From a virus: a DNA stretch of 46,053 nucleotides. The position numbers and the translations under genes were made by a program. The notes beneath the pieces are model-generated. The model saw nothing but the letters and a program-made list of their open reading frames with translations. It was not told where the DNA came from and made no database searches. Location of the stretch: the IMG/VR virus record IMGVR_UViG_3300005466_000014, positions 1 through 46,053 of that record. The stretch is one strand, 5' to 3'. Of this stretch, positions 1 through 46,053 are shown piece after piece. Position 1 is the first letter of the stretch; each line of letters starts with the position of its first letter.

Positions 1-70
1 ACGGCGACGGCGAGGCGGACGACAGCGCGACTCTTCAGGGGCGGCTGACGCGCATCGAGACGGAATCGCG
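1..70. repeat. Terminal direct repeat (copy 1 of 2)
   Basis: Bases 1-70 are identical to bases 45984-46053. The endolysin reading frame continues without a break when the end is joined to base 71. This marks a circular assembly or a circularly permuted genome, with the window cut inside one gene. A repeat of this length is more likely an assembly overlap than a physical phage end. Confidence 0.95.
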
Positions 71-164
71 GCTACAGGGCGAGAAAATCGACCGGATTCT
101 CGCCCTGATCGAGCCGGCGCCCCCGATCCCGCCGTCGGGCGTGGCCGGCCTTCCGCCTCGATAG
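1..164 (+). CDS. Putative endolysin-type hydrolase, C-terminal part
   Basis: This is the 3' end of the gene that starts at 45335. The frame reads through the 70-bp overlap and ends at TAG 162-164. The tail is charged and then proline-rich (GEKIDRIL, then EPAPPIPPSG). Joined across the junction the protein is 270 residues. Its likely hydrolase signature (HTNHAHFS) lies in the other piece. A hairpin and two small membrane proteins follow directly, which fits a lysis cassette. Confidence 0.75.
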   Translation, partial: GDGEADDSATLQGRLTRIETESRLQGEKIDRILALIEPAPPIPPSGVAGLPPR

Positions 165-171
165 ACTGACC

Positions 172-195
172 GGAGCGAGGATGCATTCTCGCTCC
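172..195 (+). terminator. Hairpin after the putative endolysin
   Basis: GGAGCGAG (172-179) and CTCGCTCC (188-195) form a perfect 8-bp stem with an 8-base loop, 7 bases after the endolysin stop. No T-run follows, so it may stabilise or attenuate mRNA rather than terminate fully. Confidence 0.5.
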
Positions 196-212
196 AGATT
201 GGTGGATCATGA

Positions 213-506
213 GTGATCGTGCGGCGCGATACCCGATCCGGCCGTCGGCGCCGGGGCCCCGGCGGATGGGTGGTCATCCGGGACCTCGGGACTTTCGTCC
301 TGAGCTGGGGAATAATCTATCTCCAGGCGCTCAGCGACCGCGAACCAAGCTGGGGGCTACTTCTCCTCGTAGGAGCGCTCCTGGGGGTCCCGGGAGCGGC
401 CGAGATCTGGCGCCGCGTCGCTGGGGACGAGTCTGGCTCTGGCTCTCCATCTTCCAGCTCGCCGCCCTCCTCATCTACATCATCTTCAGGTGAGGAGGGC
501 GAGTGA
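213..506 (+). CDS. Small membrane protein of the lysis cassette
   Basis: A 97-residue protein from a GTG start. After a basic N-terminus it has two hydrophobic stretches, around residues 20-38 and 46-62, then a Ser-rich acidic tail. This layout fits a holin or a membrane partner of the endolysin. Its stop overlaps the next start as GTGA (503-506), which supports this frame over the overlapping frame from ATG 209 that lacks the second span. No specific family was recognised. Confidence 0.65.
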   Translation: MIVRRDTRSGRRRRGPGGWVVIRDLGTFVLSWGIIYLQALSDREPSWGLLLLVGALLGVPGAAEIWRRVAGDESGSGSPSSSSPPSSSTSSSGEEGE

Positions 507-808
507 GGGAGGATGAGCACATTCGGCCGGCGTGGTGGCCGACCGCGGTCAGTGTGGGGTCATCGGTACTCTCCGCGATTCTGGCCACGACGCTGTGCCT
601 TACTGTGTCGGCCAGGAACGCCGAGCGTGGTCGAGAGGCGCGGCGCGAGCTTCAGGAACAGAACGCCAGGATCAAGAACTCCGTGTGCGGGATCGTTGTC
701 GCGCTTGACAACAATTACCGAGAGAACCCTCCCCCGAGCCAGCTCGGGCAAGACAATGCTCAGGATTTGAGAGAGTTGCGCGTGGTATTGGGTTGCCCGC
801 CTCCATGA
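503..808 (+). CDS. Small membrane-anchored protein
   Basis: A 101-residue protein from a GTG start that overlaps the previous stop by 4 bases, implying translational coupling. One membrane span lies near residues 14-34 (VSVGSSVLSAILATTLCLTV), followed by a charged helical stretch (ARNAERGREARRELQEQNAR) and a Pro-rich end. The shape resembles spanin-like or accessory lysis proteins, but no family signature was seen. It ends just before a degenerate copy of the recurrent promoter motif. Confidence 0.6.
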   Translation: MREDEHIRPAWWPTAVSVGSSVLSAILATTLCLTVSARNAERGREARRELQEQNARIKNSVCGIVVALDNNYRENPPPSQLGQDNAQDLRELRVVLGCPPP

Positions 809-822
809 GGTATAGTGGAGGT
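801..822 (+). promoter_or_regulatory. Degenerate promoter motif, probable leaderless start
   Basis: CCTCC...TATAGT(811-816)GGAGGT precedes ATG 823. The -10 box ends exactly 6 bases before the start codon, as at 3200-3212, so a transcript could begin at the A of ATG. CCTCCA and TGGAGG arms flank the -10 box, echoing the recurrent promoter/operator. Confidence 0.5.
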
Positions 823-1140
823 ATGAACATCGGAGACAAGGGCACCATTTCCCGCGGGCGCAACGCAGGCCAGACCGGCACCATCCTCGGCATCGACACC
901 GTGAACAACAAGTACTCCGTCCAGTGGGCAGACGGCGCGATCACCAACGTCAGCCAGAGCGCATTCAAGGAGCCCGAGGCCGCGACCGTCAAGGTCGCCG
1001 ACCTGATCGAGGCCCTGAACGAGGCCCGGCTGCCGGCCAACCACGAGGTGACCGGCCGCGTGCTGGACCACCTGAGCAAGCTCGACTCCACCATCCTGGA
1101 CGGCGTGCAGCTCGACCAGGCCGCCGGCGAGACCCACTGA
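823..1140 (+). CDS. Small protein with KOW/SH3-like N-terminus
   Basis: A 105-residue soluble protein. The first 45 residues (MNIGDKGTISRGRNAGQTGT, then YSVQWADGAITNVSQS) look like a KOW/SH3-type beta barrel; the rest is helical. ATG 823 was chosen over the upstream ATG 793 because the conserved-looking domain begins here and the -10 box ends 6 bases before it. A strong terminator follows. Function unknown. Confidence 0.65.
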   Translation: MNIGDKGTISRGRNAGQTGTILGIDTVNNKYSVQWADGAITNVSQSAFKEPEAATVKVADLIEALNEARLPANHEVTGRVLDHLSKLDSTILDGVQLDQAAGETH

Positions 1141-1160
1141 TCCATCCATCCGTCAGGTAC

Positions 1161-1190
1161 GGGCCCCGGGGACATCCCCGGGGCCCTTTT
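1161..1190 (+). terminator. Rho-independent terminator
   Basis: GGGCCCCGGGG (1161-1171) pairs with CCCCGGGGCCC (1176-1186) around a 4-base loop and is followed by TTTT. Confidence 0.85.
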
Positions 1191-1200
1191 AGGAGGAGAA

Positions 1201-1449
1201 ATGCCCAGCAACTACGGAAACAGCCCGATGAATTCGGGCCCGGAAGGTGACGGCAGCAAGAGCCTCGCCAAGGAGAGCAAGGTTGGCCTCGCCGTTTCAT
1301 TCGTGATGTTCGCGGCCATCCAGGGGCTCGTGGACTCGCTGAACCGGGTTGATCTAGACGGCCAGACTGGCTGGTGGGTGACCCTGGCAAATGCCGGTAT
1401 CGCCACCGTGATCGGTCTCGGCTCGGCCTGGCTGAAGAAGAACCGGTGA
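1201..1449 (+). CDS. Putative holin
   Basis: An 82-residue protein with a polar N-terminus, two membrane spans (about residues 29-43 and 58-77) and a basic end (LKKNR). Size, topology and place in the lysis region match class II holins, which open the inner membrane so the endolysin can reach the wall. An AGGAGGAG ribosome site lies just upstream of ATG 1201. The stop overlaps the next gene as GTGA. An antiholin role cannot be excluded because another small membrane protein lies at 213-506. Confidence 0.7.
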   Translation: MPSNYGNSPMNSGPEGDGSKSLAKESKVGLAVSFVMFAAIQGLVDSLNRVDLDGQTGWWVTLANAGIATVIGLGSAWLKKNR

Positions 1450-1904
1450 CTTTCACTGTCCGGAGCAACGAGCGCAAGAATGCCTTTGCTTCGATCACCA
1501 ATAACACGCCCGGCAATCCGCCCCCGCGCGTGGTGGCGGGGCAACTTCGATTGACGCTCGAACAAGGCGATATTGTCATTCTCGCGTCCACGGTAGAGAC
1601 TAGGGTGGATATGACGTATCCTACCCTGTCCGCTGACTTTCTGCGGTATACATTCAACAATCAGTACGTCGATCCGGAAAACCCCCTCTCGGACCTCGGC
1701 ATCATTGCCCGGCCAATGGGGGAGAACATCTGGAATGCGCCGCACTACCGGGTAAGTCCCCGACATGCCCACTTCGCGGCGCCGGCCTCTGGCGTCTACG
1801 TCTTCCAGCACGTGATCTACGGAATGTCGTCGGCATACACCGGCGACCCGGATGATGTGATCGACATCATCTACGTGGAGCAGTACGCAACCGTTCTCCG
1901 CTGA
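1446..1904 (+). CDS. Hypothetical protein at end of late operon
   Basis: A 152-residue protein from GTG 1446, which overlaps the holin stop by 4 bases; an in-frame upstream start at 1374 would overlap the holin by 76 bases and is less likely. The sequence is beta-rich (VVAGQLRLTLEQGDIVILAS, later SGVYVFQHVIYG), without Cys, signal peptide or membrane span. The HYR...VYVFQHV region resembles the jelly-roll style of small tail or fibre proteins such as that at 44801-45322, but similarity is weak. It is the last gene before a bidirectional terminator. Confidence 0.6.
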   Translation: MTFTVRSNERKNAFASITNNTPGNPPPRVVAGQLRLTLEQGDIVILASTVETRVDMTYPTLSADFLRYTFNNQYVDPENPLSDLGIIARPMGENIWNAPHYRVSPRHAHFAAPASGVYVFQHVIYGMSSAYTGDPDDVIDIIYVEQYATVLR

Positions 1905-1953
1905 AAAGAAGAATGGCCCCAGATCTTCATCGATCTGGGGCCATTCTTCTTTT
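1904..1953. terminator. Bidirectional terminator, 22-bp perfect stem
   Basis: Bases 1904-1925 pair perfectly with 1932-1953 around a 6-base loop. A-rich and T-rich ends make it effective on both strands. It separates the rightward late operon from the leftward genes at 1955-3023. Confidence 0.9.
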
Positions 1954-1954
1954 C

Positions 1955-2437
1955 TCACCATCGGCGAACAGTGACTTTGGTCGTGGTCTCTACGGTGACC
2001 TTCGAATGCCCGAGCCGCACCAGAAAGGCGAGGCCGGCAAGAACGGCCACGGTGAAGGCGACGAACGGTACCGTGGCCAGCGAGGTGAGCACCCACCAGA
2101 GCAGACCGAGGAAAGCACCCACCACGGAAGCGATACCGGCCGTCATCCATGCCCAGCGCGGGATACGCGGCGGGGTATCCGGCATGGCGATCCTGTGCAC
2201 GGGAAGTTGCCACTCGAAGTGCTTCTCCGACCACCGCGGGGGGCCGACGATCTGAATCTTGCCTTGCCCTTCGAGCATGCGCGCGTAACGCACCAACTCG
2301 TACCGCTTGTAGTAGGTGGCCGTGAGCACCTCGCGACCCTGGACGGGGTATATCTCGCCCCGATAGAGACGTTGCGTTAATTCTCCATGGGTCATCCGTG
2401 CGCGTGTCAATTCTCCATTGGTTAGATCCTTTCCCAC
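1955..2437 (-). CDS. Membrane protein with cytoplasmic N-terminal domain
   Basis: A 160-residue protein from GTG 2437, preceded by a GGGGG ribosome site; ATG 2395 is an alternative. About 95 polar residues (including YYKRYELVRYARMLEGQGK) come first, then two membrane spans (about 98-117 and 121-142) and a Thr/Val-rich tail. It overlaps the upstream gene by 16 bases and is the last gene of a three-gene leftward operon. Family unknown. Confidence 0.6.
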   Translation of the reverse strand: MGKDLTNGELTRARMTHGELTQRLYRGEIYPVQGREVLTATYYKRYELVRYARMLEGQGKIQIVGPPRWSEKHFEWQLPVHRIAMPDTPPRIPRWAWMTAGIASVVGAFLGLLWWVLTSLATVPFVAFTVAVLAGLAFLVRLGHSKVTVETTTKVTVRRW

Positions 2438-2922
2438 AGGTAGCCCCCAATCCCCGTAACGATCATGATAACCGCCGCGTATCGAATGATCAGATTTGTC
2501 AGCCGGATTCGAGCTACCCGAGCCCGGTACGTTGTCGGCGCGCTGTCGCGGACTCGCCGCTGAATTGCTTGTTCTGCCGGTCGAACCTTATCGCGCCGCG
2601 GATTCTTCTGCGTGTTGTAGCGAGGTCTGACGAGAAGGAGCATCAGGGTCTCAATAGGAAGAAGGATCCAGTCCCAGCCCATCCACCATGGAAGCTGCCA
2701 TTTCCAGCGATAGACCACAAGATCATGCCAGGGCTTCTCGATGCAGCCGCCATGCCGCCGACACTCGCCCTTGTGGCACAGCTCGCGAATATTCAGGTTT
2801 TTAGACTTGCCACCGTACCCCCACTCTGTGCGCCAGGGCTGAAGGTGCCGGCGCGTCCGGTAGAGGTAAATTCCCGGCCTCCTGCGCTTGCACGAGCGCA
2901 GCCACGCTGCAGGCGTCCTCAT
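2422..2922 (-). CDS. Cys/His-containing protein with terminal membrane span
   Basis: A 166-residue very basic protein. Residues 48-58 hold CHKGECRRHGGC, a possible metal site. A hydrophobic aromatic stretch (WWMGWDWILLPIETLMLLL) and a final span (YAAVIMIVTGIGGYLW) follow. Its ATG overlaps the stop of the 34-residue gene upstream as ATGA. No known family was recognised. Confidence 0.6.
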   Translation of the reverse strand: MRTPAAWLRSCKRRRPGIYLYRTRRHLQPWRTEWGYGGKSKNLNIRELCHKGECRRHGGCIEKPWHDLVVYRWKWQLPWWMGWDWILLPIETLMLLLVRPRYNTQKNPRRDKVRPAEQAIQRRVRDSAPTTYRARVARIRLTNLIIRYAAVIMIVTGIGGYLWERI

Positions 2923-3023
2923 TGGCCGGATGCCAACATATGGAGGCCGGCGACCAGTAGGCAGAAGCCGATCAGTATGGCGGTGCAGCCGAGCAGGTAG
3001 GTGACGAGTCGTAAGCCCCTCAT
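2919..3023 (-). CDS. 34-residue single-span membrane peptide
   Basis: The peptide begins MRGLRLVTYLLGCTAILIGF and ends HMLASGQ: one hydrophobic helix with a basic N-terminus. ATG is at 3023-3021 behind a GGGGAGAG ribosome site. The TGA stop overlaps the next gene as ATGA, which supports translation. It is the first gene after the leftward promoter near 3110. Confidence 0.6.
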   Translation of the reverse strand: MRGLRLVTYLLGCTAILIGFCLLVAGLHMLASGQ

Positions 3024-3103
3024 GTCCGAATCTCTCCCCTTAAAAGCGACTCGGCCGATACGGGGACTTGGTGTGTTGCCGTCAGCCCGTACCGGCCGAT
3101 GAT

Positions 3104-3126
3104 ACCTCCACTATTGCAGAGGTGTG
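3104..3126 (-). promoter_or_regulatory. Leftward copy of the recurrent promoter/operator
   Basis: Read on the minus strand this is CACCTCTGCAATAGTGGAGG, a variant of ACTCCTCTGCTATAGTTGAG. The -10 box is AATAGT (3115-3110). ACCTC and GAGGT arms 10 bases apart flank it. It would drive the genes from 3023 to 1955. Confidence 0.55.
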
Positions 3127-3132
3127 GATGAG

Positions 3133-3184
3133 ATGCAAGTGCAACTGAAATAATGCAAGTTGCACTTGAAGGTGCAACTTGCAT
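3133..3184. promoter_or_regulatory. Operator-like inverted repeats upstream of the FtsK/TraB gene
   Basis: ATGCAAGTTGCAC (3153-3165) and GTGCAACTTGCAT (3172-3184) are a perfect 13-bp inverted repeat with a 6-base spacer. A third related element, ATGCAAGTGCAACT, lies at 3133-3146. The right arm overlaps the expected -35 region of the promoter at 3200, which suggests binding by a repressor. Tra genes of actinobacterial plasmids are often repressed in this way; the regulator here is not identified. Confidence 0.6.
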
Positions 3185-3211
3185 ATTTTGCTGGTGCAGT
3201 ATAGTTGACCA
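3178..3211 (+). promoter_or_regulatory. Leaderless promoter of the FtsK/TraB-like gene
   Basis: The -10 box TATAGT (3200-3205) ends 6 bases before ATG 3212, so the mRNA probably starts at the start codon. A weak -35 (TTGCAT, 3179-3184) lies inside the operator arm. Confidence 0.55.
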
Positions 3212-5092
3212 ATGCCATCCATCCCGCGGATCGCCGCACGCTACTTCCTCACGGGAAGGCCAATCCTCAACAACGGAGACAATGCCACCTTCTTGCACGG
3301 CGCCACGATCGATTACCGCGCTCGGCCGTATATCACCCTTAGTCGGCCACGCTGGCAGCGTCTCGTGCGTCGACATGCCGCTATCACTGCGCCAGCGGCG
3401 CTCCTGCTGGCCGCACCCCTCACTCCCGTAGAGACATGGTGGGCGGGCGCTTATGAGGCCACGTTGGCGGCTGGGGCGGTCACCTGGGGCACGCGCCGGC
3501 TGATGCTCCAGGTCCGTGATCGGCAACGCTACCGCGAGTGGATCGATCCGGCGGCCAAGCGGCTGGCGCGCATCCTCAAGACGAATTACTCGCGCAAGCT
3601 CGGCCGTTCCTGGATTCACCTCCCGCGGGACTGGGGAACGGATCGCGCCGACGGCGAGCGCCAAAGCGCCATGATCTATCTTCCCCCGGGAACGGTGCTG
3701 TCTGCCAACATCAAGCGCTCGATCACGGAGAATGTCGGTGCGGCGCTGGGAATCCCCGCACCGATCTCCGCGGACTGGGCAGAGAACGGTGCGCGAGTCG
3801 AGCTGTTCGCCGCGCCGCTTCCGCCGAAGGAACTGAAGTTCTCCGAGATGCGGAAGGCTATCGAGGAATGCCCGGACGATGAGATCGTGCTCGGCCGCCG
3901 CGCCGGTGGGCACATCGTTCGCGTCAGTCTGGCCGAGGATGCGCCGCACATCGCTCTCTCGGGCGCGGCCGGCTCGGGTAAGAGCGTGCTTGTGCGCTTC
4001 ATCCTCTGGCAGCGCATCCTACGCGGCGATGGCATCTTCATCTTCGACCCGAAGCGCTTCAGCCACATGCGGTGGGCCGCTGGATTTTCCAAGGATCGCG
4101 TTCGGTACGCGGTCACCGATGTGGAGCTGCATGAGGGCTGGCTCGCCGTAGCCGAGGAGATGCGACGCCGGATCGGGTTGCCGCTCGATGAACTGGAGAA
4201 GCAGCGCCGCGTATGGCTGTGCGCTGAGGAAATCAATGCTCAGATCAAGATCCTCACGCGCTACTGGAAGGTGCGGCGCCAGGAGATCATGCGCCCCGCC
4301 CGCGCGCTGCTGGCCGACTGCGAGAAGGAGTGCGCGGGCTCGAAGGTCGAAGGGCTGGCACTGGCCATGGATCGAGGCCTCGATCTGGCCGAGCTCGATC
4401 CGCCGGCCATCTCGCCCGCCGTGGTGGCCATGCAGGAGAGCGTCTTCATGGGGCGCGAGCTGAAAATGCATGTGCTCGCCGCGGCACAGCGGCTGTCCGC
4501 CGGCGTCTTCGGCGGCGGCGGCGGCGACGTGCGCGAGAGCTTCCAGGGAGGCCGCCTCATGGCCAAATGGGACCGCAAGCTCTGGAAGATGCTGGCCGAC
4601 GGCATCCCCTACGTCGCGTGGCCAGGCGGACCGCGAGGCAACTGGGGTTTGGCCAAAGGCGACGAGTTCTTCATCCTCCGGGCGCCATGGATCGATGAGC
4701 GCGAGATGGCCATGGCCAGCCAGTTGGCCAGTCCCGTTCGCGGGCCGGTGCTCGGCCGGCAGATGGCCACTGGCCAGATTGAGGGGATGGCCAGTGGCCA
4801 GTCGGATGGCCAGTTGGCCAATGGCCAGAGGGCTGGCCAACTGGCCATCACGTCGGCCGTCACGCTGGCCATGGCCATCGACGAGTTGCCCGGCCAGTCG
4901 GGGCCGATGGCCCTCTCGCTGCGCGGCCTGCGCGACGCCGCGGCCAACGCCGCCGGCTTCCCGGCGCCGCTGGCCAAGCCGGACGGCCAGGAGTACGGCC
5001 TGCGCGAGGCCCGACTGTATGACCTCGGCGAGCTGAAGGAGTGGCGCGCGGGAGTGCTCGCCGCAGCCGGAAAAAACTCGAGGTCTGCTTAG
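3212..5092 (+). CDS. FtsK/SpoIIIE/TraB-like DNA-translocating ATPase
   Basis: A 626-residue protein. Two hydrophobic segments (about residues 56-70 and 78-92) suggest membrane anchoring. A P-loop ATPase domain carries Walker A GAAGSGKS at 251-258, followed by IFIFDPK, typical of the FtsK/HerA family, and an acidic Walker B-like WLCAEEI near 333-339. TraB-type proteins pump double-stranded DNA through the membrane in actinobacterial conjugation. The C-terminal 130 residues are biased (repeats of GQ, MAS and QLA) because the DNA there is packed with TGGCCA sites. The stop lies inside a perfect 50-bp palindrome. A convergent DUF2637-like membrane gene with the same DNA repeats is the likely partner. 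Translocase assignment is good; a role in transfer, exclusion or episomal maintenance is inference. Confidence 0.85.
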   Translation: MPSIPRIAARYFLTGRPILNNGDNATFLHGATIDYRARPYITLSRPRWQRLVRRHAAITAPAALLLAAPLTPVETWWAGAYEATLAAGAVTWGTRRLMLQVRDRQRYREWIDPAAKRLARILKTNYSRKLGRSWIHLPRDWGTDRADGERQSAMIYLPPGTVLSANIKRSITENVGAALGIPAPISADWAENGARVELFAAPLPPKELKFSEMRKAIEECPDDEIVLGRRAGGHIVRVSLAEDAPHIALSGAAGSGKSVLVRFILWQRILRGDGIFIFDPKRFSHMRWAAGFSKDRVRYAVTDVELHEGWLAVAEEMRRRIGLPLDELEKQRRVWLCAEEINAQIKILTRYWKVRRQEIMRPARALLADCEKECAGSKVEGLALAMDRGLDLAELDPPAISPAVVAMQESVFMGRELKMHVLAAAQRLSAGVFGGGGGDVRESFQGGRLMAKWDRKLWKMLADGIPYVAWPGGPRGNWGLAKGDEFFILRAPWIDEREMAMASQLASPVRGPVLGRQMATGQIEGMASGQSDGQLANGQRAGQLAITSAVTLAMAIDELPGQSGPMALSLRGLRDAAANAAGFPAPLAKPDGQEYGLREARLYDLGELKEWRAGVLAAAGKNSRSA

Positions 5093-5120
5093 GGTACCCT
5101 AAGCAGACCTCGAGTTTTTT
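5071..5120. terminator. Perfect 50-bp palindrome, bidirectional terminator
   Basis: Bases 5071-5095 and 5096-5120 are exact reverse complements with no spacer, running from A6 through CTCGAG and GGTACC to T6. The stop codon of the FtsK/TraB-like gene (5090-5092) lies inside. It would terminate transcription on both strands between the convergent genes and could extrude as a cruciform. Confidence 0.85.
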
Positions 5121-5311
5121 GACCGTCAAGGGCTCACCGGTAAGCGTCCTGAGCTGGGCAGAGGCGGGGTGCGACCGTTAACGGTAGGCTTCCCCTGGGC
5201 ATCGGACGGGCCCTCATCCAGCGGGGCTCTCGCGCGGGTTTCCTCCTTTCCCACGCGAGAGCCCCGCTGCCGTCTTCAAGATCTTTTGCTGCAGTCGAAG
5301 TGCGCCGGCTC
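5121..5311. other. Non-coding gap with a second hairpin
   Basis: No convincing gene was seen. AGCGGGGCTCTCGCG (5220-5234) pairs with CGCGAGAGCCCCGCT (5254-5268) around a 19-base loop, a 15-bp stem that may back up termination or form a structured RNA. Confidence 0.6.
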
Positions 5312-6145
5312 TCAGGCGCCCGGACGTACGGTGGTCCGCCAGCGTCGGACGACGCGCTCGCTCCTGCCGAAGTGCGCGGCGAGCAGGGTGTCGACGTCGG
5401 CCTTGGCCACCACGTACGGGTCCCAGGCCTGCAGCAGCGCACGGGCCGCGGCCGGCACCACCGGCTGAGGGCCGCTGGCACCGGGCTCGCGCCGGGGCAG
5501 GGGCGGCGGCGCCACCTGGCCGCGCTGCTCGGGTTTGGTCATCGTGGCCAACCAACGCTCGGCTTCCTGGCCGACGCCGGTGGCCAGATCCTCCGGCAGG
5601 GCGTCGCTGGCCATCCGCTCCTGGTACTGGCCAAGGGGCTGGGTGGCCACCGGGTCTGGCCAACTGGCCATGTCCGGCTCGGCCAGCTCGGCCACGTAGT
5701 CAACCGCCGACTGGCCACTGGCCACCGATTGGCCACTGGCCACCGATTGGCCACTGGCCACCGATTGGCCAATTCGGCCGGCCAGCTCGACCAGGCAGAT
5801 GCTGGCCACCACGATCAGACCGTCCACTGAGAAGGGGATGAGGTAGGGCGCGGCGCCGGCCTCGCCGTACCTCTGCGCCACGCCCACCATGTGCCAGTAG
5901 CTCACCCACGCGGCAATCCCGGCGATGGTCACCGTGGCCAGTACGCGGGCGATGGCCAGCCAGCGTTTATGGATCGGCACGCGCGAGATGAGTTCCACGG
6001 TGAGCAGCAGCGCGAGCGGAGGCCACGCCGCGATGGCCTGACTGATCGGGTTGTCGAGGGCGTGCAGGACGTTGGCGACCACGGACGCGGCCACGCCGAG
6101 AAACAGCACGCCGCGTACAGCCCAGCGAATACGGTGAAGATTCAT
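5312..6145 (-). CDS. DUF2637/SpdB-like membrane protein with C-terminal HTH
   Basis: A 277-residue protein from ATG 6145, behind GAGGAGG; a further in-frame ATG at 6163 lies in the promoter and was rejected. Four hydrophobic segments occupy roughly residues 9-27, 38-56, 65-84 and 103-120 (LIPFSVDGLIVVASICLVEL), the pattern of DUF2637 proteins of actinobacterial plasmids and phages. The middle is low complexity with three SVASGQ repeats, encoded by tandem TGGCCA units. The last 40 residues (VDTLLAAHFGRSERVVRRWR) look like a helix-turn-helix. A membrane protein that could bind DNA, convergent with the translocase, is a natural loading or channel partner. The family call is by pattern. Confidence 0.75.
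   Translation of the reverse strand: MNLHRIRWAVRGVLFLGVAASVVANVLHALDNPISQAIAAWPPLALLLTVELISRVPIHKRWLAIARVLATVTIAGIAAWVSYWHMVGVAQRYGEAGAAPYLIPFSVDGLIVVASICLVELAGRIGQSVASGQSVASGQSVASGQSAVDYVAELAEPDMASWPDPVATQPLGQYQERMASDALPEDLATGVGQEAERWLATMTKPEQRGQVAPPPLPRREPGASGPQPVVPAAARALLQAWDPYVVAKADVDTLLAAHFGRSERVVRRWRTTVRPGA
5712..5771. repeat. 18-bp tandem repeat, about three copies
   Basis: Unit TGGCCACTGGCCACCGAT is repeated head to tail, each unit holding two TGGCCA sites and encoding SVASGQ on the minus strand. It is the densest part of the TGGCCA cluster. Confidence 0.85.
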
Positions 6146-6158
6146 GTCTACCTCCTCT

Positions 6159-6178
6159 CTCAACTATAGCAGAGGAGT
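6159..6178 (-). promoter_or_regulatory. Recurrent promoter motif, leftward, for the DUF2637-like gene
   Basis: The minus strand reads ACTCCTCTGCTATAGTTGAG exactly, with -10 TATAGT at 6168-6163 and an extended TGC. The ribosome site GAGGAGG and ATG 6145 follow. Confidence 0.75.
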
Positions 6179-6194
6179 GAGAGCCGGAGCCAGA

Positions 6195-6213
6195 AAACTT
6201 TAATCTACAAGCA
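6195..6213 (+). repeat. 19-bp inverted repeat, left copy
   Basis: AAACTTTAATCTACAAGCA is repeated exactly in inverse at 6930-6948. The two copies bracket a 716-bp segment holding two promoters, two small genes and two terminators. The A+T-rich arms stand out from the GC-rich surroundings. Confidence 0.8.
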
Positions 6214-6254
6214 AACGTTTCCTAATTTCTCCCGGAAAATCTTGGTTGTGAGGG

Positions 6255-6288
6255 TTGCGGAGGTATCCACTCCTCTGCTATAGTTAAG
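6255..6288 (+). promoter_or_regulatory. Recurrent promoter motif, rightward, for gene 6324
   Basis: -35 TTGCGG (6255-6260), 18-base spacer, extended -10 TGC-TATAGT (-10 at 6279-6284). The core ACTCCTCTGCTATAGT begins at 6269. Confidence 0.75.
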
Positions 6289-6323
6289 GTATAAGCAAGA
6301 AGGAAACAACCAAGGAGGCAGAA

Positions 6324-6488
6324 ATGACCTATATGATCATCGTTAATCTGGAGAACGGAACGAACGCCCCCCTCACCGAAAAGATCACCGGCCAGACCGC
6401 AGACCAGGTCCGGGCACTGCGCGAGAGCTACCGAGCGAGCGCCCCGGAGGGATCCACCCTCACCACCGAAGTGACCAGGGAATACTGA
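6324..6488 (+). CDS. Small hypothetical protein, 54 residues
   Basis: Begins MTYMIIVNLENGTNAPLTEK and ends TEVTREY. ATG 6324 follows an AAGGAGG site at good spacing. It has its own promoter and a strong terminator (6497-6524), so it is a monocistronic unit. Short beta-rich start, no known motif. The gene lies between the 19-bp inverted repeats. Confidence 0.7.
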   Translation: MTYMIIVNLENGTNAPLTEKITGQTADQVRALRESYRASAPEGSTLTTEVTREY

Positions 6489-6496
6489 GGAAGATC

Positions 6497-6524
6497 AGAA
6501 AGGGCCCCCGCGGGGGCCCTTTCT
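6497..6524 (+). terminator. Rho-independent terminator
   Basis: A 28-base perfect palindrome, AGAAAGGGCCCCCG joined to its complement, ends in TTTCT directly after gene 6324. Confidence 0.85.
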
Positions 6525-6556
6525 TGGTTTATACCGAAAAATCTTGGTTGCAGAGG

Positions 6557-6590
6557 TTGCGGCGGATTTTACTCCTCTGCTATAGTTGAG
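6557..6590 (+). promoter_or_regulatory. Recurrent promoter motif, rightward, for gene 6607
   Basis: Same architecture as at 6255: TTGCGG (6557-6562), 18-base spacer, TATAGT (6581-6586). Bases 6571-6590 match the consensus ACTCCTCTGCTATAGTTGAG exactly. The upstream stretch (ATCTTGGTTG...GAGGTTGCGG) also resembles that of the previous copy, as if one unit was duplicated. Confidence 0.8.
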
Positions 6591-6606
6591 GTATAAGGAG
6601 GCAGAC

Positions 6607-6882
6607 ATGAAGAATCTAGTCAACTTCTACTTCCACCAGACCGAGAGCTACCTCAGCGAGAGCAGGGGCGAGGCGGTCGTGATCGCCAGCATGCACCCGA
6701 CGTACGCGGCCAACGCGGCGCGGCGCCTGATCGTCGACGGACATCACTGGGCAGAAGAGGCCGGCGTGCCCGCCAGGGATTTCGCCCGATGGGTCATGGG
6801 CACGCCGCTCTGGAACGCGCTTCACCGGCGCTCGCAGGGGATTCTTCCCTTCATGCAGGTGACGGCCGAAACCTGGAAGTAA
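6607..6882 (+). CDS. Small hypothetical protein, 91 residues
   Basis: ATG 6607 follows TAAGGAGG; an upstream in-frame ATG at 6586 lies in the promoter and was rejected. The sequence is soluble and helical (HPTYAANAARRLIVDGHHWA, then RDFARWVMGTPLWNALHRR) with several aromatic and His residues. No family recognised. It is a single-gene unit ending in a terminator. Confidence 0.7.
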   Translation: MKNLVNFYFHQTESYLSESRGEAVVIASMHPTYAANAARRLIVDGHHWAEEAGVPARDFARWVMGTPLWNALHRRSQGILPFMQVTAETWK

Positions 6883-6888
6883 AGGATC

Positions 6889-6910
6889 AAGGGCCCCTCG
6901 CGGGGCCCTT
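6889..6910 (+). terminator. Rho-independent terminator
   Basis: AAGGGCCCC (6889-6897), 4-base loop, GGGGCCCTT (6902-6910), then TCTCTT. It resembles the terminator at 6497, supporting a duplicated promoter-gene-terminator unit. Confidence 0.8.
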
Positions 6911-6929
6911 TCTCTTGCCTGGACTCGTC

Positions 6930-6948
6930 TGCTTGTAGATTAAAGTTT
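6930..6948 (-). repeat. 19-bp inverted repeat, right copy
   Basis: TGCTTGTAGATTAAAGTTT is the exact reverse complement of 6195-6213 and closes the bracketed segment. Confidence 0.8.
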
Positions 6949-6969
6949 CCGACACTTAATATGGACAAA

Positions 6970-6995
6970 CCCCGGAGAGATCGACGGCTCCGGGG
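6970..6995 (-). terminator. Leftward terminator
   Basis: CCCCGGAG (6970-6977) pairs with CTCCGGGG (6988-6995). On the minus strand it is followed by TTTGT. It ends the two-gene leftward unit 7525-7011. Confidence 0.65.
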
Positions 6996-7010
6996 CTTGC
7001 TTCACCAATA

Positions 7011-7334
7011 CTACTGGTCTTGCTTCCAGATCCAAAATCCCTGGCTCTCATCACTGGCGAGCCAGTGGATCCGGCCAGGAGGTGGGGGCTTCGGCTTGTG
7101 ATCGAAAACCGGCGCCAGGTTGCGCCGCGTCGGCGCATCGATCGAGTGCTGAGGAACGTACTCCTGAAGATTCTCCGGCCGCTTCTTTGGTAGCGGCATC
7201 GGTCGCCGCGGGATCTCCTTCTCCACCGGATCGATCCCCGCGTAGATGCAGAGAACCGCGGCCAGAAGAAGTATCGCCAGCATGGCCCACTGAAGCCAGG
7301 TGATCGCCTCCAGAATCTCCTTGAGATCGTTCAT
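7011..7334 (-). CDS. Single-span membrane protein, 107 residues
   Basis: ATG 7334 overlaps the upstream stop as ATGA; the longer in-frame extension was rejected. An N-terminal helix (MNDLKEILEAITWLQ) leads into a span at about 16-34 (WAMLAILLLAAVLCIYAG), then a basic, proline-rich tail (PRRPMPLPKKRPE, HKPKPPPPG). Function unknown. Confidence 0.65.
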   Translation of the reverse strand: MNDLKEILEAITWLQWAMLAILLLAAVLCIYAGIDPVEKEIPRRPMPLPKKRPENLQEYVPQHSIDAPTRRNLAPVFDHKPKPPPPGRIHWLASDESQGFWIWKQDQ

Positions 7335-7525
7335 GAGAGGATTACCCAGCAGTCGTTGCGGTCTACGTGAATCTGATTGACATGAATGGTGCCCCCGAAG
7401 TGGTTTCTGTCCGAGATCTTCTCGCCGCACCGATTGCAGACGCCGTAAACCTCGCCGTCTTCGGTCTGCTCGATCTTGATCACGAACGTGGGATCGGACT
7501 CCGAAACGATCAGGATATGTGCCAT
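7331..7525 (-). CDS. Small zinc-ribbon-like protein, 64 residues
   Basis: A compact beta-rich protein (MAHILIVSESDPTFVIKIEQ) with CNRCGEK at 30-36, then His residues and a late Cys (RNDCWVILS). This could be a metal-binding ribbon. ATG 7525 follows GGGAGG downstream of an exact copy of the recurrent promoter. Function unknown. Confidence 0.7.
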   Translation of the reverse strand: MAHILIVSESDPTFVIKIEQTEDGEVYGVCNRCGEKISDRNHFGGTIHVNQIHVDRNDCWVILS

Positions 7526-7542
7526 GATTGCCTCCCTTTCAC

Positions 7543-7562
7543 CTCAACTATAGCAGAGGAGT
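7543..7562 (-). promoter_or_regulatory. Recurrent promoter motif, leftward, for gene 7525
   Basis: The minus strand reads ACTCCTCTGCTATAGTTGAG exactly, with -10 TATAGT at 7552-7547. It sits directly against the stop of the upstream hydrolase gene (7565). Confidence 0.8.
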
Positions 7563-7564
7563 GG

Positions 7565-8233
7565 CTACTCCGGAACCATCCACCTCACATCCGGCATCCA
7601 GAGAAGACGCTTCGCCAGGGCGCCCGGAGTCACGCACTGGTGCGGAACGCCCTGCATCACCTTCTTGCCGGCCAACGTCCACGCCTGATCGGCCAGGACG
7701 GAGCAGATAGCCTCAGCGGGGAGGGCAACCTCTACCGGCTCTCCGCGAGCCTTGAGTACGGGCTGATTGGTTGCCAGCTCGACAGCCGGCCGGCGCCGCC
7801 CGATCCATTTCTCCAGCCGCGGCGTCGCGAGCCCGAAGCGCCACGCGGCCAGGGCAGCATAGCTCAGGAAGGAATACGGCGTGCCGATCATCGCTTGGGC
7901 AACGACAGCGGCATCTTCGGCTTGGCCAGGGTAATCCTCTGGAAGACGGGCGTAGGCATACTCCGGCGTCCAGCGGTCCTCGATCGGAATATGCCGCGCG
8001 CCCGCTGGCATTGCCTCCACGGCGAGTATTGACAGGTACGGGTTACCGGGCTCGGGGTAGACGGGTGTAGCGGTGCTAACGTTAGTCACCACGAACACGT
8101 GCCGGATGTCGAGGTCCCCCACGTGGAAGCCCTCGCCGAGTAGCAGTTGGCCGGCGTTCACCAGCGCACCCGCGGCACCCTTGATGGGCCCGAAACCGAT
8201 GCAACCCGGTGTCAAATCAGAAATACTACTCAA
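7565..8233 (-). CDS. Permuted NlpC/P60 (YiiX/LRAT-like) cysteine hydrolase, candidate
   Basis: A 222-residue protein. It starts SSISDLTPGCIGFGPIKGAA, then has a possible catalytic His in DIRHVFVV, EAMPAGARHIPI, GTPYSFLSY and a possible nucleophile Cys in AEAICSVLADQAW. His before Cys is the order of permuted papain-fold hydrolases (YiiX, LRAT), which cut amide or ester bonds in wall peptides or lipids. The start is TTG 8233, inside the end of the HNH gene. A second, non-identical copy of the first 13 codons lies at 8783, where the gene probably began before the HNH gene arrived. It is not in the late lysis cassette, so it may act early or on the cell envelope. Confidence 0.6.
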   Translation of the reverse strand: MSSISDLTPGCIGFGPIKGAAGALVNAGQLLLGEGFHVGDLDIRHVFVVTNVSTATPVYPEPGNPYLSILAVEAMPAGARHIPIEDRWTPEYAYARLPEDYPGQAEDAAVVAQAMIGTPYSFLSYAALAAWRFGLATPRLEKWIGRRRPAVELATNQPVLKARGEPVEVALPAEAICSVLADQAWTLAGKKVMQGVPHQCVTPGALAKRLLWMPDVRWMVPE

Positions 8234-8732
8234 GGTGACTCCATGTTTTTCGAGTAGCGATATTGGAAATGGTGGGTTGTTTAACGCCGTACTCAGCGGC
8301 TAGATCGTACTGATTTTCGCCACAGGAGATGCGGGCGCGTATCTTTCGCACTTTCTCCGCGGTCAACTTGACCTGACCGTTTGTCTCGCCAGACGTGCGA
8401 GTCACTCGACCGTGACGAATCTTGTCAGCAATGTTTTCTTTGGCTGTCGCCCATCGCAGATTTGCTACGCTGTTGTTTTGCGAGTCCCCATCCCAGTGGG
8501 CAACCTGATGTTTCGGCGTGGGTCGCTTCCCAGTGAATGCTTCGATTACGAGGTGATGCACCTTTCGCATCGACCTTGTCCCGTTGCCCGGGTAGATCAG
8601 CACCTGCGGGTAGCCGTACCCGTCCAGTCCCGGCTTGAGTTTCCGCCCCGACGGACCAATGACGGAGCCGTCGGCCCCCACCTGGTAACGAGGGCAGCCA
8701 ACGACGCTTCGATACTCCACTCGATCGGACAT
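8226..8732 (-). CDS. Free-standing HNH homing endonuclease (NUMOD4-HNH)
   Basis: A 168-residue protein. The N-terminus (VEYRSVVGCPRYQVGADGSV) is a NUMOD4-like module. The HNH core reads KVHHLVIEAFTGKRP, QVAHWDGDSQNNSVANLRW. The C-terminus has an HTH-like segment (NQYDLAAEYGVKQPTISNIA) for target binding. Such enzymes cut a cognate site and spread their own gene by repair. Its last codons overlap the rebuilt start of the hydrolase gene (8233), and the original start remains upstream at 8783, so it is inserted right at the hydrolase start. Confidence 0.85.
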   Translation of the reverse strand: MSDRVEYRSVVGCPRYQVGADGSVIGPSGRKLKPGLDGYGYPQVLIYPGNGTRSMRKVHHLVIEAFTGKRPTPKHQVAHWDGDSQNNSVANLRWATAKENIADKIRHGRVTRTSGETNGQVKLTAEKVRKIRARISCGENQYDLAAEYGVKQPTISNIATRKTWSHLE

Positions 8733-8741
8733 GCAAACATC

Positions 8742-8783
8742 TTATCCGATATCCCCCGGGCGAAGGTCAGAAAGACTGCTCAT
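8742..8783 (-). pseudogene. Orphaned 5' end of the hydrolase gene
   Basis: ATG 8783 encodes MSSLSDLRPGDIG and then TAA. This matches the hydrolase start SSISDLTPGCIG at 8233 in 8 of 12 following positions. The ATG overlaps the upstream stop as ATGA, as a true downstream gene in this operon would. It is best read as the original start, cut off by insertion of the HNH gene. Confidence 0.7.
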
Positions 8784-9079
8784 ATCGGCTCCCCGAGAAA
8801 TACTTGCCTGAGGCCGGATCCGGGCTTGGGCGTGTGATCCTCGCGAACCCAGCGGATTTGATTGGCGCCGTCGATCCAGGCGACCTGGTAGTTCGGCGAG
8901 CCACCACGCTCGGTGGGCACCAGGATGCGCCACGGCTCCATGCCGGCCGGTGTCCTCACCTCGGCCGCATCGCGACACTTGGCGAGCAGCCGGTCGACCG
9001 TTTCGAGGTCGAGCCGAAGTCCTGCGTGGACGAGATGGACGATGAACTCTTTGGTGTCTTGACTGAGTGAATGCTCCAT
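8780..9079 (-). CDS. Hypothetical protein, 99 residues
   Basis: Soluble, helical first half (KEFIVHLVHAGLRLDLETVD), then PWRILVPTERGGSPNYQVAW and KPGSGLRQVFLG. ATG 9079 follows AGGAGGATC. Its stop overlaps the orphaned hydrolase start, so both were once co-translated. No family recognised. Confidence 0.65.
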   Translation of the reverse strand: MEHSLSQDTKEFIVHLVHAGLRLDLETVDRLLAKCRDAAEVRTPAGMEPWRILVPTERGGSPNYQVAWIDGANQIRWVREDHTPKPGSGLRQVFLGEPI

Positions 9080-9101
9080 GATCCTCCTTTTGGGACTTCA
9101 G

Positions 9102-9131
9102 TTCCCGTATTCAGTAGCCTGAACACGGGAA
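9102..9131 (-). other. Hairpin in the leader of gene 9079
   Basis: TTCCCGT-A-TTCAG (9102-9114) pairs with CTGAA-C-ACGGGAA (9119-9131) with one mismatch and a 4-base loop. It lies between the upstream terminator and the ribosome site of gene 9079 and may affect its expression. Confidence 0.45.
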
Positions 9132-9132
9132 A

Positions 9133-9166
9133 GGCCCGGATTCCTCCGTGCCGAGGAATCCGGGCC
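9133..9166 (-). terminator. Terminator below the SSB-like gene region
   Basis: GGCCCGGATTCCTC (9133-9146) pairs with GAGGAATCCGGGCC (9153-9166), a 14-bp stem with 6-base loop. On the minus strand TTTCCC follows. It would end the transcript carrying the SSB-like gene and flanking RNA elements. Confidence 0.8.
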
Positions 9167-9444
9167 CTATCTACTTCGGGAGACACGGTAGAAAGCGTGC
9201 CCGTAGTCTCGATCCAACTCCCACCCCGGCGATTGAGGAATCGGGTCGATTTTCTCCCTACCTCTCTTTTTCGGGAAACTGCTGAGAGGTCTAGCAGATT
9301 CGGCGAGAGTTCGGAGGCAGTCCCTCTCTCGTTCCCTGTAAAGATTGTGGATCGAGGCCGGCGAGAGGATTCACTACGAAGAAGACCAATCAGCCCGTCC
9401 TCATCCCCACGCCTGTTATGTGGCTGCCCTCGCCCCGAGGTAAA
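9167..9444 (-). other. Non-coding, hairpin-rich stretch downstream of the SSB-like gene
   Basis: No credible gene on either strand. On the minus strand a 6-bp outer stem (GGGAGA 9257-9252 with TCTCCC near 9184-9179) encloses several short hairpins, and an ACCTCTC/GAGAGGT stem lies at about 9292-9262. The arrangement recalls the tRNA-like elements at 10100-11270, but no canonical tRNA was found. Confidence 0.4.
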
Positions 9445-9999
9445 TCAGTCGAAAGCGGCGTCATCCGAGTCGACGCCCTTGACCCGGGCTTCGAGCATGG
9501 CCGAGATCTCCTTGGCCTTCTCGACATACTTCCGGGCAATTTCCTTGTCCTCGGGGGTGGGCTCGGAAATCGACCAGGAAGCCGACCATCCAGGCTGGCT
9601 GTTCTTCCGGCTGTTGATGCGGCCGAGGAACGGCTTGAACGTCTTCGGCTTGTCACCGTCCACGCGCTGCGCCAGCCTGGCCGTCATGCCGTTCGTGGAG
9701 AACTGGAAGTTGTCCAACAACTGCGGGCCCTCGGCCGCGACCGAGGGAACGAGCATCGGCTTCCGATCGCCGTCGACGATCTTCATGCCATCCCAGTTCG
9801 GGCCGTCATCGATCACGAGCGTGATCGTTTCATACCAGGGGTATGGCTTCCGGTTGTCACCGGCCTTGGGGACCCGCATTCCGTGCTTGCCGGTTGCCCA
9901 GACCAGAACCAAGCGGTCCTTGAGATCTTCCTTGCCGGGGAACTCTTCGGTCGCGTCGTCGAAGAATTCCAGGTCTTCCGTGGTGGTGCTCTCGGTCAT
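9445..9999 (-). CDS. Single-strand DNA-binding-like phage protein
   Basis: A 184-residue acidic protein from ATG 9999 (GAGAGGGAG ribosome site). The body (RLVLVWATGKHGMRVPKAGD, YETITLVIDDG, KPMLVPSVAAEG, LQLLDNFQFS-like core) resembles the SSB-like proteins that actinophages encode beside their Cas4/RecB exonuclease. The N-terminus carries an acidic EDLEFFDDATEEF, echoed in the Cas4-like protein (DDFFDDSP) and a zinc protein (DDFFDDTP) nearby. Expected role: coating single strands in replication or recombination. Family assignment is by pattern and context. Confidence 0.6.
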   Translation of the reverse strand: MTESTTTEDLEFFDDATEEFPGKEDLKDRLVLVWATGKHGMRVPKAGDNRKPYPWYETITLVIDDGPNWDGMKIVDGDRKPMLVPSVAAEGPQLLDNFQFSTNGMTARLAQRVDGDKPKTFKPFLGRINSRKNSQPGWSASWSISEPTPEDKEIARKYVEKAKEISAMLEARVKGVDSDDAAFD

Positions 10000-10163
10000 A
10001 GTTCCGTGCTCCCTCTCTGCGCGAGGAGACCACGCCCGATCGAGGTTGGGCGTAATCATGGGGGCACCCGAGGCGATTCCCAGTGCAATGCCTAACGCTC
10101 GACTTGGCATGCTTTTCGTCTCTTTTCTCGCCTCTTCGTCTCTTTCTCTGTCTTTTTCTTGGC

Positions 10164-10241
10164 GAGGGGGCGGTTACGGTAGTCGTCTTACCGGCTTTCC
10201 GTCGCGCCAAGTTGCTGAAGCAAGTTAGCACCCGCCCCCTC
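10164..10241 (-). ncRNA. Cloverleaf-like RNA with 10-bp closing stem
   Basis: GAGGGGGCGG (10241-10232) pairs perfectly with CCGCCCCCTC (10173-10164). Inside are three hairpins: TTGCT/AGCAA, GGC/GCC, and CGGTA/TACCG with a 7-base loop in the T-arm position. Sequence does not match normal tRNA consensus, so it is called tRNA-like RNA only. Confidence 0.35.
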
Positions 10242-10310
10242 ACTGATCGTCTCTCCGATCTGTCATGCGTGCCGCGGGCCGCATCTCCGGGAGTTCCACC
10301 GTTAGTTTTC

Positions 10311-10361
10311 CGGGCCAACGTTCGGACTCTCTCAAGTTCCAATGCCCGTAGGATAGGCCCG
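10311..10361 (-). ncRNA. Short tRNA-like fold
   Basis: CGGGCC (10361-10356) pairs with GGCCCG (10316-10311). A D-arm-like TCC...GGA hairpin with GG in its loop follows the first arm. The T-arm is too short for a working tRNA. Possibly a remnant. Confidence 0.25.
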
Positions 10362-10381
10362 TAATCGGACTGTCTCCCCGC

Positions 10382-10446
10382 GTGCGACCAGGATTTGATA
10401 CCTGGATTACCCCATCAGTCGGGGGGTTCTCCTTGAACTATCGCAC
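10382..10446 (-). tRNA. Aberrant tRNA, possibly Gln(CUG)
   Basis: Acceptor GTGCGA/TCGCAC (6 bp), then TA, D-arm GTTC-AAGGA-GAAC, an anticodon arm with CCCC/GGGG and loop GACTGAT, and T-arm CCAGG/CCTGG. The loop would read CUG, but position 33 is A instead of the near-universal U, and the T-loop has 8 bases (TATCAAAT). A weak or degenerate tRNA; identity uncertain. Confidence 0.45.
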
Positions 10447-10448
10447 TG

Positions 10449-10506
10449 TCCAGCTTCCAGACTGAACATTGCCTCCGCTTTCGCTGGGCTCCGTGCCACC
10501 GCTGGA
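10449..10506 (-). ncRNA. tRNA-like fold with TCCAGC/GCTGGA closing stem
   Basis: A 6-bp closing stem (10506-10501 with 10454-10449), a D-arm-like GGC-ACGGA-GCC and a GCGAAAGC tetraloop hairpin where the anticodon arm would be. The expected T-arm is not paired. It lies end to end with the next element. Probably a tRNA remnant. Confidence 0.3.
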
Positions 10507-10544
10507 ACAATGACCTAACCGAGGTACTCACTTCAGCAAACCGT

Positions 10545-10610
10545 GCCCCGTGCTGAGATCGATCAGCCTTTGCAGAGTTAAACTCCTCCGACCCATGCCG
10601 GCCGCGGGGC
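10545..10610 (-). tRNA. Aberrant tRNA-like element, 66 bases
   Basis: Acceptor GCCCCG/CGGGGC (6 bp plus one mismatch), D-arm CCG-GCATGGGT-CGG, a shortened anticodon arm around TTTAACT, and T-arm GCTGA/TCAGC with a 6-base loop TCGATC, one base short. Depending on pairing the anticodon could be UAA or UUA. Overall cloverleaf shape is clear, but several arms are below normal size. Confidence 0.4.
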
Positions 10611-10687
10611 GAGAGAGTAAGGAATGATCTGTATCCCGACTAATTGACGGTTAGCATCGTCATTCCTTACTCGATTCATCCGGCATT

Positions 10688-10704
10688 CCAGGGTTAGAGC
10701 CTGG
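10688..10704 (-). ncRNA. T-arm-like hairpin
   Basis: CCAGG-CTCTAAC-CCTGG: a 5-bp stem with a 7-base loop at T-arm size. The partner acceptor stem is poor (GGC-bulge-AT with ATGCC), and the anticodon region around GACGCATCAGG does not pair well. Likely another tRNA remnant. Confidence 0.3.
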
Positions 10705-10784
10705 CGCCTGATGCGTCCCGCCGTCGCTCCAGGTTGGATGGCCCGGCACAGTCGCGGTCCGGATGGGTATCCCTCCCACCACCG

Positions 10785-10850
10785 TGTCCACCCCCGGATC
10801 CGAACCGGGAACCTCCCCGTCGGGCGCTCTGCCAATTGAGCTAGGTGGAC
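10785..10850 (-). tRNA. tRNA-like gene lacking the anticodon loop
   Basis: Acceptor GTCCACC/GGTGGAC (7 bp), TA, D-arm GCTC-AATTGGCA-GAGC, then CCCGACGGGG where a 17-base anticodon arm belongs, variable AGGTT, T-arm CCCGG-TTCGGAT-CCGGG and discriminator A. All parts except the anticodon arm are canonical. The length is 66 instead of about 73 bases: the two stem halves are nearly back to back, as if just the 7-base loop were missing. It cannot decode as it stands. Confidence 0.6.
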
Positions 10851-10891
10851 ATGCGCCGGTTTTTTATTTTCACGATGGGAACCGGTCGACC
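10851..10891. terminator. Hairpin with flanking A/T run
   Basis: CACGATGGG (10871-10879) pairs with CCCATCGTG further right (10896-10904). TTTTTTATTTT lies on its left on the plus strand. On the minus strand it is followed by AAAATAAAAAA, so it is not a normal leftward terminator and may be a processing signal between tRNA-like elements. Confidence 0.3.
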
Positions 10892-11189
10892 CAAACCCAT
10901 CGTGACCAGATCGAGCCTATCGGCGGGACTATTCCCTGACTCCGACTGGAGATCCGATCAAATCTCTGAAGTTATCAATGGACGATGCCGGCCTAACCAC
11001 CTACCGACTCGCGGAACCCTCGAAATTATGGCCATTCATGGCGACAACGATGACCATTTCCCCGGATCATCTCGGCTACTTCGGCTCCACAATCCTATTC
11101 TGTCGTGTGCCACCCGAAGGTTCCGTGTCTGCCGTTCCGCTTCCCTTGCCGGTCAATAATGTTGCCTAGAGTTCCACAAGAGAGAGCGG

Positions 11190-11270
11190 GATTCGGGTGG
11201 GAATTGAACCCCCGGGCCTGCTCAGTTACGGAGCTACCCATCACCCGCGACGCCTCGCTTCGATCGAATC
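11190..11270 (-). tRNA. Degenerate tRNA-like element
   Basis: A canonical T-loop TTCAATT sits on a GGGGG/CCCAC stem (one mismatch). The following CCGAATC pairs with GATTCG at 11270. Between them a GCTC-CGTAACT-GAGC hairpin with a 7-base loop is the only anticodon-arm candidate, and the D-arm is abnormal. AGAGAGAGCGG (11310-11300) and CCGCTCTCTCT (11189-11179) form an 11-bp outer stem that could guide processing. Confidence 0.4.
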
Positions 11271-11319
11271 GGTTCCGGTTGGCCTTCCCGGTTTCCGTTC
11301 CGCTCTCTCTCGCTTATAC

Positions 11320-11339
11320 CTCTAGCATAGCAGAGGAGT
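11320..11339 (-). promoter_or_regulatory. Recurrent promoter motif, leftward, for the tRNA-like/SSB unit
   Basis: The minus strand reads ACTCCTCTGCTATGCTAGAG, with -10 TATGCT at 11329-11324. CTCT and AGAG arms frame the box. It should drive the 10.0-11.3 kb RNA elements and the SSB-like gene. Confidence 0.7.
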
Positions 11340-11347
11340 GGGCCCTG

Positions 11348-12355
11348 TCAACCCCATGCCGGAAAATCTTGAACCGGCATCCTGGCTAGGGCTGTCGACC
11401 GGCCACGTGAGCGGAGCTCGACGTTGCGCGCGGCGCATTCCAGCACCTCACGGCCGTAGTCCAGGGGGATCTGCTTGATCGTCACGGGAAGCTGGTCAGG
11501 CCCCGGCGCCTGGGGCATGTGCGCCACCAGCGCGACTGGCCGGCCGGCGAGGGCGGTGCCCGGGCGGCCGAGAAGGCGCCGCCGATCGGCGCCGGGGAGC
11601 GTCGGGCGCCACTCGCCCTCGATCGTCTTCGGGCCGTGCCATTGCATGGGCGCCGACTCGTACCCGTAAAGCTGGCCGCAGATCTCTTGCCACGTCCAGA
11701 ACGAGCGTTGCGTCTTGAGATCGAGGATGCCGATCTGGCCGGTGCGTCGGCACATCACGCGCGCGTCCGCCTTGCCCATCGTGCCGCCGGCCAGGGGGTG
11801 CCAGACGTAGAACTCAGTCTCCATCACTTCGAGGTCGAGCCGATCGAGTTGCTCGATCAGGGAATCGAGCTGGGCTAGCATTGCCCGCGTGCCGGTGCGC
11901 TCGCCGTGAGAGAAGTAGGTGTCCATCATCTCGTGCCGAGCCGTGCCGCGGCGCGCGGCGTGGTCTGCCCTGGCCGCTTTTCGGGCGCGCTCGGCGTATT
12001 CGTTCGCCAGGTCTCGCTCTTGCTGCTCGGTGAGGTGAGAGAGGCGTTCGGCCATCCACTCGTCAAAGATGATTTCGTGATCGCGGAGACCGATCATCGT
12101 CTTCCAGGTCAGCCACTTCTGTAACCGCTCTTGATCCGAGAAAGCGGATGCCAGGTTGGTCATACGCATCCAACCCCGAGGATTATTCGGTATACCGGGC
12201 GGGGGCGGAAAGCGATACCGGCCGTTCCGAACTCCGTAGAGTTCGGAATCGGCCGGTGAATCATCGAAGAAGTCGTCAAGGCCAGCGTCGATGGCCTGTT
12301 GGCGAAGTGAAGTAGTCACGTCCGCGTAGGGGGAATCGAAGAGATCGTCAGTCAC
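11348..12355 (-). CDS. Cas4/RecB-type PD-(D/E)XK exonuclease
   Basis: A 335-residue protein from GTG 12355, which overlaps the upstream stop as GTGA; ATG 12364 is a possible alternative. Nuclease motifs: RRGTARHEMMDTY (His141), GKADARV (Asp197), ILDLKTQ (Asp212, Lys214) and WQEICGQLYGYES. These match the RecB/Cas4 nuclease core, but no four-Cys iron-sulphur cluster was seen. Residues 27-33 (DDFFDDS) repeat the acidic motif of the SSB-like and zinc proteins. Expected role: DNA end processing in recombination or replication. Confidence 0.85.
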   Translation of the reverse strand: MTDDLFDSPYADVTTSLRQQAIDAGLDDFFDDSPADSELYGVRNGRYRFPPPPGIPNNPRGWMRMTNLASAFSDQERLQKWLTWKTMIGLRDHEIIFDEWMAERLSHLTEQQERDLANEYAERARKAARADHAARRGTARHEMMDTYFSHGERTGTRAMLAQLDSLIEQLDRLDLEVMETEFYVWHPLAGGTMGKADARVMCRRTGQIGILDLKTQRSFWTWQEICGQLYGYESAPMQWHGPKTIEGEWRPTLPGADRRRLLGRPGTALAGRPVALVAHMPQAPGPDQLPVTIKQIPLDYGREVLECAARNVELRSRGRSTALARMPVQDFPAWG

Positions 12356-12459
12356 TTGCCACATGCTCCATTTCCGCAAAACATTCCGCCCGGGTCGATT
12401 GCCACCAGCGCCAACAGTAGGCCAAGCATGATCAGAACAACCCACGTCGATTTACTCAC
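12352..12459 (-). CDS. 35-residue membrane micro-protein
   Basis: MSKSTWVVLIMLGLLLALVA, then a short Cys-containing end (FCGNGACGK). GTG 12459 overlaps the upstream stop as GTGA, and its own stop overlaps the nuclease start, so both ends are coupled. Single span, function unknown. Confidence 0.6.
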   Translation of the reverse strand: MSKSTWVVLIMLGLLLALVAIDPGGMFCGNGACGK

Positions 12460-12734
12460 CACGCCATCCCTTCGCAGTCTTCTCTCGCGTGGATCCAGCC
12501 GCCCTCGCCGTCCGCGCGAATATCCTCGCCGGGCATGATCCCATCGCCGCAGCAAGAATCCTCGGACTCGAACTGTGCCGTGAGAACGGGACCGAGCTTG
12601 ATGTTGCCCGACGGCGTGTCGTCGAAGAAGTCATCCTTGCCGCCCGCCGCGCGCCGAGACCTTGCCGCGGGAGACTGCCGGCACGCTTCATCCATGTTGT
12701 GCTCAGTATTGCACGTCCAGCAGCGTCGACTCAT
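12456..12734 (-). CDS. Zinc-binding protein with acidic FFDD motif
   Basis: A 92-residue protein from ATG 12734 behind GGGGAGGGA. An N-terminal CWTCNTEHNMDEAC looks like one metal site, and CCGDGIMPGEDIRADGEGGW followed by IHAREDC like another. The latter pattern (Cys, PGE, gly-gly-Trp, His-A, Cys) recurs in small actinophage proteins. Residues 33-40 (KDDFFDDT) match the acidic motif of the adjacent nuclease. It could bridge DNA and the recombination proteins, which is inference. Confidence 0.65.
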   Translation of the reverse strand: MSRRCWTCNTEHNMDEACRQSPAARSRRAAGGKDDFFDDTPSGNIKLGPVLTAQFESEDSCCGDGIMPGEDIRADGEGGWIHAREDCEGMAW

Positions 12735-12829
12735 TCCCTCCCCTCCAATCGCTGCGGGGCGCACATCATGATAGAAACCGGAAGGGGCGCCAGGACTGCC
12801 AAGAACATCCACATGATCGCCCCAATCAT
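12731..12829 (-). CDS. 32-residue membrane micro-protein
   Basis: MIGAIMWMFLAVLAPLPVSI followed by MMCAPQRLEGRE. The start overlaps the upstream stop and the stop overlaps the next start (ATGA at both ends), which argues for real translation. One hydrophobic helix. Confidence 0.5.
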   Translation of the reverse strand: MIGAIMWMFLAVLAPLPVSIMMCAPQRLEGRE

Positions 12830-13005
12830 TGCTTGGCTTCCCATTCCACAGCGAACGGGCCCTCTTCGACTATCTCGCGTTCCTCGTATGAATATAGCTC
12901 GACGTACTTCTTCCCGCGCTGGAAGGTTAAGGCACTGGCAAACCATCCAGGCCTGCCGGGAATCTCGATATAGAGATCACCATCGCAGTCGCGGATGAAT
13001 CTCAC
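12826..13005 (-). CDS. Small hypothetical protein, 59 residues
   Basis: Starts MRFIRDCDGDLYIEIPGRPG and ends FAVEWEAKQ, a compact beta-rich protein. GTG 13005 has GGAGG ahead of it. An 81-bp tandem duplication creates a second in-frame GTG at 13086 that overlaps the helicase stop and would give 86 residues with MRFIRDC twice. Which start is used is unclear. Confidence 0.6.
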   Translation of the reverse strand: MRFIRDCDGDLYIEIPGRPGWFASALTFQRGKKYVELYSYEEREIVEEGPFAVEWEAKQ

Positions 13006-13148
13006 CGAGTCGCCTCCTTGATTTTCTCTACCGTCGGTTCGAGCGCACGGGTTGCCGTCTTCTTCGCAGTCACGGATGAATCTCACCGAGTCGCCTCCTT
13101 GATTTTCTCTACCGTCGGTTCGAGCGCACGAGTTGCCGTCTTCTTCGC
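12983..13148. repeat. 81-bp tandem duplication at the helicase 3' end
   Basis: Bases 12983-13067 repeat at 13064-13148 with a period of 81, differing at two sites (12991/13072 and 13050/13131). The unit spans the last codons of the SF2 helicase, its stop, and the start of the next gene. Because 81 is a multiple of three, the downstream frame stays open through both copies. Confidence 0.9.
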
Positions 13149-14828
13149 GATGAGGTCGGCTAGCCGCCCCGCCTTCCCGCCGGATTTCGACTCCATGATC
13201 TTCGCGACCTCCTTACCGAGGCCGTATCGGTGGGCAAGCTCGATAGCCTGCGCCGACGGCACCTGTTTACGCCACGGGCGCGCCTTGTCGGCCAGGAGCC
13301 GGCCGAGGTCGCCACCGCGCTCCTGCGCCTCATCTTCGGCAGTGGCCATGGCGAGCTCCAGGTCGGGGAGATCTTTGTGCAAGCGCCCGATCTTGAAGAA
13401 GGGCCCCAGGCCGGTGGCGCCGGGTATGGCCTCGCGCACCCATACCGAGGTGCCCACGATGAAGACGTATTCACCGTCCTTCGAGATCGGCAGGAAGGGC
13501 GTACCGCGATCGGTCGCCCGCCAGACCTTCGAACTGCGCGTGACCAGGGGATCGAACTCGTGCGCGTCCACCTGGCCGGTCCAGTAGGCGGTGGGATCCG
13601 GCTCGACGCCGGCCTGTTTTGCCAGGTCCCACTGGTCCTCCATGGCGGTCAGCGCGCCCTGCGCCCGACGATCGAGCTTCCGGTCGGAGAGGTCGGCGAC
13701 CGTGCACAGATCCGTGGTGGAGTCCGCCACACACAAGAGAATGCATTTCTGGTCCTCCACCGGAACCCCCGGCGCCGGCCGAAGCCCGCGGCCAGCCATC
13801 TGGACAAACAGTGGCCGAGATTTCGTGGGGCGCCCGACAATAACGCACTTAGTACGTGGAGAGTCCCAGCCCTCAGTGAGCACCATGGCGTTGACTAAAA
13901 CCTGGAGGTGGCCGGCTTCATACTCTTCGAGGTAGGTGCGGCGCTGCCATGTCGGCATGTCGCCGGAGATGACACGAGCCTCAATACCTGATCGATCAAA
14001 CGCTTCCCAGAGTTTCCAGGCGGACCGCACCAATGGCATGAAGGCGACCGTCGGTCGGTCCTTGGCGAGCTCCAACCACTTCTCGACGATTTTCTCCGGG
14101 GCAAGAGAATCAATCAATAAGACATCTTGCTGATTGGCAGACTCGCTGAATGTCCGGGCCGCCCCAGTGTCAAAATCGGTTCGAACATCGATCTCCAGCC
14201 GATGCCCGACAGGTTGCACAAGATAGCCCTTACGGACCCCCCACGAGATATCACGCGAGAAGCAGACGTTCTGCCAGATCTCGCCGAGGCCGCGTCCGTC
14301 GCCGCGCTCCAGGGTGGCCGTGAAGCCGAGAGCGGGAGTGACGGGCCAGACCAGACTGGGGGAAACGCCAGGAACGCCGATCTCGTGCCGTCCAAAGCAC
14401 CCGAAGTGCCGCAGGATCACCTGATAGCTGTCGGCGTTCGCGTGATGGCATTCATCCACGATGACCAGCGAGACCCCCGTAATCTCCGCTCGCCGCGCCG
14501 GACGCGCCAATGTCTGCACGCTGCCGATGATGACGTTGGAAGCCCATTCATCGCGCTCCGCCTTGACGACGCCCACCGTCCAGTAGCTGCCGACGACCAA
14601 TCGGACCTTGGCCTCCATCTGGCTGGCCAACTCATCGGTGTGTACGAGAATCAGGACGCGCCCGCCCCTGTTCTCGTTGAGGTGCCGGCGTGCGCGCTCC
14701 GCGGCGATGATCGTCTTCCCGAGCCCGGTCGCCATGACGATGGCAAGTCGGCTCTCCTCGGGGTGCTCAAGACGATGCAGGCGCTCGGCCTCAAGCGCCT
14801 GCTCCTGGTAATCTCTCAATCGCAACAT
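13083..14828 (-). CDS. SF2 DEAD/DEAH-type helicase
   Basis: A 581-residue protein. Motifs: Walker A ATGLGKT at 33-39, DECH at 125-128, GFTATL at 168-173, and the motif V/VI region (VLTEGWDSPRTKCVIVGRPT, QMAGRGLRP). This is the RecG/RAD25-like phage restriction-type helicase pattern. It unwinds DNA or moves along it with ATP, in replication or recombination. The C-terminal 150 residues are a mixed helical extension of unknown role. The stop overlaps the next start as GTGA, and an 81-bp duplication covers the end of the gene. Confidence 0.9.
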   Translation of the reverse strand: MLRLRDYQEQALEAERLHRLEHPEESRLAIVMATGLGKTIIAAERARRHLNENRGGRVLILVHTDELASQMEAKVRLVVGSYWTVGVVKAERDEWASNVIIGSVQTLARPARRAEITGVSLVIVDECHHANADSYQVILRHFGCFGRHEIGVPGVSPSLVWPVTPALGFTATLERGDGRGLGEIWQNVCFSRDISWGVRKGYLVQPVGHRLEIDVRTDFDTGAARTFSESANQQDVLLIDSLAPEKIVEKWLELAKDRPTVAFMPLVRSAWKLWEAFDRSGIEARVISGDMPTWQRRTYLEEYEAGHLQVLVNAMVLTEGWDSPRTKCVIVGRPTKSRPLFVQMAGRGLRPAPGVPVEDQKCILLCVADSTTDLCTVADLSDRKLDRRAQGALTAMEDQWDLAKQAGVEPDPTAYWTGQVDAHEFDPLVTRSSKVWRATDRGTPFLPISKDGEYVFIVGTSVWVREAIPGATGLGPFFKIGRLHKDLPDLELAMATAEDEAQERGGDLGRLLADKARPWRKQVPSAQAIELAHRYGLGKEVAKIMESKSGGKAGRLADLIAKKTATRALEPTVEKIKEATR

Positions 14829-14912
14829 TAGATATGCTTCCAGGCGTGTCGCTTGTGAATTGCTGAAATTGCGGCCGGGGTTACGTTTACGAGATTCCAG
14901 GGGATCTCTTTC

Positions 14913-15110
14913 TCAGTAGTCATATCCGTGTTCCAGAATCTCTTTCAGGGTCATACCACGCCGATCGCGAGCGCCTGCCATGATCGCGGCTTCCTTATGC
15001 GTCGCGACGGCTTGAATGAGCTCGACCTTCAAAAGTGAGTTTTCCGGGTGCTCGGCAAACCTCCAGGCCGCGCGGATAACCGCGGCCTGGAGGGCAAGGA
15101 TGTCATTCAC
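14913..15110 (-). CDS. Helical hypothetical protein, 65 residues
   Basis: MNDILALQAAVIRAAWRFAE, then KVELIQAVATHKEAAIMAGA: mainly helical and soluble. GTG 15110 follows GGAGGCGGAA and overlaps the stop of the 16-residue peptide as GTGA. A longer in-frame start at 15176 (TTG) was rejected. Function unknown. Confidence 0.6.
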   Translation of the reverse strand: MNDILALQAAVIRAAWRFAEHPENSLLKVELIQAVATHKEAAIMAGARDRRGMTLKEILEHGYDY

Positions 15111-15157
15111 TTCCGCCTCCAGATGAGTCCGATAACGCAGAGGGACAGCGCGATCAT
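15107..15157 (-). CDS. Possible 16-residue membrane peptide
   Basis: MIALSLCVIGLIWRRK: a single short hydrophobic helix with a basic end. It overlaps the upstream stop as ATGA and the downstream start as GTGA. Very short, so it may be only a coupling device rather than a functional peptide. Confidence 0.35.
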   Translation of the reverse strand: MIALSLCVIGLIWRRK

Positions 15158-15270
15158 CGTCCCTGTGCCGTTTCAATCACCATGCAGATACAGAATGCGA
15201 GCACGAGCATGGGAACGCAGATCATGATGAGCAATCGCCAGATCATGTCCCAACTGATGTCGTCTTTCAT
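15154..15270 (-). CDS. 38-residue membrane micro-protein
   Basis: MKDDISWDMIWRLLIMICVP then MLVLAFCICMVIETAQGR: acidic start, one Cys-rich membrane span. ATG 15270 overlaps the preceding stop as ATGA. Confidence 0.55.
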   Translation of the reverse strand: MKDDISWDMIWRLLIMICVPMLVLAFCICMVIETAQGR

Positions 15271-15446
15271 TTGCTGGGCTCCGGTTCCCACTTCTTGACG
15301 TTGTGAAGCGGCATTGAAGCAATCGGGTGATTGCGCTCATATATTCCGTAGAGAAACAAGCACCCGTCAAGCGTTGCCTCCCGGCCAATGTTCGAGAATG
15401 TCTGCGAGGTCCCGTCCGTCCATGTGACTTTGATATTTCGAGGCAT
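15267..15446 (-). CDS. Small hypothetical protein, 59 residues
   Basis: MPRNIKVTWTDGTSQTFSNI, then LDGCLFLYGIYERNHPIASM: beta-rich, like small adaptor folds. ATG 15446 follows GGAAGAAGG; the upstream 89-residue extension was rejected as it crosses the preceding gene. Function unknown. Confidence 0.6.
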   Translation of the reverse strand: MPRNIKVTWTDGTSQTFSNIGREATLDGCLFLYGIYERNHPIASMPLHNVKKWEPEPSK

Positions 15447-15450
15447 TTCT

Positions 15451-15600
15451 CTACCTTCTTCCTGGGCTGAGGTCCATGTACTTTTTCTTACACGGGCAGG
15501 GAATCCACTTACCGTTCTTGGATTCTCCGTCGGTGCAGCCGTTCCTGTCGTGTGAAGTGCGGAGATGTCCGCATCCCGGGGTGCAGGTTTGGGGAGGCAT
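15451..15600 (-). CDS. Small Cys-rich zinc-finger-like protein, 49 residues
   Basis: MPPQTCTPGCGHLRTSHDRN, GC, then WIPCPCKKKYM: five Cys and two His in a short basic chain suggest one metal site. ATG 15600 follows GGAGGGATAAGGG. Ends just before gene 15446. Confidence 0.6.
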   Translation of the reverse strand: MPPQTCTPGCGHLRTSHDRNGCTDGESKNGKWIPCPCKKKYMDLSPGRR

Positions 15601-15646
15601 TCCCTTATCCCTCCTTGCTTTTTTGTGAAAGCATTCACATAGGCTA

Positions 15647-15898
15647 TTACCCTGAAGTGAAAACTTGCACGAACATGTGCACGGCCTCGCCGGTCTTCCC
15701 GCGGATCACCCACGCTTTCGGCTCGGCGGGCGTCGGGCGCTCGATAGGTTTGCTGCCGGCAATCGCTAGCTCGATCTTCACCTTGCCACCGGCTATCGCC
15801 TGGACACGCCGGACGAGATAGAACTTGCCATTCTTCACGGATTTGAGCTGGTCGCCCTCAGCGAGATGGGCCCACTCGATCTCTTCAGGCTCGGTCAC
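15647..15898 (-). CDS. Hypothetical beta-rich protein, 83 residues
   Basis: MTEPEEIEWAHLAEGDQLKS, KFYLVRRVQAIAGGKVKIEL, KAWVIRGKTGEAVHMFVQVF: alternating strands, SH3-like in appearance. GTG 15898 overlaps the upstream stop as GTGA. Function unknown. Confidence 0.6.
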   Translation of the reverse strand: MTEPEEIEWAHLAEGDQLKSVKNGKFYLVRRVQAIAGGKVKIELAIAGSKPIERPTPAEPKAWVIRGKTGEAVHMFVQVFTSG

Positions 15899-16059
15899 GG
15901 GTGGCCCCAAAACATCAAAATGACTCCGGCGAGCGCGCAAGTCCCCAAGATGAACGTCTCAATGCCCAAATCGAACCTGGAGCGTAGCCAACTCCAGAGA
16001 ATCCAGCCGAGCAGCATTCCCGCAATAAAGAATATGATGTCCACGCTTCGCTCAGTCAC
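15895..16059 (-). CDS. Membrane protein, 54 residues, two spans
   Basis: MTERSVDIIFFIAGMLLGWI, a loop WSWLRSRFD, then a second span (FILGTCALAGVILMFW). GTG 16059 overlaps the previous gene by 8 bases; the stop overlaps the next GTG. Function unknown. Confidence 0.6.
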   Translation of the reverse strand: MTERSVDIIFFIAGMLLGWILWSWLRSRFDLGIETFILGTCALAGVILMFWGHP

Positions 16060-16465
16060 CGATCATTCCCTCCCATCGGGGTGTATATCCGTGCTTGCGG
16101 AGCAGGTCAGCCCAGGCACGCCAGCACTTCGGGCCTGCCTGGCGAACGTCTCTGACCTGTTCCGAACTGAGTTCTGCCACGTCAGAGAGCATCTCTACAT
16201 CCCAGACGCTTCGGATCCCGTGGGCGAACCTGTTCGCGGCCCTGTTCGCGGCAAGACCATTGATCTTCTTCAGTTCAAGGAAGAACTCATCCAGTGTGAT
16301 GGTCTCCTTCTCGCGATCGAGAGCCGATACCGCGGCGGACAGTTGATCAATCGCTTCCTGTGTCTTTGCGGCGGTATCCGCTGAGACGCGCTCGATGGTG
16401 GCCTTCCAGCAGGCATCGAGGTTGCGCGCGGCCTCGATTACCGCGCGCTCGGCTCGGGTGGTCAT
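16052..16465 (-). CDS. Helical protein with possible HhH-like end
   Basis: A 137-residue protein from ATG 16465, which overlaps the upstream TGA by one base. The first 70 residues are helical (RAVIEAARNLDACWKATIER, LDEFFLELKKINGL). The end reads ELSSEQVRDVRQAGPKCWRA, ADLLRKHGYTPRW, similar to a helix-hairpin-helix arrangement seen in DNA-binding domains. The role is unknown. Confidence 0.6.
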   Translation of the reverse strand: MTTRAERAVIEAARNLDACWKATIERVSADTAAKTQEAIDQLSAAVSALDREKETITLDEFFLELKKINGLAANRAANRFAHGIRSVWDVEMLSDVAELSSEQVRDVRQAGPKCWRAWADLLRKHGYTPRWEGMIGD

Positions 16466-16641
16466 CACGCCACCTGGTGCTTTTCGACGATGGCCCAATA
16501 CTTCTCGCTGGGCACGTCGTCGATGTTGACAAGGCCGAACTCCGCCTTGATCTCATCAACGATGGTGTCAACATCAAAGTAGGACCTTTGGTCTATCAGC
16601 GTTACCTCGACCTGAATTTTCATGGTGCGATCGGTGATCAT
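16465..16641 (-). CDS. Small hypothetical protein, 58 residues
   Basis: MITDRTMKIQVEVTLIDQRS, then IVDEIKAEFGLVNIDDVPSE: a beta-alpha small fold. ATG 16641 has GGGG 7 bases ahead; ATG 16623 is an alternative. Its stop overlaps the next start by one base (TGATG). Confidence 0.55.
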   Translation of the reverse strand: MITDRTMKIQVEVTLIDQRSYFDVDTIVDEIKAEFGLVNIDDVPSEKYWAIVEKHQVA

Positions 16642-16675
16642 GTCATTTCCCCTTCAGCGGGCCCGGGTGATCTGT

Positions 16676-16939
16676 TTAGTCATAATCGATTCCAATTAAG
16701 TCGCAAATTTCGCGATCCCGCTTTTTGACTGCAGGGTGAGGGAGCGCCCAACTGCAGTCGCCGTCATTGACGGGATAATTCCAGTTGTCGCAGAAGTAAT
16801 TGCCGCTGTAGACGATGGGGAATTCACCGCACTCCGGACAGGAAATCTCGACATCACGGCCCTTGGCGAGGGCCAATCTCCCCTGACGGCCTTGGCGCTG
16901 TTGATCGGCGGGAACTTCCCACCAGCGACGGTGCCTCAT
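16676..16939 (-). CDS. Zinc-ribbon-like protein, 87 residues
   Basis: After a basic start, CPECGEFPIVYSGNYFCDNW and DGDCSWA give a four-Cys ribbon (residues about 34-62). The end is charged (KKRDREICDLIGIDYD). ATG 16939 overlaps the upstream stop as TGATG. May bind DNA or protein; family unknown. Confidence 0.6.
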   Translation of the reverse strand: MRHRRWWEVPADQQRQGRQGRLALAKGRDVEISCPECGEFPIVYSGNYFCDNWNYPVNDGDCSWALPHPAVKKRDREICDLIGIDYD

Positions 16940-17208
16940 CAGCGAGTCCGGGTGATTGTGACCGAGGCAGATCCTGCCGTAATCGCGATCGGGTTAAGGT
17001 TCACGTCCAGTGCATCCATCAGCGCGACCCCCGCGGCGTGGTGCTCCGGGAATGTGATCATCGTGATGATGGTCGGCGTGTCACTGGCCAGATCGTGCGA
17101 GAGCCGACTGTCCACGGTGGCGCCGACGCCCGGCATGATCCGGTCGACGTGCCGGCGCGCCTGGCTGGTGGCCTGCTTGATCGTCAGGGACTTCGCGGTG
17201 ATCGCCAT
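16939..17208 (-). CDS. Hypothetical protein, 89 residues, first gene of the leftward operon
   Basis: MAITAKSLTIKQATSQARRH, then TPTIITMITFPEHHAAGVAL: an alpha-beta small protein. ATG 17208 follows GAGGAGG below the promoter at 17228. Function unknown. It leads an operon of about 17 genes ending at the Cas4-like nuclease. Confidence 0.65.
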   Translation of the reverse strand: MAITAKSLTIKQATSQARRHVDRIMPGVGATVDSRLSHDLASDTPTIITMITFPEHHAAGVALMDALDVNLNPIAITAGSASVTITRTR

Positions 17209-17227
17209 CTCTGCCTCCTCGGTGGGT

Positions 17228-17251
17228 ACTCCTCTACTATAGCAGACAAGT
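17228..17251 (-). promoter_or_regulatory. Recurrent promoter motif, leftward, for the long operon
   Basis: The minus strand reads ACTTGTCTGCTATAGTAGAG and then GAGT; -10 TATAGT at 17241-17236. It lies back to back with the rightward copy at 17273. Confidence 0.7.
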
Positions 17252-17272
17252 GCGGGGGGCGCGCAAGGGGTA

Positions 17273-17295
17273 CACGTCTGCTATAGTAGAGGAAT
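17273..17295 (+). promoter_or_regulatory. Recurrent promoter motif, rightward, for the lipoprotein/helicase operon
   Basis: CACGTCTGCTATAGTAGAGG, -10 TATAGT 17282-17287. An ATG sits 6 bases after the -10 box (17294) as in the leaderless cases, but a ribosome site and ATG 17309 follow, so both starts are possible. Confidence 0.7.
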
Positions 17296-17308
17296 GAGAG
17301 GAGGGCGG

Positions 17309-17569
17309 ATGATCAAGAAGATCCAGCTCGCGGCCCTGGCGCTCGTGCTGCCCCTGCTGGCCGGATGCCCGGCCGAGCCAGCGTCATCCGGGGCGTCCGG
17401 CGTGGTGGTGAAGCGCTGGACGGAAAAGGCGCGTAATAGTCGAATGACGCCTCATTACATCACCGTGAAGGAGGATGGCGGTAAGCGCAGCACCGGCCGG
17501 GTATCCGCGGCGACCTACAAGAAGTGCCATCTCCGCGACCGGTGGCCAGACTGCAAGAAGGGAAACTGA
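17309..17569 (+). CDS. Small secreted lipoprotein
   Basis: An 86-residue protein: basic start MIKKIQ, hydrophobic core LAALALVLPL, lipobox LLAGC with Cys near residue 20. The mature part is basic (KRWTEKARNSRMTPHYITVK, later CHLRDRWPDCKKGN). ATG 17309 follows GAGGAGG; a leaderless start at 17294 adds five residues. Phage lipoproteins sometimes block superinfection, but nothing in the sequence proves this. Confidence 0.7.
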   Translation: MIKKIQLAALALVLPLLAGCPAEPASSGASGVVVKRWTEKARNSRMTPHYITVKEDGGKRSTGRVSAATYKKCHLRDRWPDCKKGN

Positions 17570-17570
17570 T

Positions 17571-18983
17571 ATGGCGACCCTTGGCGCCGCACTCGCGCGC
17601 TGCATCAACGACAAGACCGAAATCAAGGAGGGCATGGATAAATGCCCGAAGTGCGGTGACCCCGTGAAAATCGCACCGAGCTTGCCTGCTCGCCTGAAGC
17701 CGATCGAAGATGCCTCGCTTTCGGCAGTCGGCCAGGGAGCGATGGGCGCACAGCTATCCGATGAGCAAAATCGGGCACTGGCGGATATCAGGACGTGGTA
17801 TCGCTATAACTATGCCCATGACGAGAGGCGAGTCTTTCGCCTCTTCGGCGCGGCCGGCACCGGCAAGACGACGCTCACCAGATACCTCGCCGACGCGCTC
17901 GGTGTGAGCAATATTGTTTACGGAGCCTATACCGGCAAGGCTGCACATGTCCTGCGGTCGAAGGGTGTTCCGGCGACCACTATCCACAGTGCTGTGTATT
18001 GCCCTGTGGATAACAAGGAAGCTCGGGCCGAGCTTCAGCGGCTTACCGGCGAGTTTACTCGGCTATCGATCGAGCCTGCCCCGACCGGAATGGAAATCGC
18101 CTGCCTGAACACGCTACCCGGGGAAATCCAGCGACTCGAAGAGGCTATCAAGCACAGCGTTGAGTTCGAGCTGAATCCCATGAGCGCATGGGCCGATGCT
18201 GACCTCATTGTGCTTGATGAGGTCTCGATGGTGAATGAGCAGATCGGCCGGGACATCGAGAGCTTCGGCATGCCGATTCTCGTTCTCGGTGACCCCTACC
18301 AACTCCCGCCGATCGAGGGCGGAGGCTACTGGACCAAGCAGAATCCGGATGCATTTCTGCGCGAGGTGCACCGCTTCTACCTGGACTCGCCGGTCGGTGC
18401 GCTCGCTACCGATATTCGCACCATGAGCACGGGTGGGCTCGATCTGCTCAAGCGTGAGCGAGTCAGCCTGGATGCCGCCATGGCAGCCGATCAGATCCTC
18501 TGCTGGAAGAACTCCACGCGGCACAACCTCACGGGCAAAATCCGCGAGATCAAGGGGCGCCCGGCCGGCGTCCCGGTGCCCGGTGACCGTGTGATGTGTC
18601 TGGTCAACAACAAGGATCTGGGCATTTTTAACGGCCAGCAGTTCGAGGTGCTCAATACCTTCAACAACCGCGAGTCAATACTCTTGCGCGATGACGATGG
18701 GAACGAGATGCGTCACTACTTCGATCCGGACGGATTCCGTGGAGCGCTCGGCGAGCAGGCCGGCAAGGCTCGCTTCCGTCATCAGGGCCGTGTCGGACTC
18801 TTCACGTTCGCCGAGGTCATCACGGTGCACAAAGCGCAGGGCTCGGAATGGAATCACGTCTATGTGGTCGATCAGACCCATCAGATGTGGAAGTCCACGG
18901 ATGCCGAGAAGCGACGCTGGCTCTACACGGCCGTGACTCGCGCGAGCGAAAAGGTCACTCTGGCTAGTACCGAGGTCCAATGA
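17571..18983 (+). CDS. SF1B RecD/Dda-like helicase
   Basis: A 470-residue protein from ATG 17571, one base after the lipoprotein stop. A Cys pair CPKC at 25-28 suggests a small zinc ribbon. Helicase motifs: Walker A GAAGTGKT at 93-100, TGKAA, DEVSM at 216-220, LGDPYQLPPI, and near the end TVHKAQGSEW and YTAVTRA. These are the RecD/Dda-type 5'-3' helicase motifs. Likely works with the primase-helicase in replication or strand exchange. Confidence 0.9.
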   Translation: MATLGAALARCINDKTEIKEGMDKCPKCGDPVKIAPSLPARLKPIEDASLSAVGQGAMGAQLSDEQNRALADIRTWYRYNYAHDERRVFRLFGAAGTGKTTLTRYLADALGVSNIVYGAYTGKAAHVLRSKGVPATTIHSAVYCPVDNKEARAELQRLTGEFTRLSIEPAPTGMEIACLNTLPGEIQRLEEAIKHSVEFELNPMSAWADADLIVLDEVSMVNEQIGRDIESFGMPILVLGDPYQLPPIEGGGYWTKQNPDAFLREVHRFYLDSPVGALATDIRTMSTGGLDLLKRERVSLDAAMAADQILCWKNSTRHNLTGKIREIKGRPAGVPVPGDRVMCLVNNKDLGIFNGQQFEVLNTFNNRESILLRDDDGNEMRHYFDPDGFRGALGEQAGKARFRHQGRVGLFTFAEVITVHKAQGSEWNHVYVVDQTHQMWKSTDAEKRRWLYTAVTRASEKVTLASTEVQ

Positions 18984-19144
18984 TGAAATACATCATCATT
19001 GTTGATGGACTCGTGGCGAAACGCTTTATCGGTCCATTCGACTCGGCCGCCAGGGCATCGGGATATGCGCTCAATCGTTTCGGATTTTCCTCACCTTACG
19101 GCGTCCGTTGGGAGTTACGTACTCTGGAGACCGACCATGGGTAG
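18980..19144 (+). CDS. Small hypothetical protein, 54 residues
   Basis: MMKYIIIVDGLVAKRFIGPF, then SAARASGYALNRFGFSSPYG: a small alpha-beta protein seen in various phages. ATG 18980 (or 18983) overlaps the helicase stop by four bases or one. Its stop overlaps the next gene. Confidence 0.6.
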   Translation: MMKYIIIVDGLVAKRFIGPFDSAARASGYALNRFGFSSPYGVRWELRTLETDHG

Positions 19145-19424
19145 GCGCGCGCTTGGCCCTGGAGTCCCGTTCGATCATGTGCTAGTGAGCGCCGTCTTTG
19201 ACGGCCGGCAAGTACGTGGCAATCTGGCACCCGGCGACGTATGGGAGATCACCCGTCAACTCGCTGCTCGCGGTTTCTCCGATGGGCAAATCGCCTATCG
19301 CACTGGCTATAGCCGTCGCCAGATATTCCGCATTCGCCGGGGTTTGAACATCCCAGCAGCGTGCCGCGGGAAGAATCAGCGAACTCGCCCCATTCAAGAT
19401 CAGCCGTCAGTAACCAAGAAGTGA
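19137..19424 (+). CDS. Helix-turn-helix DNA-binding protein
   Basis: A 95-residue basic protein. Residues about 41-76 (WEITRQLAARGFSDGQIAYR, TGYSRRQIFRIRRG) form a clear HTH like those in phage regulators and resolvase-type domains. The tail is basic and low complexity. ATG 19137 overlaps the previous gene by 8 bases. As one of few HTH proteins outside the terminase, it is a candidate to bind the recurrent promoter/operator; no direct evidence. Confidence 0.65.
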   Translation: MGRRALGPGVPFDHVLVSAVFDGRQVRGNLAPGDVWEITRQLAARGFSDGQIAYRTGYSRRQIFRIRRGLNIPAACRGKNQRTRPIQDQPSVTKK

Positions 19425-19441
19425 GATTAAAGGAGGAAGTA

Positions 19442-19756
19442 ATGGTAGAAGCTGAGGACATCGCCAAAATCCCGATGGAATATCGGAGAACTATCGGCAC
19501 TATGGCTGCAGAGTTCGCGGCCCTGCTTCAGGAGCGCGGCACTCCGAAAGACGACATCCGGGCTCGGGCACTGCTGAGCTTCATGATGGAGATCGTGGAC
19601 CCGATGTGCCGGGACACCTCGGAGCAGCACACCGCGGAGTGGTTGTTGACCTTGTTCCCCAAAGCCGCCGAACGGCCTTCCGCGGAGACGAACCATCCTC
19701 GCGTCAACATGGCCTTCAGTTACCGCGGGCCTGACATCACTCCCCCGCGGGGCTGA
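19442..19756 (+). CDS. Hypothetical helical protein, 104 residues
   Basis: ATG 19442 follows AAAGGAGG at good distance. MVEAEDIAKIPMEYRRTIGT, then AEFAALLQERGTPKDDIRAR and CRDTSEQHTAEWLL: acidic and helical. No motif recognised. A GC-rich hairpin at 19809-19836 lies between this gene and the primase. Confidence 0.65.
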   Translation: MVEAEDIAKIPMEYRRTIGTMAAEFAALLQERGTPKDDIRARALLSFMMEIVDPMCRDTSEQHTAEWLLTLFPKAAERPSAETNHPRVNMAFSYRGPDITPPRG

Positions 19757-19808
19757 TGTCCACGCGGGCGGCCGGCCAGTAGGCTCGGACACCCTAGCCA
19801 CAAAGAGC

Positions 19809-19836
19809 AGCGCCCCGGTCGGCAAACCGGGGCGCT
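19809..19836 (+). terminator. Hairpin upstream of the primase gene
   Basis: AGCGCCCCGGT (19809-19819) pairs perfectly with ACCGGGGCGCT (19826-19836) around 6 bases. No T-run, so it may only attenuate read-through. Confidence 0.55.
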
Positions 19837-19845
19837 AGGTGCTCT

Positions 19846-22188
19846 ATGTCAACTGAAAAGAAGGATGGGATGGATTCTAGCAAACCGTCTACCCCGAGCG
19901 CATCCGCATCAAACAACATCGTGTATGAGATGGCGCTCGCCTACGCAAGATCTGGGATCTACGTCCACCCCGTGAAGGTCAGCCGGCGCCCCGACGGCAA
20001 GAAGAACGTCCAGCCAGGCGGACGCTGGCGCGAGAAAAGCTCGATCTCACCCGCGGACGTCGCCGCCTGGTGGCTGGAAAATCCCGACCTCGGCATCTTG
20101 ATCGACTGTGGGAAAAGCGGCCTCGTGGTCGTCGACTGCGACGGCGAGGAGGGCATCGCCAACTGGGAAGCTCTCGGCGCCGAGGATACGCCGGCCACCG
20201 TGCTCACTGCGGGTGGTGGACAGCATCGCTATTACCGGGCCCACCCGGATCACGTCATCGGCAATGATCAGGACGGTAAGGTCGCGTCGCACGTAGATAT
20301 CCGCGGGCTCGGCGGATTCGTCATCGCCCCGCCGACCTCTGACGGCCAGGGTTCTTGGATATGGGTCGAATGGCCCTGGGGCGAGTTACCAATCGTTCCC
20401 GCCATCGTCGTCGAGCGCATGACCCGCCCCGCCCCGGCGCGCCAGGAACCTGCACCCTCAGTGCAAGAAGTCGATGAGGCCTTTGACTCGGCGAGCAGGC
20501 AATTCACCGAGCAACAGGCCATTGCCTTCATCAAGGCCGAAATGGAGAAACTGAAGGCGACCAAGCGGGGATTCAACGGCGCGATCAACAATTTCGCCAT
20601 GGCCTGCGCGCACTTCCCCTGGCTGGTCGACCGGGCCCGGTGCGGCCGCCTCATGATCAAGGCGCTGGGGCCCATCACCGGCTGGACGGCGCCCGATGCC
20701 GACGATGAGCGCACCATCGAGAGCGCTTACGCGGCCACGGAGGGCGGGAGGTCGTGGGTGGCAGAGAAGGTGCCCGACAGCACGAGCACCCCTCCTCATG
20801 ACCCTTCCCGGGCCGAGAGTAGCGATCGGGTCATCCTGCCGCCACCCGGCCAGCCGCTCGCGGTCGCGCGCGAGCTCGCGGACCGCCTGCCGGCCACCGA
20901 CGGCGAGCGGCACCTGGCGTGGTGGCGCGGCGACTTCTACCGATGGGCCGGTGCCCACTGGGAGGTCGAGGAGGTGACCGATATTGAACACTGGCTCTAC
21001 GCCGAGACCGGCGATGCCATCTGGCTGGCGCCGGCCAAGAAGGAAGGTGAGCCCCCGGTCGAGATGCCCTGGGCACCGACCCGGAAGAAGGTCGGCGACC
21101 TCGCGCACGCGCTCGGCGTTGGCGAGTTGCACCGCGGTGGCGAAGAGGATCGCGTCCTGGCCGCGGCCAACGGCGTGATCGAGCAGAGCTCTGCCGGCGT
21201 GCCGCGACGCCGGCAACTGCTGCCCCACCGGCCGGGCCGGTTCAACCTCTTCTCCCTGCCCTTCGACTATGACCCGGCGGCGAGCGCGCCGGGCTGGCGC
21301 GCCTTCCTCGACCAGGTGCTCCCCGATGACCAGGAAGCGCAGGACTTCCTCGGCGAGTGGTTCGGCTACGTCCTGAGCGGTCGCACGGACCAGCAGAAGA
21401 TGGCGGCCCTGATCGGTAAGAAGCGCTCGGGCAAGGGCACCATCGCGCGCGTCCTGGGGGCCCTGGTGGGCAAGGAGAGCGTGGCCGGCCTGAACCTCGG
21501 CCTGCTCGGGGGGACGTTCGGCCTGGAGCCGTTCGTCGGCGCCGCCCTGGCCGTGGCGTCGGATGTGCGTTGGCACTCGCGCAATATCGGGGACGCCGTG
21601 CAGATCCTGTTGGAGGTCACCGGCGAGGATCAGGTCACGGTGCACCGGAAGAACAAGACGGCGTGGAAGGGTCGCCTTGGTGTCCGGTTCATGCTGATGA
21701 GTAATGACACGCCCACCTTCTCGGACCGATCGGGTGCCCTGGTCGATCGCATGCTCTATGTCTCGTTCAGGCAATCATTCTTCGGCCGGGAAGATGTTGG
21801 GCTCACGGATCGGCTCATGGGTGAACTCCCGGGGATTTTGAACTGGGCTCTCGATGGGCTGGATCGGCTCGATAATCGAGGGAGATTTACTCAGCCGAAG
21901 AGCGGTGAGGCTGAAGCGGAGAGCACGCGCCGCCTGGCCGACCCGATCGGATCATTCATCGAGGATTGGTGCGTGATCGAGCCGGGGCAGCGGATTTCGC
22001 TTGATCATCTCTTCTTGAAATATCAGAATTGGTGTGAGTCAGAGGGCCGATTCCGGGATACCACCACCAAAGAGATCTTCAGCCGGGATTTACGTGCCAA
22101 GGTGGATGGCCTTAGTTCAACGCGTGCACGGGATGATTCCGGTAAGTATGTGACCACCTTGCGCGGTATTGGTTGCAGCGTGATGTAA
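19846..22188 (+). CDS. PrimPol-SF3 replicative primase-helicase
   Basis: A 780-residue protein. The N-terminal bifunctional primase/polymerase domain shows ILIDCGKSGLVVVDCDGEEG (Asp97, Asp99), GGGQHRYY (His127) and VDIRG (Asp151). The C-terminal D5/SF3 helicase has Walker A GKKRSGKGT near 523-531, AVASDVRW, GEDQVTVHRKNKTAW and MLMSNDTPTF. It primes and unwinds phage DNA and is the likely core replication protein, since no family A or B polymerase was seen. The iteron-like cluster just downstream is the natural place for it to act. Confidence 0.9.
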   Translation: MSTEKKDGMDSSKPSTPSASASNNIVYEMALAYARSGIYVHPVKVSRRPDGKKNVQPGGRWREKSSISPADVAAWWLENPDLGILIDCGKSGLVVVDCDGEEGIANWEALGAEDTPATVLTAGGGQHRYYRAHPDHVIGNDQDGKVASHVDIRGLGGFVIAPPTSDGQGSWIWVEWPWGELPIVPAIVVERMTRPAPARQEPAPSVQEVDEAFDSASRQFTEQQAIAFIKAEMEKLKATKRGFNGAINNFAMACAHFPWLVDRARCGRLMIKALGPITGWTAPDADDERTIESAYAATEGGRSWVAEKVPDSTSTPPHDPSRAESSDRVILPPPGQPLAVARELADRLPATDGERHLAWWRGDFYRWAGAHWEVEEVTDIEHWLYAETGDAIWLAPAKKEGEPPVEMPWAPTRKKVGDLAHALGVGELHRGGEEDRVLAAANGVIEQSSAGVPRRRQLLPHRPGRFNLFSLPFDYDPAASAPGWRAFLDQVLPDDQEAQDFLGEWFGYVLSGRTDQQKMAALIGKKRSGKGTIARVLGALVGKESVAGLNLGLLGGTFGLEPFVGAALAVASDVRWHSRNIGDAVQILLEVTGEDQVTVHRKNKTAWKGRLGVRFMLMSNDTPTFSDRSGALVDRMLYVSFRQSFFGREDVGLTDRLMGELPGILNWALDGLDRLDNRGRFTQPKSGEAEAESTRRLADPIGSFIEDWCVIEPGQRISLDHLFLKYQNWCESEGRFRDTTTKEIFSRDLRAKVDGLSSTRARDDSGKYVTTLRGIGCSVM

Positions 22189-22195
22189 TTCGTTA

Positions 22196-22500
22196 GTGCA
22201 GGGTAGGCCCCGTAGTGCAGGGTCGGTGCAGGGTTCAGCTACTAGTCTAGTGACTACCCTGCACCGACCCTTTTTGCAGGTCAACCCCTATTTATCTACT
22301 CTTGGTGCAGGGTGTGCAGGGTAAAGTAGCTATTAGTAAGAGCCTCTTGGGTGTAAGGGCTAGTGGGTGCTTCTCGAAAAAACAGAACGCAATGGGGTTT
22401 CTGCCTGCACCAACTGCACCAAGTGGCCCCAATCTGGCCGTTGACCTGCGGAAACGTTGGTGCAGGCTAGGTGCACCCAGGTTGCACCGGATCCTGCACC
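22196..22500. other. Iteron-like cluster, candidate replication origin
   Basis: GTGCAGGGT occurs directly at 22196, 22215, 22226, 22315 and 22324 and inverted at 22256. Six further GGTGCA/TGCACC elements lie at 22404, 22413, 22459, 22470, 22481 and 22493. An A+T-richer stretch (CCCTATTTATCTACTC) sits in the middle. Dense direct repeats next to the primase-helicase gene are typical of initiator-binding sites. No convincing gene lies in 22189-22547. Confidence 0.6.
22220..22275 (+). terminator. Terminator after the primase, built from iterons
   Basis: GGGTCGGTGCAGGGT (22220-22234) pairs with ACCCTGCACCGACCC (22256-22270) and is followed by TTTTT. The 21-base loop has its own ACTAGTCTAGT symmetry. 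Confidence 0.75.
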
Positions 22501-22512
22501 GCCGGCCTCTTG

Positions 22513-22532
22513 ACTCCTCTGCTATACTGGAG
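22513..22532 (+). promoter_or_regulatory. Recurrent promoter motif, rightward, for gene 22548
   Basis: ACTCCTCTGCTATACTGGAG with -10 TATACT at 22523-22528, 20 bases before ATG 22548. Confidence 0.7.
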
Positions 22533-22547
22533 GAATAAGGAGGTATC

Positions 22548-23147
22548 ATGTATCAGCTCAAAACGCGCATCTGTCCACATTGCGGAAGCTCGCTTGCCGC
22601 CGGCCGCGGCACCGGAGGCAGTGATCGGCACGTCACGCATTGTGAGCGAGCCACTCGCGAGTTCTTCGGCACCGATGACCGGACGCCGGAGGAGTGGCGT
22701 CGCGTCACGAGGGCCGCGGCGCACGCCGTCCACGCGGCTCTTCTGGAGCCCGAGCAACGGTTCCGGGCACCGGTGCGGGATCTGGACGTCGCGCGGCTCC
22801 TGAGTCACCTGGAGGCCGGTGGCGAGGTGGTGCAGTGTGGTGGCCGACAGCGGTGGATGGGGTATCGAGACCACCAGGGCGCTGAGCGGATCCCCCTGAC
22901 GATGCCCAGGAGCGTCCTGCGGGACACGGTGGAGGAGGGCCTCCGGCTCGGTCTGCTTCTGGTCGTCACCGTGGACACGGGGCCCTCGATCAAGCGGGTC
23001 TCGATCCGGCCGGCGCCGGTGCACCTGACCGGGCCGGATAACCTTCGGCCGGCCTGCGATCCGGTATGGCGCCGATTCGAGGCCAAACGCTGGCGCCTTG
23101 TCCGAAACCGATCATGGGTTGACTGCGCTGCTTGCCTGGAGCAGTAG
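22548..23147 (+). CDS. C2H2-like zinc protein downstream of the iterons
   Basis: A 199-residue protein. CPHCGSSL (residues 9-16) and DRHVTHC (26-32) form a likely zinc site. A helical middle (RVTRAAAHAVHAALLEPEQR) and a beta-rich region (RQRWMGYRDHQGAERIPLTM, VVTVDTGPSIKRVSI) follow; a late CAAC pair lies at the end. ATG 22548 follows AAGGAGG. It could be an initiator or partitioning protein for the adjacent repeats, but no family was recognised. The last codons fall in a 38-bp tandem repeat. Confidence 0.65.
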   Translation: MYQLKTRICPHCGSSLAAGRGTGGSDRHVTHCERATREFFGTDDRTPEEWRRVTRAAAHAVHAALLEPEQRFRAPVRDLDVARLLSHLEAGGEVVQCGGRQRWMGYRDHQGAERIPLTMPRSVLRDTVEEGLRLGLLLVVTVDTGPSIKRVSIRPAPVHLTGPDNLRPACDPVWRRFEAKRWRLVRNRSWVDCAACLEQ

Positions 23148-23216
23148 GTTGTGCCGCCCGACGCGCCGCTTGCCTGGAGCAGTAGGTTGTGCCGCCCGAC
23201 GCGCCGCTTGCCTGGA
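23131..23216. repeat. 38-bp tandem repeat, 2.3 copies
   Basis: Unit beginning CTTGCCTGGAGCAGTAGGTT, at 23131, 23169 and 23207 (partial). The first copy contains the stop of gene 22548 and the last contributes the -35 box of the next promoter. Confidence 0.9.
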
Positions 23217-23240
23217 AAGTATTCCTGCGTAATACTAGAT
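23208..23240 (+). promoter_or_regulatory. Promoter for the winged-helix/endonuclease VII operon
   Basis: TTGCCT (23208-23213), 16-base spacer, TAATAC (23230-23235). An AGTATT/AATACT inverted repeat (23219-23236) overlaps the -10 box and may be an operator. This promoter does not use the recurrent motif. Confidence 0.5.
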
Positions 23241-23263
23241 GAGTGAACAGTCAGGAGAAGACC

Positions 23264-23605
23264 ATGCGCGAGCGACCCAACGGCGTGGCGCCAACCTTCC
23301 GGCGCTACAAAGTCGGTGGGAAGGGCGGCGTCGTGGCCGAAGCCTGGCAATGGATGTGGGATCGACTCACCACGGAGGAATTCGTGGATGGCCGGACGCT
23401 TTCCGAGCAAGCAGCGGCGGCATTTCCCAAAGTCAAGGCTATTACCCTCTCTACCCATCTCTACCGGATGGCAGAGGATGGTGTGCTGGAATCCGAGCTT
23501 CGGCCCGTGAATATTGTCATGCAGCGCGCAGGCCAGGAATTCGCCACGCGCCGCAACCGGGCCCACTTCCGGATCAAGCAATCTCACCTGGAGAAGGTGG
23601 CATGA
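23264..23605 (+). CDS. Winged-helix-like DNA-binding protein
   Basis: A 113-residue basic protein from ATG 23264 behind AGGAGAAG; GTG 23243 is an alternative. DRLTTEEFVDGRTLSEQAAA, FPKVKAITLSTHLYRMAEDG and VLESELRPVN give the helix-helix-wing pattern of a winged helix. Could be a regulator or a structural DNA-binding partner of endonuclease VII. Stop overlaps the next start as ATGA. Confidence 0.6.
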   Translation: MRERPNGVAPTFRRYKVGGKGGVVAEAWQWMWDRLTTEEFVDGRTLSEQAAAAFPKVKAITLSTHLYRMAEDGVLESELRPVNIVMQRAGQEFATRRNRAHFRIKQSHLEKVA

Positions 23606-24093
23606 GTCCGCTTGCGCGGCCGATGCCCGCCATCCCCGGTCCCGAGCAGCCTAATCCGGCTTCAACATGGATTCCCCCTGAGGGCATGTTGAAGCCGGTT
23701 GCGTATGCCTGGCGCAACTTTTATCGCCGTATCTGGAACAACTACGGCATGACTCCCGAGCAGTACCGAGTGCTCTATATCGCTCAGCTCGGCCGTTGCT
23801 ACATCTGCCAGCGCGTGCGCGGCACGCATCCTGATGATCCCAAGGGCATGGGGCGCCGGCTTGGCGTAGACCACAATCACATGCTCGGCAACCGCATTGA
23901 GGCCGTGCGAGGTCTTCTCTGCCCCGTGGGCGATAAATCGTGCAACCGGATCATTGGTTGGCTCGACTATCGAGGCCTGGAGCGCGCCGCCGGCTACGTG
24001 AAGAATCCCCCGGCGCGGTTCGTGCTCGCACAGTTCGCCGCCGGTAAGACGGTCGAGGAGTTGCAGGGAGTCGCGTATGAATCTGGCGGGTAG
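23602..24093 (+). CDS. Recombination endonuclease VII-like (HNH)
   Basis: A 163-residue protein. The T4 endonuclease VII pattern is complete: CYIC (66 and 69), LGVDHNH (90-93), VRGLLC (107) and CNR (114-115), with Cys pairs for zinc and DHNH as active site. Such enzymes cut Holliday junctions and branched DNA before packaging. The helix YGMTPEQYRVLYIAQLGR ahead of the first Cys pair is typical of the family. Confidence 0.9.
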   Translation: MSPLARPMPAIPGPEQPNPASTWIPPEGMLKPVAYAWRNFYRRIWNNYGMTPEQYRVLYIAQLGRCYICQRVRGTHPDDPKGMGRRLGVDHNHMLGNRIEAVRGLLCPVGDKSCNRIIGWLDYRGLERAAGYVKNPPARFVLAQFAAGKTVEELQGVAYESGG

Positions 24094-24517
24094 GGGCCCG
24101 GTTCACATGAATCTGGCGAGTAACGATCCATTGGTCTGCTTCCCGATGAAGGTAGACCTTCCGGAGGGATTCTTTCCTCCAAGCGATGAATCTTTCCCTG
24201 AACCGATCATTACCTCGCGTGATTCGGTAGATATTCCCACGCCGTCACCCGTGCTGACCCTTTTGGCATTCGCTGAGAGATTGAGCTGGGAATCGAGGCT
24301 TACGTACGCCAAGGGATGGATGCCGCACGCTACTACGGGATGGCCCTTGGGACCTTACGAAACCTGGGCATTGCGCCTCAGGCGAGGAGATTGTCGAGCC
24401 GTTGCCATCCGCAAGGGCGATGACTGGAAAGCCTTCTGGACGTGGAGTCCCCGGCGCTTGATGACTCGGGCTGGCGGGTTTGAGCCATTCAAGGGAGAAT
24501 TGGGGGCGGACTGGTGA
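24077..24517 (+). CDS. Hypothetical protein, 146 residues
   Basis: ATG 24077 overlaps the endonuclease end by 17 bases. A near-copy of the start (ATGAATCTGGCG plus GTA) recurs 30 bases later at 24107 and could be an alternative start. Later parts read PVLTLLAFAERLSWESRLTY, GDCRAVAIRKGDDWKAFWTW. Soluble; no family recognised. Confidence 0.6.
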   Translation: MNLAGRGPVHMNLASNDPLVCFPMKVDLPEGFFPPSDESFPEPIITSRDSVDIPTPSPVLTLLAFAERLSWESRLTYAKGWMPHATTGWPLGPYETWALRLRRGDCRAVAIRKGDDWKAFWTWSPRRLMTRAGGFEPFKGELGADW

Positions 24518-24714
24518 GAGGAACAAGCACCAAGCTTGCCGGACATTCCTTGCCGCGCGAGGGTAAAGCCTGGGACGGTACGTTTTACGTTTCGGCAATC
24601 GAGGCCCATGCGGTTTGCTCGTGCGGGGAGAAGTCCCCGGAGCCACTCCAGAACGCGGAACAGCGGAAACGGTGGCATCGCGGACACAAGGAAGAGATTC
24701 GCGCTCGTGGGTGA
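24514..24714 (+). CDS. Small CxC/HxxxH zinc-finger protein, 66 residues
   Basis: CSCGEKSPEPLQNAEQRKRW then HRGHKEE (Cys pair at 35 and 37, His at 55 and 58) is a probable zinc finger of a kind common in actinophages. GTG 24514 overlaps the previous stop as GTGA. Confidence 0.65.
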   Translation: MRGTSTKLAGHSLPREGKAWDGTFYVSAIEAHAVCSCGEKSPEPLQNAEQRKRWHRGHKEEIRARG

Positions 24715-24874
24715 TTTTCATGAACGAGCCTGGGGCGCCGCAGCAGACGCGTACGGGGCAGCACGCGCAGAGAAGTGGGGAAAATGGGCCCGCTTCTTAC
24801 TTCTAGTCAAGTTGGCAGCTATTGTCGTCATGGTGATGGGAATAGCCTGGGCATGTGGAGGCCACTGGGGATGA
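24707..24874 (+). CDS. Small membrane protein, 55 residues
   Basis: A helical Ala-rich start (ERAWGAAADAYGAARAEKWG) leads into one span (LLLVKLAAIVVMVMGIAWAC). GTG 24707 overlaps the previous gene by 8 bases; the stop overlaps the next ATG. Confidence 0.55.
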   Translation: MGDFHERAWGAAADAYGAARAEKWGKWARFLLLVKLAAIVVMVMGIAWACGGHWG

Positions 24875-25206
24875 GTACTTCGAAGGTTGAATTAGCAGTA
24901 CCTGACGGCGTGCAGACAGAAGCACTTCCAGGAGTATGGGTCAAGCATGTCCTCGGAGTGAGTGTCCACATGGTTATCGAGGTGCACGGATATCAGGCAC
25001 CTCCACCGGCCGTATTCATGTCCGGCAGCCGACCGCGGGACGCCTACATCCCGCGATCCACGCCGGCCACCGATCCGGCGGACGTGCCGAGCATGATCCC
25101 GATGGCGGGCAGTCCGTTCAGGGTGGAATATGACCAGCGATGTGCGGCGCTGCCGGTGGGGCAGCATGTAGACCACTGTTGGTGCACCGGCAGTGCAAAA
25201 ATCTAA
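24871..25206 (+). CDS. Hypothetical protein, 111 residues
   Basis: ATG 24871 overlaps the previous stop as ATGA. Beta-rich (VELAVPDGVQTEALPGVWVK, VSVHMVIEVHGYQ), with a terminal cluster RCAALPVGQHVDHCWC that could bind metal. It lies just before the terminase module. Function unknown. Confidence 0.6.
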   Translation: MSTSKVELAVPDGVQTEALPGVWVKHVLGVSVHMVIEVHGYQAPPPAVFMSGSRPRDAYIPRSTPATDPADVPSMIPMAGSPFRVEYDQRCAALPVGQHVDHCWCTGSAKI

Positions 25207-25224
25207 AGAGCTTGGTTAAAGTCA

Positions 25225-25734
25225 ATGACCGGGAGAAGCAAAGAAAACCGCGGCAAGCTTGGCGGGCTGCGCAAGCGCGAGATCATCCGCCTCCTGGCAG
25301 CCGAGGAGATCTCGCGCTCTGAAATTGCGCGCCGATACGATGTATCACCTGCGGCAGTCACGCTGTTCGCTCAGCGCAACGAGGAAGAGATTGCTGCCGT
25401 ACGGGCCGACATGAACGACGCCTTTGCTGGCATCCTGATCGCGAACAAGGCGAATCGCCTTGAGGCGTATCAGGAGCTATATGAGGTTGCCACCACGCCG
25501 GCACCCAAGCTCGCGGCGAATGGCAAGGTTGTCCAGGATATCATCGTCGATCCTGAGACGGGGGAGGCTTCAGTCGGAACGGTGATGGAAGTGGACGTGC
25601 GCGCGGCGGCGCAGGTGCTGAAGCAAGCTGCCGAGGAAATGGGCCAGCTTCCGACGCGACTGCAGGTTCAGGGCGGTCTCGATGTGACGACCAATTACCG
25701 GATCGAGGGCGTGGATCCGGAAGCGATGAAGTGA
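25225..25734 (+). CDS. Terminase small subunit-like HTH protein
   Basis: A 169-residue protein. N-terminal HTH (REIIRLLAAEEISRSEIARR, YDVSPAAVTLFAQRN), helical middle, acidic end. This is the usual build of a small terminase, which recognises phage DNA for packaging. The large subunit lies 2.3 kb downstream, separated by cargo genes, which is unusual, so a separate regulatory role remains possible. Confidence 0.65.
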   Translation: MTGRSKENRGKLGGLRKREIIRLLAAEEISRSEIARRYDVSPAAVTLFAQRNEEEIAAVRADMNDAFAGILIANKANRLEAYQELYEVATTPAPKLAANGKVVQDIIVDPETGEASVGTVMEVDVRAAAQVLKQAAEEMGQLPTRLQVQGGLDVTTNYRIEGVDPEAMK

Positions 25735-25738
25735 TCTC

Positions 25739-25758
25739 ACTCCTCTGCTATGCTAGAC
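25739..25758 (+). promoter_or_regulatory. Recurrent promoter motif, rightward, for gene 25778
   Basis: ACTCCTCTGCTATGCTAGAC, -10 TATGCT 25749-25754, 24 bases before ATG 25778. Confidence 0.7.
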
Positions 25759-25777
25759 GTAGCCAAAGGAGGAGGCC

Positions 25778-25936
25778 ATGAGCAAGGAAGGTCCCGGATT
25801 CGTCCCGTGCACGAACTGTGGTGGCACGGGCGCCGTCACAACCACAGAGATCTACACAGAGAACGGCGAGACCAAGACCCGCGTCGTCCGCAAGGTATGC
25901 ACGTCATGCGGCGGCAGGGGTGGATTCCACGTCTAA
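25778..25936 (+). CDS. DnaJ-type zinc-ribbon micro-protein, 52 residues
   Basis: Two CxxCxGxG units, CTNCGGTG (11-18) and CTSCGGRG (42-49), joined by a charged beta segment. This is the DnaJ cysteine-rich fold reduced to one pair, found in many small phage proteins. ATG 25778 follows GGAGGAGG. It may act as a chaperone-like adaptor or simple zinc fold; role unknown. Confidence 0.75.
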   Translation: MSKEGPGFVPCTNCGGTGAVTTTEIYTENGETKTRVVRKVCTSCGGRGGFHV

Positions 25937-25954
25937 GGGCAGGTAAGGAGCAGA

Positions 25955-26176
25955 ATGGAGCGGCAGGCCAGACCATGCGGCGCCTGCCGCTCCCTGGTCT
26001 ATCCCGATGAGGGTTGCGAGCACTGGAATCCCACCACGCTCACACCTGAACGCGTAGCGGAAATCAGGGCCCGGCGCAGGCAAGTCGTCCGCAACCGACG
26101 CAAGCCCACCCCCGAGCAACAAGCCCACTTCGACCAGCAATTAGAGTTCATCCGTTCCACCCATCAAGGAGGATAA
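25955..26176 (+). CDS. Small Cys-containing protein, 73 residues
   Basis: CGACRSLVYPDEGCEHW at 8-24 is a probable zinc knuckle; the rest is a basic helix (VAEIRARRRQVVRNRRKPTP). ATG 25955 follows AAGGAG. Its stop lies directly before the GTG of the secreted protein, so the two are probably co-transcribed. Confidence 0.65.
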   Translation: MERQARPCGACRSLVYPDEGCEHWNPTTLTPERVAEIRARRRQVVRNRRKPTPEQQAHFDQQLEFIRSTHQGG

Positions 26177-27517
26177 GTGATCAAGAGATCACTCGCGGCC
26201 ATCAGCGCCGCACTCGTGCTCGCCGCGACCGCCCTGGCCGGCAACCCCGCCGCCGCCGCGCCCCCGGTCCACCCCACGCCCACCGGCGTCACGGTGCACG
26301 CGCTCAAGGGCAAGGGCAAGGAGGTTGGCGGGAAGATCCGTAAGGCCATTCCGCCAGTCGCGGCCAGCAAGAAAGGCCAGGTGTCGACCTTCGCCACTTC
26401 CTGTGCCAGCCCCTGCTACGGCTACGCCGAGCGCAATCAGACGTTCAGCCAGCCCACCACGGCGACCGGCGCCCTGGCCACCTTCTCCGTGCACAAGCCC
26501 GAGCGCCGCTCGTGGGACTATCACACCCTGGCCGAGATGGCCATCTGCGACACCACGCACGACAACTGCGTGGAAGCGGGCTGGACGGTCGACAACGCGC
26601 TGAACGGTGACGACAACCCGCATTTCTTCGTGTTCTGGTGGCTTTCCGGCGTCGGCCAGGGATACAACACGAGCGACTTCTTGGTCTCCGGTACGGCGCC
26701 CGTCACGCCCGGACAGGACATCAATTCCTACGTCGGCACGGCGACCCTCCCGATCCAGTGGGAGCATTTCGGCGCCGGCTGTGGCTGCACCCAGGGCTGG
26801 TGGCTGAGTAACGCCTCTACCTTCATCGGTGTCTACCCCGACACGCTGTGGACGGGCGCATTCACCTCTCCGGCCACGGTGCAGAACTTCGGCGAGGTCG
26901 CACTCTCCCAGACCCCCAGCCAGACCGACATGGGCAACGGCGATATCGCGACCTCGGCCGTCGGTACGCAGGGCGCGGTGATCTCGAACCTCAACATTCT
27001 CGGCACTGGGGCACCGGCCGCGGGATATACCGGTGGCACGATCACCTATCCGGACCGCTGGAATCGATACGACAGCAGCAGCGTGGCCTTCCGCTACGGC
27101 GGGCCCGGTGGCAACGTCACGGTCGCGAGCACCACGACCCCGAGCTCGCACGACTGCTCGGGTGTCGGCGTTGGCACGGATCCGTCCGGCTGGGGCGCCA
27201 TTTGCGCGTACGACGGTATCTCTGCCGGCGTGCCGATCACCAAGATCAAGGAACTGGACGGTGCAGCCGGCGCGTCCTGCCGCACCAACTGGGGCTCGAC
27301 TGCAGTCGGTGCTGGCACCGACATGATCGTCAATTCGAGTTACAAGAAGATCGATCTGTACAGCACGAACAACTGCACTGGCACCAAGCTCACGTTGGGG
27401 CTCGGCCGGACCACGCTGCCGGCGCCGTACGCCAACGCGACCAACCTTTCGCTCATCGTGACAAGCTCCTATGTCACGTGCGCGACCGGCTACCCGACCA
27501 CGGCGCCGACGTGTTAG
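26177..27517 (+). CDS. Secreted neprosin-like protein (cargo gene)
   Basis: A 446-residue protein from GTG 26177 behind AGGAGG. A Sec signal peptide (MIKRSLAAISAALVLAATAL, then AxA near 25-28) is followed by a basic propeptide-like stretch. Residues 120-225 match the neprosin pattern: VEAGWTVDN (Glu133), PHFFVFWWLSG, FGAGCGCTQGWWLS, FIGVYPDTLW. Neprosin-type enzymes are glutamate-class proline-specific peptidases. The C-terminal third has paired Cys and a further beta domain. A terminator follows. No known phage assembly role; probably host- or environment-directed. Confidence 0.7.
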   Translation: MIKRSLAAISAALVLAATALAGNPAAAAPPVHPTPTGVTVHALKGKGKEVGGKIRKAIPPVAASKKGQVSTFATSCASPCYGYAERNQTFSQPTTATGALATFSVHKPERRSWDYHTLAEMAICDTTHDNCVEAGWTVDNALNGDDNPHFFVFWWLSGVGQGYNTSDFLVSGTAPVTPGQDINSYVGTATLPIQWEHFGAGCGCTQGWWLSNASTFIGVYPDTLWTGAFTSPATVQNFGEVALSQTPSQTDMGNGDIATSAVGTQGAVISNLNILGTGAPAAGYTGGTITYPDRWNRYDSSSVAFRYGGPGGNVTVASTTTPSSHDCSGVGVGTDPSGWGAICAYDGISAGVPITKIKELDGAAGASCRTNWGSTAVGAGTDMIVNSSYKKIDLYSTNNCTGTKLTLGLGRTTLPAPYANATNLSLIVTSSYVTCATGYPTTAPTC

Positions 27518-27550
27518 CTTGACGAATAGCCCTGCCTGACATCGGGCCCG

Positions 27551-27586
27551 AAGCCCCCTGATCTGCCCCCGTGGATCAGGGGGCTT
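27551..27586 (+). terminator. Terminator, copy 1 of a duplicated pair
   Basis: AAGCCCCCTGATC (27551-27563) pairs with GATCAGGGGGCTT (27574-27586), then T. The whole element, including its loop TGCCCCCGTG, recurs at 27937-27972. Confidence 0.85.
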
Positions 27587-27594
27587 TGCCGTGC

Positions 27595-27631
27595 TTGCGG
27601 GCCATTCACTCCTCTGCTATACTAGAGGAGT
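27595..27631 (+). promoter_or_regulatory. Recurrent promoter/operator, fully symmetric copy
   Basis: -35 TTGCGG (27595-27600), 17-base spacer, -10 TATACT (27618-27623). ACTCCTCT (27608-27615) and AGAGGAGT (27624-27631) form a perfect inverted repeat around the -10 box, the clearest operator form of the family. Confidence 0.8.
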
Positions 27632-27659
27632 AGGCAGGTGCAGGCGAGGAGGAACAGAG

Positions 27660-27923
27660 ATGGTCCGGTGCGGCAACCACGAAAAGCGAGTCCACCACGA
27701 CAGCGTGCAGGCTGTGCGCAATTGCTACGCCACGCACTTCTCTCGCAAGACCATCGTCAAGAACGCGAATAGCGAAAATGACCTCCCTGGATGGATGACC
27801 AACGGGGATCCCAACTATGTTCGGCCGGCGCATGACAACTCGCGCCCCACCCCTCGGGGATGGTGGGACCTTCCGATCGCGGCTGGCATGTGGCGCGCGG
27901 ACGCGGCGCAGATCGAGCACTGA
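27660..27923 (+). CDS. Zinc-knuckle protein in a self-contained cassette
   Basis: An 87-residue protein from ATG 27660 (GAGGAGGAACAG ahead). MVRCGNHEKRVHHDSVQAVR then NCY gives the Cys-His-His-Cys pattern typical of small actinophage zinc proteins; the rest is Trp- and Pro-rich (GWMTNGDPNYVRPAHDN). The gene has its own symmetric promoter and lies between two identical terminators, which is the signature of a moron-type insertion between cargo and packaging genes. Confidence 0.7.
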   Translation: MVRCGNHEKRVHHDSVQAVRNCYATHFSRKTIVKNANSENDLPGWMTNGDPNYVRPAHDNSRPTPRGWWDLPIAAGMWRADAAQIEH

Positions 27924-27936
27924 CTTTCGGGCCTAA

Positions 27937-27972
27937 AGCCCCCTGATCTGCCCCCGTGGATCAGGGGGCTTT
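27937..27972 (+). terminator. Terminator, copy 2 of a duplicated pair
   Basis: The same stem and loop as 27551-27586, AAGCCCCCTGATC with GATCAGGGGGCTT, followed by TTT. The preceding GGGCC is also shared. Confidence 0.85.
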
Positions 27973-27979
27973 ACTGATC

Positions 27980-27992
27980 TAGTATTGCGTAC
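27980..27992 (+). promoter_or_regulatory. Possible leaderless promoter of the terminase gene
   Basis: TAGTAT (27980-27985) ends 7 bases before GTG 27993, with no ribosome site between them. Confidence 0.35.
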
Positions 27993-29363
27993 GTGCCAAC
28001 CCAGCTCACCCACGTCTTTCGCCCCCGCGGCGCCGCTCGGGACCTCATGCACTATCGAGGTCCCGAGATTCTTATTGCGGGCCCGGCCGGCACCGGCAAG
28101 TCACGCGCGGCCCTGGAAAAGATCCACCTGATGTGCCTGCTCACTCCCAAGGTGAAGGCGCTCATCATCCGCAAGACCGCGGTATCGCTCACCACGTCGG
28201 CGCTGAAGACGTACGAGGATCATGTGGCGACTCAGGCGCTGCTCGACGGCACGGTGACATATTTTGGTGGATCAAGGCGCGAGCCCGCAGCCTACCGGTA
28301 TTCCAATGGCAGCTCGATATCCATCGGCGGCATGGACAATCCTATGAAGGTGATGTCTACCGAGTATGACGTCATCTTCGCGCAGGAAGCCACCGAGCTC
28401 GATGTCGAAGACTGGGAAGCGTGCACCACGCGCCTCCGCAACGGAGTACTGAGCTTCCAGCAGCTAATCGCGGACTGCAATCCCCAAGAGCCCACTCATT
28501 GGCTGAAGCTGCGGTGCGAGGGCGGGAAAACCCTGATGCTTCATTCCCGTCACGAAGACAATCCTCGGTACTTCAACGAAGACGGAACGAAGACCGAGGA
28601 GGGTGAGAATTACATCGCCAAACTCGATGCTCTTACGGGCGTGCGCAAACTCCGCTTGCGTGACGGCATATGGGCGGCGGCGGAAGGTGTCATCTATGAA
28701 GAGTTTAATCCGGCGCTGCATATCGTCGATCGGTTTGAAGTGCCAGCAGACTGGCGACGCGCATGGAGCATCGACTTCGGGTACGTGAACCCATTCGTCT
28801 GGCAAGACTGGGCTATATCGCCCGACGATCAACTCGTTCTCGTTCGGGAGATTTACCGGACACAGCGCCTTGTTGAGGACCATGCCAGAGATATTAGACG
28901 TATCTGTGGATGGGGGGCCATCGATCCCATGTCGGGCCGCACCCTGCCCCACGCCGGACCCATAGTCAAGGGCTGGAACGCGCGCCGGCCGGACGTCATC
29001 ATCTGCGACCACGACGCTGAGGATCGTGCCACCCTGGAGCGTCACATCGGCATTCCTACGCGCCCGGCCAACAAGAACGTCAACGATGGCATCCAGGCCA
29101 CGGCGGCAAGATTTCGGCCCGATTCACGCGGTCGCCCACGCTTTATGTTCATGCGTGAGGCTGTGGTGTATCGCGATGTCTTGCTCGAAGATGCCAAGAA
29201 GCCGATGTCCACTATCGAGGAGATTCCCGGCTACGTCTGGCACGACAAGGGCAAAGATGAGCCACTCAAGGAAAATGATCACGGCTGTGATGCGATGCGC
29301 TATTTCGTGATGGAGCGAGATGTCCAGCCGCGCCCGCGCATCAGAACCATGTCCAGGCGCTAA
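27993..29363 (+). CDS. terL: Terminase large subunit
   Basis: A 456-residue protein. ATPase domain with Walker A GPAGTGKS (30-37) and Walker B-like YDVIFAQEA (125-133); the nuclease domain includes SIDFGYVNPF (Asp261) and a later CDHDAEDR. It packages DNA into proheads with ATP and cuts it. GTG 27993 lacks a clear ribosome site and may be leaderless. Genes for portal, protease and capsid follow. Confidence 0.92.
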   Translation: MPTQLTHVFRPRGAARDLMHYRGPEILIAGPAGTGKSRAALEKIHLMCLLTPKVKALIIRKTAVSLTTSALKTYEDHVATQALLDGTVTYFGGSRREPAAYRYSNGSSISIGGMDNPMKVMSTEYDVIFAQEATELDVEDWEACTTRLRNGVLSFQQLIADCNPQEPTHWLKLRCEGGKTLMLHSRHEDNPRYFNEDGTKTEEGENYIAKLDALTGVRKLRLRDGIWAAAEGVIYEEFNPALHIVDRFEVPADWRRAWSIDFGYVNPFVWQDWAISPDDQLVLVREIYRTQRLVEDHARDIRRICGWGAIDPMSGRTLPHAGPIVKGWNARRPDVIICDHDAEDRATLERHIGIPTRPANKNVNDGIQATAARFRPDSRGRPRFMFMREAVVYRDVLLEDAKKPMSTIEEIPGYVWHDKGKDEPLKENDHGCDAMRYFVMERDVQPRPRIRTMSRR

Positions 29364-29373
29364 GATACTGGTC

Positions 29374-29574
29374 ATGGAGGAAAAGAAGGCTCCTGTGGCG
29401 GGTACGCCCACCCGGGAGACCAAGACGCCCGAGCCGGACGACGCGAGCGACATGCCGCCGGCGCAGGCCATCGAAACCCCGGCGGAGAAGGCTTATCGCG
29501 AGGTGATGGAACGCGCCGAGGTCGAGCCCGGGCCGACGACCATCCGCAACATGATCGGTCGGAGGTTCGAATGA
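29374..29574 (+). CDS. Small acidic, disordered protein, 66 residues
   Basis: MEEKKAPVAGTPTRETKTPE, then ETPAEKAYREVMERAEVEPG: Pro/Glu-rich with a short helix. ATG 29374 has no good ribosome site; a TAAGAT box lies 7 bases upstream. Stop overlaps the next ATG (ATGA). Confidence 0.55.
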   Translation: MEEKKAPVAGTPTRETKTPEPDDASDMPPAQAIETPAEKAYREVMERAEVEPGPTTIRNMIGRRFE

Positions 29575-29693
29575 GGGCTCGGGCCTGCTCGTGCAAGCGG
29601 CCATGGGTGGCCCTCCGCGGCGGCTACCGCTTCTGCGCGTACTGCGATCGAGTCCCCTCAGTGCCCGTCATCCCCGGCAAGCAGGACAAATGA
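29571..29693 (+). CDS. 40-residue zinc-ribbon micro-protein
   Basis: MRARACSCKRPWVALRGGYR, then FCAYCDRV: two Cys pairs make a minimal zinc ribbon. Both ends overlap their neighbours as ATGA. Confidence 0.65.
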   Translation: MRARACSCKRPWVALRGGYRFCAYCDRVPSVPVIPGKQDK

Positions 29694-29977
29694 CCACCGT
29701 CACTCTCTCCGAACTACTGACCGCGCGCGATGAATCCCTTCGGATTCGGCCGGCCCGCGGCAGGCTTCTCGCGGCCCGGGCACGCCGCTGGGGTCGAGAG
29801 AGCGCTTTCCCCGCGGCGGCGCGCATCCTGGCCGCCCTCGTGAGTCTGCTCTACCAGCACGGAATCGTACTTTCGGGCTGTACTGCGTTCGTGATCGCCG
29901 CTGCTACGCTGTCGGCAACCCTCGCTTGGTTCGTTGCCGGCGCGGCACTCTTCTTCCTGGAAGCGAGACGTAGGTGA
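29690..29977 (+). CDS. Membrane protein, 95 residues
   Basis: A polar, Arg-rich start (LRIRPARGRLLAARARRWGR) and two spans (about 45-62 and 67-88). ATG 29690 overlaps the previous stop; its own stop overlaps the portal GTG. A small membrane protein just before the portal is unusual; function unknown. Confidence 0.6.
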   Translation: MTTVTLSELLTARDESLRIRPARGRLLAARARRWGRESAFPAAARILAALVSLLYQHGIVLSGCTAFVIAAATLSATLAWFVAGAALFFLEARRR

Positions 29978-31233
29978 GCATACGGAGTCTTCTCGGCGGA
30001 ATAGTCCGCAATGAGGCTCCCGTTCCCTACACCTCGAAATGGCGCTCGACATTCGGGCTGAATCTCGGCAGTTCGGGCGGCATGGACCGTCGGGCAGAAA
30101 TTGCCACTTATGAGGCCGTCGGTACCCTCTTCGGCGTGGTGAGCAGACTCGCCGGGACGACCAGCCTGGTCGACTGGAAGCTCTGGCGCCCCGCGGCGAG
30201 CGGTCTCGAAGAGGACCGTACCGAGGTCACCATGCACGCGGCCCTCACGGTCTGGAAGCGGCCCAACGAGTTCTTCGGCCGGCAGGAGTTCGTGGAGAGC
30301 TTCCAACAGCATCTCGATCTCACCGGCGAGAGCTATTGGGTGATCGTGCGCGTCGGCGTGCTGCCGATAGAGATCTGGCCGGTGCGCCCGGATCGCATGG
30401 AACCGGTGCAGTCCGTGCGGGATTTCATCAAGGGCTACGTCTACACGACCCCGGACGGTGAGCAGGTGCCGCTCCGGCGCGAGGATGTCATCTTTCTCCG
30501 CTGGCCGAGTCCGCTCGATATCTACCACGGGACGTCCCCGCTCCCTGCTCTGGCTGGTGACATCCAGAATGAGCGGAATCAGACGGCGTGGTCGAATGCC
30601 TTCTATGAGAACTCCGCGCAGCCTGGCGGCGTCATCAAGGTGCCGCGCCGAGTGACCGATGAAGAATTCGATGAAATGCTCGATCGTTGGGAAAAGACGC
30701 ACAAGGGCGTGAATAATGCTGGACGCGTAGCAATTCTCGAAGAGTCCGACTTCATCCCGGTCGCCTACACGCAGCGCGATATGCAGTACGTGGAGTCGCG
30801 AGGTTTCACGAAACAGGCAATTCTCGACGCGTACGGCTTTCCGAAGTTCGGACTCGGCGACGTGGAAGATGTCAACCGCGCGAGCGCCGACGCCTCATTG
30901 ACCATGTTTGCCCGGCAATTGTCCGTGCCGCGCTTGGAGCGCATCAAGGCCGCACTCAATTTCGATTTCCTGCCCATGTTCGGTGTCAAGCCGGGCACGC
31001 TGGAATTCGACTACGAGAATCCCATCCCGCCGGACATCGAGACCGAAAACTCCACGCTCACGGCCAAGACCACGGCGCTGAAAACTCTGACCGACGCGGG
31101 ATTCGATGCCGATGAGGCCTGCGATGTGGTAGGCCTGCCGCGCATGAAGTACGAGAAACCGGAACCGAAGATCGTCCAGGCCCCGCCCGGCGCCGCGCCC
31201 GGAAAGAAGGACGACAAGAAGGTTCCGGCGTGA
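29974..31233 (+). CDS. HK97-type portal protein
   Basis: A 419-residue protein from GTG 29974. Typical portal features: YEAVGTLFGVVSRLAGTTSL, LTGESYWVIVRVGVLPIEIW, GTSPLPALAGDIQNERNQTA, FYENSAQPGGVIKVP, and a Lys/Pro-rich tail. It forms the ring through which DNA enters the capsid. Order terminase-portal-protease-capsid supports the call. Confidence 0.9.
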   Translation: MSIRSLLGGIVRNEAPVPYTSKWRSTFGLNLGSSGGMDRRAEIATYEAVGTLFGVVSRLAGTTSLVDWKLWRPAASGLEEDRTEVTMHAALTVWKRPNEFFGRQEFVESFQQHLDLTGESYWVIVRVGVLPIEIWPVRPDRMEPVQSVRDFIKGYVYTTPDGEQVPLRREDVIFLRWPSPLDIYHGTSPLPALAGDIQNERNQTAWSNAFYENSAQPGGVIKVPRRVTDEEFDEMLDRWEKTHKGVNNAGRVAILEESDFIPVAYTQRDMQYVESRGFTKQAILDAYGFPKFGLGDVEDVNRASADASLTMFARQLSVPRLERIKAALNFDFLPMFGVKPGTLEFDYENPIPPDIETENSTLTAKTTALKTLTDAGFDADEACDVVGLPRMKYEKPEPKIVQAPPGAAPGKKDDKKVPA

Positions 31234-31469
31234 GTTTCGCGGCCGTCCTCCTGGCCGACAGCATCGAAGCAGCGATGCGCTGGAAAGCCGTCGGCCACAA
31301 GGACGACAACTGCTGCGATCCTTGCAAAAAGAATATTGGTAAGCTCTATCGCAACCGATCTTCTGCCTACTCGGACTATCCGGGCGGCAAGGGCTACATC
31401 AAGTGCATCGGGGCGAAATACGGCAATAAGTGCCGCTGCAAAGTCGTGAAACGGAGATCAGATGGCTAG
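31230..31469 (+). CDS. Cys-rich small head-region protein, 79 residues
   Basis: NCCDPCKKNIGKLYRNRSSA, YSDYPGGKGYIKCIGAKYGN, KCRCKVVKRR: six Cys in a basic chain, like the Cys-rich ends of Mu gpF-type head proteins, here as a stand-alone gene. GTG 31230 overlaps the portal stop. Probably a minor head or morphogenesis component. Confidence 0.6.
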   Translation: MSFAAVLLADSIEAAMRWKAVGHKDDNCCDPCKKNIGKLYRNRSSAYSDYPGGKGYIKCIGAKYGNKCRCKVVKRRSDG

Positions 31470-31644
31470 CGTCGAAGAATCCCGGCGCAAGGTGGCGCTC
31501 GACGCGGCCATCGCCGCCCAACCTGCCAATTCCGGCACGCTGGCCGGCCAGGTGGACGCGTCCGCGCGCGCCGCCGGGATCGTGGCCGCGGCCCGAGTGT
31601 TCGAGGTCTACCTCCGCGGCGATGAGGCCGAGGTGAAGCCGTGA
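31462..31644 (+). CDS. Small helical protein, 60 residues
   Basis: MASVEESRRKVALDAAIAAQ, then ASARAAGIVAAARVFEVYLR: Ala-rich helices. ATG 31462 overlaps the previous stop. Function unknown. Confidence 0.6.
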   Translation: MASVEESRRKVALDAAIAAQPANSGTLAGQVDASARAAGIVAAARVFEVYLRGDEAEVKP

Positions 31645-31672
31645 ACAGCGGTAATGGGGAAGGGGTGAAGCC

Positions 31673-32494
31673 GTGAACAAGCGCCGACGCGCCATTCTCG
31701 ACTCTCTCGATGCGGCATGCATCCAGGCCATCAAGGTCACGGCGAAGCGCGAGCCCCGCGAGGTGCCCGGTCTCGCGCTTCGCCCGCGCGCGGAATCAAC
31801 CGACACGGCCGAGATCCTCATCTACGGACGCATCGGCGGCGGGTGGTTCAGTGACGGCATCTCGGCATCGGATGTGGCGGCGCTACTGCGTGAGGCAGGT
31901 CCCGGCCCGGTCAACGTACGCATCAATTCCGGCGGCGGGGACGTATTCGACGGCGTAGCCATTCATTCACTTCTCGCCCGTCACCCTGGGACGATCACCA
32001 CGTATGTCGACGGGCTCGCCGCGAGCGCGGCCAGCTTCATCATGCTGGCTGGGGATCGAGTCGTTGCGGCGCGCAACGCGTTCGTCATGATCCACGATGC
32101 CATGACGTTCACCTACGGCAACGGCGACACTCACCGTGGGAATGCCGAGTTGCTCGACAAGGTCAGCGGCAATATCGCTGACATGTACGCCGAGAAGGCC
32201 GGCGAAGACGTTGACTTCTGGCGGAACGCCATGACCGTCAACGGCGAAGACGGCACCTGGTATACCGGCCAAGAAGCCCTTGAGGTCGGATTGGTCGACG
32301 AACTGACCTCAGCCAAGGAAGACCCCGAGGAGGACAGCGAGGTCGCTAACCGGCTCAAGGGCTGGGAGGCGCTGCTTCCCACGCGCGCCGAAGCATTCCT
32401 GGCCAAGGCCACCAGCATCAAGAACGTATCCGAGCCCGAGCCGGGCTGGGATCACAATGAATTGCTTGCGAGCATGAAGGGACTCTTCGCATGA
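31673..32494 (+). CDS. Prohead protease, ClpP/S14-like
   Basis: A 273-residue protein. ClpP fold motifs: VNVRINSGGGDVFDGVAIHS, VDGLAASAASF with probable nucleophile Ser118, and FVMIHDAMTF with His141. It matures the capsid by cleaving scaffold segments. GTG 31673 follows GGGGAAGGGG. The sequence GGTGAAGCCGTGAACA occurs twice, around 31630 and 31663, giving a decoy start. The stop overlaps the capsid ATG. Confidence 0.88.
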   Translation: MNKRRRAILDSLDAACIQAIKVTAKREPREVPGLALRPRAESTDTAEILIYGRIGGGWFSDGISASDVAALLREAGPGPVNVRINSGGGDVFDGVAIHSLLARHPGTITTYVDGLAASAASFIMLAGDRVVAARNAFVMIHDAMTFTYGNGDTHRGNAELLDKVSGNIADMYAEKAGEDVDFWRNAMTVNGEDGTWYTGQEALEVGLVDELTSAKEDPEEDSEVANRLKGWEALLPTRAEAFLAKATSIKNVSEPEPGWDHNELLASMKGLFA

Positions 32495-33906
32495 CGACTG
32501 CTCAGCCGGAGACCGTGGCGTCTTGGGAGGAATACCTCCAGTCGCTCGACACCCCGGAGGCCTTCGCGAAGGCCATGAACGACACCGGCGAGACCGGATT
32601 CAAGGCGCGTATCAAGTCCTATGTCGAGGCCAGCAACAAAGAGCGCACCGACATGGCCGAGCAGGTCAAGGAGTTCACTCAGGCTGCCCTGGTGGACATC
32701 TTCCGCGCCCAGGGCGCGCCCAAGGCCGGCGCCGAGCTGAGTGCGGCGCGGCTGCAGCACTCTGCGCTCTCGCCCGATGGCCGTGCCGTGGCGCGCAACT
32801 TCGGCGCCCGCATGGCGCTTGCGCACAACCCCGAGGCGCCCGGCGCCAAGCTCGACGGCCAGTTCAAGAACATCGGCGAGTTCATTCAGACCGTCTGGCA
32901 CCGGCGCACCTCCGGTCAGGACAAGGTCCGCGGCCTGGAAAATGCTGAGGCCAAGCTGGAGATCGTCAACGGTTACAGCATCAAGGTCCCGGACTCCGGC
33001 GGTTTCCTCGTTCCCGAGGAATACCGCAACCAGCTCCTGATGCTCGGGCTTGAAGACTCGATCGTCATGCCGCGCGCCACCGTGGTCCCGATGAACGGTC
33101 CGACGCTCATCATCCCCACCGTGGACGCCACTTCCAATGCGAGCTCGGTCTTCGGCGGTATCGTCGTCTATCGTACCGAGGAGGGCGCCGAGTTCGTCGA
33201 CAGCCAGGCCAAGTTCGGCCGGGTCAAGCTCGACGTCACCAAGCAGACCGCTCTCGCCTACCTCACCAACGAGATCATCCGCGAGTCCAGCCCCGCGGTC
33301 TCCGCGCTGCTCTCGCAGATGCTGCCGCCGGCGATGGCCTACAACGCGGACATCGACTTTCTCACCGGCACTGGTGCGGGCGAGCCACTTGGCGCGCTGC
33401 ACACCACGAACCCCGCGCTGCTCGCCATCTCCGCGGAGAGCGGCCAGCCGACCGACACCATCGTGTGGCAGAACGTGCTCCGGATGTATGCCCGGATGCT
33501 GCCCCAGTCCATCGGCCGCTCCGTCTGGCTGGCCAGCCCGGACACGTTCGTCGAGCTGGCGACCATGGCGCTGACCGTCGGCACCGGTGGCTCCGCGGTC
33601 TGGATCACCGATGGCCACGCTGCGCCGACGCTGACCCTGCTTGGCCGGCCGGTCATCATGACCGAGAAGACCCCGGGCATCCTCGGCGACCAGTCCGATC
33701 TCTCGCTGGTCGACTTCAGCTTCTACCTGGTGGGTATCCGGGACACCCTCTCGATCGACACCAGCGCGCACGTCAAGTTCACCTCGGATCAGACCACCGT
33801 GCGGGCCATCGCCCGCAATGACGGCCGTCCGTGGCTGACCTCGGCGATCACCCCGAAGAACTCGGGCCCGACCCTGAGCCCGTTCGTCACCCTGGCCGCG
33901 CGCTGA
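32491..33906 (+). CDS. HK97-type major capsid protein
   Basis: A 471-residue protein. The first 120 residues are a helical scaffold-like delta domain (MAEQVKEFTQAALVDIFRAQ). The capsid core begins near PDSGGFLVPEEYRNQLL and includes NASSVFGGIVVYRTEEGAEF, YNADIDFLTGTGAGEPLGAL and WITDGHAAPTLTLLGRPVIM. No separate scaffold gene was seen, which fits a fused delta domain. Confidence 0.93.
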   Translation: MTTAQPETVASWEEYLQSLDTPEAFAKAMNDTGETGFKARIKSYVEASNKERTDMAEQVKEFTQAALVDIFRAQGAPKAGAELSAARLQHSALSPDGRAVARNFGARMALAHNPEAPGAKLDGQFKNIGEFIQTVWHRRTSGQDKVRGLENAEAKLEIVNGYSIKVPDSGGFLVPEEYRNQLLMLGLEDSIVMPRATVVPMNGPTLIIPTVDATSNASSVFGGIVVYRTEEGAEFVDSQAKFGRVKLDVTKQTALAYLTNEIIRESSPAVSALLSQMLPPAMAYNADIDFLTGTGAGEPLGALHTTNPALLAISAESGQPTDTIVWQNVLRMYARMLPQSIGRSVWLASPDTFVELATMALTVGTGGSAVWITDGHAAPTLTLLGRPVIMTEKTPGILGDQSDLSLVDFSFYLVGIRDTLSIDTSAHVKFTSDQTTVRAIARNDGRPWLTSAITPKNSGPTLSPFVTLAAR

Positions 33907-34089
33907 CCAAACTCCTCCGGCCCGGGCGTGTTGATCCGCGGGATGGCCCTCGCGCCCGGGTCGGAGGGCAGAGCTCGAGTTTTAGTTGACGAGTCAAACA
34001 AACCTCGAGTTTTTCCCATCTAGCCCGCACCCAACCGGGAGTAGGGCGTACCGGCCAGCATTAACACCCTGGCCCGGAGAGGAAGAACC
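33907..34089 (+). terminator. Hairpin region between capsid gene and next gene
   Basis: CCTCCGGCCCGGGCG (33914-33928) pairs with CGCCCGGGTCGGAGG (33953-33967), with one wobble. CTCGAGTTTT recurs at 33974 and 34005 flanking a TTGAC/GTCAA pair. It probably lowers expression after the abundant capsid mRNA. No gene is seen here. Confidence 0.65.
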
Positions 34090-34527
34090 ATGCTGAGCGA
34101 AGCACTCGGCCGCATCATCAACGTGCATTACCCCGCCGACGATGTCTACATCTCCATGCGGGACTGCGCAGGCATCACGTTCGTGGGCCACGAAGTGGAC
34201 GGCGCGACCGTCTTCCTGCTCACCTACGCCGCCGACGCGGCCGGCACCGGCGCCGTGACGCCGGACAACATCGATCACTACTACGCCAAGTCGGCGGACG
34301 TCTCGTCCGGCGTCTGGCACCGCACCGCGGTCTCCCCGGCGTCCGAGACCTTCACCGCCGCCGACGGCACCGAAGACCTCGTGGTCGTCGAGGTGCTCGC
34401 GAGCTCCTGCCCCGACGGAAAGCCGTGGGTGAAGCTCGCGGCCGATGGTGCGGGCACGGTCGTCGCGATCCAGCATGATCTCGCCTACCAGCGGGCCCCG
34501 CAGAACCTTCGGAGCATCACCGCATGA
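34090..34527 (+). CDS. Structural protein candidate (capsid decoration), 145 residues
   Basis: MLSEALGRIINVHYPADDVY, ITFVGHEVDGATVFLLTYAA, LVVVEVLASSCPDGKPWVKL: beta-rich. ATG 34090 follows AGAGGAAG. Its place right after the capsid gene suggests a decoration or head-completion protein. Stop overlaps the next ATG. Confidence 0.6.
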   Translation: MLSEALGRIINVHYPADDVYISMRDCAGITFVGHEVDGATVFLLTYAADAAGTGAVTPDNIDHYYAKSADVSSGVWHRTAVSPASETFTAADGTEDLVVVEVLASSCPDGKPWVKLAADGAGTVVAIQHDLAYQRAPQNLRSITA

Positions 34528-34991
34528 CCGCGCTGAGTTCAGGAGTCGCCGCGCTGCTCGGCATCTACGGCACCAGGGTCTCACGGGCGACCGCTGCCCT
34601 GCCGCAGACCACCACGAGCACGCTGTTCACGGTCACCGGCAAGGTGCTCGTGACGGCCATCTGGGGCGAGGTGACCACGGTCATTCAAACCCAGGCCAAC
34701 AACACCAAGCTGCAGTTCGATCCGACGGACGCCGGCGCAACGCAGGACCTCTGCGCGGTCCTGGACATCACCGCCGACGCCGTCGGCACGATGTATTCCA
34801 TCACCGGCACGCCGGGCACGGCGATGCAGGACGCGCTGAATTTCGTCAGCCCGGACAAGATGTTGGCGCGTGGCCTGCTTCTCAAGCCGGGCTCGATCCT
34901 GCTGAGCTGCGCGGCCAGCAACACCGGCGCGGCAAAATGGGATCTAGTCTACGTGCCGTTGGAAAACGGCGCGTCGGTCGCGGCAGCCTAA
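34524..34991 (+). CDS. Structural protein candidate, 155 residues
   Basis: GIYGTRVSRATAALPQTTTS, TLFTVTGKVLVTAIWGEVTT, FDPTDAGATQDLCAVLDITA: Thr/Ala-rich beta protein typical of virion surface proteins. It is paired with the previous gene (ATGA overlap). Hairpin repeats follow. Confidence 0.6.
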   Translation: MTALSSGVAALLGIYGTRVSRATAALPQTTTSTLFTVTGKVLVTAIWGEVTTVIQTQANNTKLQFDPTDAGATQDLCAVLDITADAVGTMYSITGTPGTAMQDALNFVSPDKMLARGLLLKPGSILLSCAASNTGAAKWDLVYVPLENGASVAAA

Positions 34992-35070
34992 AAGCAGCCG
35001 GTCGATAGTCTTCGACCGGGTCTAAAAGCAGCCGGTCGATAGTCTTCGATCGGGCCTAAAAGCAGCCGAC
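34989..35070 (+). repeat. 34-bp tandem hairpin repeat, about 2.4 copies
   Basis: Units start at 34989, 35023 and 35057 with TAAAAGCAGCCGG. Each full unit holds CCGGTCGA-TAGTCT-TCGACCGG or a close variant, an 8-bp hairpin. The first copy contains the stop of the preceding gene. Possible terminator or RNA-stability array. Confidence 0.8.
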
Positions 35071-35106
35071 TCGGGTATGTAGTCCGGATCAACGAAAGGA
35101 GCGGAA

Positions 35107-35505
35107 ATGTCCGCAAGAGCGAATGTCTCAGGAGTTTCCGACCAATTGGTCGATCCGGACTACATCGCCCCGCCCGGCACGCCGCCGGCCGAAGGTCTTG
35201 AACTCGGCGCGCCCGACGTCGGCCTGCCGAGCGACGAGAAGGAAGCCGAGAAGGCCAGGGCCGAGCGCGAGAAGCTGCGTGCCGGAGAGAACGACGGCAT
35301 CTCCGGCGCCGAGCGCGAGAAGGGGGGCGATCCCGAATCGCAGTCACCGGAAACGACATCCTCGCCGGACTCGAAGAAGCGCGAGCAGACCAGCAAGAAA
35401 ACGAGCAGCGCCGACGCAACCCCGTCGACTGCCCCGAGCACCACTGGCCGCTTCAGCGGACCGCAGAAGGGCAATACCACTGTCTCTTCGGGGGACACCA
35501 AGTAG
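35107..35505 (+). CDS. Disordered Ser/Glu-rich protein, 132 residues
   Basis: A low-complexity, charged protein (EKEAEKARAEREKLRAGEND, then SPETTSSPDSKKREQTSKKT). ATG 35107 follows AAAGGAGCGG. It lies between head and connector genes; proteins like this occur in phage head regions, but function is not evident. Confidence 0.6.
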   Translation: MSARANVSGVSDQLVDPDYIAPPGTPPAEGLELGAPDVGLPSDEKEAEKARAEREKLRAGENDGISGAEREKGGDPESQSPETTSSPDSKKREQTSKKTSSADATPSTAPSTTGRFSGPQKGNTTVSSGDTK

Positions 35506-35665
35506 AGCCCTGTTGACCTAGGATCGATCTGCCGGGGCGCTCGATATGTGGTGCGAAGCGCTTAAACAACCGCCGTTGGGCTGAAATAGGACCTGAGGTC
35601 AGGTGCCCGGCAAACCCAATTAAATAGCCGCAAGTCATGATCCACCAGAAAGCGAGTGCGATTCC
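35506..35665 (+). other. 160-bp non-coding gap
   Basis: No gene seen. Contains GACCTGAGGTCAGGT, a small symmetric element, and no clear promoter or terminator. Confidence 0.4.
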
Positions 35666-36730
35666 ATGACGATAGGCGCAGAGGCAGTCTATACCACCCG
35701 TGAGCGAATCATGCGCTCGGCGGATATCAAGATGCCGGCCTACAAGTCAGAAGAAGTCGACGAATTCATCCGGGCCGCGTCCCGCCAGGTCGACAGGCTT
35801 TGCCACCGTGGAGACGCCACGCGTCCCGGATTCGCCCCATGGCAGGGCACCATCACATACGACTGGCCAGTCTCGAACAACGACGGCGCCTACCGCTTCT
35901 GGCTGAATCAGAACTCGCTCTACTCACTGACGACAGCGGTATCCGGTGGGGAGACCATCACGTCGTCCTGCCTTCTCCGGCCGGAGACGGGCCCGCCATA
36001 CTCCTCGATCATCGTCACGCGGTCATCCGGGGACCTTTTCTCCCTGGGCTCGGGCACCGGCGAGAATTCACTGGCCATTACCGGCGTGTGGTGCGGTGCA
36101 CCCGTCCAGGAGCGTTCACGCGCCGTATGGCAGTTGAGTTCCGGAGTCAATGACTCGACAACCACCCTTCCGGCCAATGCGCTCATCAGCGTAGGAGACA
36201 TCCTTCGCGTCGACTCGGAGCGCATGATCGTTCAGGAAAGGTCATGGTCCTACTCTGGCCAGACTGGGACGCTCGCGTCCAGTAATTCGGCCGTAACCCT
36301 CTCGGTGTCCGACGGCTCGGTATATCTGGTGGGAGAGACGCTTCTCATCGGATCCGAGCGCGTGCTGGTGGTTGACATCGCGGGCAACGATCTGACCATC
36401 CGGCGCGCCGTGGACGGATCCGTTCTGGCTGCGCACTCGTTCGGCGCCATCTTCTGGAGTCGAACCTTTACCGTCGAGCGGGGCTCGCTCGGTACCACCG
36501 CAGCCAGCCATTCCAGTGGCGCACCCGTTTACATCTACAAGCCGCCGGCGCCGATCGAGCAACTCACCATTGCCTACGTCATTGACCAGAATGCGCAGGA
36601 GAATTCGGCATACGCGCGCACCGTGTCGGCCGGCGATGACGCGCGCGAACTTACCAGTCGTGGCTTGAAGGCGCTCGAAGAGCGGGTATGGTCCGCGTAC
36701 GGTCGCAAACTCAGGCATCGGGCAGTCTAA
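35666..36730 (+). CDS. Head-tail connector candidate, 354 residues
   Basis: The first 75 residues (KMPAYKSEEVDEFIRAASRQ, VDRLCHRGDATRPGF) resemble head-tail connector helices. The middle is a long beta region with repeated Ser/Thr motifs (VGDILRVDSERMIVQE and VGETLLIGSERVLVVD look like two similar domains). The end is helical (ELTSRGLKALEERVWSAYGR). The repeated beta module may be exposed on the virion. Stop overlaps the next ATG (TAATG). Confidence 0.6.
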   Translation: MTIGAEAVYTTRERIMRSADIKMPAYKSEEVDEFIRAASRQVDRLCHRGDATRPGFAPWQGTITYDWPVSNNDGAYRFWLNQNSLYSLTTAVSGGETITSSCLLRPETGPPYSSIIVTRSSGDLFSLGSGTGENSLAITGVWCGAPVQERSRAVWQLSSGVNDSTTTLPANALISVGDILRVDSERMIVQERSWSYSGQTGTLASSNSAVTLSVSDGSVYLVGETLLIGSERVLVVDIAGNDLTIRRAVDGSVLAAHSFGAIFWSRTFTVERGSLGTTAASHSSGAPVYIYKPPAPIEQLTIAYVIDQNAQENSAYARTVSAGDDARELTSRGLKALEERVWSAYGRKLRHRAV

Positions 36731-37110
36731 TGGGTGAATATTACGTCACCTACGAGGGTCCATTCTTCGATGGGCGAGATATCGCCACCGTAGAGCAGAT
36801 GTGCCACGCCATTGTCTCCGATGTCACGGACATGGGCAACCTGCTCGTGCATGAGGAATTGACTCATGTCTTGCGCCATCCGACTGGCCGTTTTCAGGCC
36901 GGCGTGCACGGCGAGGCTCATGGCGATGAAGGCAATATCACCGATGGTGGCATCATCTACGGTCACTGGCTGGAAGGTACGGGCTCGCGAAACTCCCCGG
37001 TAACGCGATTCCCGGGCTATTTCACTTTCCGGCGTACGACGCAGAAGCTTGACGCCATTGCGGGCGAGGTCGCTAATCGGATTGCCGGACCGTTCATCGG
37101 GAGAATGTGA
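36730..37110 (+). CDS. Head-tail joining/neck protein candidate, 126 residues
   Basis: EYYVTYEGPFFDGRDIATVE, LLVHEELTHVLRHPTGRFQA, KLDAIAGEVANRIAGPFIGR: resembles HK97 gp10-type neck proteins by size and position. ATG 36730 overlaps the previous stop by one base. An earlier in-frame start was rejected. Confidence 0.6.
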   Translation: MGEYYVTYEGPFFDGRDIATVEQMCHAIVSDVTDMGNLLVHEELTHVLRHPTGRFQAGVHGEAHGDEGNITDGGIIYGHWLEGTGSRNSPVTRFPGYFTFRRTTQKLDAIAGEVANRIAGPFIGRM

Positions 37111-37562
37111 TGGACGTTAACGCAATCATCGATAAAGTGGCCAGTCACGCCATGGAACTTGGCGTCTTCGTCAATGTCGTCAAGCATGAACCCAAGTCGG
37201 CGCCAACCAACGATCTCTCGTATGCAGTCTATTTGAATAGCATTCAGCCAATTGCACTGGCAAGCGGACTTGCTGTGACCTCTGCGCGAGTAGAGCTGAC
37301 TGGACGCATTTACCGAGGATTCCTGACACAGCCAGAAGATTTGGTAGATCCCGATCTTGCCGACGCCACAAGTCAGTTAGTGGGCGCATACACCGGCAAT
37401 TTCCAGCTCGATGGGCTGGCAAGAAACATTGACCTGCTCGGCGCGCACGGTCCCGGACTCGGCGCACAAGCAGGATACTTAACCATTGAAAAACGCATCT
37501 ACCGGGTGATGGACATCCGCATCCCGGTAATCGTCAACGACGTATGGGATCAGGTGGCATAG
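37110..37562 (+). CDS. Tail terminator candidate, 150 residues
   Basis: MDVNAIIDKVASHAMELGVF, VNVVKHEPKSAPTNDLSYAV, with beta strands and an N-terminal helix as in tail terminator/tail completion proteins. ATG 37110 overlaps the previous TGA by one base; GTG 37107 is an alternative. Position between neck and tail tube supports the call. Confidence 0.55.
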   Translation: MDVNAIIDKVASHAMELGVFVNVVKHEPKSAPTNDLSYAVYLNSIQPIALASGLAVTSARVELTGRIYRGFLTQPEDLVDPDLADATSQLVGAYTGNFQLDGLARNIDLLGAHGPGLGAQAGYLTIEKRIYRVMDIRIPVIVNDVWDQVA

Positions 37563-38290
37563 TGGCCAAGCAGTCAGGTCTCGGTGATCACCTGCTTGTG
37601 GGTGGGTATGACCTCTCCGGAGACATCGGCTCCATTCAGCGCATCGGCGGCGGCCCCGGGGCGCTCGATCTCACGGACATCACGCAATCCGGTTTCGACC
37701 GCGAGGGCGGTCTGCGCTCGGGGGACATCAACTTCTCCGCGTGGTTCGACAAGGCGGCCGGCGCCGCCCACCCCCGCCTGGCCGCGCTGCCAACCGCGGA
37801 TGTCCTGGTCACCTACTGCCGCGGGTACGCGCTCGGCTCACCGGCCGCCTCTTGCACAGCCAAGCAGATCGGTTACGACAGTACGCGCGGCCAAGACGGC
37901 TCGCTCTCGTTCGCTGTGGCAGCCATGTCCAACGGCTATGGCCTGGAGTGGGGGCAGCAGCTTTCCGCCGGCCTGCGCTCGGACACTGTGGCCACCAATG
38001 GCAGCAGCGTGGACGGCAGCGCATCGAGCACCAACGGCGCGCAGTTCTACCTTCACGTGACCGCGTTCACCGGTACCTCGGTCACCGTGAAGATCCAGGA
38101 CTCCGCGGACAACTCCGCATGGCTGGACCTCTCCGGCGCCGCATTCACGGCCGCGACCGGGCCCACCTCGGAGCGCATCGCCGTTTCCGGTACGGTGCGC
38201 CGATATCTTCGCGTAGTCACCACGGGCACCTTTAGCGCCGCGACCTTCCTGGTGAACGGGAACCGCAACCTCACGGCCGTGAGCTTCTGA
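37562..38290 (+). CDS. Tail tube protein candidate with C-terminal Ig-like domain
   Basis: A 242-residue protein from GTG 37562, overlapping TAG by one base. The first 135 residues (HLLVGGYDLSGDIGSIQRIG, LDLTDITQSGFDREGGLRSG) have the tube-protein pattern. The C-terminal 90 residues (TSVTVKIQDSADNSAWLDLS, RRYLRVVTTGTFSAATFLVN) look like an Ig-like or sugar-binding add-on. A second tube-like gene lies at 38740, so which forms the tube is open. Confidence 0.6.
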   Translation: MAKQSGLGDHLLVGGYDLSGDIGSIQRIGGGPGALDLTDITQSGFDREGGLRSGDINFSAWFDKAAGAAHPRLAALPTADVLVTYCRGYALGSPAASCTAKQIGYDSTRGQDGSLSFAVAAMSNGYGLEWGQQLSAGLRSDTVATNGSSVDGSASSTNGAQFYLHVTAFTGTSVTVKIQDSADNSAWLDLSGAAFTAATGPTSERIAVSGTVRRYLRVVTTGTFSAATFLVNGNRNLTAVSF

Positions 38291-38736
38291 TGCGCCCGAT
38301 ATTCCGCATCGATCCGAAGTTAGGGCCGGAGAATTTCAAGACCTATCAGATCTCGGCACCAGCACAAACCCACTTCCGTAAGGCCACGTGTCAGGAAGTG
38401 GAATGCGAGAGGTACGCCAAGGGCTTCAGGTCAGTTATCGACGTGAGCACTGAGCTCGGCCAGCAGCAAGCGGCCTACATCGAGAAGTTGAGCGGTCGTA
38501 CGTTCATGCGCGCAGAAGCTGGCACGATCATCACGTATACCTTCGCCGCGGAGCAGCAGTGCTTTACGGCGCATAAGGTGCCGCTCGAACGTGAACCCTT
38601 TTTCATTGTACGGGATGGAGATTATCGGGGTAATCCCCGCGGCACAGCAGCCGTGAAGCACACGCGACCCGAGTTCTGGGTTGAGGACTTCGCAGAGCAC
38701 CAGGACCAAATCGTCCGAGCGCACCAGAAAGGCTAA
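38290..38736 (+). CDS. Hypothetical tail-region protein, 148 residues
   Basis: FRIDPKLGPENFKTYQISAP, RKATCQEVECERYAKGFRSV, RTFMRAEAGTIITYTFAAEQ, QHQDQIVRAHQKG-like end. Related small proteins lie between tail genes in other actinophages. ATG 38290 overlaps the previous stop as TGATG. Function unknown. Confidence 0.65.
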   Translation: MRPIFRIDPKLGPENFKTYQISAPAQTHFRKATCQEVECERYAKGFRSVIDVSTELGQQQAAYIEKLSGRTFMRAEAGTIITYTFAAEQQCFTAHKVPLEREPFFIVRDGDYRGNPRGTAAVKHTRPEFWVEDFAEHQDQIVRAHQKG

Positions 38737-38739
38737 GAA

Positions 38740-39147
38740 ATGGGAAAAGAAACAGGCCTTGGCTGGACTACCCTGTCGGTGGACAATTCCGCCGGGTCAG
38801 TCAATGCCATCAAGAATGACATCACCAATTTCCAGTTCGGTACGCCGCGCGGCGTGCAGGACGTTACGGGCGTGGACAAGAGCGCGTACGAGCGTCTGCT
38901 TCTCCTGGCCGACTTCACCGTTACGCTCAATGGCGTTTTCAATGACGCTTCGAACCTGAGCCACGACACGTTCAAGACGGTTCCGAGCACCTCGGTCGCT
39001 CGCACTACCACGCTCGTCGTTAGCGGCCAGACACTGGCCGGCGAACTCCTCTACACGGATTACGCGCTCACGCGAGCGCAGTCTGGTGAACTCACCTGGA
39101 CGGCCCCGGGCGTCCTGGCTGACGGTACCGTGCCCACCTGGGCTTAG
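38740..39147 (+). CDS. Tail protein, tube-like, 135 residues
   Basis: LGWTTLSVDNSAGSVNAIKN, FQFGTPRGVQDVTGVDKSAY, LLLADFTVTLNGVFNDASNL, LVVSGQTLAGELLYTDYALT: a compact tube-type beta fold. It is directly before the tail-assembly chaperones, where the major tail protein usually lies. May be the tube itself, with the protein at 37562 as a second tail component. Confidence 0.65.
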   Translation: MGKETGLGWTTLSVDNSAGSVNAIKNDITNFQFGTPRGVQDVTGVDKSAYERLLLLADFTVTLNGVFNDASNLSHDTFKTVPSTSVARTTTLVVSGQTLAGELLYTDYALTRAQSGELTWTAPGVLADGTVPTWA

Positions 39148-39169
39148 TAGAGAGAAAAAGGGCCATCCC

Positions 39170-39538
39170 ATGGGTTTCCGTCCTGGTCGCATCTTTGACC
39201 TCCGATTCGAGGGCGATATGGAAGGAGCGGAGGTAAAAATTCGCTCCGGCTCCATTGCCGATATGCATGCACTGACGACGCTCGGTACGAGCGAGATCAG
39301 TGAAGTGATCGATATCTTCCTGAAGTATGCCGTTTCATGGAACTTCGAACACCCGGAGGACGGTCTCCCGCTTCCCCTGGAAAAGGAAGCTATTGAGGCG
39401 CATCTCGATGAGGCGAGCATCGTGCCCATTATTCGGGCGTGGTGGCGAGCGTCGACGGCGGTACCCGACCCTTTGGAACGGAAATCGACAAATGGCTCGC
39501 AGTTGGCGGAGCCATCGATTCCGATGGAAATGTTGTAG
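39170..39538 (+). CDS. Tail assembly chaperone (short, gpG-like)
   Basis: A 122-residue protein: FDLRFEGDMEGAEVKIRSGS, ISEVIDIFLKYAVSWNFEHP, EAHLDEASIVPIIRAWWRAS. Position before the tape measure and the frameshift site at 39469 identify it as the first tail assembly chaperone. Translation reaches TAG 39538 unless it slips -1. Confidence 0.8.
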   Translation: MGFRPGRIFDLRFEGDMEGAEVKIRSGSIADMHALTTLGTSEISEVIDIFLKYAVSWNFEHPEDGLPLPLEKEAIEAHLDEASIVPIIRAWWRASTAVPDPLERKSTNGSQLAEPSIPMEML

Positions 39539-39684
39539 AACCACCCCCGGAATTGGTTCAGGCCGAACTGATTCTAGGGCTTTGCCGAGAGTTTCACTGC
39601 TTACCCTCGCAATTACTTGCTGAGGATATGCAATTGCTGCAACTATTAGCCATAGAGAGGAGGGGAAACCCCGGTGGCGAATGA
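39170..39684 (+). CDS. Tail assembly chaperone frameshift product (gpG-T-like)
   Basis: The slippery heptamer C CCT TTG (39469-39475) lies in frame with the short form (GAC CCT TTG). A -1 shift reads CCC TTT GGA and continues as FGTEIDKWLAVGGAIDSDGN, ELVQAELILGLCREFHCLPS, to TGA 39684. This matches the conserved -1 frameshift of siphovirus tail chaperones. The start codon at 39439 in this frame has no ribosome site, favouring frameshifting over a separate gene. Confidence 0.75.
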
Positions 39685-41419
39685 AGTTGTTATTCATGTC
39701 CGCGTAGACAAAAACATGACCGCGGCGGACATGGAGGGCACCAAAAAAACCATCATTGAGCGGTCAAGGGCCGCAGGTAAAGAAGGCGGCACGGCTCTTG
39801 GCGAAGAACTCGTCAGAGGCTCGAATAAGGTCATGGTGGGCGGCTTCGCGGATACCTTCCGTGAGGTCGGCGCCTATGGCAACACCATCCTGATCGGCGC
39901 GCTCGCCGCCGCGTCCCCGATGATTGGCGCGGCCCTCTCTACGGCCATCATCGGCGGCGCCGGTGGTGCCGGCATCGTCGGTGGGGTCATGCTCGCCGTA
40001 CGGAATCCGGCAGTCCAGGGCGCCGGCAAGGAACTCGGCAAGAACCTCCTCTCCGGCCTGGAGCAGGATTCGAGCAGCTTTGTTCAGCCGGTACTAGACA
40101 GCATCGGCCTGATTGAGAGCCGATTCGAGACGCTACGCCCCACCATCCAGCGGATTTTCGGCAATTCTTCGCAATTTCTTGGCCCACTGGTCGATTCATC
40201 GACGCGTGCGGTCGGAAGCATCCTTCGCGGTATTGATTCGCTCACCGATAAAGCCGAGCCCGTCATGGACTCGCTTGGCCGGACGGTGGAGATCACTGGC
40301 GCGGCGTTCGAAAAAGCTGCCGACATCATCGCTGGTGGCGCCGATGACGCCGCGAACTCGACAGACCAGTTCGCCGAGTCGTTCGGCTCCCTGATTGTCA
40401 TCACAGCCGGAGTAATTCGAGGGCTCACCAAAGTCTCTTCCGTCATCGTTGACATGAACACCGAGATCAACGATGCCGTGACTTTCTTCCCCAAACTGTT
40501 CGGTTGGATGGACAAGGGCGGGGAAGCTGCCGATCGGGCAGCGCCGAAGGTTGATGAGGTCAGCGAAGCGATTCTTAGCTCGGGTGAGGCCGCGGGCAAG
40601 GCCGGCATGCAAATGCAGACCTATGGCGACAAGATGAGCGATGCCGCGAATAAAGGGCAGGATCTTTTCTCTTCGCAAACCAATGTCGCTGAAGCCTTCC
40701 GTAAGGCAGAAAAGGCCATCAAGGAGAATGGCAAAGGGCTCGGCACCAATACCGAAAAGCAGCTCGATAACCGGAAAGCGCTCTCTCAGGTAGCGCGTGA
40801 GCTGACGCGCTCCTATCAGGCGTTTGTAACCCTGAATGGTGAGGGCAAGGAGGCGTCCAGGGTCGCGGCAAGCAACCGTGACCGATTCGTTTCGCTTGCC
40901 ATGCAGTTCGGCAAGACAAAACGAGAAGCTGAGGCTCTCGCCGATCAAATGGGTCTACTGAAGCCAAAGAAGATCGACTTCTACGCCAATACCCACGATG
41001 CCGCGGCCAGGCTGCGCGCGCTCCAGTCCCAGGTGAACAACCTTCGGGGGAAGACCATTCGCATCACGACCGTGGTCTCCCGAGTGAACGCGAGCGGCGA
41101 TGAGGCCATGCACGGCGGTGCTCGCGCGAGCGGCGGCATCGTCGGCGCTGCAGCATCCGGCGGAGCCCGCGGCGGGTTGACGCTGGTGGGTGAGTACGGC
41201 CCCGAGCTGGCCGACCTTCCGGCCGGCACGCGCGTGCACTCCAACCCCGACACGATGCGGATGCTCGGCCAGGGCGGCGGCGGGGGCGGGGTGCTCACCG
41301 TGCGCGCCGTGGCCGACCGGACAACCGAGCGCGGGCTGGTCGATCTCCTGTTCCGCACGCTGCGCTGGGAGATAGCCAATCAGTTCGGCGGGGACGTTCA
41401 GCTTGCGCTGGGGAAGTAG
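39674..41419 (+). CDS. Tape measure protein
   Basis: A 581-residue protein from GTG 39674, overlapping the frameshift product. Helical throughout, with a hydrophobic stretch (NTILIGALAAASPMIGAALS to GGVMLAV, about 70-110), a long coiled middle, and a Gly-rich end (VGEYGPELADLPAGTRVHSN). Its short length predicts a short siphovirus tail, roughly 85-90 nm by the usual 1.5 angstrom per residue rule. Sets tail length and is ejected with DNA. Confidence 0.85.
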   Translation: MANEVVIHVRVDKNMTAADMEGTKKTIIERSRAAGKEGGTALGEELVRGSNKVMVGGFADTFREVGAYGNTILIGALAAASPMIGAALSTAIIGGAGGAGIVGGVMLAVRNPAVQGAGKELGKNLLSGLEQDSSSFVQPVLDSIGLIESRFETLRPTIQRIFGNSSQFLGPLVDSSTRAVGSILRGIDSLTDKAEPVMDSLGRTVEITGAAFEKAADIIAGGADDAANSTDQFAESFGSLIVITAGVIRGLTKVSSVIVDMNTEINDAVTFFPKLFGWMDKGGEAADRAAPKVDEVSEAILSSGEAAGKAGMQMQTYGDKMSDAANKGQDLFSSQTNVAEAFRKAEKAIKENGKGLGTNTEKQLDNRKALSQVARELTRSYQAFVTLNGEGKEASRVAASNRDRFVSLAMQFGKTKREAEALADQMGLLKPKKIDFYANTHDAAARLRALQSQVNNLRGKTIRITTVVSRVNASGDEAMHGGARASGGIVGAAASGGARGGLTLVGEYGPELADLPAGTRVHSNPDTMRMLGQGGGGGGVLTVRAVADRTTERGLVDLLFRTLRWEIANQFGGDVQLALGK

Positions 41420-41425
41420 GAGAAA

Positions 41426-44400
41426 ATGCCCTCACATTCCCCCACCGATGTGACATTCGAACTTCAGGTCGACGGGACGTACGTCAGTAGCTACAGCGGC
41501 AGCGCGCTGAAGGTGCGCGAGAAGGACATGATCCGTATCTCGCGAGGGGTGCAAGACCAGCAAGCCTCCATGTCACCCATGACGGCTACATTCACCCTGA
41601 GCAACACCAGCGGCTTATTCACTGACGACAACCCGAATTCTCCGTTGTTCGGGAAGCTGAACCTGAATAGCCGATGCCGCCTTGGTGTGAAAAAGTCTGG
41701 TACCTGGGAGGAATACCTCCGGATGCCAGACTTCGACACCTTCCAGTCGAGTCAGTATGCCTATACGGCCGATAAAGCATCATTGGATATCACGAGTGAT
41801 ATTGATATCCGCATCGAGATCAGCCCGTATTACACGCGGAATGCTGCGGCATATCCGCTCATCGCCAAATGGGACTATAGCACGAACAATCGCTCCTATA
41901 GTTTCTGGATTGGTGCCGATGCAAAGCTCTACCTTCGGTGGTCCACCGACGGGACACTCGCGAACACCGTAACCATCAATTCGGGATCGTATCTCGTGCC
42001 GGAATCCACGGTGCGCATCGCATACAGGGCCACGCTGGACGTGAACAACGGCGCCGGTGGATATGATCTGAAGTTCTACTACTCCGACACCATTGACGGA
42101 TCGTGGACGCTTATTGGCGGATTCACCGGCGTGGGTGTCACATCCATCTTCTCCGGCTCGGGGAACCTGACGCTCGGCGCCGTGCACAACGGTTCTGGGG
42201 CATTCAGCGACCACACATGCTTTCGCGGGAAGATCTACGCTGCTCAGGTTTACAGCGGTATCTCCGGGACTCTCGTGGCCGACTTCCGTGCCGCCGGAAA
42301 GGGCATCGAATCCACCACATGGGCGGACACGTGCGCGAGCCCGAACACCTGGATACTCACCGGCGATAATATCCGGCTGGCATCGGACAGGATCCGATTC
42401 TGCGGCGAGCTGAGCAGTCTCCCAGATTCCTGGGATCAGTCAGAGAACGATCTTTATGTCCCCAGCACTGCCGCCGGCATCCTCTCGCGCTACCAAAACA
42501 ACAAAGGCGTTATCGGCTCAGCACTCTACCGGCGCTACCGTAACTATGGCTTGACTAGCTACTGGCCGTGCGAAGACGCGAGTGGTTCCACGGAAGCGGC
42601 CAACGCCATTTCAGGTGGTTCGCCGGGCAAGGTAACAGTGGGGACGTTCGGCAGCCCCACAGGATTCGATGGCTCCAGCGGCGCGCTCACGCTCACTACG
42701 GCGCCGAATACCAGCTCGGCAAATTTCAAACCTCCCCCGGTAACGAACACCGGCGAAACGACGTTCATTTTCTACTTCAAGCTACCCGCCCTGCCCGCGT
42801 CCGATCAAATCATCGCATCGGCGCGCATGGGCATGGCGGCGACAGCGAACTGGTGGACCATCGCCGTCGGGGCAACGGGCTACAACTTCCGCCACTATGA
42901 CGCAACAAACACGCTGATTTCATCGGCAGCAGTCGCTTATGGGACTGGCGCCGACCCTTCGCAGGTATGGGTCGGCATGGAGCTTATGGTTAGCCAGGTA
43001 GGCGGCAACGTGAAGTGGGAGACCACTTGGCACGGCGTGGGGTCGACCACCTATTACACGCACGCTGTCGGCGGTACCAGCTTTGCCGGGACCATGAGGC
43101 AACTCGGCGATGCCATTTTCCAGGTGCCGGACGCCACGCTTGCCGGTATGCAGATTGCGCACGTCGCCTTCTCCAGCGACCTCATTCCCCTCACGGAGAC
43201 GAACTTCCTGAACGCCAGCCAGGCATACACCGGGGAGGCTTTCGGCCGGCGCTGCCTCCGGCTGGCCGAGGAGGAGGGCGAGGCCCTGGATTGGCTCGGC
43301 GATCCGGACGATACCGAACTGGTGGGCCCGCAAACTGCGGACTCCCTTTTTAATATCTTCTCCGCGGGTGCCAAGGTTGATGGCGCGATCGTCACGGATA
43401 TCCGGGACCGCCCCGGCTTCCTGGCCGTCTTCGGGCGCTATTTGGGAAATCGGCGCGGTCTTTCGCTGAGCTATGACAATTCCGAGATAGTCACACTCGG
43501 CCAGCGGGTGAACGACAACCGCTATGTCGTCAACGATTTCACGGCCTCGCGCTCCGGCGGATCGAGTGCGCGCTACGTGGCCGATGACGACCGGCCGAAG
43601 AACGTTCGGGCGCCCGACGACTCTTCCCCTGGCGTCGGGCGCTACGAACTCGGCGAGACATTCGCTGTGGCTGACGATGATCAGCTTTACGATCAGGCCA
43701 GCCGACGCGTGCACATCGGTACCTGGAATGAGCGCCGAATTCCGAGCCTGGAAATCGCACTGCACCGTGCCCAAATTTATGGCACGACTTCTCTCATGAA
43801 TGGCGTCATTGCCAGTGATGTTGGAGATCCAGTCTCAATCACCAACATGAGCGCGGCGCCGAGTGTTCCGCCGGAGGATCTTCTCCTGGTGAGTTTCGGC
43901 TACGTCGAGACCATTCATAACATGCTATGGAGCGTCACGCAGAATACGGTGCCAGGAGGGCCCTTCCAGGTGCCCATCCTCGGGGACTACTCCGGCCGCG
44001 AGCCCCGCATGGATAACAACGTCTCGGAGATTCACTGCTCATCCACGGGAATTACGCCTGCAGCGACCAGCATGAGGGTTCGTACGCCGAAAACCACCAG
44101 CGATGGCCTGACCGAGCCCGCTTGGGTGACTACGGCATCTTATTCGTCGGAATTTCCTTTTGACATCATGGTGAACGGCGAGCGGATTACCGTTACGGCC
44201 GGAAGCGCTGTCTCGGCGAATGCCATGCTCATCAACGGCGACTTCGAGGTGGCCGGCGACGTGGCGAACTGGCTCACGTCGAGCTGCACCTTCACCAGCA
44301 GCACCACGTTCGCGCACGGTGGCACTCGATCGGGCCTGATCACGGTGACCGGAGCGCCATCGCAGGCCTATGTTCGACCGCTCTATCTGCAGCTTCAGCC

Positions 44401-44797
44401 GACCATCGCCGCCGGGGATTCACTCACGCTGACCGGGTGGGTGCGCTCGACGGCCCTCCTGGCTGACGTGCGCGTCAGCATCGACTGGCTCGATGAGGAC
44501 GGCGTCTACCTCTCCACCTCGGACTCCGGTGCCGCGGCCCTGGCCTCCGGCGCGTGGACGAGTCGCACGGTGACGGCCCCGGCGCCTGCCGGCGCGGCCA
44601 TCGCGCAGTACGGATTCACGGTCCTGAGTAGCCCAGCGGCAGGAACGCTGCTGTATTGCGATGACATGACCCTGAGCAATAACAGCGTGAATTACCAAGA
44701 CTTGACCATTACCCGGTCGGTTAATGGAATCTCGAAGACTCACCATGACGGCGATAAGCCGTACCTATTCCAACCGTACTATCTCGGAATCGGGTAA
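41426..44797 (+). CDS. Large minor tail protein with sugar-binding domains
   Basis: A 1123-residue protein. N-terminal tail-hub-like region (MTATFTLSNTSGLFTDDNPN), then two concanavalin/LamG-like beta domains (KASLDITSDIDIRIEISPYY to LGAVHNGSG, and SYWPCEDASGS to LAGMQIAHVAF). A hub-type region follows (RCLRLAEEEGEALDWLGDPD). Near the end NGDFEVAGDVANWLTSSCTF to LYCDDMTLSNN is a CBM4/9-like carbohydrate module. This layout suggests a tail-tip protein that binds cell-surface sugars. Confidence 0.75.
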   Translation: MPSHSPTDVTFELQVDGTYVSSYSGSALKVREKDMIRISRGVQDQQASMSPMTATFTLSNTSGLFTDDNPNSPLFGKLNLNSRCRLGVKKSGTWEEYLRMPDFDTFQSSQYAYTADKASLDITSDIDIRIEISPYYTRNAAAYPLIAKWDYSTNNRSYSFWIGADAKLYLRWSTDGTLANTVTINSGSYLVPESTVRIAYRATLDVNNGAGGYDLKFYYSDTIDGSWTLIGGFTGVGVTSIFSGSGNLTLGAVHNGSGAFSDHTCFRGKIYAAQVYSGISGTLVADFRAAGKGIESTTWADTCASPNTWILTGDNIRLASDRIRFCGELSSLPDSWDQSENDLYVPSTAAGILSRYQNNKGVIGSALYRRYRNYGLTSYWPCEDASGSTEAANAISGGSPGKVTVGTFGSPTGFDGSSGALTLTTAPNTSSANFKPPPVTNTGETTFIFYFKLPALPASDQIIASARMGMAATANWWTIAVGATGYNFRHYDATNTLISSAAVAYGTGADPSQVWVGMELMVSQVGGNVKWETTWHGVGSTTYYTHAVGGTSFAGTMRQLGDAIFQVPDATLAGMQIAHVAFSSDLIPLTETNFLNASQAYTGEAFGRRCLRLAEEEGEALDWLGDPDDTELVGPQTADSLFNIFSAGAKVDGAIVTDIRDRPGFLAVFGRYLGNRRGLSLSYDNSEIVTLGQRVNDNRYVVNDFTASRSGGSSARYVADDDRPKNVRAPDDSSPGVGRYELGETFAVADDDQLYDQASRRVHIGTWNERRIPSLEIALHRAQIYGTTSLMNGVIASDVGDPVSITNMSAAPSVPPEDLLLVSFGYVETIHNMLWSVTQNTVPGGPFQVPILGDYSGREPRMDNNVSEIHCSSTGITPAATSMRVRTPKTTSDGLTEPAWVTTASYSSEFPFDIMVNGERITVTAGSAVSANAMLINGDFEVAGDVANWLTSSCTFTSSTTFAHGGTRSGLITVTGAPSQAYVRPLYLQLQPTIAAGDSLTLTGWVRSTALLADVRVSIDWLDEDGVYLSTSDSGAAALASGAWTSRTVTAPAPAGAAIAQYGFTVLSSPAAGTLLYCDDMTLSNNSVNYQDLTITRSVNGISKTHHDGDKPYLFQPYYLGIG

Positions 44798-44800
44798 TCG

Positions 44801-45322
44801 ATGACCATCTCCTACGCCGTTGGCCAGAGGCTTACCGCCACGCTTCTGCAGCAGTTGGCCGACTACACGGTAAACAGGCCAATCGTCCGGCTTGTGCAGC
44901 AGAGCGCGCAGGCACTAGCCGACGCCACCGATGTAGCCATTCAGTACGGCGCCGGAAGCACGGCCATCGATACCCATACCTATCACTCCGAGACGGTGAA
45001 CACGACCCGTATCACTCCGCTCATTGCGGGACTCTACCGAGTGCACGCTTTCGGCTTCTTCGAGACGGAGACCACTCCTGTCGTGGCCGGCACCTGGATC
45101 CGCCTGAATGGATCGTCCGCGCAGGCCCCGGCTGGCCGCATGGGCACGGCGAGCACCGGCCTCCAGTCGTTCTCGATGCCCACCATTGTGGACATTTCCC
45201 TGAACGGGTCCACGGACTATGTTGAGCACATCATGAATCAGGACTCGGCTGGTGCGGACAATACCAACGCAAGCGGACAGTTCCGGAGCGTCTTTGGGAT
45301 AGAGTTCTTGCGACCGAGTTAA
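44801..45322 (+). CDS. Minor tail/fibre protein with jelly-roll C-terminus
   Basis: A 173-residue protein. The start is helical (VGQRLTATLLQQLADYTVNR). The rest reads THTYHSETVNTTRITPLIAG, LYRVHAFGFFETETTPVVAG, TWIRLNGSSAQAPAG, as in C1q/TNF-like jelly-roll receptor-binding domains. Last gene before the endolysin; likely a receptor-binding or tail-tip component. Confidence 0.65.
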   Translation: MTISYAVGQRLTATLLQQLADYTVNRPIVRLVQQSAQALADATDVAIQYGAGSTAIDTHTYHSETVNTTRITPLIAGLYRVHAFGFFETETTPVVAGTWIRLNGSSAQAPAGRMGTASTGLQSFSMPTIVDISLNGSTDYVEHIMNQDSAGADNTNASGQFRSVFGIEFLRPS

Positions 45323-45334
45323 AAGGAGGAAAAG

Positions 45335-46053
45335 GTGGGTAACTGGGTAGTCATCCCATCCTTGCTCAGCTTGCGAGGAGAATTCGATACCCTTGCCCCA
45401 AAAAGGGACAAGGGTGCGGACGGAACCATCGGCGATCAGAACCACACATCTTCATCGGATCACACTCCGGATGAGGATTCGGACAAGCTGCGCGCCAAGG
45501 ATTCCGACAAGGTCAACGAGGTGCACGCGCTTGACATCGATTCAACGGGCCCGTGGCCTGCCGGTCGCACGTTCAAGCAAATCGTCTTGGATGTTGTTGC
45601 GGGCGAGAAGAAGAAGTGGCTGTCGGCTACTGACAAATGTCGGCTCAATTACATCATCTTTGACCGGCAGATTTACGACAAAGACAACGACTGGAATCCC
45701 GAGCCGTACACCGGCAGCGACCCGCACACCAACCACGCGCACTTTAGTGCTCGGTACGAAACGTCATGCGAGAACGACACCCGCCCGTGGGGGGTCGTAA
45801 AGGAGTGGGATCAAATGGCAACCAAGGATGAGGTCAAGGCAGCCCTCCGCGAGGTCATCGAGAAGGACATTTTCAACTACGCCCTCTCTCGGGTCGCTGC
45901 CGCGGGGTGGAGTCCGACCACGCTGCTGACGCGCTTCGACTACATTTTGGAAGCCGTTGTGGCTGGGGGCACCGTGGATGCCGACGGCGACGGCGAGGCG
46001 GACGACAGCGCGACTCTTCAGGGGCGGCTGACGCGCATCGAGACGGAATCGCG
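45335..46053 (+). CDS. Putative endolysin-type hydrolase, N-terminal part
   Basis: From GTG 45335 behind AAAGGAGG. It runs off the window and continues at base 71 to TAG 162-164 (270 residues in all). WPAGRTFKQIVLDVVAGEKK, LNYIIFDRQIYDKDNDWNPE and YTGSDPHTNHAHFSARY form a small hydrolase-like domain with His residues likely to bind zinc, as seen in several actinophage proteins encoded near lysis genes. The C-terminal half is helical and ends in an acidic and then Pro-rich tail. Its place between tail fibre and holin fits a lysin; the exact bond cut is unknown. Confidence 0.6.
   Translation, partial: MGNWVVIPSLLSLRGEFDTLAPKRDKGADGTIGDQNHTSSSDHTPDEDSDKLRAKDSDKVNEVHALDIDSTGPWPAGRTFKQIVLDVVAGEKKKWLSATDKCRLNYIIFDRQIYDKDNDWNPEPYTGSDPHTNHAHFSARYETSCENDTRPWGVVKEWDQMATKDEVKAALREVIEKDIFNYALSRVAAAGWSPTTLLTRFDYILEAVVAGGTVDADGDGEADDSATLQGRLTRIETES
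45984..46053. repeat. Terminal direct repeat (copy 2 of 2)
   Basis: Identical to bases 1-70; shows the sequence closes on itself. Confidence 0.95.

Follow-up and report, generated by a model that had tools for sequence, protein, structure and literature searches.

Clustered TGGCCA sites in the convergent translocase and DUF2637 genes of a tailed phage: a possible docking array

Known systems and the phage gene pair

The closest described systems are the TraB/clt systems of Streptomyces plasmids and AICEs (pSVH1, pIJ101, pJV1 and pWTY27), in which an FtsK-like motor ends in a winged helix-turn-helix (wHTH) domain and short, plasmid-specific repeated words lie in or beside the tra gene (PMC3583192, PMC3218068). 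The TraB of pSVH1, for example, reads repeated 8-bp motifs via its C-terminal wHTH, and the clt of pWTY27 overlaps the tra gene (PMC3583192). A DNA-binding spread-type protein of pIJ101, SpdA2, has a palindromic binding site (sps) within its own gene and influences stability but not transfer (PMC4170104). pSVH1 also has SpdB2, a DNA-binding membrane protein and interaction partner of TraB, its DNA binding being reported as non-specific (PMC4170104). The KOPS of FtsK and the SRS of SpoIIIE are directional, strand-polarised, replicon-wide motifs. On the linear plasmids pRL2 (Streptomyces) and pPR2 (Planobispora) a pRL2-11-type ATPase has a DUF2637 (domain of unknown function) neighbour. In PMC full text one paper names DUF2637 and none names it alongside FtsK, and among the papers listed for TGGCCA palindromic repeats none deals with arrays like those described here.

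The window, by which we mean the whole stretch of DNA analysed, is a 46,053-base virus record with tailed-phage genes (large terminase, portal, protease, major head protein, tail genes, primase and helicases). A preliminary description of this DNA proposed a convergent pair of genes, for a DNA-pumping ATPase and for a four-span membrane protein with a probable HTH, and our analysis agrees. The first gene (3212..5092, plus strand) encodes a TraB/FtsK-like DNA translocase of 626 aa. Its homology to the P-loop motors of the FtsK/HerA ATPases is indicated by DUF87 (23.7 bits, over the cut-off of 23.2; E=5.7e-5) and by homology to pRL2-11 of Streptomyces linear plasmids; the FtsK_SpoIIIE match (20 bits, E=5e-4) is under the cut-off of 24. 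In a tblastn search the translocase matched 45 plasmid records, 43 of them from Streptomyces, and a profile scan of genome contigs gave no confirmed match. A hydrophobic stretch visible in the sequence near residues 57-95 is a candidate N-terminal anchor. The C-terminus (coded by 4853..5083, plus strand; AlphaFold model residues 511-626, pLDDT 84-92) is predicted to be a MerR/excisionase-like winged-helix domain that would read DNA, its structural matches being mostly of the MerR, Xis/excisionase and terminase-small-subunit type with modest Z scores of up to 5.9 (VIA). The gene starts directly after TATAGTTGACCA and looks leaderless. Between the convergent genes there is an inverted repeat with A and T runs at its flanks (5073..5120) that looks, from its sequence, like a two-way terminator.

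The second gene (5312..6145, minus strand) encodes a DUF2637 membrane protein of 277 aa (PF10935, E=1.4e-11; 45 bits against a curated cut-off of 22.8). The AlphaFold model has four long helices (residues 3-138), a low-confidence linker and a C-terminal three-helix HTH, and the protein is thus predicted to span the membrane with four helices and to end in an HTH on a disordered linker. The linker is coded by 5453..5731 (minus strand; pLDDT mostly 39-57 over residues 131-190) and the HTH by 5327..5452 (minus strand; residues 232-273, pLDDT about 89-96); the HTH has the family consensus VSxRTARRWR and is kept in homologues. In these models both proteins of the pair end in predicted DNA-binding domains, as had been suggested. 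A Foldseek search with the full-length DUF2637 model found no meaningful match, and there was no match for the module among annotated phages (BLASTn) or for the DUF2637 protein among phages and plasmids.

As in the TraB/clt systems, repeated words lie in and beside the gene of an FtsK-like motor, here as 38 copies of TGGCCA, whose action in cis is putative. The carrier, in contrast, is a tailed phage, and whereas the clt loci described have a handful of repeats, each of 5-14 bp, within about 50-175 bp, here about 20-30 copies of a 6-bp palindrome are scattered over the coding sequence of each of two genes. The locus resembles SpdA2/sps in that a DNA-binding protein would have palindromic sites in its own coding sequence. 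However, sps is a conserved 12-bp palindrome in two to three copies and SpdA2 is small and zinc-finger-like, and neither word nor protein is related to the phage module, in which we found no 12-bp sps palindrome and no SpdA N-terminal motif, the word being 6 bp long and the protein of the DUF2637 type. SpdB2 is alike, by description, in being a membrane protein alongside TraB (PMC4170104). The comparison with plasmids that had been proposed shows the pair to be homologous to an FtsK-type protein and its DUF2637 neighbour on actinobacterial plasmids; in the pRL2 and pPR2 pairs, however, the genes have the same-strand order, there is no TGGCCA array and word arrays are weak or absent (the pRL2 DUF2637 gene has a weak excess of CGGACA, 11 against 4.5 expected). 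A directional, strand-polarised, replicon-wide motif of the KOPS or SRS kind was not found, the palindrome being concentrated in two genes. As TGGCCA is non-directional and its non-palindromic sister words in relatives are found in both orientations, the arrays give the motor no KOPS-like pointer. Our results suggest that plasmid-type machinery for DNA handling occurs in some phages of actinobacteria.

TGGCCA counts and selection on the word

TGGCCA occurs 38 times in 4362-5958 against 20 times in the remaining 44 kb of the window, so that both the position and the count of about 38 in 1.6 kb had been given correctly. The whole window has 58 copies against 13.2 ± 3.6 in dinucleotide shuffles, or about 0.5 expected per 1.6 kb. 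The earlier figure of less than one expected by composition ignored the proteins; given the amino acids and codons 5.9 and 6.6 copies are expected in the two genes. These values come from 2000 synonymous shuffles in which the protein and the codon set were held fixed and synonymous codons were permuted. Array A (4362..4976) has 20 sites in the 3' part of the ATPase gene (residues 384-587), against 5.9 ± 1.9 and a shuffle maximum of 12. Array B (5404..5958) has 18 sites in the DUF2637 gene, densest at residues 113-199 (the end of the last helix and the linker), against 6.6 ± 2.0 and a maximum of 13. The codon shuffling that had been proposed as a check thus leaves the count unexplained by the protein, and because amino acids and codons alone predict 5.9 and 6.6, the excess attributable to the DNA is about threefold per gene. 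Part of the word excess may already sit in the protein, since the amino-acid make-up of the linkers favours TGGCCA; A, G, Q and S abound in them, and there is one short tandem (VASGQS x3) at about 5712-5771.

Among the 64 palindromic 6-mers TGGCCA is the sole outlier in both genes (z 7.5 and 6.1, with the runner-up at 1.8), and the 28 other genes of the window are near expectation (18 copies against 13.1 in synonymous shuffles). The 38 sites have irregular spacings and no conserved flanks around the 6-bp palindrome, and they occupy all three codon frames (26 as NTG-GCC-ANN, 10 as NNT-GGC-CAN and 2 as TGG-CCA), in agreement with the several frames first described. Their presence on both coding strands, also put forward at that time, carries no information, because TGGCCA equals its own reverse complement. 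In an alignment of six TGGCCA-type ATPase genes with 70 site columns, 41 columns are private to one element and 2 are common to all six; that the positions turn over while the density stays argues for selection on the DNA. Judged from these sequences, the DNA word itself is under selection in both genes, and the original proposal to this effect is upheld by the synonymous shuffles, by the site turnover and by the status of TGGCCA as the sole palindromic outlier.

Words in viral relatives and other elements

Homologues of the ATPase with about 48-58% identity are encoded by 13 viral contigs, among them the near-duplicates L013 and L014, and a fourteenth viral homologue (L018) has 26% identity. 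A convergent DUF2637 gene accompanies the ATPase in the related viral contigs wherever the DNA is long enough. Each gene was scored against synonymous shuffles over all strand-merged 6-mers, and 11 elements were scored for both genes, L007 (DUF2637 frame seemingly broken) and L017 (frames uncertain) being left out of the concordance count. Both genes are rich in the same word in 11/11 scored elements, the top combined words being TGGCCA or its relatives TGGACA/TGTCCA/CTGTCC/CGGACA. The best word common to both genes is TGGCCA in seven (the window, L005, L008, L011, L012, L013 and L016), TGGACA/TGTCCA in L009 and L015, and CTGTCC in L006 (CGGACA next) and L010 (TGGCCA close behind); some relatives' words are TGTCCA or TGTCCG, kin of TGGCCA. 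The homologous phages scored, to which the preliminary description had looked for a comparison, thus carry a repeated word. The distant relative L018 has no such array.

Outside the phages, DUF2637 genes were scanned in a sample of actinomycete genomes, with ORFs partly called mechanically. Most of those sampled in Actinobacteria have no array, the chromosomal ones as a rule, and the array is therefore dispensable for the general role of the family. In a first survey 8/72 DUF2637 genes and 9/482 other ORFs reached z>5 (P=5e-4), on mechanical ORFs that included a minimum of two wrong frames (L390 and L405); rescored in the right frame, L405 stays high and L390 drops to z 4.6 (CGGACA, 11 against 4.6). 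In a subset from mobile elements, arrays of unrelated words lie in the same linker of the DUF2637 gene: GGTGCA (14 against 5.3 in L391, 21 against 7.5 in L410 and 20 against 7.8 in L403), a GAGAC word (CGAGAC, 16 against 4.8 in L301) and GATCGA (21 against 9.3 in L405). An FtsK-type neighbour is present in L391, L410 and L405, and in L301 a gene for an AAA ATPase follows after about 5 kb. TGGCCA itself recurs in the DUF2637 gene of L240, a contig binned as a Streptomyces genome (31 against 16.2), and of the Nocardiopsaceae contig G004:C29 (11 against 3.0). The latter also has two sets of sites in the non-coding DNA around a ParA gene (7 and 6 copies) and a cluster of 8 within the gene of a TrwC relaxase, and since TGGCCA stands between genes beside parA, a coding location is not necessary for such clusters. 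The non-coding DNA around this parA further contains 4-bp-periodic GCTNGCTNGC-like repeats (L267/L268, about 16780-17000 and 18117-18700) that look like a centromere. An array of about 20 GTGCGCAC palindromes in another contig (L406, G274:C8, 5394-6157), upstream of a replication-relaxation gene and pRL2-11-like genes, was dropped as a coding example because the stretch has no convincing ORF.

TGGCCA is also dense in elements unrelated to the phage. A Thermus-like phage has 13-15 copies in a gene whose product is a membrane protein bearing an IclR-type wHTH (L099 6163-6975 and L113 308-1120; 15 against 4.9 in a synonymous shuffle), and the viral contig L109 has 27 copies in 510 bases (9124-9633) over small membrane-protein frames adjoining an HTH gene. 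Both were found by searching for TGGCCA itself and are therefore uninformative on frequency. In 395 actinobacterial genomes TGGCCA triplets were not in excess over a reversed control pattern, and many of the matches listed are tandem repeats. In genome contigs most of the densest TGGCCA matches are heptamer tandem repeats and were rejected; multiples of a 7-base TGGCCAN unit in Planctomycetes and other genomes (L144, L172, L174 and others) look like simple repeats and not like word arrays.

Candidate readers of the arrays

We tentatively propose, with a little less than even confidence, that the two genes carry an intragenic array recognised by a DNA-binding protein that the element encodes, likeliest the HTH of the DUF2637 protein, and that the array docks the DNA next to the pump at the membrane. 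In the simplest reading the word is recognised by one of the DNA-binding domains that the module encodes. The most likely candidate reader is this C-terminal HTH, which the model separates from the four membrane helices by a long, flexible linker. The DUF2637 protein would bind sites both in its own gene and in the neighbouring translocase gene; with the reader anchored in the membrane, a cluster of 20 to 40 sites could keep the element's DNA there, near the TraB/FtsK-like pump. The array may then act as a docking or loading site for the movement or retention of double-stranded DNA, a coding-sequence counterpart of the Streptomyces plasmid clt; uses in transfer, spread, retention or loading are proposed by analogy with the Streptomyces systems. 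The pattern in the preliminary description was right, and its interpretation in terms of the module's own proteins is partly supported. Movement of DNA between cells, anchoring as an episome and a block to other DNA, which it named as roles, would be possible uses; our analysis turned up no sign of transfer or of an episome.

The DUF2637 HTH is favoured as reader for two reasons: the array accompanies the DUF2637 gene whether or not the ATPase gene also has sites, and similarity of the HTH partly predicts the word. When a profile of the phage HTH was compared with the DUF2637 loci of the sampled actinomycete genomes and the named elements, L240 ranked first and G004 third, both of them TGGCCA carriers; L383 ranked second, yet its DUF2637 gene has one TGGCCA only, and this similar helix counts against the link. 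A single 6-bp word would be weakly recognised by a small HTH, so that avidity must be assumed. In the phages both genes are packed with one word, and related plasmids have different words at this position, a pattern suggesting that the genes also serve as docking strips for holding the element's DNA at the cell membrane. It is possible, and on balance somewhat doubtful, that DUF2637-HTH proteins of mobile elements (phages, plasmids and ICEs) generally bind an array in their own linker-coding DNA, the gene being both anchor and docking strip and the word changing together with its reader.

We consider it rather unlikely that the arrays are instead clt-like loading sites read by the C-terminal winged helix of the translocase, as in pSVH1 TraB, with the DUF2637 protein as a Spd-like helper. 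The precedents of pSVH1 and of the pWTY27 clt overlapping tra (PMC3583192) and the predicted MerR-like wHTH speak for it, and TraB also fits as reader because the phage translocase gene, with 20 sites, is as heavily loaded as the DUF2637 gene. Against it, the array is in the DUF2637 gene and absent from the FtsK gene in L240 (where the adjoining pRL2-11-like gene has one site), L391, L410 and L301; G004 has TGGCCA although its FtsK has a different C-terminal domain, of the DUF7343/MarR type; and the L403 array is present with no translocase detected nearby. It is improbable that the arrays are intragenic operators, with the HTH protein or another repressor coating its own genes and silencing a potentially toxic membrane and pump module. 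Sites embedded in the module itself would fit autoregulation, and pIJ101 SpdA2 binds a palindrome within its own gene (PMC4170104), but a roadblock would need far fewer than the roughly 20 sites in the 3' half of each gene, the promoter-like sites of the module bear another repeat (CTATAGTTGAGG), and the G004 clusters are also intergenic and in a relaxase gene. A host factor, such as a nucleoid, segregation or modification protein, is a very unlikely reader: the recurrence of TGGCCA in unrelated elements, including the Thermus-like phage and L109, would agree with one, but the words vary between close relatives within one phage family and the 395 actinobacterial genomes, with their many tandem repeats among the matches listed, have no triplet excess. 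That the arrays are a by-product of protein repeats, codon usage or tandem duplication is scarcely tenable and already contradicted, because, for all the VASGQS tandem and the A/G/Q/S-rich linkers, shuffles with protein and codons fixed fall far short and the sites are irregularly spaced, occupy three frames and sit at non-homologous positions.

If the docking of DNA by the DUF2637 HTH is true, a gene would be selected at once for its protein and for dozens of protein-binding DNA sites, and this would recur with different words across elements. DUF2637 would gain a testable role beside FtsK-like pumps, and the pairs of word and reader would be a ready set for testing the co-evolution of HTH specificity and site arrays.

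The hosts of the virus family are probably soil actinobacteria, given L240, with its Streptomyces binning, and the actinobacterial range of DUF2637, which is present in 47/148 actinomycete genomes against 0/14 control genomes. Integrase, resolvase and ParA families had no match in the 12 viral records searched, fragments among them, a result that speaks neither for nor against an episome; for the ParA ATPase of ParABS partition this means no AAA_31 match in the window and 11 related viral records, some of them fragments. The CTATAGTTGAGG-type sequence occurs 14 times at no more than two mismatches, against 0.9 expected, with sites in the window at 6158-6175, 6272-6289, 6574-6591, 7542-7559 and 17231-17292. 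These sites are frequently overlapping inverted pairs 5' of genes, and the repeat is probably a phage promoter or operator. Just before the terminase gene, at 26177-27517, the window has a gene for a Neprosin-domain protein (PF03080, E=8.6e-19), which seems unusual in a phage.
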